Of a DNA stretch of 34,435 bases, positions 1-34,435 are shown piece after piece (position 1 is the stretch's first letter; each line of letters begins with the position of its first letter). Source of the DNA: Thioalkalivibrio denitrificans (GTDB taxonomy: Bacteria > Pseudomonadota > Gammaproteobacteria > Ectothiorhodospirales > Ectothiorhodospiraceae). Under the pieces are notes generated by a model. It was not told the DNA's origin. It made no database searches and was given only the letters and a program-made list of their open reading frames with translations. Both the position numbers and the translations under genes were made by a program. Location of the stretch: assembly GCF_002000365.1 (NCBI RefSeq), contig NZ_MVBK01000040.1:1-34435 (forward strand). Reading direction: 5' to 3'.

Positions 1-84
1 GCGGGCCGTGCCCGCCGTCAGCCGTGCCCGCCGTCAGAAGGCGGCCATGGGCCGCCCTATGAGCAAGCGCGACAGGCCGAGAGG
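1..84. repeat. Dispersed repeat, copy 1 (possibly cut by window edge)
   Basis: This stretch matches 181-264 with few mismatches: both run from GCGGGCCGTGCCCG through GCGGCCATGGGCCGCCCTAT to AACAGGCCGAGAGG-like sequence. The GGCGGCCATGGGCCGCC core is palindromic. The element may begin before the window. No gene is supported in 1-460; the three short reverse reading frames there are low-complexity shadows of repeat sequence. Confidence 0.8.
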
Positions 85-94
85 CTGTAAGCCT

Positions 95-164
95 GTAGGT
101 CGGCCTTCAGGCCGATGACCGTGGCATGTTCAGGCACTGCTTGTCGGGCTGAAGCCCGACCTAC
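95..164. repeat. REP-like inverted pair (BIME-type)
   Basis: Positions 95-115 (GTAGGTCGGCCTTCAGGCCGA) and 144-164 (TCGGGCTGAAGCCCGACCTAC) are inverted copies of one roughly 20-bp unit, and each is itself an imperfect palindrome. The layout of two opposed units with a short spacer is that of a bacterial interspersed REP doublet. It sits between the two copies of the longer repeat. Confidence 0.75.
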
Positions 165-169
165 GTCCA

Positions 170-265
170 GGAAGCATAGGGCGGGCCGTGCCCGACGTCA
201 GCCGTGCCCTCCGTAAGCAGGCGGCCATGGGCCGCCCTATGAGCAAGCGGAACAGGCCGAGAGGC
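170..265. repeat. Dispersed repeat, copy 2
   Basis: Second copy of the element at 1-84, extended on the left by GGAAGCATAGG. That extension is also present in the inverted third copy at 5289-5357, so the real unit starts near 170. The rest of the spacer up to 460 shows no gene. A TAAAAT hexamer at 416-421 could be a -10 element for the next gene, but no good -35 is visible. Confidence 0.75.
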
Positions 266-460
266 CGCGAGCATCGCGACAGGACTCCGGCGGGAACAGT
301 CTGATACGCTGATGTTTGGCACCATTCCAACGAATTCCCCCTTTTGTTTCGGCCTGTTGTGCGGTAGAGCCGGTGTCCGGCCGGGCCGTACATGGCGGGA
401 CCGGGAAAAGCCTGATAAAATCACTCAACTACTAATTCATTGATAGCAGGAGCGGTGAGC

Positions 461-796
461 ATGCAGGCTGTTGTGGACGGCAAGGTGATTCAGTTGAGTG
501 AGGCCGGCTGGCTGGAGAATCTCGACGAGTGGAGCGAGGCACTGGCGGTGGAGATCGCCCGGAACGAGAACATTCCGGAACTGACCCAGGAACACTGGGA
601 CATCATTCACACGGCACGTGAGTACTTCCAGGACAACGGTGTGGTGGCGGAGCCCCGGGCGTTCTCCAAGATCATGAAGAACAAGTTCGGTGCGGAGCGC
701 AGCGACCAGAAATACATTTACTCCCTGTTCCCCACGGGGTTGATCAAGTGCGCCAACAAGGTGGCCGGTCTGCCGCGACCGAAAGGTTGCAGCTGA
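461..796 (+). CDS. DsrC/TusE-family sulfur carrier-like protein
   Basis: A 111-residue protein of DsrC/TusE length and pattern (WSEALAVEIA, EHWDII, a KNKFG block, YSLFP, AGLPRPKGC at the C terminus). The family carries persulfide sulfur on the penultimate cysteine, in dissimilatory sulfur metabolism (DsrC) or tRNA 2-thiouridine synthesis (TusE). That cysteine is present here (CysA). The second DsrC cysteine, normally 11 residues before it, is Asn; a different Cys lies 13 residues before it. By cysteine content it is therefore TusE-like rather than canonical DsrC. The start at 461 is chosen over an in-frame TTG at 440 because AGGAG at 448-452 sits 8 nt upstream and family members begin at this point. 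It is monocistronic, with a clear terminator. The membrane redox genes downstream may be functionally related, but that is only inferred. Confidence 0.85.
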   Translation: MQAVVDGKVIQLSEAGWLENLDEWSEALAVEIARNENIPELTQEHWDIIHTAREYFQDNGVVAEPRAFSKIMKNKFGAERSDQKYIYSLFPTGLIKCANKVAGLPRPKGCS

Positions 797-825
797 GGCA
801 GCCTCGCCCCGATGGTTTATCGAAG

Positions 826-857
826 CGCCCGCACAGACCGTGCGGGCGTTTTCGTTT
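826..857 (+). terminator. Rho-independent terminator of the DsrC-like gene
   Basis: A 9-bp perfect stem (CGCCCGCAC / GTGCGGGCG) with a 5-nt loop is followed by TTTTCGTTTC. It begins 30 bp after the stop codon at 796. Confidence 0.88.
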
Positions 858-1027
858 CTGTAGCTTTAGCTCACGATGGTTCGGGGCCCGGCCGCATGAT
901 CCGTGCATGACTCATGTCAAACGAGGGAGATTCGACAAGGCTCTGGACTCCGGTGGGGTCGCCCGGTCACTCGGCTCTTCGGTAGACTGCCGGGCAGCCA
1001 CTCAAGCGATAGGGTAGTCGGCATTCC

Positions 1028-2326
1028 ATGTTCAGGAGAATCCGGACTGGCGATATCGTCATTGCCGTACTGGTCCTGCTTCCGCTGGTGATTGCCTGGC
1101 CGGGCTCACGGCTCTTGCCGGGGGCCGGGGCGGGTGCCGTGCTGGGCGCGTGGGGGCAACTGGCCGGCGTGCTTGGGCTGAGTGCGCTGTTGGTCGGTGC
1201 CATGCTGAGCGTGCGCCTGCCGGGCCTGGATCGCTGGTTCGGCGGTCTGCCGCGCATCTGGACCCTCCACCGGATGCTGGGTTTCTCGGCCTTTCTCCTG
1301 ATCATGCTGCATGTGGTGCTGCTTGCCTTGGGAGCCCTGCCGGTCTCACCGGAGATGGCGGCCACAGTGCTCTTTCCGCCCCTCGATGACGGTGCGGTGT
1401 GGATCGGCTGGGGGGCGCTGGTGCTGATGGTGATCTTTCTCGCACCCACCTTTCAATTTTTCGGCAGGCCGCATTACCAGCGCTGGAAGCGACTGCACCT
1501 GTTGTCAGTGCCCGCGTTTCTGCTCGCGTTCATGCACGTCGTCATGCTCGTGGAGCATGCGGCGCTCTGGTGGGCGCTGGTGATCCCGGCGCTGGGCGCG
1601 GTGCTCTGGCGCAAGGTGCTCTCACCCCGGCTGGGGCGCCATGACTACACTGTCGAGGCCGTCACCGCGCTGGCGTCGAACGTGGTCGAGATCACGCTCG
1701 CCCCGAGAGGCCGGCCCATGACATACGAAGCGGGGCAGTTCATGTACCTCACCCCCCACGACCCGGATCTGAAAGCCGGCCGCGGGGAGGAGCATCCCTA
1801 TACCATTGCCTCGGCGCCGGGTGAGGACGCCTTAAGGGTGGGCATCAAGGCACTGGGTGACGCCAGCCGGGCATTGCAGACGGTGACACCGGGCACCGCC
1901 GTGCAGATCGAGGGACCCTACGGGCAGTTCTTCGAGCGACGTGAACCGCAACGCAGACAGCTCTGGTTCGGCGGCGGCGTCGGCATCACGCCCTTCGTGT
2001 CAGGCGCCCGGACCCTCAAACGGGAGCCCGGATCCGGACCGGACGTCACCCTGATCTACCTGGCCAATCGGCCGGAGCGCGCCTACTACATGGAAGAGCT
2101 TCGGGAGATCGCGCAGGGGCACCCGCACTTCGATGCACAGATCCATTACTTCCAGGAACGCGGCCCCGTTGACGAAGCGTTCATCCGTTCCCATTGCCCG
2201 GACCTGGAGGAGCGGGAGATCTATATCTGCGGGCCGCCCGGCATGGTGGATCACCTGATGGGCCTGCTGACCCGCGCCGGTATATCCAGGGGCCGAATTC
2301 ATACGGAGGCGTTTGATTTCCTATGA
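1028..2326 (+). CDS. Ferric reductase-like flavocytochrome b / NAD(P)H oxidoreductase
   Basis: A 432-residue protein with an N-terminal ferric-reductase-like membrane domain of about six helices (1-200) and a C-terminal FNR-type domain. Four histidines are spaced as bis-heme ligands in the family: H81/H95 and H157/H170. The FAD-binding segment HPYTIASAP starts at H256, the pyridine nucleotide loop GGGVG is at 315-319, and CGPPGM starts at C401. This predicts electron transfer between NAD(P)H, FAD and two b hemes across the inner membrane, as in ferric reductases and NADPH oxidases. It overlaps the next gene by ATGA at 2323-2326, so the two are translationally coupled and probably form one complex. 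The substrate is unknown: metal reduction, peroxide formation or delivery to the partner are all possible. No clear Shine-Dalgarno sequence precedes the ATG. Confidence 0.85.
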   Translation: MFRRIRTGDIVIAVLVLLPLVIAWPGSRLLPGAGAGAVLGAWGQLAGVLGLSALLVGAMLSVRLPGLDRWFGGLPRIWTLHRMLGFSAFLLIMLHVVLLALGALPVSPEMAATVLFPPLDDGAVWIGWGALVLMVIFLAPTFQFFGRPHYQRWKRLHLLSVPAFLLAFMHVVMLVEHAALWWALVIPALGAVLWRKVLSPRLGRHDYTVEAVTALASNVVEITLAPRGRPMTYEAGQFMYLTPHDPDLKAGRGEEHPYTIASAPGEDALRVGIKALGDASRALQTVTPGTAVQIEGPYGQFFERREPQRRQLWFGGGVGITPFVSGARTLKREPGSGPDVTLIYLANRPERAYYMEELREIAQGHPHFDAQIHYFQERGPVDEAFIRSHCPDLEEREIYICGPPGMVDHLMGLLTRAGISRGRIHTEAFDFL

Positions 2327-3132
2327 GCATGAACCGGATCGCGTACACGGCCTTCGTGGCCTTCTGCGCCGTGATTGCCACCCTGTGGGCCGTCAGCGTG
2401 TTGGTGGCTGAGAACCGTGAGACCGATGATGATCGGCGCCTCATCACGCAGCAGGAACTCGCTGCCAACGACAGCCTCGAGAGCTGCTGGAAGGCCATCG
2501 ACGGCAAGGTGTACGACGTAACGGAATACATTCCGCGTCATCCCACGTCTGAGGACGTCATGCTCGAGTGGTGCGGCCGTGATGCCACGGAGGGCTGGTA
2601 CAACAAGACGCCCGGTCGTCCGCACAGCGCCAGGGCCGCCTCCATGCTGGAACAGTACCTGATCGGGGAACTGGCCGATGCGCCGGCGCCCACGGCACAG
2701 CCCGAAGAGCCGGCGCCCGCGCCTGATCCCGCCGCCCATCCGCAAGGCAGGGTGCTGCTGGGTCTGTCACCCGGGACCTATCTGGACGGACGTTACCGCG
2801 GCATGTTCTCGGACCGGGGGGCCATTCAGGTCAATATCCAGTTCGATCTGCGGGACCATCATTTCCACAACGTCCGTTTCCGGTACCTGAGCTACCGCGA
2901 CGTGGATTATCTGGCGTTGGAGGAACACGAGGAACTCTACGCCGTGATGCGCCAGCACCGGCAGATCGTCGAGTACCTCGAGGGCCGGCCCTTGTCGGCG
3001 ATGTTCGATCTCTATGCGCCGGAGAACGTGGTGGATGACATCGACGGCTTTACCGGCGCGACCCTGCGGGGCAACAAGCTGATCTCGGCCATTCGTGACG
3101 CGCTCAACCGCGGCGTGTATCAGTGGCCGTGA
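2323..3132 (+). CDS. Cytochrome b5-like / FMN-binding-like membrane-anchored protein
   Basis: A 269-residue protein with one N-terminal helix (about 6-28), then a cytochrome b5-like domain (about 40-118) with the two expected heme histidines, H73 in HPTS and H101 in GRPHSAR. A Pro/Ala-rich linker (about 120-143) leads to a C-terminal domain resembling the FMN_bind fold (about 148-269) and ending in GFTGATLRG. In covalently flavinylated proteins the motif is (S/T)GATxT/S with FMN on the last Thr/Ser; here that position is R249, so covalent FMN is doubtful. GGAGG at 2305-2309 could serve as the ribosome site. The gene overlaps the flavocytochrome by 4 bp. Together they would make a chain NAD(P)H-FAD-heme b-heme b5 to the periplasmic side. 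The domain assignment of the C-terminal part is by motif only. Confidence 0.72.
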   Translation: MSMNRIAYTAFVAFCAVIATLWAVSVLVAENRETDDDRRLITQQELAANDSLESCWKAIDGKVYDVTEYIPRHPTSEDVMLEWCGRDATEGWYNKTPGRPHSARAASMLEQYLIGELADAPAPTAQPEEPAPAPDPAAHPQGRVLLGLSPGTYLDGRYRGMFSDRGAIQVNIQFDLRDHHFHNVRFRYLSYRDVDYLALEEHEELYAVMRQHRQIVEYLEGRPLSAMFDLYAPENVVDDIDGFTGATLRGNKLISAIRDALNRGVYQWP

Positions 3133-3147
3133 CATTGCCGGCATCGC

Positions 3148-3516
3148 TCAGGACAGGAGCGCGGCGCGCAATGCCAGTATCTCCGAAGTGCCGGCCCACG
3201 CCCGCCACGCGGCCGTGAGCATGATGACAAGGGCCACCACCAGCATCGCCCATTCGGCGTGCACCACGTGGGTGGCCACCGCGCCGATCATGAAGGCGAC
3301 AAGGCCGGCCGACGCCAGTGCCGAGATGCGCGGCACCAGCAGCGCGATGCCGCCGGCCACCTCCAGTGTTCCGGCCAGGTACATGAACCACAGCGGGTAG
3401 CCCCAGCGTGTGAAGGCCTCGATCTCGAACTCCAGCCCGGCCAGCTTGGCGCCGCCGGACAGCAGGAAGATGAGGGCAAGGATCCAGGAGACGATTCGGG
3501 TGGCGTTGTCGTTCAT
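3148..3516 (-). CDS. DoxX-family membrane protein
   Basis: A 122-residue protein with four predicted helices and a DoxX-like pattern (SGGAKLAGL near the first helix, then a GTLEVAGGIALLVP block). Family members are small inner-membrane proteins linked to thiosulfate:quinone oxidoreductase, redox stress or unknown roles; none can be chosen here. The start at 3516 is preferred because AAAGAGG lies just upstream, whereas the longer reading frame to 3576 adds a polar stretch without a ribosome site. It converges with the b5/FMN gene, leaving only 15 bp between the stop codons. Confidence 0.75.
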   Translation of the reverse strand: MNDNATRIVSWILALIFLLSGGAKLAGLEFEIEAFTRWGYPLWFMYLAGTLEVAGGIALLVPRISALASAGLVAFMIGAVATHVVHAEWAMLVVALVIMLTAAWRAWAGTSEILALRAALLS

Positions 3517-3701
3517 GTTCGGATGCCTCTTTGTTGATAGGTGACGCCCGGTGTCAGGCAGTGTGGGCGGGCCCACGTGAAGTCAGTACGCGGGTTGGCG
3601 GGAAATGGATGCACTTCGGGCGGGTTCCTCCGGTGGCGATCGGATGATTGTGAGCTAATCTGATGAGAACGCCATGTCCCGTCGGACGGCAGGAGTCGTT
3701 C

Positions 3702-4799
3702 ATGTCCCGCTCCCCCGCGCTTGTGATTCGCAACCTGCGTGTGCGCACGGTCAGCGTCCCGTTACGCCTGCCCCTGGAGACCAGCGGCGGCACGATCGGT
3801 ATGGCGCCCCTGGTGCTTGTCGATCTGGATACGGAGGAAGGCGTCACGGGGTGCGCTTACCTGTTCTGTTATACCCCCCTGATCCTGAGGCCGATGGCGT
3901 CCCTGCTGGTTGAACTGGGTGAAGTGATCCAGGGTGCAGAGGCCGCGCCCCGCTCACTTGAGGCGGTACTTCAGCGGCGCTTCCGGCTCCTGGGCAACAA
4001 GGGGCTGACCGCCATGGCGCTTGCGGGCATCGACATGGCCGCCTGGGATGCCCTGGCAAAGGCCAGTGATCTGTCACTGGTGCGCCTGCTGGGCGGTGAG
4101 CCCGGTCCGGTGAAGGCCTACAACAGCTGTGGCCTGGGCCTGATCGGCCCGGATCGCGCCGCCGAGGAGGCTGTGCAACTCCTGGAGCCCGGGTTTCGGG
4201 CCATCAAGGTCCGGCTCGGCTATCCCGACCTGCGCACGGATCTGTCCGTGGTGCGCGCCGTGCGTGCCGCGGTAGGCGACGACATCGTGCTCATGGCGGA
4301 CTACAACCAGATGCTGTCCGTTCCCGAGGCCATCGAGCGCATACAGGCATTGGCGGACGAGGGGCTTTACTGGATCGAGGAACCCACCAATGCAGAGGAC
4401 TACGCGGGGCACGCGCGCATACGCGAGAAGGCCGGGGTAGCGATCCAGATGGGCGAGAACTGGTGGGGCACCCGGGAGATGGCCAAGTGTGTGGCGGCCG
4501 GGGCCTCCGATCTGGTAATGCCGGACGCCATGAAGATCGGCGGAGTGAGTGGATGGCAGCGGGCTGCGGCCATCGCCGGAGCGGCGGGCCTGCCTGTGTC
4601 CAGTCATCTGTTTCCCGAGTTGAGCGTCCACCTGCTGGCCGTGACGCCTGCGGCCCACTGGCTGGAGTATGCCGACTGGGCGGAGCCGGTTCTGGAGACA
4701 CCGGTGCGAATTGAGGACGGGCATGCACAGTGCCCGGATCTGCCGGGCGCCGGTATTGTCTGGAACGAGGAGGCCGTGGAGCGCTACCTCGTGCAGTGA
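3702..4799 (+). CDS. Mandelate racemase-like enolase-superfamily enzyme
   Basis: A 365-residue protein that aligns along its whole length, from memory, with Pseudomonas putida mandelate racemase. Every active-site position falls at a constant offset of +5: K169 (K164), D200/E226/E252 metal ligands (D195/E221/E247), D275 and H302 (the Asp-His dyad D270/H297) and E322 (E317). The one change is R171 at K166, the base acting on the (S)-enantiomer. The scaffold should abstract an alpha proton of a 2-hydroxy acid with Mg2+ stabilising the enolate. Racemisation, or a different substrate or dehydration, remains open. The start at 3702 has AGGAG at 3691-3695; the in-frame codon at 3663 has none. There are no mandelate-pathway genes beside it. 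Confidence 0.82.
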   Translation: MSRSPALVIRNLRVRTVSVPLRLPLETSGGTIGMAPLVLVDLDTEEGVTGCAYLFCYTPLILRPMASLLVELGEVIQGAEAAPRSLEAVLQRRFRLLGNKGLTAMALAGIDMAAWDALAKASDLSLVRLLGGEPGPVKAYNSCGLGLIGPDRAAEEAVQLLEPGFRAIKVRLGYPDLRTDLSVVRAVRAAVGDDIVLMADYNQMLSVPEAIERIQALADEGLYWIEEPTNAEDYAGHARIREKAGVAIQMGENWWGTREMAKCVAAGASDLVMPDAMKIGGVSGWQRAAAIAGAAGLPVSSHLFPELSVHLLAVTPAAHWLEYADWAEPVLETPVRIEDGHAQCPDLPGAGIVWNEEAVERYLVQ

Positions 4800-4874
4800 G
4801 CGGCCGAAATCGCGCTGTTTCAGGCACCGCGGCCGCGCGAACCTTCAAGCAGTCCGTGTGGGGAGGGAAGAACC

Positions 4875-5231
4875 ATGACCGAGTATCACGGCAGTTGCCA
4901 TTGCGGCAAGGTGCGCTTTTCCTTCGAGTCTGCACCCATCGAGAAGGGCATTCGATGCAACTGCTCGATCTGTGCCCGCAAAGGCGCCCTGATGTCGCCG
5001 GATCCGCTGCCCGAGGAGGCGCTGAAGATCGAGGCGCCTGACGATGCGCTGGTGCTCTACCAGTTCGGGGCCAGGACCGCAAAGCACTTCTTCTGCCGGC
5101 ACTGCGGCATTTATCCGTTCCACGAAACGGCCCGCAAGGCCGGCCACTACCGGGTCAATCTGGGTTGTGTGGACGGTGTTGACACCTTCGCCCTGCCGTT
5201 CGACGTCTTCGACGGCAAGCACCTGCTCTAG
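4875..5231 (+). CDS. GFA/CENP-V-type zinc protein
   Basis: A 118-residue protein of the glutathione-dependent formaldehyde-activating enzyme (GFA) fold. The zinc cysteines are present: C8/C10 in SCHCG, C28/C30/C33 in CNCSIC and C74/C77 in CRHCG. The family includes S-(hydroxymethyl)glutathione synthase, but most members are uncharacterised, and this short form need not have that activity. A GGGAGGGAAG stretch precedes the ATG. It follows the racemase homologue by 75 bp in the same direction and could be cotranscribed. Confidence 0.85.
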   Translation: MTEYHGSCHCGKVRFSFESAPIEKGIRCNCSICARKGALMSPDPLPEEALKIEAPDDALVLYQFGARTAKHFFCRHCGIYPFHETARKAGHYRVNLGCVDGVDTFALPFDVFDGKHLL

Positions 5232-5236
5232 CCTGC

Positions 5237-5282
5237 ATATCTCTCCACCGTTCGAGGTGGCGGCGTCGAGACAAGCGGGCCA
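5237..5282. repeat. Direct repeat, copy 1
   Basis: A sequence of form ATCTCT-CCACCG-TCGAGGTG-GGCGTCGAGACA-GCGGG recurs at 5434-5482 in the same orientation with a few changes. The two copies flank the dispersed-repeat copy at 5289-5357. The 336-bp spacer 5232-5567 contains only these repeats and one FNR-like site; no gene is seen in it. Related words (GGGCGTCGAGA in inverse, GAGACAGGCGGGTGAG) also occur at about 22362-22412. Confidence 0.65.
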
Positions 5283-5288
5283 GGTCAA

Positions 5289-5357
5289 AGGGCGGCCCAT
5301 AGCCGCCTGCTGATGGCAGGCACGGCTGACGGCGGACACGGCCCGCCCTATGCTTCT
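5289..5357 (-). repeat. Dispersed repeat, copy 3 (inverted)
   Basis: The reverse complement of this stretch matches 170-239 over about 68 bp with scattered mismatches, from AAGCATAGGGCGGGCCGTG through the shared CCGTCAGCCGTGCC to GGGCCGCCCT. A third copy about 5 kb away shows that the element is dispersed and not a local duplication. Confidence 0.8.
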
Positions 5358-5433
5358 TTTCCAGAGACGGCACGAGACAGGCCCGGAGACCAGAATCATT
5401 CGCGATCCCTGGTGCAACACCCCGGCTACCTGT

Positions 5434-5482
5434 GATCTCTCACCACCGATCGAGGTGAGGGCGTCGAGACATGCGGGTCAGT
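5434..5482. repeat. Direct repeat, copy 2
   Basis: Second copy of the repeat at 5237-5282 (GATCTCT, then CACCG, TCGAGGTG, GGGCGTCGAGACATGCGGG). Confidence 0.65.
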
Positions 5483-5501
5483 GTCCTGCCGCAAGAAAAT
5501 C

Positions 5502-5515
5502 TTGAGGCAGATCAA
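5502..5515. promoter_or_regulatory. FNR/CRP-family-like half-palindrome
   Basis: TTGAG-GCAG-ATCAA differs from the FNR consensus TTGAT-N4-ATCAA at one position and lies 52 bp before the TauD-like start. No -10 hexamer stands at the distance expected for a class II site, so function is uncertain. Confidence 0.35.
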
Positions 5516-5567
5516 TCGGTCGCGAGTCCGTGGCGGACTCAGCGACGGCGACCGGTAAACTGGAGCC

Positions 5568-6509
5568 ATGTACGCGACATCAACCCATGACGCGCGCGGC
5601 ATGGTGCCCCGGGGCTCGCCCTTTGACCTCGACAACGAGGATGCCTATTGCCGCTGGCGCGACGCGAAGCTGGCCGGCTACCCGCAGCAGGCGGAGGCGC
5701 TCATCGTGGAGGTGGGCGACCCTCGTACGCTGTCCGACACGGAGGCGCATGAACTACTGCAGCAGGTGCGCAAGACCAACATGGCCGTCTATGCCGGCGC
5801 GACGGGGGACGATCCGGACAAGGGCATCCTCCGGGCGCTGGGGCGGCGCTTCGGCCTGCTGCGCATGGACAGCAACTACCTGGCCGATGATGACGGGATC
5901 ACTTCGCTGACCGTCAATCCGCAGGGCGAGCATCCGGCCTACATCCCTTATACCAACCGGCCCATCAACTGGCACACGGACGGCTACTACAACCCCCTGG
6001 AGAAGCAGATCCGCGGCCTGATCCTGCATTGCGTCCACCCGGCGGGTGAGGGGGGCGAGAATCGCCTGATGGATCCGGAGATCGTCTACATCCTGATGCG
6101 CGAGGAGAATCCTGACCTTGTCCGTGCCCTGATGCGCCCGGATGTCATGACCATTCCGCCGGGCAGGGACAGCGAGGGGGGCGAGCGCGGCGCCGCCACG
6201 GGGCCGGTGTTCTCCTGGCACCCGGGTACGGACAGCCTGCACATGCGCTACACGGCGCGCCGACGCAACATCGAGTGGCGTGCGGATGCCGAGACCCGCG
6301 AGGCGGTCGCGTGTCTGGAGCGACTGCTGGAGAGTGACACCCCCTTCCGGTTTGCCACCCGGCTGGAGGCCGGCATGGGGCTGGTCTGCAACAACGTGCT
6401 GCATGACCGCAGCGGTTTCAATGATCCCCCGGGACATCCGCCACGGTTGCTCTATCGTGCGCGCTTCTTTGACCGGGTGGCGGGTACGGGGCTGAGGTCA
6501 CCGGGTTAG
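5568..6509 (+). CDS. TauD/TfdA-family Fe(II)/2-oxoglutarate dioxygenase-like protein
   Basis: A 313-residue protein with the facial triad of Fe(II)/2-oxoglutarate oxygenases: H136-T-D138 in NWHTDGYY and the distal H279 in NNVLHDRSGF. R297 in LLYRARF is placed to bind the 2-oxoglutarate carboxylate. TauD-like enzymes hydroxylate small molecules such as sulfonates or betaines; the substrate cannot be read here, and no transport genes are adjacent. The ATG at 5568 follows a weak TGGAG. A divergent FNR-like site lies upstream. The protein is cytoplasmic, without a signal peptide. Confidence 0.8.
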   Translation: MYATSTHDARGMVPRGSPFDLDNEDAYCRWRDAKLAGYPQQAEALIVEVGDPRTLSDTEAHELLQQVRKTNMAVYAGATGDDPDKGILRALGRRFGLLRMDSNYLADDDGITSLTVNPQGEHPAYIPYTNRPINWHTDGYYNPLEKQIRGLILHCVHPAGEGGENRLMDPEIVYILMREENPDLVRALMRPDVMTIPPGRDSEGGERGAATGPVFSWHPGTDSLHMRYTARRRNIEWRADAETREAVACLERLLESDTPFRFATRLEAGMGLVCNNVLHDRSGFNDPPGHPPRLLYRARFFDRVAGTGLRSPG

Positions 6510-6699
6510 CGCACCCCGGTTTTCAGACGGATCCTGCCCCGCTTTCGGCGGTCCCGTGGAATACAGATGAAAGTCCTATTTCGGCATGTCTTGCCTGAAG
6601 CGCAACCGCAATGCACTCCATCGGGCGTGCCTCGCGGGTGACGCCGTCCGGCATTGACTTCAGAACCCAGGTACCTGATTGGCCCCAGAGGCATGACCT

Positions 6700-7083
6700 A
6701 TGACTCCGAGACCCTTTCGCTGGATCTACATCATCGTCGGGTGGCTGTTCACCGGTCTGGGCATCATCGGCGCCTTTCTTCCGGTCATGCCCACCACGCC
6801 GTTCCTGCTCGTGGCGGTGTGGGCCTTCAGCAAGAGTTCGCCGCGTCTCGAGCAGTGGTTGCTCAATCATCCCCGTTTCGGACCCACCCTGCGGGACTGG
6901 CACGAACACGGAGCCATCGGGCGGGGCGTCAAGGTGGTCGCCATCACGGCCATGGCGGCGAGCGTGCCGATGCTCTACTCGATGACGAACAACATGGTGG
7001 TGATCGCCCTGCATGGCACCCTGGTGACGCTCACGGCGGTCTTTATCCTGTCGCGGCCTTCGGGTCGCCCTGAGCCGGGTTGA
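6700..7083 (+). CDS. DUF454 (YbaN-like) inner-membrane protein
   Basis: A 127-residue protein with the DUF454 signature: an N-terminal helix followed by GIIGAFLPVMPTTPFLL, then FSKSSPRLEQWLLNHPRFGP, then two more helices. The family function is unknown; it is often found near redox or heme-related genes. The start at ATG 6700 was chosen because the conserved region begins almost at once. The 190-bp stretch before it holds nothing recognisable. Confidence 0.8.
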   Translation: MTPRPFRWIYIIVGWLFTGLGIIGAFLPVMPTTPFLLVAVWAFSKSSPRLEQWLLNHPRFGPTLRDWHEHGAIGRGVKVVAITAMAASVPMLYSMTNNMVVIALHGTLVTLTAVFILSRPSGRPEPG

Positions 7084-7236
7084 CCCGCTGCCTCTCTCCC
7101 CCGGGGGAGGTTCATTCACGGGCACGGCTTGTACCGGTGTCCACAATCCCCCGTTACTGGTTGAACGGGTGATTCGCAGGGGCGTATGCTCGATTGTGGG
7201 CCGTGTGCACCGGGCCGCAGGCCGGAGAGGCGGTTG

Positions 7237-8043
7237 ATGGACATTCACAAGATCACGGTCGTCGGCGGTTTTGGCCGCGGCGGTGAGAAGGAGCCCCTGG
7301 AAGGGTTCGAGCTGGAGATGGGCGATGTGGCGAGCATCGTGGGTCCCACCGGCTCGGGGAAGACCGCGCTCATCAACGACATCGGCCTGTTTGCCGCCGG
7401 CAACACGCCGACCCGCCGGCGGATTCTGATTAACGACAGCGATCCGCCGCCTGAATTCCTCGAGGATCCGGCCCGCAATCCCATCGCGCTGATCACCCAG
7501 CATACGAGTTTCCTGTCCGATCTCCCGGTACACCGGTTTCTCTCCCTGCATGCAAAGATCCGCAAGCGGGGCCGTCCCGAAACGATCGTCGAGGAGACGC
7601 TGGATTTCGCCAACCAGCTCACCGGCGAACCGATCAACGTGGACAGCGCCATGACCGAACTCTCGGGTGGCCAGAGCCGGGCCCTGCTGATCGCCGATGC
7701 CGTCGTGATCGGCAATTCACCGATCATCCTGCTGGACGAGATCGAGAACGCGGGCATCGACCGCAGCCGGGCCCTGTCGCTGCTGCGCAATTATCAGAAG
7801 ATCTTCCTGTTCGTGACCCACGACCTGCATATCGCGCTGCTGTCGAACGCCCGACTCGTCATGCGCGCGGGCGCCATGCAGGCACTGATCGCCACCGAAG
7901 AGAGGGAGCAACGCATGGCCGGTAGACTCAGGCAACTGGACGAGATGATGCTTCATTTCCGCGACCGCATTCGCGCCGGTGAGCGGCTCTCCGAGGAGGA
8001 TCTGGAGGCGCGGCTGGCCGCATTGACGGGTGCGCAGCCATGA
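7237..8043 (+). CDS. Soluble ABC-type ATPase of a putative metallocofactor module
   Basis: A 268-residue nucleotide-binding domain with Walker A GPTGSGKT (36-43), signature LSGGQ (142-146), Walker B ILLDE (D167, E168) and the switch histidine H195 in VTHD. No membrane subunit or binding protein is nearby, so it is probably not a transporter. The last 50 residues form a charged helical tail after the ATPase fold. GGAGAGG at 7224-7230 supports the ATG at 7237; the longer frame from 7186 lacks support. The stop overlaps the next start (ATGA, 8040-8043). Being coupled to a HypB/UreG-like GTPase and an Fe-S protein, it may drive assembly or reductive activation of a metal centre. The target is unknown. 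Confidence 0.75.
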   Translation: MDIHKITVVGGFGRGGEKEPLEGFELEMGDVASIVGPTGSGKTALINDIGLFAAGNTPTRRRILINDSDPPPEFLEDPARNPIALITQHTSFLSDLPVHRFLSLHAKIRKRGRPETIVEETLDFANQLTGEPINVDSAMTELSGGQSRALLIADAVVIGNSPIILLDEIENAGIDRSRALSLLRNYQKIFLFVTHDLHIALLSNARLVMRAGAMQALIATEEREQRMAGRLRQLDEMMLHFRDRIRAGERLSEEDLEARLAALTGAQP

Positions 8044-8738
8044 AGGTGGTCATCTGCGCGGGTCCGCCCACCAGCGGCAAGACCACGGTCCTCAAGCAGG
8101 CGGCGCGCAAGCTGCTGGACCGGGGTCGCCGCCTCGCCTATCTCAAGATCGACGTGCAATACGCCGACGAGGATGAGTTGTTCTCAGGGCAGCTTGGCAT
8201 CCCTGCGCGCAAGCTCTATTCCGGTGAGCTCTGCCCGGACCATTGCAGCGTGCTGGTGCTGGGTGATGCCATCCGCTGGGCGGAGGGAGAGGGGGCCGGG
8301 ATTCTCTTCGTGGAGACAGCCGGGCTCTGCCTGCGCTGCGCGCCCTATATCGAGCGTTCGCTCGGCCTGGTGGTGCTGGAGGCCACCTCGGGCATGAACC
8401 TGCCGCACAAGATCGGTGCCATGCTCACACTGGCGGATCTGGCCGCGGTGACCAAGATCGATCTCGTCTCGCAGGCGGAAAAGGAGGTGTTCCGGGCCAA
8501 CATACAGGAGTCCGCCGACATTCCGGTGGTGGAGACGGACGCTCTGCACGGCATCAACATCGATCCCATCGTGGCGCGCATCGATCGCATGGAGGAGACC
8601 ACCGAACCCTGGGTGCTGCGCGGCAATCCACCGGTGTCGACGTGCACCATCTGTGCCGGCAAGAAGGATATCGGCTGGGAGAAGCACTTCGGGATCGTGC
8701 GCGGGCTCGATACGGACCTGTTCTACCGGGGTCAGTGA
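8040..8738 (+). CDS. HypB/UreG-like P-loop GTPase with three Cys pairs
   Basis: A 232-residue P-loop protein with GPPTSGKT (8-15) and TKID (138-141) as the guanine-specificity motif, in the style of SIMIBI metallochaperone GTPases such as HypB and UreG, which deliver nickel. Three cysteine pairs stand out: C65/C69 in CPDHC, C97/C100 in CLRC and C202/C205 in CTIC. They could bind a metal or an Fe-S cluster. It overlaps both neighbours (ATGA upstream, TGATG downstream), so the trio is made together. No hydrogenase, urease or CO dehydrogenase structural gene lies in the window, so the client is either elsewhere or a new one. Confidence 0.72.
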   Translation: MKVVICAGPPTSGKTTVLKQAARKLLDRGRRLAYLKIDVQYADEDELFSGQLGIPARKLYSGELCPDHCSVLVLGDAIRWAEGEGAGILFVETAGLCLRCAPYIERSLGLVVLEATSGMNLPHKIGAMLTLADLAAVTKIDLVSQAEKEVFRANIQESADIPVVETDALHGINIDPIVARIDRMEETTEPWVLRGNPPVSTCTICAGKKDIGWEKHFGIVRGLDTDLFYRGQ

Positions 8739-9403
8739 TGCAACATACCGTCGGAGATATCCTCGCGCTGCTGCCCGGCAAGGACTGCGGCCAATGCGGC
8801 TTTCGGACCTGCCGGGACTTCGCCGAGCATCTGCTCGCACAGCCGGCGGACATTCGCCGCTGTGTGCACCTGGATGCCGACAGCGTGAGGCATTTCCGCA
8901 TTCCGCCCGTCACGATGGAACTGCGGCCACAGGACATCACCTGGCGGGACCTGCTGGACCGGGAATATGACGTGGTGCTGGAACCGTTCCCGGAGGATCC
9001 CGGGCCGCGAGAGGTGATCCTGCCCTTCAACCCCCTCAATGTGGAGCGACTGGACGTCGCCAAGGGCGATATCCTTTTCGGTCGCCCGGCGCAGGCGGCG
9101 TGCCCCATCACCCATGTGGGGCGGGTGATGGAGGCGCCGGATCTGCTCAATGCGCTCATCACCTGGTGCGTGGTCGGACCGCTGGCGGCGAGGGAGGCCG
9201 AATCCAAGGAGATCGGCAATTACACGCCGGTGGCCTATATGGGTCTGGTGCGTCATGCCCGGGTGGAACTGCAGGTGGGCCGCCGCTACCACTTCCTGCC
9301 CGGCCTGTGCATGCTCCAGTCACGCCACTCCGGCGTGATCACCGAACTGGCCCGGCGCCCCGAGGCGACACGCGTGCGCTTCGAGGGGATCTGGATCAGC
9401 TGA
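8738..9403 (+). CDS. Four-cysteine Fe-S domain protein
   Basis: A 221-residue protein whose N terminus has C17, C20, C25 and C42 (DCGQCGFRTCRDFAEHL ... RRC). This is the pattern of the [4Fe-4S] domain found in RnfB and in the acetyl-CoA synthase/CO dehydrogenase gamma subunit. The remaining 170 residues contain no motif I recognise. The stop of the GTPase gene and this start share TGATG (8736-8740). It is the last gene of the trio and is followed by a long palindrome. A role as electron donor or cluster-binding partner in ATP- and GTP-dependent cofactor activation is inferred from context only. Confidence 0.72.
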   Translation: MQHTVGDILALLPGKDCGQCGFRTCRDFAEHLLAQPADIRRCVHLDADSVRHFRIPPVTMELRPQDITWRDLLDREYDVVLEPFPEDPGPREVILPFNPLNVERLDVAKGDILFGRPAQAACPITHVGRVMEAPDLLNALITWCVVGPLAAREAESKEIGNYTPVAYMGLVRHARVELQVGRRYHFLPGLCMLQSRHSGVITELARRPEATRVRFEGIWIS

Positions 9404-9411
9404 GAACGGCG

Positions 9412-9515
9412 ATTCAAGATTCAAGATTCAATATTTAAAGGGATAGAGCGGGAGCCCCCGGAATACCTGCCAGGCCACTGCCTTCCCTTTGAATCTTGAA
9501 TTTTGAATCTTGAAT
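9412..9515. repeat. Heptamer-based inverted repeat (ATTCAAG units), likely bidirectional terminator
   Basis: Arms 9412-9443 and 9484-9515 are 32 nt long and complementary with three mismatches, separated by 40 bp. Each arm is made of 7-bp units: ATTCAAG, ATTCAAG, ATTCAAT, ATTTAAA and a closing GGGA on the left. It fills the gap between convergent genes ending at 9403 and 9525, where it could stop transcription from both sides. Confidence 0.85.
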
Positions 9516-9524
9516 ATCTCATAT

Positions 9525-10124
9525 TCAGTTCGGCAGATAACGCCTGATTGCGGCTGTCAGTGCTGCCGGATCACTCGCATGGGACAGGGTCTCCCGCAGT
9601 TCTCCCCGGGGGTCGATCACGTAGGTGGAGGCCGTGTGGCTGACCGTATAATTCTCCCCCGGCTCGTGGGGATCGATGATGAACCCGGCGGCATACTGGC
9701 GCGTGATCCGCTTCAATTCATCAACGGAGTGTGTGGCGCCGATCATGCGATCATGGAAATAGCCGGCGAACTCGCCGAGGCTTTCAGGTGTATCCCGGTC
9801 GGGGTCGACACTGACGAACAGGCCGCGCACCTTCTCCTGTTCCGGCTGCTCCAGGCCGTTGAGGGCCAGACGCATGACGCTCAGATCGGTGGGGCACACG
9901 TCGGGGCAATAGGCATACCCGAAGTAGAGCACCACGACCTCGCCCTGCAGGTCGGACAGTGACAACGGTCCGTCTGCCGTCAGCACGGTGAAATCCCCGC
10001 CGGGTGGCAGCAGCTGCGGTGCGGCCACCTCCTGTTCGGGTGCCATGACCCAATGCATGGTCGTCCAGGCGGCCACGATCACCAGCACGATCAGTGATAC
10101 GGAAAGTACGAATTGTCTGAACAT
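9525..10124 (-). CDS. Sco1/SenC-family copper chaperone / thiol reductase
   Basis: A 199-residue protein with one N-terminal helix (about 5-27) as membrane anchor and a periplasmic thioredoxin-like Sco domain. The copper-binding set is complete: C73 and C77 in CPDVC and H163 in VSHTAST. Sco proteins load or reduce the CuA site of subunit II in heme-copper enzymes. It is the last gene of the leftward respiratory run and the second Sco protein in it. AGAGG precedes the ATG by five bases. A CuA site is present in this locus (18222-18764), so a client is at hand. Confidence 0.88.
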   Translation of the reverse strand: MFRQFVLSVSLIVLVIVAAWTTMHWVMAPEQEVAAPQLLPPGGDFTVLTADGPLSLSDLQGEVVVLYFGYAYCPDVCPTDLSVMRLALNGLEQPEQEKVRGLFVSVDPDRDTPESLGEFAGYFHDRMIGATHSVDELKRITRQYAAGFIIDPHEPGENYTVSHTASTYVIDPRGELRETLSHASDPAALTAAIRRYLPN

Positions 10125-10171
10125 TGGAACCTCTACGTCGTTCGCGGTTGTATTCGGGCAGCCCGTGGACC

Positions 10172-10384
10172 TTACATCGAAGCGATAGCCATGCGCTCGC
10201 CGAGACCCTGCATGAGATTGAACACGATCAGCGCCATCACCAGGATGATGACGAAAAAGATTACGGTGCGGTTCTGAAAGGGTGCACCACGATAGGCCTC
10301 GAGCTTTCTCAGGACCCAGTCGGAGAAGAAATACAGAAAGGCTCCTGCCAGGGTGAACAGAAGGATTTCCATTACCGGATTCAT
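10172..10384 (-). CDS. Small two-helix membrane protein, unknown
   Basis: A 70-residue protein not recognised as a family. Two hydrophobic helices (about 4-22 and 41-60) flank a basic, polar segment (RKLEAYRGAPFQNRT). GGAGGGG six bases before the ATG makes it a convincing gene. It lies 47 bp before the second Sco gene and after the second cytochrome b fusion gene, so it is likely part of the respiratory complex or its assembly. Confidence 0.65.
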   Translation of the reverse strand: MNPVMEILLFTLAGAFLYFFSDWVLRKLEAYRGAPFQNRTVIFFVIILVMALIVFNLMQGLGERMAIASM

Positions 10385-10508
10385 TTGATGCCCCTCCAGT
10401 CGGCGTGAGATTCGGCCCCGCGGGCGCGGTGCATTGTCCCGAACAGATGCTCAGGATTCACTATAAGGTTTGCCGGATGACCTGTCAGCCGTCCGATTCG
10501 AGTGTTCG

Positions 10509-12050
10509 TCATGAGGCCTCCCTGGACAGCCCGCGTATGCGATCCCGGAACGCATGAAGCGCTGAGTGGAGTGAGCCGGCATCGGCGGGTGAGGCCCAAT
10601 GAACCAGCATGCGTTGCGGATCCGCGCGCAGACGCAGAACGGGCTCGCGGGTACCGGTGATGCGTTCCTCCATCCACCGGTTGCCCAACCGGTAATGGCA
10701 GTCGCAGGGCGCGCAACCGGTGATCAGAATCCCCGCCGCACCCTGACGGCGCAAGGCGAAATCGATCATGCTCGGCGGCAGCATGGCGATGCACGGAAGA
10801 CTCACCCCGACCACGCCCGGTTCATCCAGTGCGGTTACGTCCACGCCGTGATCACAGCCATAGACAATGACCGGATCCGGCGCGGTGCATTCGGAAAGCC
10901 GGCGGGCGGCGGTGTCCCGCACCCCCTCAAGGGGAAGTCCGGGCAGGTCGATCCCGGTGGCCAGCTCGCTCTTGCGGCGGAAGGGGGAGGACGAGGGGCA
11001 GGCGCCGACACAGATTCCGCAGGCCGCGCACAGATCGGGATCGACCATCGCCTGATGGATGAAGCGGCGCCCGTCGTCGCGCTGCTGCAGACTCACGGCG
11101 TCGTAGGGGCAGTCATTCACGCAGCGCCCGCATCCGGTGCACAGGTCCAGATTGACCTCGACGGCGGGGGGCCGCTCCTTGCGTGGGATCAGGGGGAGTG
11201 CGGCCAGCAAGAGCGTCGCGGCGGCGAGGAACGCCCAGACGAAACCCTCGGATGTGACATCAATGAGCGGGAAGACCCACAGATAGAACCAGTCGATGGA
11301 CAGCACGTCGGGGACCGTCCCCAGGTCCGCGAAGTCGTGGCTGACCGCGGGCTTGATCAGTGCCAGCACCAGCATGGCAGCCAGGGTGCCCAGGGCGAGC
11401 TGCCTCGGCGGATTCGTGATCGGCTTGGAAAGCCGGCTGATGTGAAACCAGATGCCGAACAACAGCATGACCGGGAGGCCGATCATGTGCAGGAAGGCCA
11501 TTAGAGTGAAGAAGCGGTCGCTGAGCGTGTCCTCGGTAAGGAAGTTGCGCACCATGTTCTGGCCGAACCAGGGCCACCAGTCCATGAACTCCGAACTGGC
11601 TATGGCGATGTATTGCGCGAGCTTGTCCCAGACCAGCCAGTGCCCTGTGATGCCGAGCAGGATGACGAACCACAGCAGCGGCACGCCGGTGAACCAGGTG
11701 TACCACCGAAAACCGGTGTAACGGCCGAGAATGAATTCCCTGACCAGGTGCAGCGTCATGGTGATCACGGCGGCGTCGGTGGCGTAGCGATGGAAGCTGC
11801 GCATGATGCCGCCCAGATACCACTGATCGTGCGTCAGATACTCGATGGAGTGGTAGGCACCGTGGATACTGAATTCGAAGAAGATGAAGAGATAGATGCC
11901 GGTCAGAACCGCCACCCAGAAGAAGAAGACCGTGAGCGCGCCCAGGAAATGAAAGGGATTGTTTTCGGATCCGAAGGCGGCATCGAAGAGCCCCTCGACC
12001 CGATGCAGGGCGCGGCGTGGAAGCGGCTCACCGGTACTCATGTCAGCCAT
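10509..12050 (-). CDS. Cytochrome b6-like / 2x[4Fe-4S] / MvhD fusion protein B
   Basis: A 513-residue three-part protein. The first 290 residues are a cytochrome b6-like membrane domain with heme ligands H87/H101 and H188/H203; the 15-residue step of the second pair is that of b6, not of bc1. Next come two ferredoxin motifs, CTGCGRCVNDCP and CAACGICVGACP (about 300-350). The C-terminal part resembles MvhD/FlpD, the delta subunit that passes electrons from hydrogenase to heterodisulfide reductase, with cysteines in YGC, LPC and GCAPCDC. It could oxidise quinol at the membrane and feed, or take electrons from, a soluble partner through the Fe-S part. It is a paralogue of the protein encoded at 12707-14308. 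No obvious ribosome site precedes 12050; a second ATG lies three codons in. Confidence 0.85.
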   Translation of the reverse strand: MADMSTGEPLPRRALHRVEGLFDAAFGSENNPFHFLGALTVFFFWVAVLTGIYLFIFFEFSIHGAYHSIEYLTHDQWYLGGIMRSFHRYATDAAVITMTLHLVREFILGRYTGFRWYTWFTGVPLLWFVILLGITGHWLVWDKLAQYIAIASSEFMDWWPWFGQNMVRNFLTEDTLSDRFFTLMAFLHMIGLPVMLLFGIWFHISRLSKPITNPPRQLALGTLAAMLVLALIKPAVSHDFADLGTVPDVLSIDWFYLWVFPLIDVTSEGFVWAFLAAATLLLAALPLIPRKERPPAVEVNLDLCTGCGRCVNDCPYDAVSLQQRDDGRRFIHQAMVDPDLCAACGICVGACPSSSPFRRKSELATGIDLPGLPLEGVRDTAARRLSECTAPDPVIVYGCDHGVDVTALDEPGVVGVSLPCIAMLPPSMIDFALRRQGAAGILITGCAPCDCHYRLGNRWMEERITGTREPVLRLRADPQRMLVHWASPADAGSLHSALHAFRDRIRGLSREAS

Positions 12051-12207
12051 GGGTCGCGCTCGGCACGTGTCGGTCCGTCAGGCGAATCCCTGCTTGAGAC
12101 GGTGGCCCGCAGGCAAAGAAACATGGTGCGTTCATGGTGAATAAAGTGTTGTCTCCCGTCTGGGCAAGATGCCGATTGCCGCGACAGATGGCCATCGTGA
12201 CAGAGAG

Positions 12208-12714
12208 TCAACGGCTCAGCATGAAAGCATTTCTCTCCGCCCGGAAGTCGATGACCAGCAGGTGCGCGGGCTCCAGTTCGACCTGAACCGTCTTGACGTG
12301 GTCGAACCCCTCGGTGGTCACGTCGTCGCGCATGCGCACTTCAAGTTCGTGGCGTCCGGCCGGCACCTCAAAGCCTTCATAGATATAGGCCATGCCGTCG
12401 CGCGAGAGCCCCGAGGGACGCAGTACGGTCGCGAAGACCGGTTCTCCGTTCAGATCGAGCTCGATGGTGATGGGAGAGCGCTCGCGAGGGCAGTCCATCG
12501 GTGTGCGCATGTTGGGCGGGAGCCTCGCCAGCTCCTCCGGGGTTCGTTCCCGGCATTCGCCGACGGTCTTTCCATAGTGGGCGAAGCTGAGCTTGATCAT
12601 GGCCTTGTCATCGGCCAGGTGCGTGTATGCGGGCGAAGTGGAGAGGTAGCCGATGAGGGCCATGAACACCGCATACGCGACAACCTGACCCGCGAATTTC
12701 ATGCCGTTAGACAT
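12208..12714 (-). CDS. Membrane-anchored periplasmic protein, unknown
   Basis: A 168-residue protein with one N-terminal helix (about 7-26) followed by an apparently periplasmic domain. Two cysteines lie about 20 residues apart (GECRERTPEE ... MDCPRE). The second half is beta-rich (ELDLNGEPVFATVL, YEGFEVPAGRHELEVRM). No family was recognised; an immunoglobulin-like or accessory fold is a guess. GGGAGG sits 5 bases before the ATG, and the start overlaps the end of the upstream fusion gene by 8 bp, so the two are translationally coupled. It lies between the two fusion genes and is probably a subunit or assembly factor of their complex. Confidence 0.75.
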   Translation of the reverse strand: MSNGMKFAGQVVAYAVFMALIGYLSTSPAYTHLADDKAMIKLSFAHYGKTVGECRERTPEELARLPPNMRTPMDCPRERSPITIELDLNGEPVFATVLRPSGLSRDGMAYIYEGFEVPAGRHELEVRMRDDVTTEGFDHVKTVQVELEPAHLLVIDFRAERNAFMLSR

Positions 12715-14308
12715 GATCGCCTCCCGCCGCCTGGCGGCCTGTGGCCTGCTTGGATTGCGCGTCATCGGACGGGCCACCCACCGATGACGCCTTGAGGTCG
12801 TTGGCGAACGCCTGGATCTCCGAGCGCAATGTCCGGGCCTCGTTCACGGACGCCCAGCGCACCCTGATCCGGGAGCGGTCCACACGGGCGCGCAGGCGGG
12901 GCTCCCGCTTGCCCTCGATACGTTCCTCCACCAGTGTATTACCCGTGCGGTACTGGCAGTCGCCGCTGCAGCAACCCGTGATGAACACGCCGTCGGCACG
13001 CTCCTCGCGCAGGTTGTACTCGATGGTGGAAGGCGGCAGGAGGCCCGTGCAGGGCAGGCTCACGGTGGCAACCCCGGGCATGTCGAGTGTCTCCACGGCA
13101 ACGCCGTGATCGCATCCATAGACGACGATTCGTGGACGTTCCTCTGCCTTCGACAGGTTGTCCTCCACGGTGGCGTAGAGATGGCGCAGTGAAAACTGCG
13201 GCAGGTCGATGGCAGTGGCCAGTGGGTCATGCTTGCGAAACGGCGTGGCCTGCGGGCAGGACCCGGTGCAGATGCCGCAGCTGACACACATCGAGGGATC
13301 CACCACCGCTTCCTTGTGGGAGCGTTTCTTGTCCTCGCTGATGTGGTCGACCAAAGTGATGGCGCCATAGGGGCAGTCAAGGGCACAGAAGGTGCAACCG
13401 CTGCATTGGGACAGGTGCACCTCGGCGGCCGGTTGCTTCTTTTCCGGCGGCAGCCAGGGCAGCGCGGCGAGCAGGACGGTGCCCACCGCCAGCAGACCCC
13501 AGACAAACTGCGGGGACGTCAGGTCCATGACCGGATAGATCGCCAGGTAGAACCAGTCGAGATTGAGGCGCGTCGGTACCATGCCGAGATCGGCGAACTC
13601 ATGGCTGACGGCGGGCTTGACCAGGGACAGAGCGAGCAGGGCGATCAGTGTGCCGGCCATGACGCTGCGCGGCGGATTGATCTTCGGATTCACCACGCGC
13701 AGCACATGGAACCAGATACCCAGGATCAGGAAGATCGGGATGCCCAGCAGGTGTAGAAACGCCATCAGGGTGAAGAAGCGGTCGCTGAGCGCCTCGTTGG
13801 TGAGGAAGTTGCGGGCCATCGGATCGGTGAAGATGGGTATGGCGTCCAGCAACTCGGCACTGCCGATGGCAATGTACTGCGCCAGTTCGTCCCACACCAG
13901 CCAGTAGCCGGTGATGCCCAGCAGGGTCAGCATCCACAGGAGCGGGACGCCGGTAAACCACGAGTACCAGCGCGGGCCGCGATAGCGGTTTCGCAGGAAC
14001 TCACGCGCCACGTGAAGGAGGATGGCGACGACGGCCGCGTCGGAGGCGTAGCGGTGGAGGCTTCGCATCACACCGCCCAGGTACCACTGTTCGTGGGTGA
14101 GCCATTCCACCGAGTGATAGGCCCCGGTGACGTTCATCTCGAAGAAAATGAACAGGTAGAGGCCGCTGACCAGAATGATCCAGAACAGGTAGATGGTGAT
14201 CGCACCCAGATAGGTGAACGGGTTCTGGTCCTGACCGAAGGCGTAGCCGTACCAGTCCTCCACCCGTCGGAGGGGACGGTATGCCAGGTTGCGGAGCGGG
14301 TTAGACAA
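12707..14308 (-). CDS. Cytochrome b6-like / 2x[4Fe-4S] / MvhD fusion protein A
   Basis: A 533-residue paralogue of the protein encoded at 10509-12050, with the same three parts: a b6-like domain with H85/H99 and H186/H201, ferredoxin motifs CSGCTFCALDCP and CVSCGICTGSCP, and a MvhD-like C terminus with YGC, LPC and GCCSGDC. The two copies could pair like the two halves of a dimeric cytochrome b complex. No Rieske protein, cytochrome c1 or cytochrome c is encoded nearby, so the usual bc1 route is absent. The gene has its own FNR/DNR-type promoter 103-151 bp upstream. Its stop overlaps the start of the anchored periplasmic protein. Confidence 0.86.
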   Translation of the reverse strand: MSNPLRNLAYRPLRRVEDWYGYAFGQDQNPFTYLGAITIYLFWIILVSGLYLFIFFEMNVTGAYHSVEWLTHEQWYLGGVMRSLHRYASDAAVVAILLHVAREFLRNRYRGPRWYSWFTGVPLLWMLTLLGITGYWLVWDELAQYIAIGSAELLDAIPIFTDPMARNFLTNEALSDRFFTLMAFLHLLGIPIFLILGIWFHVLRVVNPKINPPRSVMAGTLIALLALSLVKPAVSHEFADLGMVPTRLNLDWFYLAIYPVMDLTSPQFVWGLLAVGTVLLAALPWLPPEKKQPAAEVHLSQCSGCTFCALDCPYGAITLVDHISEDKKRSHKEAVVDPSMCVSCGICTGSCPQATPFRKHDPLATAIDLPQFSLRHLYATVEDNLSKAEERPRIVVYGCDHGVAVETLDMPGVATVSLPCTGLLPPSTIEYNLREERADGVFITGCCSGDCQYRTGNTLVEERIEGKREPRLRARVDRSRIRVRWASVNEARTLRSEIQAFANDLKASSVGGPSDDAQSKQATGRQAAGGDHV

Positions 14309-14416
14309 GTCCGTGCTCTCTGGGGTTGATCGACTCAGGTTCCCGCTGCGATCCCGTCGGGGACGGGGTGATCTCGGCCGGCGTGGCCATGCCGGGCAAA
14401 CGGGGTGTGTGACGCC

Positions 14417-14459
14417 ATTATCCTGAATAAAACGCTCAGGTATCCTTGACTGAAGTCAA
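14417..14459 (-). promoter_or_regulatory. FNR/DNR-type class II promoter for the cytochrome b fusion genes
   Basis: CTTGAC-TGAA-GTCAAG (TTGAC-N4-GTCAA at 14446-14459) is a perfect palindrome of the FNR/DNR class. On the reverse strand GATAAT at 14422-14417 matches five of six -10 positions. Its centre lies 33 bp from the centre of the box, the geometry expected for a box near -41.5 and a start near 14411. The box overlaps the stop codon of the Sco gene (14456-14458). Confidence 0.65.
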
Positions 14460-15340
14460 GCGAGGCGCCTTTTCCGGGGTCGCCGGCGGAATTCATGGAT
14501 GAGAAACCAGAGGGTGGAGAGGATGACGGTCAGGCCGACGCCCATGCCGACGAACAGGGAATAATCGAAGTAGTAGCGGTCGGCGGCCGCGTCATAGGTG
14601 GTGCAGAAGAGGCGCACACGGGCGCCCAGGGCTTCGAAGGGGGATTCGGCGCGTCGGGCATCGAACACCAGCTCCTTGAGGGGTTCAACCAGCAGCGGGG
14701 TCTCGAAGACTTCACCGTACACGTGACGGTAGACCACGCGATCCTGGTCCAGCACCGTGACCTTGGCCATGTGATCGAAACCCCGTGGCGTGGCGTAGTA
14801 GATGAATCCCATCTCCGCCGAAAGGGCATCGATGGTGGCCTGGTCGGTGCTGAGGAACTTCCAGTTGGCCGCGTTGCTCATGCCCTGCTGCCTGGCATAG
14901 AGACGCATGGTCTCCGGATTGTCGCGCGCGGTGTCGAAGCCGATGGTCAGGATGGTGAAGCTGTCCTGGCCGAGGGCGTTGCGTGCGATCTGCGCGATCC
15001 GTGACAAGTGCTTGGTGGATATCGTGCAGGTATGGTCGCAGGCGCTGTAGACCATATTGATCAGCACCGGCTGCCCTTCGAAGTCGCTCAGGCGAACTGT
15101 CCTGCCCTCGGTGTCAAGGAACTCATGGTCGCTAAGCGTGCGCCGCAGCGCCGCCTGGCTGTAATCCAGGGCGGCACGGGCATCGAACTCCCGAAAATCC
15201 GCGGAAGCAAAGGATGGCCGACCTGCCAGGACCGCAGCCCCGGCCACGATGAAGAGCAGTGCCAGAAGCAGGGGGGAGAGGCCGCTGCGCGCGTGGGTGC
15301 ACATGGATGCGTCCGAAGGTTGATGTGAGTTCATGAGCAT
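14456..15340 (-). CDS. Sco-family protein with additional C-terminal membrane helix
   Basis: A 294-residue protein with an N-terminal helix (about 22-45), a periplasmic Sco/thioredoxin-like domain with C101 and C105 in SACDHTC and H190 in FDHMAK, and a second helix close to the C terminus (about 263-283) followed by a basic tail. The copper/thiol set of Sco proteins is thus kept, but the protein is longer than usual and anchored at both ends. It probably matures CuA of the oxidase-like complex encoded upstream. ATGs at 15340 and 15334 are both possible. It lies 55 bp after the heme O synthase gene in the leftward operon. Confidence 0.82.
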   Translation of the reverse strand: MLMNSHQPSDASMCTHARSGLSPLLLALLFIVAGAAVLAGRPSFASADFREFDARAALDYSQAALRRTLSDHEFLDTEGRTVRLSDFEGQPVLINMVYSACDHTCTISTKHLSRIAQIARNALGQDSFTILTIGFDTARDNPETMRLYARQQGMSNAANWKFLSTDQATIDALSAEMGFIYYATPRGFDHMAKVTVLDQDRVVYRHVYGEVFETPLLVEPLKELVFDARRAESPFEALGARVRLFCTTYDAAADRYYFDYSLFVGMGVGLTVILSTLWFLIHEFRRRPRKRRLA

Positions 15341-15395
15341 GCGGTTCGGCGGAACCCTTGGGACTCCGTTATGGGTGTTTCAGGCACCCGGCGCC

Positions 15396-16262
15396 TCAGC
15401 CGAGCAGCCAGGCATCCAGGATCGCGGCCGTGAGCAGAATCGTTAACTGGATCAGCGAGGCATGGAAATTCTGCATTGCCTTGCGGGGCGTGGGGTCCCG
15501 AAGCAGTTCGATGTTCCTGTAAAGGAAGAATATCCCGCCTGTGATCGCGCCGAGCAGGTAAAGCCAGCCCATGCCGTACCAGAAGGGAATCAGGGATACG
15601 CCGACCAGGAGCAGCGTGTTGATGAAGATGGCCTGTGCGGCGCGATAATCACCCACCACCACCGGCAGCATCGGCACACCCGCGGCTTCGTAGTCCTTGT
15701 GCAGGACGATGGCAAGGCTCCAGAAGTGGGAAGGCGTCCACAGAAAGAGCACGACGGCCAGCAGGATCGGCACCGCGCTGAGGCCGGGATCGACCGCGGC
15801 GGCTCCGGCGAGGACGGCAAAACTGCCGGCCAGGCCGCCCAGCACGATATTGAGCCAGGTCCTGCGCTTGAGCCACGCCGTGTAGACAACGGCGTAGAAG
15901 AAGGCGCCCAGAAATACGTACAGGGCGGCCATCAGATTGAGGGAAACGGCCGCCAGCACCACCGATGCCAGGAGCATCAGGGCGATGATGACCAGGAAAT
16001 AAGGTCCGTGACGAATGGCCCCGGTCACGAAGGGGCGGTTGGCGGTACGGGCCATGCGGGCGTCCAGATCCCGCTCCACGTACTGGTTGTAGCCGCCGGC
16101 GCTGGCCGAGGATATCAGCACGGCGAGGGCGAGGGCCACGATCTGCCATAACTCAGGCGTCGGCCCCGGTGTGACTGCGATACCGGCCAGCGCGGTGAAG
16201 GTGATCGTGACACCAATACGTAGCTTGAATACGTTGGCAAGCTGCCTGGCAATACCGCTCAT
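15396..16262 (-). CDS. ctaB: Heme O synthase (protoheme IX farnesyltransferase)
   Basis: A 288-residue polytopic UbiA-family prenyltransferase. The diagnostic NQYVERDLDARMART motif lies in the first cytoplasmic loop, and a second polar loop carries the HKDYEAAGVPMLP motif. It attaches a farnesyl group to heme b to give heme O, the precursor of heme A. The start at 16262 is preferred, since GAGG lies upstream and the family begins here; a longer frame to 16328 has no support. Its ATG overlaps the stop of a possible small gene (16259-16423). Its place directly after the catalytic subunit means the encoded enzyme probably uses heme O or A. Confidence 0.92.
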   Translation of the reverse strand: MSGIARQLANVFKLRIGVTITFTALAGIAVTPGPTPELWQIVALALAVLISSASAGGYNQYVERDLDARMARTANRPFVTGAIRHGPYFLVIIALMLLASVVLAAVSLNLMAALYVFLGAFFYAVVYTAWLKRRTWLNIVLGGLAGSFAVLAGAAAVDPGLSAVPILLAVVLFLWTPSHFWSLAIVLHKDYEAAGVPMLPVVVGDYRAAQAIFINTLLLVGVSLIPFWYGMGWLYLLGAITGGIFFLYRNIELLRDPTPRKAMQNFHASLIQLTILLTAAILDAWLLG

Positions 16263-16423
16263 GCTAGCCTCACGTTGCTTGGCAACCGGCCGTCCACGGA
16301 CCTTCCCGTCGCAACCAACACGATGCACGGGTCCGTCGTCCAGTGGCTGCGGCCAATGGTATGGGTGGAGGTGTCCCTGCTTCCGGGGTCATGGTCACCG
16401 GGCTGTAGCCAATGGATGTGCAT
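16259..16423 (-). CDS. Possible small coupled reading frame before heme O synthase
   Basis: A 54-codon frame starts at ATG 16423 after GGAGAGG and ends in a TGA that overlaps the heme O synthase start as ATGA. The product is hydrophilic and His-rich at its start (MHIHWLQPGDHD) and has no helix or known motif. The ribosome site and the 4-bp overlap favour translation. The lack of any recognisable family leaves open that it is only a coupling leader or chance. Confidence 0.4.
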   Translation of the reverse strand: MHIHWLQPGDHDPGSRDTSTHTIGRSHWTTDPCIVLVATGRSVDGRLPSNVRLA

Positions 16424-16505
16424 GCCCCTCTCCAGTTCCCCGTCCGGTCCCGGACGGCCCCCGATGGATGCGGGGCCGCCCGGAGCGGATCAGTGGCTCC
16501 CTGCG

Positions 16506-18206
16506 TCAGCTCATCGGCCAGACGGAGGACAGGTAGCCGAAGTTGAGGAAGAAGTACACGACGAATGTCGCCAGGAACACCAGGGCCAGGATGAAGGTTC
16601 CCGGGGCCACGAAACCTGCCACGCCGATATTGCTGTGATCGGGTGCGGGTTCGGCCCTCGGAAGCCGTGCCGGCCGTTTGGTGGTGTACTCGCTCTTCTC
16701 GCTCACGCGTTTGCCGAACAGAATGGTCCCCACCATGATGATGATGAAGGCCGCGGCGCCGATCGAGGATATTACCCCGAAGAATCCCGCGAGGCCCATC
16801 ATCATGTGCGCAGTGCCACCATATTCAAAGCTGAACGGCGAGCCGGCGAAGGCCATGTCCCAATGGCGTCGTGACACGCCGAGCGTTCCGGCACCCATCT
16901 GGAACAGCCCCATGAGGGAGGTTCCTATACCGAACAGGTAGGGTTGCCATTTCGCCAGGGTGGGCAACACCAGTTCTCGCTGGAACAGGGCAGGCACGAG
17001 ATAGTAACTGATCGCCATGAAGGCCAGTGTCGTACCCACCGCCACAGTCGGATGGAAGTGGCCGGGCACGTACATGGTGTTATGGATGATCAGGTTGAGC
17101 TGCTCCGTACCCATGATGACGCCGGTGATGCCGCCCAGGAAGCCGAAGCCCACCAGCGAGATGAACATGCCGGAGAACACCGGGTTGCCCCAGGGCGCCT
17201 TGCGCAGCCACTCGAACAGGCCGTTGTTGAGACCCTTCTCACGCTGCGAGACCTCGATGGCGCCGGGCACCGTCAGGCCATGGATCATGGAGGCCAGCAC
17301 CGCCAGGTACATGGCGTAGGAGGTGTTGAACAGCTTCCACTCGGTGCCGACGCCCGGATCCACCAGGATGTGATGGGCGGAAGCCAGCTGCAGGAAGAAG
17401 ATGTACAGCAGGAAGGCCATGCGGCTGACGCGTTCCGACATGGGCCGCGCGCCGAACACGATGGCGGCGATGGCGTACCACACCGAAATGTGTGCCGCGA
17501 CATTGATCTGCTGCGACGAGTGCCCCATGGCCCACCAGATCACCCGGTACATCAACGGATCGATCTGGCTGATGTAGCCGACCGACCAGAGGAAGGTGGG
17601 TACCAGGATCACGGCGCCCGACGCGATGGTGAAGATCGCGATGATGCAGGCGGTGAGCGCGCCGAAGGTCACCAGGGGAATGGAGCCTTCATAGGTGCGC
17701 TCGGCCCTGGCGATCACCAGGGTGCCCAGGAAGATGAAACAGCCTATCAGGGCGCCTACTGCAAAAATGATCAGACCCAGATAGAACTGTGGCGCCGCCG
17801 GCATGGGCACGTAGGAGGTCATCATGACGCTCGAGCCGCCCTGCAGGATGGCTATTGCCGTCATGGCCGCGCCGATCATCATCAGGCCGAAGGCCAGCCA
17901 GCCGAGCCGGGGTGTGGCCAATCGACTTCGGAGCAATGTACTGGCGCAGAAATACAGCAGTGCGATCTCGAAGAAGATGATCCACACCAGCAGGGTGATG
18001 ACGCCGTGTCCGGTAAGTGCCTGGTAGAAGGTGTCCGGCCCGAGCAGGTGCACGGCCTGCCATCGGGTCAGCACGACCAGCAGCCCGAGGAAGCCTCCGA
18101 CCAGCAGGAATACCACGGCGGCGACGGCGTTGGCCTTGATCAGGTTCTCCGCCGGCCTGTGAAATATGAGCCCGGTACGCGGGCAAGTTCGGAATTGTTC
18201 TCTCAT
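16506..18206 (-). CDS. Heme-copper superfamily catalytic subunit lacking the active-site Tyr; probable NO reductase
   Basis: A 566-residue protein with about 14 helices. The metal ligands are all present: H67 (in TGHGV) and H385 for the low-spin heme, H383 for the active-site heme (PGHFHP), and H229, H278 and H279 for CuB. The VDPG sequence after the paired histidines and PGHFH are B-family (ba3-like) traits. The motif GHPxVY, whose Tyr is cross-linked to a CuB histidine in A- and B-family oxygen reductases, reads GHSSQQIN, so Gln233 takes the Tyr position. Loss of this Tyr is the hallmark of B-family-derived nitric oxide reductases such as eNOR. The proposed reaction is 2 NO + 2 e- + 2 H+ to N2O + H2O in the inner membrane. 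It lies 15 bp after the CuA subunit gene. An oxygen reductase with a displaced Tyr is the main alternative. Confidence 0.88.
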   Translation of the reverse strand: MREQFRTCPRTGLIFHRPAENLIKANAVAAVVFLLVGGFLGLLVVLTRWQAVHLLGPDTFYQALTGHGVITLLVWIIFFEIALLYFCASTLLRSRLATPRLGWLAFGLMMIGAAMTAIAILQGGSSVMMTSYVPMPAAPQFYLGLIIFAVGALIGCFIFLGTLVIARAERTYEGSIPLVTFGALTACIIAIFTIASGAVILVPTFLWSVGYISQIDPLMYRVIWWAMGHSSQQINVAAHISVWYAIAAIVFGARPMSERVSRMAFLLYIFFLQLASAHHILVDPGVGTEWKLFNTSYAMYLAVLASMIHGLTVPGAIEVSQREKGLNNGLFEWLRKAPWGNPVFSGMFISLVGFGFLGGITGVIMGTEQLNLIIHNTMYVPGHFHPTVAVGTTLAFMAISYYLVPALFQRELVLPTLAKWQPYLFGIGTSLMGLFQMGAGTLGVSRRHWDMAFAGSPFSFEYGGTAHMMMGLAGFFGVISSIGAAAFIIIMVGTILFGKRVSEKSEYTTKRPARLPRAEPAPDHSNIGVAGFVAPGTFILALVFLATFVVYFFLNFGYLSSVWPMS

Positions 18207-18221
18207 TGACGTAGCCCCCGA

Positions 18222-18764
18222 TCAATCAACGACATAGATTTTGCCGAGCATCTGGTGGTGCAGGATGCCGCAGTACTCGTTACATACAATGGTGAACTCA
18301 CCCGAACTGTCGGGGGTGATGGTGATCACCGTCTCGTAGCCCGGCAGGATCTGCATGTTGATGTTGAGTGGCTGCAGAGAGAAGCCGTGCTGCCAGTCCA
18401 TCGATGACATGTGCAGGCGGTAAGTCTCGCCCTTTCGCAACTCCAGGGCCGGATACCAGTCCCAGAGACGTGCCAGGAGGTAGACGTCGCTGCCGGCGGG
18501 AGGACGAACCACCGGAATATTGCGGTCGGTGACGTGCCGTACGGTATGGTTCTGGACCATTTCCTCCACCTTGACGGAGAAGGCGGCAGGCGTGGTCCGA
18601 TAGGCTTCGCCCTTGTAGTTCTGTTTTCCGTATACGTGCCAGTACGGCATCATGAAAAACATGATCAGACACCAGACCAGCGCGATGGCGACCCAGGTGC
18701 CCTCCGCCCGGTCGATGGGCTGTTTCCACCAGATGCGTTCTGAGGGTGGCAATATCGCAGACAT
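18222..18764 (-). CDS. CuA-containing subunit II of the heme-copper enzyme
   Basis: A 180-residue protein with one membrane helix (about 23-42) and a periplasmic cupredoxin domain. The binuclear CuA ligands are complete: H126 in WQHGF, then C161, E163, C165, H169 and M172 in CNEYCGILHHQM. It should accept electrons from a periplasmic cytochrome c or cupredoxin and pass them to the low-spin heme. No such donor is encoded in the window. AAGGGG about ten bases before the ATG could be the ribosome site. It is transcribed between the one-helix subunit (37 bp upstream) and the catalytic subunit. Confidence 0.92.
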   Translation of the reverse strand: MSAILPPSERIWWKQPIDRAEGTWVAIALVWCLIMFFMMPYWHVYGKQNYKGEAYRTTPAAFSVKVEEMVQNHTVRHVTDRNIPVVRPPAGSDVYLLARLWDWYPALELRKGETYRLHMSSMDWQHGFSLQPLNINMQILPGYETVITITPDSSGEFTIVCNEYCGILHHQMLGKIYVVD

Positions 18765-18801
18765 GTGGATTATCCCCTTGTTATGACTCGTGGGCGGTCG
18801 A

Positions 18802-18984
18802 TCACTGGGCCATGGGAATGGAGATGATCTCCATGATCCCCCAGACGATGTAAAAGACCGTGGGCATCGCTATACCGATGAACAGCAGCAGAAAGGGATT
18901 GTCCAGAAGATGCTGCATTGCGGGTATGCGCTCGATCTCTTCTTCTTGCCCTTCATCGGGCTCGCGGTTCTCTATATCGCTCAT
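18802..18984 (-). CDS. Single-helix small subunit (subunit IIa-like)
   Basis: A 60-residue protein with an acidic N-terminal half (NREPDEGQEEEIER) and one helix (about 30-54, NPFLLLFIGIAMPTVFYIVW). In B-family enzymes a single-helix subunit IIa replaces the missing helix of subunit II and is encoded just before it, as here. The ATG at 18984 is preferred to the TTG at 18990 because AGGAGGG ends six bases before it. It is the first gene of the leftward operon. Confidence 0.7.
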   Translation of the reverse strand: MSDIENREPDEGQEEEIERIPAMQHLLDNPFLLLFIGIAMPTVFYIVWGIMEIISIPMAQ

Positions 18985-19527
18985 GATCAACCCTCCTGCT
19001 GAACGGCTCTCGATTGGTGGACGGACAAACTACCGGCAAATCAGTTGTTCAGTGTTTTCCGGGACGCAGACGGCCCTCGCGGTCAGCCATGGCCGGCTTG
19101 TCGCCCCCCGGGTTCTGGCCGGAGCGGCGGGTGTGTTGCCCGGTGAATCTTGTTAATGTGGCATTTCACACACACCTTTTAGCGCATCCTAGCCAAGGAT
19201 CGGAGCCCTTCGGTAGAAATAAAGAATTGCTCCTTGATCTGCATCAAAATGCGAACGGCATCAGGCTGGGCAGAAATGCTCCAATCATTGTCTATCCAGG
19301 CTGGCAGGGGGCCTGTCCGCACCGTCCCGCATGGACTTGCGGCGCGGCCTGAACCTATCCACTATGGCGCCAGCCGGGGGCGTCGCGGTGGCGGCCCTTG
19401 GGCCCGGCCCGCATGGACGGTGCGGTGGAATGCTCCGAAGCCATGAAACAGGCGACGCGCCCAGTCCTTCGGGTCGTGGGAACCTCCAGAACCATGAATT
19501 AACGAGTCATCTCGGGAAGAAAGCATC
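18985..19527. other. 543-bp divergent control region
   Basis: This spacer separates the leftward heme-copper operon from the rightward lipoprotein/heme A synthase operon and contains no credible gene. It holds the FNR box at 19234-19247. On the reverse strand TAGGAT at 19191-19186 lies 52 bp from the box centre, the spacing of a box near -61.5, but the -35 region is weak. A 9-bp inverted repeat (19319-19327 with 19415-19423) is of doubtful meaning. Confidence 0.6.
19234..19247. promoter_or_regulatory. Consensus FNR/ANR box
   Basis: TTGAT-CTGC-ATCAA is an exact match to the FNR consensus TTGAT-N4-ATCAA. It lies 250 bp before the first gene of the leftward operon and 281 bp before the lipoprotein gene, so it could serve either or both. 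Confidence 0.7.
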
Positions 19528-20199
19528 ATGAAACGACCCAATCTCACCCGGTGCGGCCGTCCGGCGGTGACCGTCTGCGCCGTCCTGCTGCTGGCCGGTT
19601 GCGGCCAGTCCCAGCCGATCGAGTTCCTGTTCGAACCCGTGGGTTCCGACGGCGAGGAATACACGGGCGGCGGTTCCTTTTCCCGCGATCCGTGGCAATG
19701 TGTCCGGGATCTGCGCACCAGTCTGGTCTGGGAGGTCAAGACCCGTGAGCCGGGGCTGCATCATGCCGACCATACCTATACCTGGCATTTCAGTGATGAT
19801 TCAGGGGTTTACAATCGGGGTGACCCCGGCAGGCAGGACGGCGGCGAGTGCACGGGCAGCGCCTGCGACACGCAGGCGTATGTCGAGGCCGTGAATGAGC
19901 AAGGCCTGTGCGGCCACCACGACTGGCGCCTGCCGACCAAGGAGGAACTCGGCAGCCTGGTCGATCCGCGCATCCGTCCCCCCGGCCCCACGCTGGACAT
20001 ACGCTATTTCCCGCACATGAAATCGGCGGAGTACTGGACGTCCACGACCTATGCCTACCATGCGCCCACGGCGTGGGTCTGGGGTTTCGAGCACGGGCTG
20101 GACCGCGTCGATTACAAGCATGAGCCGAAACACATCATGCTGGTGCGCGGGGAGGTCGAGCTCAAGGATCTGCCGAAATCGCCGCGCCAGCGGCGCTGA
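19528..20199 (+). CDS. Lipoprotein with DUF1566 (Lcl_C) domain
   Basis: A 223-residue protein with a lipoprotein signal (LLLAGC, acylated C25) and a DUF1566/Lcl_C-like domain (about 55-207), recognised from CVRDLRTSLVWEVKT, HHDWRLPTKEELGSLVD and the WTSTTYAY block. The domain is related to C-type-lectin-like folds of unknown ligand. Only 9 bp separate it from the first heme A synthase, so it belongs to that operon. This is an odd partner and may point to a surface or periplasmic role in the same respiratory condition. A GGGAAGA lies before the ATG. Confidence 0.85.
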   Translation: MKRPNLTRCGRPAVTVCAVLLLAGCGQSQPIEFLFEPVGSDGEEYTGGGSFSRDPWQCVRDLRTSLVWEVKTREPGLHHADHTYTWHFSDDSGVYNRGDPGRQDGGECTGSACDTQAYVEAVNEQGLCGHHDWRLPTKEELGSLVDPRIRPPGPTLDIRYFPHMKSAEYWTSTTYAYHAPTAWVWGFEHGLDRVDYKHEPKHIMLVRGEVELKDLPKSPRQRR

Positions 20200-20208
20200 G
20201 GGCCCAAC

Positions 20209-21228
20209 GTGCAGGGGTCGACACCGAGCGGTTTCTCGCGCCTTGCGCTCGGCATCCTGCTGCTGGCACTGGCACTGAGCCTCGTCAGTGTTCACATCCG
20301 TCTGCTGAATGCGGGCCTGGGCTGCCCGGAGTGGCCGGACTGCTATGGGCAACTGAGCCAGGTGATGGCGGCGGGAAACGGGCCAGGGGCCGTTGAGCCT
20401 TCGGCCCGCGCGGCGCCCCCATGGGCCACCGTGGCCCACCGTCTGCTGGCAACGGCACTGGCGCTGATGATCCCGGTGCTGGCCTTCAGTGTGCTGCGCC
20501 AGGGCGGGCATGCGCCGGAGCGTAGGCGCCTGGCACTGGCGATGCTGGCATTGATGGTGGTACTCGCCGTGCTCGGTATCTGGTCTTCCGGCCTTCAGTT
20601 GCCGGCTGTGGTCCTCGCGAACTTCGCCGGGGGCATTGCGCTGGTCGGGTTGGCGTGGTGGCTTTATCTGGGCACGCTGTCGCCCCGGGCTCCGCCACGG
20701 CCGCCGGCCGGCGCCGGGTTGCGGCGCGGGGTTCGGGTTGCAACGGCGCTGTTGATTGCGCAGTTGCTGCTCGGCGGCCTGGTCACGGCCTATTTCGCCG
20801 GCATGGCCTGCGGGACATCCATCACCTGCAACGGGGCGTGGCCGCGGTTGCCGTTCATCGAGCTTGCCGCCCTGTTCCGGCCGCTGGAGCTGGATGCGCT
20901 CGGCCGGGTGGTCATGGACGACAGCCGGGCCGGACTGCTCATGACCCATCGTATGCTCGGATTGACGCTGCTGCCGATCATCGCCGCATGTGCGTTTCTG
21001 GCCTGGCAATCGGGTCGGTGGCTTTCGGCGGCGGTTCTCTTGATAATTGTCATGGCCACAATCTTGCTTGGCGTGGTTACCATACATTCCGAGCTCGCCC
21101 CGGGGCTCGCGCTGGGGCATTACGCCCTGGCGCTTACATTGCTCATGACCCTGCTTTGGCTTGGACATGACATGGCGCATGAGCGCCTGCGCAGTGTAGG
21201 GGCTGCCCGTGTATTGAACCCTGCCTGA
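20209..21228 (+). CDS. ctaA: Heme A synthase-like protein, cysteine-pair type (CtaA/Cox15 family)
   Basis: A 339-residue protein with about eight helices in two similar halves, as in CtaA. Two cysteine pairs lie in the extracytoplasmic loops, C39/C45 in GCPEWPDC and C201/C207 in CGTSITC. This is the type seen in Bacillus CtaA, where a loop disulfide matters for function. Histidines H84 (VAHRLL), H246 (THRMLG), H276 (TIHSE) and H286 (GHYAL) are candidate heme ligands. It starts with GTG at 20209 after GAGGG. The enzyme oxidises the C8 methyl of heme O to the formyl of heme A. A second, different heme A synthase gene follows after 15 bp. Confidence 0.82.
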   Translation: MQGSTPSGFSRLALGILLLALALSLVSVHIRLLNAGLGCPEWPDCYGQLSQVMAAGNGPGAVEPSARAAPPWATVAHRLLATALALMIPVLAFSVLRQGGHAPERRRLALAMLALMVVLAVLGIWSSGLQLPAVVLANFAGGIALVGLAWWLYLGTLSPRAPPRPPAGAGLRRGVRVATALLIAQLLLGGLVTAYFAGMACGTSITCNGAWPRLPFIELAALFRPLELDALGRVVMDDSRAGLLMTHRMLGLTLLPIIAACAFLAWQSGRWLSAAVLLIIVMATILLGVVTIHSELAPGLALGHYALALTLLMTLLWLGHDMAHERLRSVGAARVLNPA

Positions 21229-21243
21229 ACGAGGACCGGACCG

Positions 21244-22359
21244 TTGGCTACCTACGAAGCTCTCCAGAGAAACGACCGGCAGATCGCCGTGTGGCTGCTG
21301 GCCTGTTGTGCCCTCGTCTTCGTCATTGTGGTCGTGGGTGGGCTGACGCGGTTGACGGGATCGGGCCTCTCGATGGTCGAGTGGAATCCGATCTTCGGCC
21401 TGTTTCCCCCCATGAGTGATGCCGAGTGGCAGGCCGTGTTTGAGCAGTACCGGACGTCCCCCGAGTATCTCCACGTCAACAGGGGCATGACGGTTGAAGA
21501 GTTCAAGGGCATCTACTGGCTGGAGTACATACACCGAATGATCGGGCGCGGTATCGGTCTGGCCTTCCTGCTGCCGATGCTTTACTTCTGGGTACGCGGC
21601 AAGATCGAGGCTTCCCTGCGTCCCAAGCTGGTGGCCATGTTCGTGCTGGGTGGCCTGCAGGGCGTGCTGGGCTGGTACATGGTCAAGAGTGGGTTGATCG
21701 ATGTGCCCCAGGTGAGTCCCTACCGGCTCACCGCCCACCTGGGCCTGGCCGTGGTGATCTATGCCTACATGCTCTGGGTGGCCATGGATTTGCTGAGCCG
21801 GGGGCGGCCCACGGCCGCGCCCCCGCAAGGACAGTCACCCGTGCTGCGTCGCGTGGTGATGGTGGTCACGGGCTTTGCCTTCGTAACCATTCTGTCCGGC
21901 GGTTTCGTGGCGGGCACCAAGGCCGGGTACGCCTTCAGTACGTTCCCCCTGATGCAGGGCCAGTGGATTCCGGACGGGCTGTTCACGCAGGAGCCGCTGT
22001 GGAGGAACTTCTTCGAGAACATCCTCACCGTCCAGTTCACCCACCGGGTGCTGGCCATGGGCCTGTTGCTCGCGGTCTTCCTGATGTGGTTGCTGGCCTG
22101 GCGCCTTGAACCGCGCGGGGGAATGCGCCTCGGTTTTCACCTGGCGCTGGGAGCGGTTGTGGTGCAGGTGATCCTGGGCATCTCCACCTTGCTGATGTAC
22201 GTTCCCATCTCACTGGCGTCCGCCCATCAGGCATGGGCGCTGGTGCTGTTCACCGTGTTGTTGGTGCTCGTGCACCGGTTGCGGCAGCCGGTGGCCGCGG
22301 CCCACGCCGAGGCCCGGGCGGCGGCATCCACCCGGCAGGTGGAGGCATCGGGGGCGTAA
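21244..22359 (+). CDS. ctaA: Heme A synthase, Cox15 type without loop cysteines
   Basis: A 371-residue protein with the alphaproteobacterial/mitochondrial Cox15 signature GGLTRLTGSGLSMVEW near residues 32-47, IHRMIGR, and the late QFTHRVLA and SAHQAWA motifs that carry heme-ligand histidines. It has no cysteine pairs in the loops, unlike its upstream neighbour. It starts with TTG at 21244, with GAGGA upstream. Having both heme A synthase types side by side is unusual. They may act in sequence, form a heterodimer, or make different heme products. The Ala-rich tail after about residue 345 is probably disordered. Confidence 0.88.
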   Translation: MATYEALQRNDRQIAVWLLACCALVFVIVVVGGLTRLTGSGLSMVEWNPIFGLFPPMSDAEWQAVFEQYRTSPEYLHVNRGMTVEEFKGIYWLEYIHRMIGRGIGLAFLLPMLYFWVRGKIEASLRPKLVAMFVLGGLQGVLGWYMVKSGLIDVPQVSPYRLTAHLGLAVVIYAYMLWVAMDLLSRGRPTAAPPQGQSPVLRRVVMVVTGFAFVTILSGGFVAGTKAGYAFSTFPLMQGQWIPDGLFTQEPLWRNFFENILTVQFTHRVLAMGLLLAVFLMWLLAWRLEPRGGMRLGFHLALGAVVVQVILGISTLLMYVPISLASAHQAWALVLFTVLLVLVHRLRQPVAAAHAEARAAASTRQVEASGA

Positions 22360-22414
22360 CCCTCATCTCGACGCCCTCGCGCCAAACGGTGACGAGACAG
22401 GCGGGTGAGTGTCT

Positions 22415-22567
22415 TCAGCGGTCGTCCCGGCTGCTGCTCTCTTTTCCGGGTGCGGGCCGGTGGGGTTTGATCTGCCGCAGGACCCACCAGATCAGTACGG
22501 CCGCCAGGGTGACATTGAAGGCGATGCCGATGATCCAGAATGCACCCAACTCTTCCAGCACGCTCAC
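22415..22567 (-). CDS. Small single-helix membrane protein, unknown
   Basis: A 50-codon frame starting with GTG at 22567, with GGGAG seven bases upstream, ending at TGA 22415. The product has one hydrophobic helix (about 8-30, FWIIGIAFNVTLAAVLIWWV) followed by a basic and then polar tail. It converges on the second heme A synthase gene. No family was recognised. The ribosome site and clean helix make it plausible, but a GTG start and short length keep certainty modest. Confidence 0.5.
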   Translation of the reverse strand: MSVLEELGAFWIIGIAFNVTLAAVLIWWVLRQIKPHRPAPGKESSSRDDR

Positions 22568-22657
22568 AAGAGAACTCCCACGTTGATGAAGGCCGCGACG
22601 GTGTCACCCGTCCGGCGGGGCGTGCACGACGCTCCGCCTATGCGTATCGGGTGCTCA

Positions 22658-22740
22658 GTATACCCGCATACCTCACCGGGATCGTGGGAGCAGGCGAAGA
22701 CGAGCCTGAACCGCGATCCCGGTTAGATATGTGGGTATAC
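22658..22740. repeat. Composite inverted repeat
   Basis: Outer arms GTATACCCGCATA (22658-22670) and TATGTGGGTATAC (22728-22740) pair with one mismatch; inner arms ACCGGGATCG (22675-22684) and CGATCCCGGT (22714-22723) pair perfectly. The 83-bp element ends 45 bp before the next gene. It could be a miniature element or a regulatory hairpin; no target duplication is visible. Confidence 0.75.
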
Positions 22741-22785
22741 GCCGTTGTGGTGTAGGGTGAAGCGCAGACCTTCGGGAGGACGGTT

Positions 22786-23835
22786 ATGGACCTGCTCACC
22801 TGGATCGCCATCTTGCTGTGCCTTTCCCAGTCGGCCATGTTGTCGGGGCTCAACCTGGGTCTGTTTTCCCTGGGCACACTGGAGCTGGAGGTGGAGGCCC
22901 GCAAGGGACACCCGGGAGCGCAGCGGGTGCTGGAGCTGCGCAGGGATGCGAACTTCGCCCTGGTGACCATCCTGTGGGGCAATGTCGGCGTCAACGTGTT
23001 GCTGGCGTTGCTTTCGGGTTCCGTACTGGGCGGCGTGGCGGCGTTTTTCTTCTCGACGGTGGTGATCACCGTATTCGCGGAGATCATTCCCCAGTCCTAC
23101 TTCACGCGCCACGCCCTGCGAATGGCATCCGCGCTCGCGCCGCTGCTGCGCGCCTATCAGTATCTGCTGTACCCGGTGGCCAAACCGACGGCCCTGGTGC
23201 TGGACGCGTGGCTGGGTGGCGAAGGGATCCGCTATTTCCGTGAACGGGACCTGCGTCGGGTGATCCAGCTGCACATGGAGTCCGGCGAGAGTGACATCGC
23301 CCGGGTCGAAGGGCAGGGGGCGCTCAACTTTCTGGAGCTGGATGACGTGCCGTTGGCCGAGGAAGGCGAGCCGGTGGACCCTGAAAGCGTACTGGTCATG
23401 AATTTCGACGATGGCGGGCGGCCGCAGTTTCCACCCATACAGGCGAACGCCGGTGATCCGTTTCTGTGCGACGTGAACCGTTCCGGCAAGAGCTGGCTGG
23501 TGATCGTCGATCCGCAGGGAGAACCCCGGATGGTGCTCCGTGCGGAGGACTTCATCCGTGAGGCGCTGTTCGCACCGGAGCGCTTCAGCCCCTACCGGCA
23601 CTGCCACCGGCCAATCATGGTCCGCGACGCCAGTACGAAACTGGGTGAGTTGCTGCCACGGTTCCGGGCCGGATCGGCCGGTCCCCACGACGATATCCTG
23701 GAGAACGACATTATCCTGCTCTGGGGGGAGCGGCCACGGGTGGTTACCGGCACGGACATCCTCGGCCGGCTGCTGCGCGGCATCGCCCGGGCCGCACCGG
23801 CTCACAGGCCGGCGGCTGCGGTGGGCGGGATGTGA
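22786..23835 (+). CDS. CNNM/DUF21-domain membrane protein
   Basis: A 349-residue protein with an N-terminal DUF21/CNNM-type membrane domain (about 1-150): SGLNLGLFSLGTLELE, LVTILWGNVGVNVLL and FAEIIPQSYFTRHA are the family landmarks. Two divergent CBS-like segments follow (about 190-335). Relatives (CorC/YfjD/CNNM) take part in Mg2+ or Co2+ efflux and tolerance; the usual CorC_HlyC C-terminal domain is missing. GGGAGG lies nine bases before the ATG. It is apparently monocistronic and followed by a very long palindrome. Confidence 0.8.
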   Translation: MDLLTWIAILLCLSQSAMLSGLNLGLFSLGTLELEVEARKGHPGAQRVLELRRDANFALVTILWGNVGVNVLLALLSGSVLGGVAAFFFSTVVITVFAEIIPQSYFTRHALRMASALAPLLRAYQYLLYPVAKPTALVLDAWLGGEGIRYFRERDLRRVIQLHMESGESDIARVEGQGALNFLELDDVPLAEEGEPVDPESVLVMNFDDGGRPQFPPIQANAGDPFLCDVNRSGKSWLVIVDPQGEPRMVLRAEDFIREALFAPERFSPYRHCHRPIMVRDASTKLGELLPRFRAGSAGPHDDILENDIILLWGERPRVVTGTDILGRLLRGIARAAPAHRPAAAVGGM

Positions 23836-23848
23836 GGTGGTCGCCCTG

Positions 23849-24051
23849 AATGGACAGGATGAACAGGATTTTTCAGGATTAACAAGTAAGGACAAGTAAC
23901 AAGAACAAAAGGCTTTCAGACAGGATTAACATGATTTACATGATTGTTCTGAAGAGCTTTTAATCATGTCAATCATGTTAATCCTGTCTATTCCTTGTTC
24001 ATTGTTCTTTCACCCTGTTAATCCTGAAAAATCCTGTTCATCCTGTCCATT
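23849..24051. repeat. Nested heptamer-based palindrome (ACAGGAT/AGGATTAAC units)
   Basis: Perfect outer arms of 36 bp, 23849-23884 and 24016-24051, enclose inner arms of 27 bp, 23919-23945 and 23962-23988, that pair with one mismatch. All arms are made of 7- to 9-bp words such as GACAGGAT, GAACAGGAT and AGGATTAACA, and the sequence between them is also partly complementary. The element fills the gap between convergent genes ending at 23835 and 24057. It is AT-rich compared with its surroundings, as if acquired or expanded. Confidence 0.92.
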
Positions 24052-24056
24052 GCCTT

Positions 24057-25256
24057 TTACTCACCGGCGCCCGTGGCCGCCTGCGCCGCAGCGCTTCGGT
24101 GAAGGCGCAGAATCCAGGGCAGGCAGATGAGCACACACAGCGCTTCCAGGCCGCCCACGACGAAGAACACCCCCGGGTACGGCGCCGCGCCTGCGGCCTG
24201 CAGACCGGTGAGCACCCCGACGCCCACTAGCGGGCCCAGCATGAAGCCCAGTGAACCGGCCAGGTGAAAACCGCCCATGGCGGTGGCGCGCTGGGCAGGG
24301 TCGGCCAGCCGGGCCACCAGCACCAGCGACGGTGCGAACATGAGCGCCGCCACCACGCCGCCCAGGGCCATCCACATCAGCACCATGTTGTCGGCGACCA
24401 GTCCGAGGCCGGCCAGCACACCGCCATAGAGCAGACTGCCCACGGCCATCATCAGGGCGGCATCCCAGCGATGGCACAAGAGGCCGGCGGGGTAAGTCAG
24501 TACGGCAAAGGGCAACAGGAAGGCGGCCATGACGATGCCGATGCGCGCGGCGTCGAAACCGAGCACGGTGGCGAAGTACAGCGAGACCGTTGAAATAATG
24601 AATCCCACGGTGAGCCGGTCCACGAAGGTGAACGCATAGGGCACCAATAGGGCGCGTCGTTCAAGCGTGAGATTCAGCAGCGAGCGCAGGTTGAGCGGTC
24701 GGCCGGTTGCGGGTGTGTCGCGCACGACCCGTGAGGCGGCGAGGGCCAGCATGATCATCAGAATGCCTCCCCACAGGAACACCCGTTCCGGCACCTCCGC
24801 GCCCAGTTGCCCGCCCAGCACGCTGCCGCTGGCCACGCCCAGGCTCATGGCGGCGCCCACCAGTCCCATGGCGCCCCCTTCGCGGCCCTTTCGGGCGGTG
24901 TCCGCGGCAAGCGTCATGGCGAGGCTCAAAGCAGTCATGTGCGCGCAGCCTTCGATGAAGCGCAGGCCCAGATACACCGGGTAGGGCCAGTGCCCCAGCA
25001 TGAGCAGCAGGGCAAAGCCGTTGATGGCCAGGGCCGGTACGATCAAGGCCTTGCGCCTGCCCAGGCGGTCCGAGAGCAGGCCGGCCAGTACCGCAAAGAT
25101 CAGTGCTCCGGCCATGTTGGCGGACATGAACAGGTGGCGGTCCAGATCCGACAGACCGGGATATCGGCCTTCGGTCAGCTGGTAGAGCAGCGGCACCATG
25201 GCGGTGACCGGCAGCATGAGCAGGTAGATGCCGAGCGCTAGGGGCCAGATCTTCAT
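24057..25256 (-). CDS. MFS transporter
   Basis: A 399-residue protein with twelve predicted helices. The major facilitator motif between helices 2 and 3 is present (GLLSDRLGRRKALI), with an RFIEGCAHMTALS block in helix 4. The overall pattern is that of a drug or small-molecule exporter, but the substrate is unknown. The ATG at 25256 is preferred because the first helix follows directly; a GTG at 25289 would add 11 residues, and neither has a strong ribosome site. The O-methyltransferase gene ends (25321) shortly before it in the same direction, so the two may be cotranscribed. Confidence 0.85.
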   Translation of the reverse strand: MKIWPLALGIYLLMLPVTAMVPLLYQLTEGRYPGLSDLDRHLFMSANMAGALIFAVLAGLLSDRLGRRKALIVPALAINGFALLLMLGHWPYPVYLGLRFIEGCAHMTALSLAMTLAADTARKGREGGAMGLVGAAMSLGVASGSVLGGQLGAEVPERVFLWGGILMIMLALAASRVVRDTPATGRPLNLRSLLNLTLERRALLVPYAFTFVDRLTVGFIISTVSLYFATVLGFDAARIGIVMAAFLLPFAVLTYPAGLLCHRWDAALMMAVGSLLYGGVLAGLGLVADNMVLMWMALGGVVAALMFAPSLVLVARLADPAQRATAMGGFHLAGSLGFMLGPLVGVGVLTGLQAAGAAPYPGVFFVVGGLEALCVLICLPWILRLHRSAAAQAATGAGE

Positions 25257-25320
25257 GGCAGGCGGAATTCCGCGCACAGTTGTGTGCACCGGTGTCCCGG
25301 TGGTGCAGTCGGGAGCCTTT

Positions 25321-25986
25321 TCACGGTCTCTTGCGTGCCAGGCTAAGCCCGTCGCCGATGGGCACGAGGCTCAGGTCGATGCGCGGATCGTCCCGCAACA
25401 TGCGGTTGAACTCGCGGATGGCCAGCGTATCGGAATCCGTCACGGAAGGATCCGCGACGCTGCCGCCCCACAACGTGTTGTCCACCGCGATCAGTCCGCC
25501 CGGGCGCAGCAGCCGGAGGCACAGGTCGTAGTACGTGGCGTAGCCCGCCTTGTCCGCGTCGATGAAGGCGAAATCGAACCGACCCGACTCACCCTCGCTG
25601 ACCAGGCGGTTCAGCGTGTCCTCGGCAGGCCCGAGTTCAAGCCGGATGCGGCTGTCAACGCCTGCCGCTTCCCAGAATCGCCGGGCCATGGCGGTCCATT
25701 CCTCGCTCAGATCGCAGGTGACCACCTCGCCATCCGCGGGCAGCGACAGCGCCATGGCCAGACTGCTGTATCCGGTGAAGGTACCGATCTCCAGGCAACG
25801 ACGCGCCCCGCCAAGGCCGATGAGCAGTTGCATGAACTGGGCCTGTTCCGGAGCGATCTGCATGTTGGCCTGCGGCAGGGCTGCGGTCTCGTCGCGCAGT
25901 CGTTTCAGGAGGGGGTGTTCCCGCAGGGAGTATTCGAGCAGATAGGCGTGCAGGGCCTCTGTGAGCGGTGTGGTGCGCCTGGACAT
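25321..25986 (-). CDS. SAM-dependent O-methyltransferase (caffeoyl-CoA type)
   Basis: A 221-residue protein of the class I, cation-dependent O-methyltransferase family. The SAM-binding motif EIGTFTGYSSLAMAL, the acidic VVTCDLSEEW strand and the metal-binding FDFAFIDADK/VDNTLWGG pair are present. Bacterial members methylate catechol-like or other small acceptors; the substrate is unknown here. The start at MSRRTT (25986) is chosen because the longer frame to 26034 is not conserved in style and overlaps the divergent regulator's upstream region. It is divergent from the TetR-like gene, which may control it and the exporter. Confidence 0.87.
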   Translation of the reverse strand: MSRRTTPLTEALHAYLLEYSLREHPLLKRLRDETAALPQANMQIAPEQAQFMQLLIGLGGARRCLEIGTFTGYSSLAMALSLPADGEVVTCDLSEEWTAMARRFWEAAGVDSRIRLELGPAEDTLNRLVSEGESGRFDFAFIDADKAGYATYYDLCLRLLRPGGLIAVDNTLWGGSVADPSVTDSDTLAIREFNRMLRDDPRIDLSLVPIGDGLSLARKRP

Positions 25987-26155
25987 GGATGAATCCCGTT
26001 GATCGGTTTGCGAAGCATGCGGCCATGCGGGCAAGCTATGCTCAGGAGCAGTCCGGTACTCGGCAACTGCCTGATGCCGCAGCCCCTTTTCTGCGCCCCG
26101 GGCCGGGACATGTCAACCCGCCGGGCGCAGGTTCAACGGCCCCGGAGGACAGGAC

Positions 26156-26827
26156 ATGCCAAAGAAAGCCGACCTGCGCGAGAAGATCGTCGATGCGGCC
26201 GTGGCGCTGGCCGAGGAGCGGTCCTGGGAGGAAGTGCGCCTCTTTGACGTGGCGAAGGTTCTGGGCGTGGGACTCAACGACGTGCGCGCCCACTTCCGCG
26301 AAAAGGAGGACGTCATCGAGGGATGGTTCGACCGTGCCGACGCCGCGGTGCTGGACGCCAGCGCCGAACCCGGGTTCACGGAACTGCCGGCCCGTGTACG
26401 CCTTCACCGCCTGATCATGACCTGGCTGGAAGCGCTGGCCGGACACCGCCGCGTGACCCGGGAGATGATCTACGGCCGCTTCGAGCCCGGGCACGTGCAC
26501 ATGCAGGCACGTGGCCTGCTGCGCGTGAGCCGCACGGTGCAGTGGATCCGTGAGGGGGCCCGGCGTGACGCGGCCTTTCTCACCCGGGCATTGGAGGAGA
26601 CGGTACTCACCAGCATCTACCTGGCGACCTTCTTTTACTGGATGAACGACGACTCCACCGACTCGGCGGCCACCCGGCGCCTGCTGGACCGCCTGCTGCG
26701 GGCGGCGGAATGGCTGCCGTCCTTCATGTTCGTGCCGGAGCGCACGGTGCACCACCTGGGTCCGGTCTCCGGGGAGGATACCGAGGAGGAAGTGCCAACG
26801 TCCGGTTCCTCTTCATCGGCCTCCTGA
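26156..26827 (+). CDS. TetR-like regulator
   Basis: A 223-residue protein with an N-terminal TetR-type helix-turn-helix (about 29-48, LFDVAKVLGVGLNDVRAHF) and a helical ligand-binding region. The usual first helix is present (REKIVDAAVALAEE). The C-terminal 20 residues are acidic and Ser-rich. It is divergent from the O-methyltransferase/MFS pair, a common layout for a local repressor, and only 9 bp before the DUF457 gene. GGAGGA lies upstream of the ATG. The ligand is unknown. Confidence 0.8.
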   Translation: MPKKADLREKIVDAAVALAEERSWEEVRLFDVAKVLGVGLNDVRAHFREKEDVIEGWFDRADAAVLDASAEPGFTELPARVRLHRLIMTWLEALAGHRRVTREMIYGRFEPGHVHMQARGLLRVSRTVQWIREGARRDAAFLTRALEETVLTSIYLATFFYWMNDDSTDSAATRRLLDRLLRAAEWLPSFMFVPERTVHHLGPVSGEDTEEEVPTSGSSSSAS

Positions 26828-26836
26828 CAGGAATTC

Positions 26837-27883
26837 GTGGACACCCTGACCCATGCCCTGAGCGGCGCGCTGCTGGCCCGCGCCGCCACGCCTGCACGTA
26901 TTTCCCCCGGGGCGCCGGGTGTGCGGGGTCGTGTGCTGGCCGGTTTCGCCGGCGGCGCCTTTCCCGACATCGATTTCGTGATGCGGGGTGTGGATACGCT
27001 GTGGTATCTGAGCGTGGTGCACCAGGGGGCCACCCACTCGCTGGTGCTGCTGCCCCTGTGGGCGCTGCTGGTGGCCTGGGTGATCGGGCGCATCTCCGGG
27101 CTCGGCTGGCGCGGCTATTTCCTGCCGGCGGCGCTGGGTATCGGCATCCATATCGCCGGCGACGTCATTACTGCATACGGGACGATGCTGCTGTTTCCCT
27201 TCTCGGACTGGCGTGCGGCGCTTTCCTGGGTCTACGTCATCGACCCGTACTTCACTCTGATCATCGTGGCCGGCCTTGTGGCCGCCTGGCGCTGGCCCCG
27301 GCATGCGCGGGCGGGGTCGGCTGCCGCGCTGGTGGTTCTGGTGGCCTACGTGGGGATGCAGGGCATGGTGCACCACAGGGCGCAAGCGGTGGCAGAGGGC
27401 TTTGCAGAGTCCATGGGGCTTCCTGAGGCGGGGGCAGAGGCGCTTCCCCAGCCGTTCTCGCCGGCCCACTGGATGCTGGTGGTGAGCAACGACGATCTCT
27501 ATTACAAGGCGTGGGTGCGTTTCCGTGACGGGCGGAGCCTGGCGGAACGGTTGCCGCTGCCGGACCCGTTCGACGAGATGTCCCGGCAATATGCACGGGA
27601 GCCCGTCTGGCATCGTGCACCGCGCTTCGGGCGGGAAGGGGAGGAATCGGAGTTTGCCCGGGTCGCGTGGGACCGTGACGAGTTCCGGCACTTCCGAAAT
27701 TTTGCGCGCGTCCCGGTTCTGCACGAGGTGACTGAGGACAACAGGCATCTCTGCGCGTGGTTCCGGGATCTGCGTTTCACGCTGCCCGCCCTGACCCCGT
27801 CCTTCGTATTTGGCATGTGCTTCGACACGATGGACGGGACCTGGCACCGGGAACGGCGCCGCGGCGCCATGTGGCTGGACTGA
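26837..27883 (+). CDS. DUF457/YdjM-like membrane-bound metal-dependent hydrolase
   Basis: A 348-residue protein beginning MDTLTHALSGALLARA, the landmark of the YdjM/DUF457 family. H6, D44/D46 in FPDIDF and H67 in ATHSLVL are probable metal ligands, and H118 in GIHIAGDVI is another. Four to five helices fill residues 30-190; the C-terminal 150 residues are soluble and probably periplasmic. Relatives are proposed phospholipase-C/P1-nuclease-like hydrolases of the inner membrane and are often stress-induced. It starts with GTG at 26837 after CAGGA. It is in one transcription unit with the TetR-like gene. Confidence 0.82.
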   Translation: MDTLTHALSGALLARAATPARISPGAPGVRGRVLAGFAGGAFPDIDFVMRGVDTLWYLSVVHQGATHSLVLLPLWALLVAWVIGRISGLGWRGYFLPAALGIGIHIAGDVITAYGTMLLFPFSDWRAALSWVYVIDPYFTLIIVAGLVAAWRWPRHARAGSAAALVVLVAYVGMQGMVHHRAQAVAEGFAESMGLPEAGAEALPQPFSPAHWMLVVSNDDLYYKAWVRFRDGRSLAERLPLPDPFDEMSRQYAREPVWHRAPRFGREGEESEFARVAWDRDEFRHFRNFARVPVLHEVTEDNRHLCAWFRDLRFTLPALTPSFVFGMCFDTMDGTWHRERRRGAMWLD

Positions 27884-27896
27884 AGAGCAGGAGCCA

Positions 27897-28271
27897 TCAG
27901 CCGAATTCGCGCTCCAGCGCTTCGCGCCATTCCTCCACGAAACCTTCGATGGTCTCAACGAATTCCGGGTCCTGTTCGGGCCGGTTGATGGTGGCATGGA
28001 CGGTCACGGCGTCCGGCTGCGGAGGATGTCCGGTGGTCAGTGACCAGGTGAGGGCGTTGGCGCAGTCGGTGAGCACGAAGCGCACGCCCCCGGTGACGGG
28101 GAGGCGCACGATGTCGAACTCGCCCCATACGGTCCAGGCGCGGGCATGGTCGTCGTCGTGCACGGTCACCAGACGTTCGATGGATGGAGAGAACTGCGGC
28201 AGCCGGTCCATCGTGATCCGCCGGAGGCCCTCCGCGTTCGTGTGGATCCGGGCGATTGCGAAGAATTCCAT
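27897..28271 (-). CDS. Small acidic protein, unknown
   Basis: A 124-residue, mostly soluble protein without a signal peptide. It is rich in aromatic and acidic residues and shows beta-strand patterning in the middle (ARAWTVWGEFDIVRLPV, GGVRFVLTDCANALTW) and an acidic C-terminal helix (EFVETIEGFVEEWREALE). I do not recognise a family. It converges with the DUF457 gene, with 13 bp between the stop codons. Codon use resembles the neighbours, and no reading frame of similar quality exists on the other strand. Confidence 0.65.
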   Translation of the reverse strand: MEFFAIARIHTNAEGLRRITMDRLPQFSPSIERLVTVHDDDHARAWTVWGEFDIVRLPVTGGVRFVLTDCANALTWSLTTGHPPQPDAVTVHATINRPEQDPEFVETIEGFVEEWREALEREFG

Positions 28272-28329
28272 AGGTCGTTGTCATCCATCCGGCGCCCATG
28301 CGGGGCGCGGGTCGGGGTGAGGGGCGTAG

Positions 28330-28356
28330 GTTGGGGTGAGCGAAGCGAACCCCAAC
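28330..28356. repeat. REP-like palindrome
   Basis: GTTGGGGT (28330-28337) and ACCCCAAC (28349-28356) form an 8-bp stem around GAGCGAAGCGA, preceded by GTAG. This form, GTAGGTTGGGGTGAGCGAAG..., is a frequently repeated extragenic palindrome in proteobacteria. It lies in the spacer 28272-28432, which holds no gene. Confidence 0.75.
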
Positions 28357-28432
28357 AGCCTGAAGCATGGGGGTTGCACTTTTCAGAGTGCGTCGCGCCC
28401 ATCCTGATTTGTCATGATAATGCCGCAGCGAT

Positions 28433-29248
28433 TTATTTCACCTCATACAGATGCACGTCCCGCTGCGGGTAGGGGATGTTGATGTTGTTGGCGTCGAATG
28501 CAGCCTTGATCTTCTCCAGCAGGTCGGCGCGCACCGGCCAGAAGTCACCGCTGTTGACCCACGGGCGCACCGCGATATTGACGCTGCTGTCGGCCAGATC
28601 GGCGAGCACCACGGCGGGTGCAGGGTCCTTGAGAATCCGCTCGTCGGCCTCGATGACCTCCATGATCAGGTCGCGGGCCCGGGCCAGGTCGTCCCCGTAG
28701 CCGATACCGAACACCAGGTCCACGCGGCGGGTGTCGCGGGCGGTGACGTTGACAATGATGCCGTCGCTGATGCGCCCGTTGGGTACCGTGATCTCCCGGT
28801 TGTCCGGGGTGCGCAGCACCGTCTGGAAGATGCGAATCTGCTCCACCACGCCAGCGGTACCTGCCGCCTCGATGAAGTCTCCCACCTTGAAGGGCTTGAA
28901 CAGGATGATCATGACACCTGAGGCCAGATTGCCCAGGGAGCCCTGCATGGCCAGACCGATGGCCAGGCCAGCGGCACCGAGCACCGCGATCAGGGAGGTG
29001 GTGTGTACGCCGAGCTGATCCAGCGCCGCGATGATCACGAACACGGTGGCCAGGGCGCGAAGAATGGAGGCGAAGAAGCCGGTGAGCATGGGATCCATCC
29101 CCGTGCGCTGCATGAGCCGGTCGGCGATGCGGACCAGGTACTTCACCAGCCACAGACCGATGACCAGGATGGCCAGGGCCAGGGCGATGTTGACGGTCCA
29201 GGGCATCACGTACTCGTTGACGATCATGGCGGTATTAATGGTGTCCAT
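28433..29248 (-). CDS. mscS: Small-conductance mechanosensitive channel (MscS family)
   Basis: A 271-residue protein of classic MscS size, with three N-terminal helices. The pore-lining third helix has the Gly/Ala pattern GAAGLAIGLAMQGSLGNLAS, followed by the beta domain (FKVGDFIEAAGTAGVVE, DNREITVPNGRISDG) and the alpha/beta C terminus. It opens on hypo-osmotic shock to release solutes. The start at 29248, with GGAG upstream, is used; the reading frame extends to 29524 without support. It is divergent from mtnA. Confidence 0.93.
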   Translation of the reverse strand: MDTINTAMIVNEYVMPWTVNIALALAILVIGLWLVKYLVRIADRLMQRTGMDPMLTGFFASILRALATVFVIIAALDQLGVHTTSLIAVLGAAGLAIGLAMQGSLGNLASGVMIILFKPFKVGDFIEAAGTAGVVEQIRIFQTVLRTPDNREITVPNGRISDGIIVNVTARDTRRVDLVFGIGYGDDLARARDLIMEVIEADERILKDPAPAVVLADLADSSVNIAVRPWVNSGDFWPVRADLLEKIKAAFDANNINIPYPQRDVHLYEVK

Positions 29249-29361
29249 TGGAGGCTCCCGGCGGGGTGAATGTAGACGTCTTATAACACCGATTCCGAAA
29301 CACGTCGGACGATGTGTGGGCGCGTTTCGGGTCGGATCGGCCCGGGGTACAATCGGCGCCC

Positions 29362-30420
29362 ATGAACAACGCAACCCATGACACCGTGCGCGCCGTGCAG
29401 TGGAGCGGCAATCACCTTCGACTGCTGGACCAGCGTCTTCTGCCCGCGGAGACCGTCTACCTGGATATCCGGGACGCTGGCGCAGTCGCCGAGGCCATCC
29501 GCGACATGGTGGTGCGTGGCGCACCGGCCATCGGCATCACGGCGGCCTACGGCGTGGTGCTGGCGGCCCGAGCCCTGCCCGCGGATACGGCCGACTGGCC
29601 GGCGGCTCTGGAACCGGACATGCAACGGCTGGCCGCCGCCAGGCCCACCGCGGTCAACCTGTTCTGGGCCCTGGCCCGGATGCGAGGCGTGCTCGAGGCG
29701 GGCGCAACGGATGTCCCGGCCGCGCTGGAGGAAGAAGCCCGCCGCATTCACGACGAGGATCTGGCAGCCAACCGACGCATGGGGGAACTCGGCGCCGCGC
29801 TGCTCGGTGGCAGCGACGCGGTGCTGACCCATTGCAATACGGGCTCACTGGCCACCGGCGGCTACGGCACGGCCCTGGGCGTCATTCGCAGCGCATTCGA
29901 AAACAATCGCATCAGCAGGGTCTATGCCGACGAGACCCGTCCCTGGCTGCAGGGGTCGCGGCTGACCGCCTGGGAACTGGTGCAGGACGGCATACCCGTG
30001 GACCTGGTCTGTGAGGGCGCCGCGGCCAGCCTCATGCGCCAGGGGCGGGTGTCCTGGGTGGTGGTCGGGGCCGACCGCATCGCCGCCAACGGCGACACCG
30101 CCAACAAGATAGGGACCTATGCTCTGGCCGTGCTGGCCCGCCATCACGGCGTGCGTTTCATGGTGGTGGCCCCCACCTCCACCATCGACATGGATACCCC
30201 CGACGGCGCCGGCATCCCCATCGAGGAACGCCCGCCCGCCGAGGTGCTCTCCCTGGCCGGCCACCCCGTGGCTGCCGACGGGGCAGGCGCCTGGAACCCC
30301 GCCTTCGACGTGACCCCCGCGGACCTGATCGACGCGATTGTCACGGAAAGGGGGGTGGTGGAGCGACCAGATCGGGGGAAGATGGAGACGCTGATGGGAA
30401 GGATGAAGGATGAAGGATGA
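29362..30420 (+). CDS. mtnA: S-methyl-5-thioribose-1-phosphate isomerase
   Basis: A 352-residue eIF2B-alpha-like isomerase of methionine salvage, converting 5-methylthioribose-1-phosphate to the ribulose form. Landmarks are VRGAPAIG, the catalytic C158 in [32 protein letters not shown] and D238 in [18 protein letters not shown]. The last residues (RMKDEG) and the stop codon are encoded by the start of a GAAGGAT heptamer array, so the natural C terminus has been replaced or extended by repeat sequence. The enzyme core ends earlier and should be unaffected. The start at 29362 replaces a longer frame from 29314. Confidence 0.93.
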
Positions 30421-30504
30421 AGGATGAAGGATGAAGGATGAGTGGGCGGCGTTGTCGGCATCATTCGCCTTCATTCATCCTTCAACCTTCCACCTTCATC
30501 CTTC
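30398..30504. repeat. Heptamer array GAAGGAT with inverted counterpart
   Basis: Six head-to-tail perfect copies of GAAGGAT lie at 30398-30439, overlapping the last codons and stop of mtnA. After a 22-bp spacer, 30462-30504 carries opposed, less regular units (CTTCATT, CATCCTTC, ACCTTC, ATCCTTC). The pair can fold back on itself. A seven-base unit is not a multiple of three, so copy-number changes would shift the frame at the mtnA end. Confidence 0.92.
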
Positions 30505-30548
30505 AGAAAGGCTCTCAGGCGCTCGCAGAGCGCCTGAGAGCCTTTCTG
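30504..30548 (+). terminator. Perfect 21-bp hairpin between mtnA and gyrA
   Basis: CAGAAAGGCTCTCAGGCGCTC (30504-30524) pairs without mismatch with 30528-30548 around a GCA loop, followed by AGCCCTTTTCTC. This is strong enough to terminate the mtnA transcript; the T run is short. It stands 86 bp before gyrA. Confidence 0.8.
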
Positions 30549-30634
30549 AGCCCTTTTCTCAATCGACCCTGACCCCCCGGGCATGGTACAATTTTCGCTT
30601 TGCCAGCCTCCCCTGAGTGAGGGTTTTCCGCCGC

Positions 30635-33208
<2,574 letters not shown>

Positions 33209-33326
33209 TCCGCGCTGACGGCGGGTTGGCCCGGACGTTTCGCCACGGCGCGCGCCAACCTGCAATGACCGGACGGACCCGAAAGCATTCGGATAAACAT
33301 CTAGAGAACACCAACCAGAGGTCCCC

Positions 33327-34409
33327 ATGACACGCGTTTTCAATTTCAGTGCAGGTCCCGCTATGTTGCCCGAGCCGGTGCTCGAACGGGCCCGGGAGGA
33401 GATGCTGGACTGGAACGGAACCGGCATGTCCGTCATGGAGATGAGCCACCGGGGCAAGGCGTTCATGTCCATTGCCGAGGAGGCTGAGCGCGATCTGCGC
33501 GCCCTGCTGAGCATCCCGGACAACTATCGGGTGCTGTTCCTCCAGGGGGGCGCATCGGCCCAGTTCGCCATGGTGCCCATGAACCTGCTGCGTGGGAAAA
33601 CGCGTGCCGACTATATCAACACGGGTGCCTGGTCCAAGAAGGCCATCGCCGAGGGGCGCAGGTTCGCGGACGTGAATGTGGCCGCGACCGGGGAGGCCGA
33701 CGGTTTCAACTCGATTCCGGTCTTTGACACCTGGCAGCTGAGCGGTGACGCGGCCTATGTGCATTACACGCCCAACGAGACCATCGGCGGGGTGGAGTTT
33801 CACTGGATCCCGCGGACGGGCGACACGCCCCTGGTGGCGGACATGTCCTCCACGATCCTGTCACGTCCGGTGGACGTGTCCCGCTACGGTGTCATCTACG
33901 CCGGGGCGCAGAAGAACATCGGCCCGGCCGGTCTGACCATCGTCATCGTGCGCGAGGACCTGATCGGCGATGCCACCGAAGGCACGCCCACGATGTTCGA
34001 CTACAGGACGCATGCCGAGAACGGCTCCATGTACAACACGCCGCCCACATACGGATGGTATCTGGCGGGCCTGGTGTTCAAGTGGCTGCTGGACCTGGGC
34101 GGGCTCGCGGCCATGGCGGAGATCAACCGGCGCAAGGCCGAGAAGCTCTACGCCGCCATCGATGCCTCGGACTTTTACACCAACCCGGTCGCGATCGAGA
34201 GCCGCTCCTGGATGAACGTGCCCTTCACCCTGGCGAAGCCGGAGCTGGACGGGGAGTTTCTCAAGGAGGCCGAATCCATGGGTCTGACCAACCTCAAGGG
34301 CCACCGCTCCGTGGGCGGCATGCGCGCAAGCATCTACAACGCCATGCCCGAGGCGGGCGTGAGCGCCCTGGTTGATTTCATGACGGACTTCGAACAACGC
34401 AAGGGCTGA
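33327..34409 (+). CDS. serC: Phosphoserine aminotransferase
   Basis: A 360-residue PLP enzyme of class V, complete in the window. It starts [15 protein letters not shown]; the PLP lysine is K196 in [11 protein letters not shown]. Other landmarks are [28 protein letters not shown] and [23 protein letters not shown] at the end. It converts 3-phosphohydroxypyruvate and glutamate to phosphoserine and 2-oxoglutarate, and also acts in pyridoxal phosphate synthesis. AGAGG precedes the ATG. The 118-bp gap after gyrA contains a small inverted repeat (GGTTGGC 33224-33230, GCCAACC 33254-33260) without a T run. Confidence 0.97.
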
Positions 34410-34416
34410 ATGATGG

Positions 34417-34435
34417 TTTAGCCACAGAGGTCACA
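34417..34435. repeat. Probable start of another dispersed repeat
   Basis: The window ends in TTTAGCCACAGAGGTCACA, which looks like the opening of a common intergenic repeat of the form CCACAGAGG-CACAGAG. It is cut by the window edge, so this is only a suggestion. Confidence 0.35.

Follow-up and report, generated by a model that had tools for sequence, protein, structure and literature searches.

A 34,435-nt stretch of the Thioalkalivibrio denitrificans genome (contig NZ_MVBK01000040.1; the window) carries, beside the genes of a haem-copper enzyme, two paralogous genes that each fuse a cytochrome b6-like membrane domain to soluble Fe-S and FlpD domains. What role might such a fusion have next to a haem-copper enzyme, and with which partners might it exchange electrons? 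The cytochrome b6-ferredoxin-FlpD fusion proteins are labelled FLP here, and the two copies in the window FLPa and FLPb (Table 1).

Table 1. Genes of the FLP locus in the window
Feature	Position	Strand	Description
NorS-like subunit II	18222..18764	(-)	One TM helix and cupredoxin, CuA motif CNEYC...H..M; COX2 PF00116
NorY-like haem-copper subunit I, predicted eNOR type	16506..18206	(-)	COX1 PF00115; GHSSQQ, Gln233 replacing Tyr
CtaB, haem O synthase	15396..16328	(-)	TIGR01473 above cut-off
SCO/SenC copper chaperone, operon-type	14456..15340	(-)	294 aa; SCO1-SenC PF02630
FLPa	12707-14308	(-)	533 aa, TTG start; cytochrome b6/IV-like (6 TM), 2x[4Fe-4S], FlpD
DUF partner	12208..12714	(-)	168 aa; N-terminal TM helix and beta-sandwich; between FLPa and FLPb
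FLPb	10509-12050	(-)	513 aa; second paralogue, architecture as FLPa
Second SCO1-type protein	9525..10124	(-)	199 aa; SCO1-SenC PF02630

Domain architecture of the FLP proteins

FLPa and FLPb share 54% sequence identity. The Pfam families Cytochrome_B (63.4 and 59.9 bits in the two proteins), Fer4/Fer4_7, and FlpD (PF02662; 54.6 and 58.9 bits in the pair, cut-off 22.3) were matched in both proteins, each above the curated cut-off. The haem ligands of FLPa are H85/H99, spaced by 14, and H186/H201, spaced by 15, so that the second pair has the correct b6-type spacing. The four haem His, eight ferredoxin Cys, and four FlpD Cys (C399, C420, C446, and C451 in FLPa) are invariant across 76 FLP homologues. 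The initial annotation had proposed two paralogues that each join a dihaem b6 domain, two [4Fe-4S] motifs, and an MvhD/FlpD-like C terminus; this is borne out by the Pfam matches and the invariant ligands, and FlpD is indeed joined to a quinone-type cytochrome b.

The best profile matches of FLP are ExtP, cytochrome b6, and ExtQ, and the best PDB match by sequence is a solved cytochrome b6. The likeness to the b6 of the b6f complex and to ExtP/ExtQ of Geobacter lies in the haem His spacing of 14/15. However, the haem-cn Cys of b6 is missing in most FLP rows of the alignment. The membrane part also exceeds b6, comprising helices A-D and two subunit-IV-like helices (E-F); only these two of the C-terminal half are present, and a soluble half is fused. 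FLP further differs from the b6f and ext systems in having neither a Rieske protein nor cytochrome c1/f, whereas the Geobacter ext cluster includes a Rieske protein, ExtO (PMC5877670).

The FLPa structure was modelled with pLDDT 92 and pTM 0.89. In the two extra helices, D251-W252 ('DWFY') are invariant in 76 FlpD-type sequences, and the DW(F/Y) motif falls at the PEWY/PVWY loop when aligned to bc1 cytochrome b, although the Pro is mostly absent. This hints at a possible quinol site on the periplasmic side. The soluble Fe-S/FlpD half comes after six helices and is predicted to be in the cytoplasm. FLP thus appears to be an uncharacterised membrane protein with a b6 part and an Fe-S electron wire, which probably faces the cell interior.

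Exchange of the soluble half and the suggested disulfide partner

In one clade of relatives, the membrane half is retained and the Fe-S/FlpD half is exchanged for a [2Fe-2S] ferredoxin and an FNR-type NAD(P)H domain (Cytochrome_B, Fer2, FAD_binding_6, and NAD_binding_1). This clade nests among the FlpD-type membrane domains in the tree. The NAD(P)-binding module is confined to it, and is absent from FLPa and FLPb. In Betaproteobacteria, the tandem pairs consist of one FlpD-type and one FNR-type protein.

The exchange bears on the partner of the soluble half, for which the initial annotation had suggested a soluble disulfide or Hdr protein. As in MvhD/FlpD and the C-terminus of HdrA2, an FlpD domain with four invariant Cys follows a 2x[4Fe-4S] domain; the FLP domain is a genuine FlpD, and the half formed by ferredoxin and FlpD is similar to the HdrA2 C-terminus (NF040770, 75-91 bits, far under the cut-off). 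FlpD might therefore pair with soluble HdrA/HdrABC or a disulfide-linked partner, like MvhD in methanogens. This is highly improbable. HdrA-like proteins were found in 14 of the 34 FLP genomes versus 15 of 34 cd1-bearing genomes without FLP (Fisher p = 1.0), and the missing association leaves such a partner unsupported. No Mvh or Hdr genes were noted among the recurrent operon neighbours, and the only HdrA-like protein of this genome has 357 aa and is encoded on another contig; FLPa and FLPb are the sole FlpD matches in the genome. Moreover, the FNR exchange eliminates FlpD entirely. A bifurcating partner, the other suggestion of the initial annotation, is possible. Unlike MvhD/FlpD, FLP is fused to a membrane dihaem cytochrome and has no association with hydrogenase or Hdr.

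Gene neighbourhood and the haem-copper enzyme

The closest solved relatives of NorY are B-family ba3-type oxidases. Its Q233 (H229+4) and the haem/CuB His are invariant in 61 sequences, and Q233 lines up with HPxVY of the B-family oxidases. The CuA motif C.E.C...H..M is present in 61 of the 63 operon NorS copies; the remaining two have a longer spacer. The gene order norSY-senC had led to a guess of sNOR, which was rejected because the active-site residue is Gln, not Asn; Table A4 of PMC8756737 gives Asn for sNOR and Gln for eNOR at this position. The adjacent genes are therefore predicted to encode an eNOR-type nitric oxide reductase, with Gln for the catalytic Tyr and a CuA subunit II. Passages of PMC8756737 describe eNOR as a Gln-type NO reductase related to the B family, and its characterisation is credited to Murali et al. 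2024 in a passage of PMC11388526. The likeness to eNOR comprises the Gln at the Tyr position of subunit I, the CuA cupredoxin subunit II, and the linkage to cd1 nitrite reductase genes.

The initial annotation had noted that no Rieske protein is encoded nearby, and a motif scan of the window agrees. No Rieske motif was found near the other FLP loci by the same kind of scan, except in one (L112), where the Rieske gene adjoins an ordinary bc1-type cytochrome b. No c-type cytochrome is a recurrent operon member, and the FLP gene set thus lacks the Rieske and cytochrome c1/f genes of a b6f/bc1 complex. A bc1-like cytochrome b is encoded elsewhere in this genome.

The DUF start codon (ATG) and the FLPa stop share an 8-nt overlap, and the two genes are fused in four loci (L042, L047, L054, and L096), which the tree can explain only with two or more separate origins. 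No family was found for DUF by sequence search, and its model is a beta-sandwich, probably on the periplasmic face, with no clear match to cofactor proteins. Its only conserved Cys pair, C55/C76, is present in 64 rows and replaced by F,L in one. The joint loss makes the pair look like a disulfide rather than a metal site, and a role of DUF as periplasmic electron carrier was rejected on these grounds. The second SCO1-type gene, whose homologues are found in some FLP loci and absent from others, may be the last member of this gene set.

CcoG serves cbb3 oxidases and mitochondrial ferredoxin serves Cox15 as assembly reductants. FLP and DUF, with SCO, might similarly give electrons for eNOR maturation, either to reduce Cu(II) or thiols for CuA/CuB, or to serve haem A synthesis by CtaA. 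The closest companions across 82 FLP loci are consistent with this: SCO in 70, DUF in 68, CtaB in 46, and a CtaA-like gene in 33. One distant locus (L116) retains just the SCO-FLP-DUF cluster, although eNOR is elsewhere in that genome. However, the intact dihaem b6/IV scaffold, the invariant DWFY, and up to three clusters far exceed the needs of a copper or haem reductase; other SCO/CtaB-dependent oxidases manage without FLP, and tandem paralogues with differing soluble modules are hard to account for. A maturation role is considered unlikely.

Co-occurrence of FLP and eNOR

In a class survey of 369 genomes, FLP and eNOR-type NorY were each found in 34 genomes, and both in 33. In a phylum survey of 374 genomes, the numbers were 34, 30, and 29, respectively. 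With genomes treated as independent, the Fisher p values are about 8e-45 (class) and 5e-37 (phylum). Among the exceptions, the contigs stop just past NorY or SCO in two genomes with NorY only (G298 and G459), and inside SCO in two with FLP only (G250 and G506); in another (G530), the assembly is fragmented and the contig 5.3 kb long, and three genomes (G522, G610, and G661) are 69-77% complete. As a negative control, two weak NorY matches in genomes without FLP proved to be Tyr-type (HPIVY) oxygen reductases. NorY is linked in 61 of the 70 FLP loci that have 3.6 kb or more of upstream sequence; where it is unlinked, eNOR is present elsewhere in all 11 such genomes checked. Chance linkage was rejected on the basis of the surveys and of these genomes with both genes yet unlinked. 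The link to a Tyr-less haem-copper enzyme claimed in the initial annotation is strongly supported, with a lack of co-occurrence contradicted by a wide margin.

Cytochrome cd1 family genes are found in 31 of the 34 FLP genomes versus 74 of 369 overall (p 2e-21), and NirS homologues lie within about 10 kb of FLP in 20 loci. Among 36 congeners or family members of the host, no FLP was found, and the weak matches covered the cytochrome b part only. Ancestry within the host family was rejected on this count; the distribution is patchy, and the FLP set was probably acquired by the host.

A keyword search covered PMC8756737, PMC8114936, PMC10734462, and PMC11388526, which all discuss eNOR; the passages retrieved do not mention a cytochrome b6-FlpD partner of eNOR. 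In Table A3 of PMC8756737, the domains given for RME88945.1 are cytochrome b6, DMSOR-beta-like, and FlpD. It is listed there for its C1 domain homologue only, and that entry gives no function or NOR link. All three domain names occur in one ORF, so the FLP architecture had already been noted in passing.

Proposed role and direction of electron flow

Since FLP is nearly restricted to eNOR-bearing bacteria, a role as dedicated partner in electron transfer with this enzyme is probable. We consider it likely that FLP and DUF form an eNOR-dedicated transmembrane redox module, although co-occurrence alone does not demonstrate electron transfer. A direction from cytoplasmic reductant to NO reduction is proposed tentatively, at slightly under even probability. 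The donor would be NAD(P)H with the FNR module, and an Fe-S or flavin donor with FlpD. Electrons would pass through the clusters to haem bN, cross the bN/bP pair to the periplasmic face or the quinone pool, and so supply eNOR for NO reduction in denitrification. Cytochrome b complexes are dimers, and the tandem copies (FLPa with FLPb; FlpD-type with FNR-type in Betaproteobacteria) are therefore probably heterodimers. The initial suggestion that FLP feeds or works beside the NO reductase is compatible with these data; the direction it implies is unproven.

Several points argue against the proposed module and direction. With no Rieske, no c1, and a disulfide-like DUF Cys pair, there looks to be no cofactor-bearing carrier to bridge haem bP and CuA. 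The CuA enzyme might already receive electrons from an ordinary bc1, given the bc1-like cytochrome b encoded elsewhere in the genome. The quinol site hinted at by DWFY would be superfluous for pure cytoplasmic input.

The position of the invariant D251-W252 suits an opposite flow, in which quinol would be oxidised at the periplasmic-side site and its electrons split in an NO-driven bifurcation: one to the high-potential eNOR branch, the other to the cytoplasmic clusters by way of bP and bN, and on to NAD(P)H or reduced ferredoxin. The NAD(P)-binding module of the FNR-type clade is consistent with this. FLP hosts also include sulfur- and iron-oxidisers, which require reductant for CO2 fixation (Thioploca, Beggiatoa-like bacteria, Gallionella, Mariprofundaceae, and Ramlibacter lithotrophicus), although not every host is a known autotroph. 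In [2Fe-2S]-FNR reductases the usual flow is from NAD(P)H to the acceptor, which argues against such output, as does the lack of any one-electron acceptor, Rieske or otherwise, on the high-potential branch. A similar role has been proposed for the anammox Rieske/cytochrome b complexes, which carry NAD(P) oxidoreductase subunits (PMC12954380). These complexes also combine a cytochrome b with Fe-S clusters; an NAD(P) module, probably on the cytoplasmic side, is found in the FNR-type relatives only. However, they are built from distinct subunits, Rieske and multihaem c proteins among them, whereas FLP is a single fused chain, without Rieske, tied to eNOR. Output of this kind is possible but rather unlikely. 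A Rieske-less FLP that, driven by NO, divides quinol electrons between the CuA branch of eNOR and its own fused Fe-S/FlpD or FNR wire is very unlikely; if true, NO reduction would directly drive the production of NAD(P)H or of reduced ferredoxin.

Significance

The contact of ferredoxin/FNR with b6f in cyclic electron flow is debated, and the natural cytochrome b6-ferredoxin-FNR fusion of the FNR-type clade is, by analogy, its covalent counterpart. N2O emission is shaped by NO reductases, a group in which eNOR has received comparatively little study. A partner so nearly obligate, tying eNOR to a cytoplasmic redox carrier, would alter the electron supply and energy yield as drawn for this enzyme. 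The FLP gene is also usable as a marker for eNOR-type denitrifiers in Pseudomonadota.

Gene organization and domain architecture

On its minus strand, the window carries the gene set NorS-NorY-CtaB-SCO-FLPa-DUF-FLPb and, after it, a second SCO1 gene; NorY is the haem-copper subunit I and NorS the CuA subunit II. FLPa and FLPb both combine a cytochrome b/b6 domain with two [4Fe-4S] motifs and an FlpD domain at the C terminus, which bears out the three-part fusion proposed in the initial annotation. The genome encodes no other FlpD protein. Genome G050 encodes an HdrA2-like flavoprotein with FlpD, apart from its eNOR operon. The start codon of DUF lies within the FLPa stop region (8-nt overlap). 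A compact trio beside the operon resembles a gene set for metallocofactor loading; around the other FLP loci, no homologues of it were found.

Coordinates of the features in the window and in other FLP loci
Feature	Location	Strand	Description
FLPa	window 12707-14308	-	fusion protein
DUF	window 12208-12714	-	168 aa
FLPb	window 10509-12050	-	paralogue of FLPa
Trio	window 7186-9403	+	ABC-type ATPase, CobW/HypB-like GTPase, PF04060 Fe-S protein
HdrA2-like	L036:9432-11729	-	765 aa
Haem-copper-like	L037:12133-13533		~460 aa, PF00115
CtaA	L048:4168-5133	-	haem A synthase-like
SCO-FLP-DUF	L116:7091-10063		minimal cluster behind a TetR-like gene

The keyword-matched passages of PMC8756737, PMC8114936, PMC10734462, and PMC11388526 contain no description of an FLP partner of eNOR (NO reductase with Gln for Tyr). 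Earlier literature, above all Murali et al. 2024, the main paper on eNOR, may already mention the FLP gene in eNOR operons. One published table gives these three domain names together for one ORF and does not interpret them.

The haem-copper enzyme

The nearest solved structures of subunit I are B-family ba3-type oxidases, which have GHPIVY where subunit I has GHSSQQ. Gln takes the place of this Tyr without exception in 61 operon copies, and subunit II bears a CuA motif. According to PMC8756737, eNOR is marked by Gln in subunit I together with a cupredoxin as subunit II. The operon enzyme carries both and is, by sequence, a putative NO reductase. In two Gallionellales NorS (L094, L098), the CuA loop has an insertion (CGEYCGGVDAMGHHTM) and a longer Cys-His spacing. 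CtaA genes flank FLP at 33/82 loci, which suggests that eNOR may use A-type haem. A second haem-copper-like protein follows DUF in many loci (matches in 50/82; L133 in the T. denitrificans genome). On inspection by eye, it retains GGGHxxQF and HYH but lacks the two adjacent CuB histidines, and may therefore be a degenerate member without catalytic activity.

Co-occurrence of FLP and eNOR

Scanning genome contigs with a four-sequence alignment identified 80 FLP loci in Gamma-, Beta-, Alpha-, and Zetaproteobacteria. NorY was linked at 61 of the 70 with sufficient upstream sequence. The predicted association with Tyr-less haem-copper genes held in both surveys: the class survey (369 genomes) gave FLP in 34, eNOR-type NorY in 34, and both in 33; the phylum survey (374 genomes) gave 34, 30, and 29, respectively. 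The Fisher values (8e-45 and 5e-37) are not literal probabilities, because genomes are not independent; the class hits alone span more than twenty families. Contig ends that fall within the operon or immediately next to it account for the exceptions G298, G459, G250, and G506; G530 lies on a 5.3-kb contig from an assembly of 730 contigs, and G522, G610, and G661 are 69-77% complete. All 11 genomes checked on account of an FLP distant from NorY do contain eNOR; two genomes with weak NorY matches and no FLP have Tyr-type oxidases instead. The L084 contig is filed under Acidobacteriota (Polarisedimenticolaceae), and its FLP and gene context are very similar to gammaproteobacterial L080; a binning error or recent transfer is possible.

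Cytochrome-d1 family proteins (NirS/NirF/NirN; E <= 1e-60) occur in 31/34 FLP genomes versus 74/369 overall (p 2e-21). Within about 10 kb of FLP there are NirS-type genes in 20 loci and NnrS-type genes in 6, called by similarity to L048 and L053 genes that were identified by eye. The T. denitrificans genome has cd1-family genes and the cNOR NorB, both on other contigs.

Structure and proposed role of FLP

Across 76 homologues, there is no variation in the haem ligands H85, H99, H186, and H201, in R82 (FLPa numbering), in the eight ferredoxin Cys, or in the four FlpD Cys. AlphaFold2 gave a confident model of FLPa (pLDDT 92, pTM 0.89), whose membrane part matches structures of bc1/b6 cytochrome b, with b6 helices A-D plus two equivalent to E and F. 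An invariant Asp-Trp sits at the PEWY/PVWY loop position; the b6f haem-cn cysteine is replaced by His, Gln, or Tyr in most members. The count of six helices and the orientation of cytochrome b would place the Fe-S/FlpD half on the cytoplasmic side. FLP and DUF form a single ORF in L042, L047, L054, and L096, which agrees with an FLP C-terminus in the cytoplasm that leads into the membrane helix of DUF and then its periplasmic beta-sandwich. On the tree, this fusion must have arisen at least twice.

FLP is quite probably a transmembrane redox module dedicated to eNOR, for which a cytoplasmic reductant would tentatively be the likelier electron source. Electrons might also run in reverse, through NO-driven quinol bifurcation, for which anammox complexes offer a published analogue (PMC12954380); however, FLP has no Rieske partner here. 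A role for FLP in assembly is plausible, given that its most constant neighbours are SCO and DUF and that a distant locus (L116, the most divergent FLP) retains SCO-FLP-DUF only; a more divergent eNOR lies elsewhere in that genome. The soluble Hdr-type partner suggested initially is disfavoured.

Among Betaproteobacteria and relatives there is a clade in which one of the two tandem copies has the composition Cytochrome_B + Fer2 + FAD_binding_6 + NAD_binding_1, within the same gene set. Its membrane domains form one clade nested among those of the FlpD type; thus the membrane part was retained while the soluble electron connector was exchanged. This argues for the soluble half as an electron link to a carrier in the cytoplasm, and against an essential part for FlpD itself.
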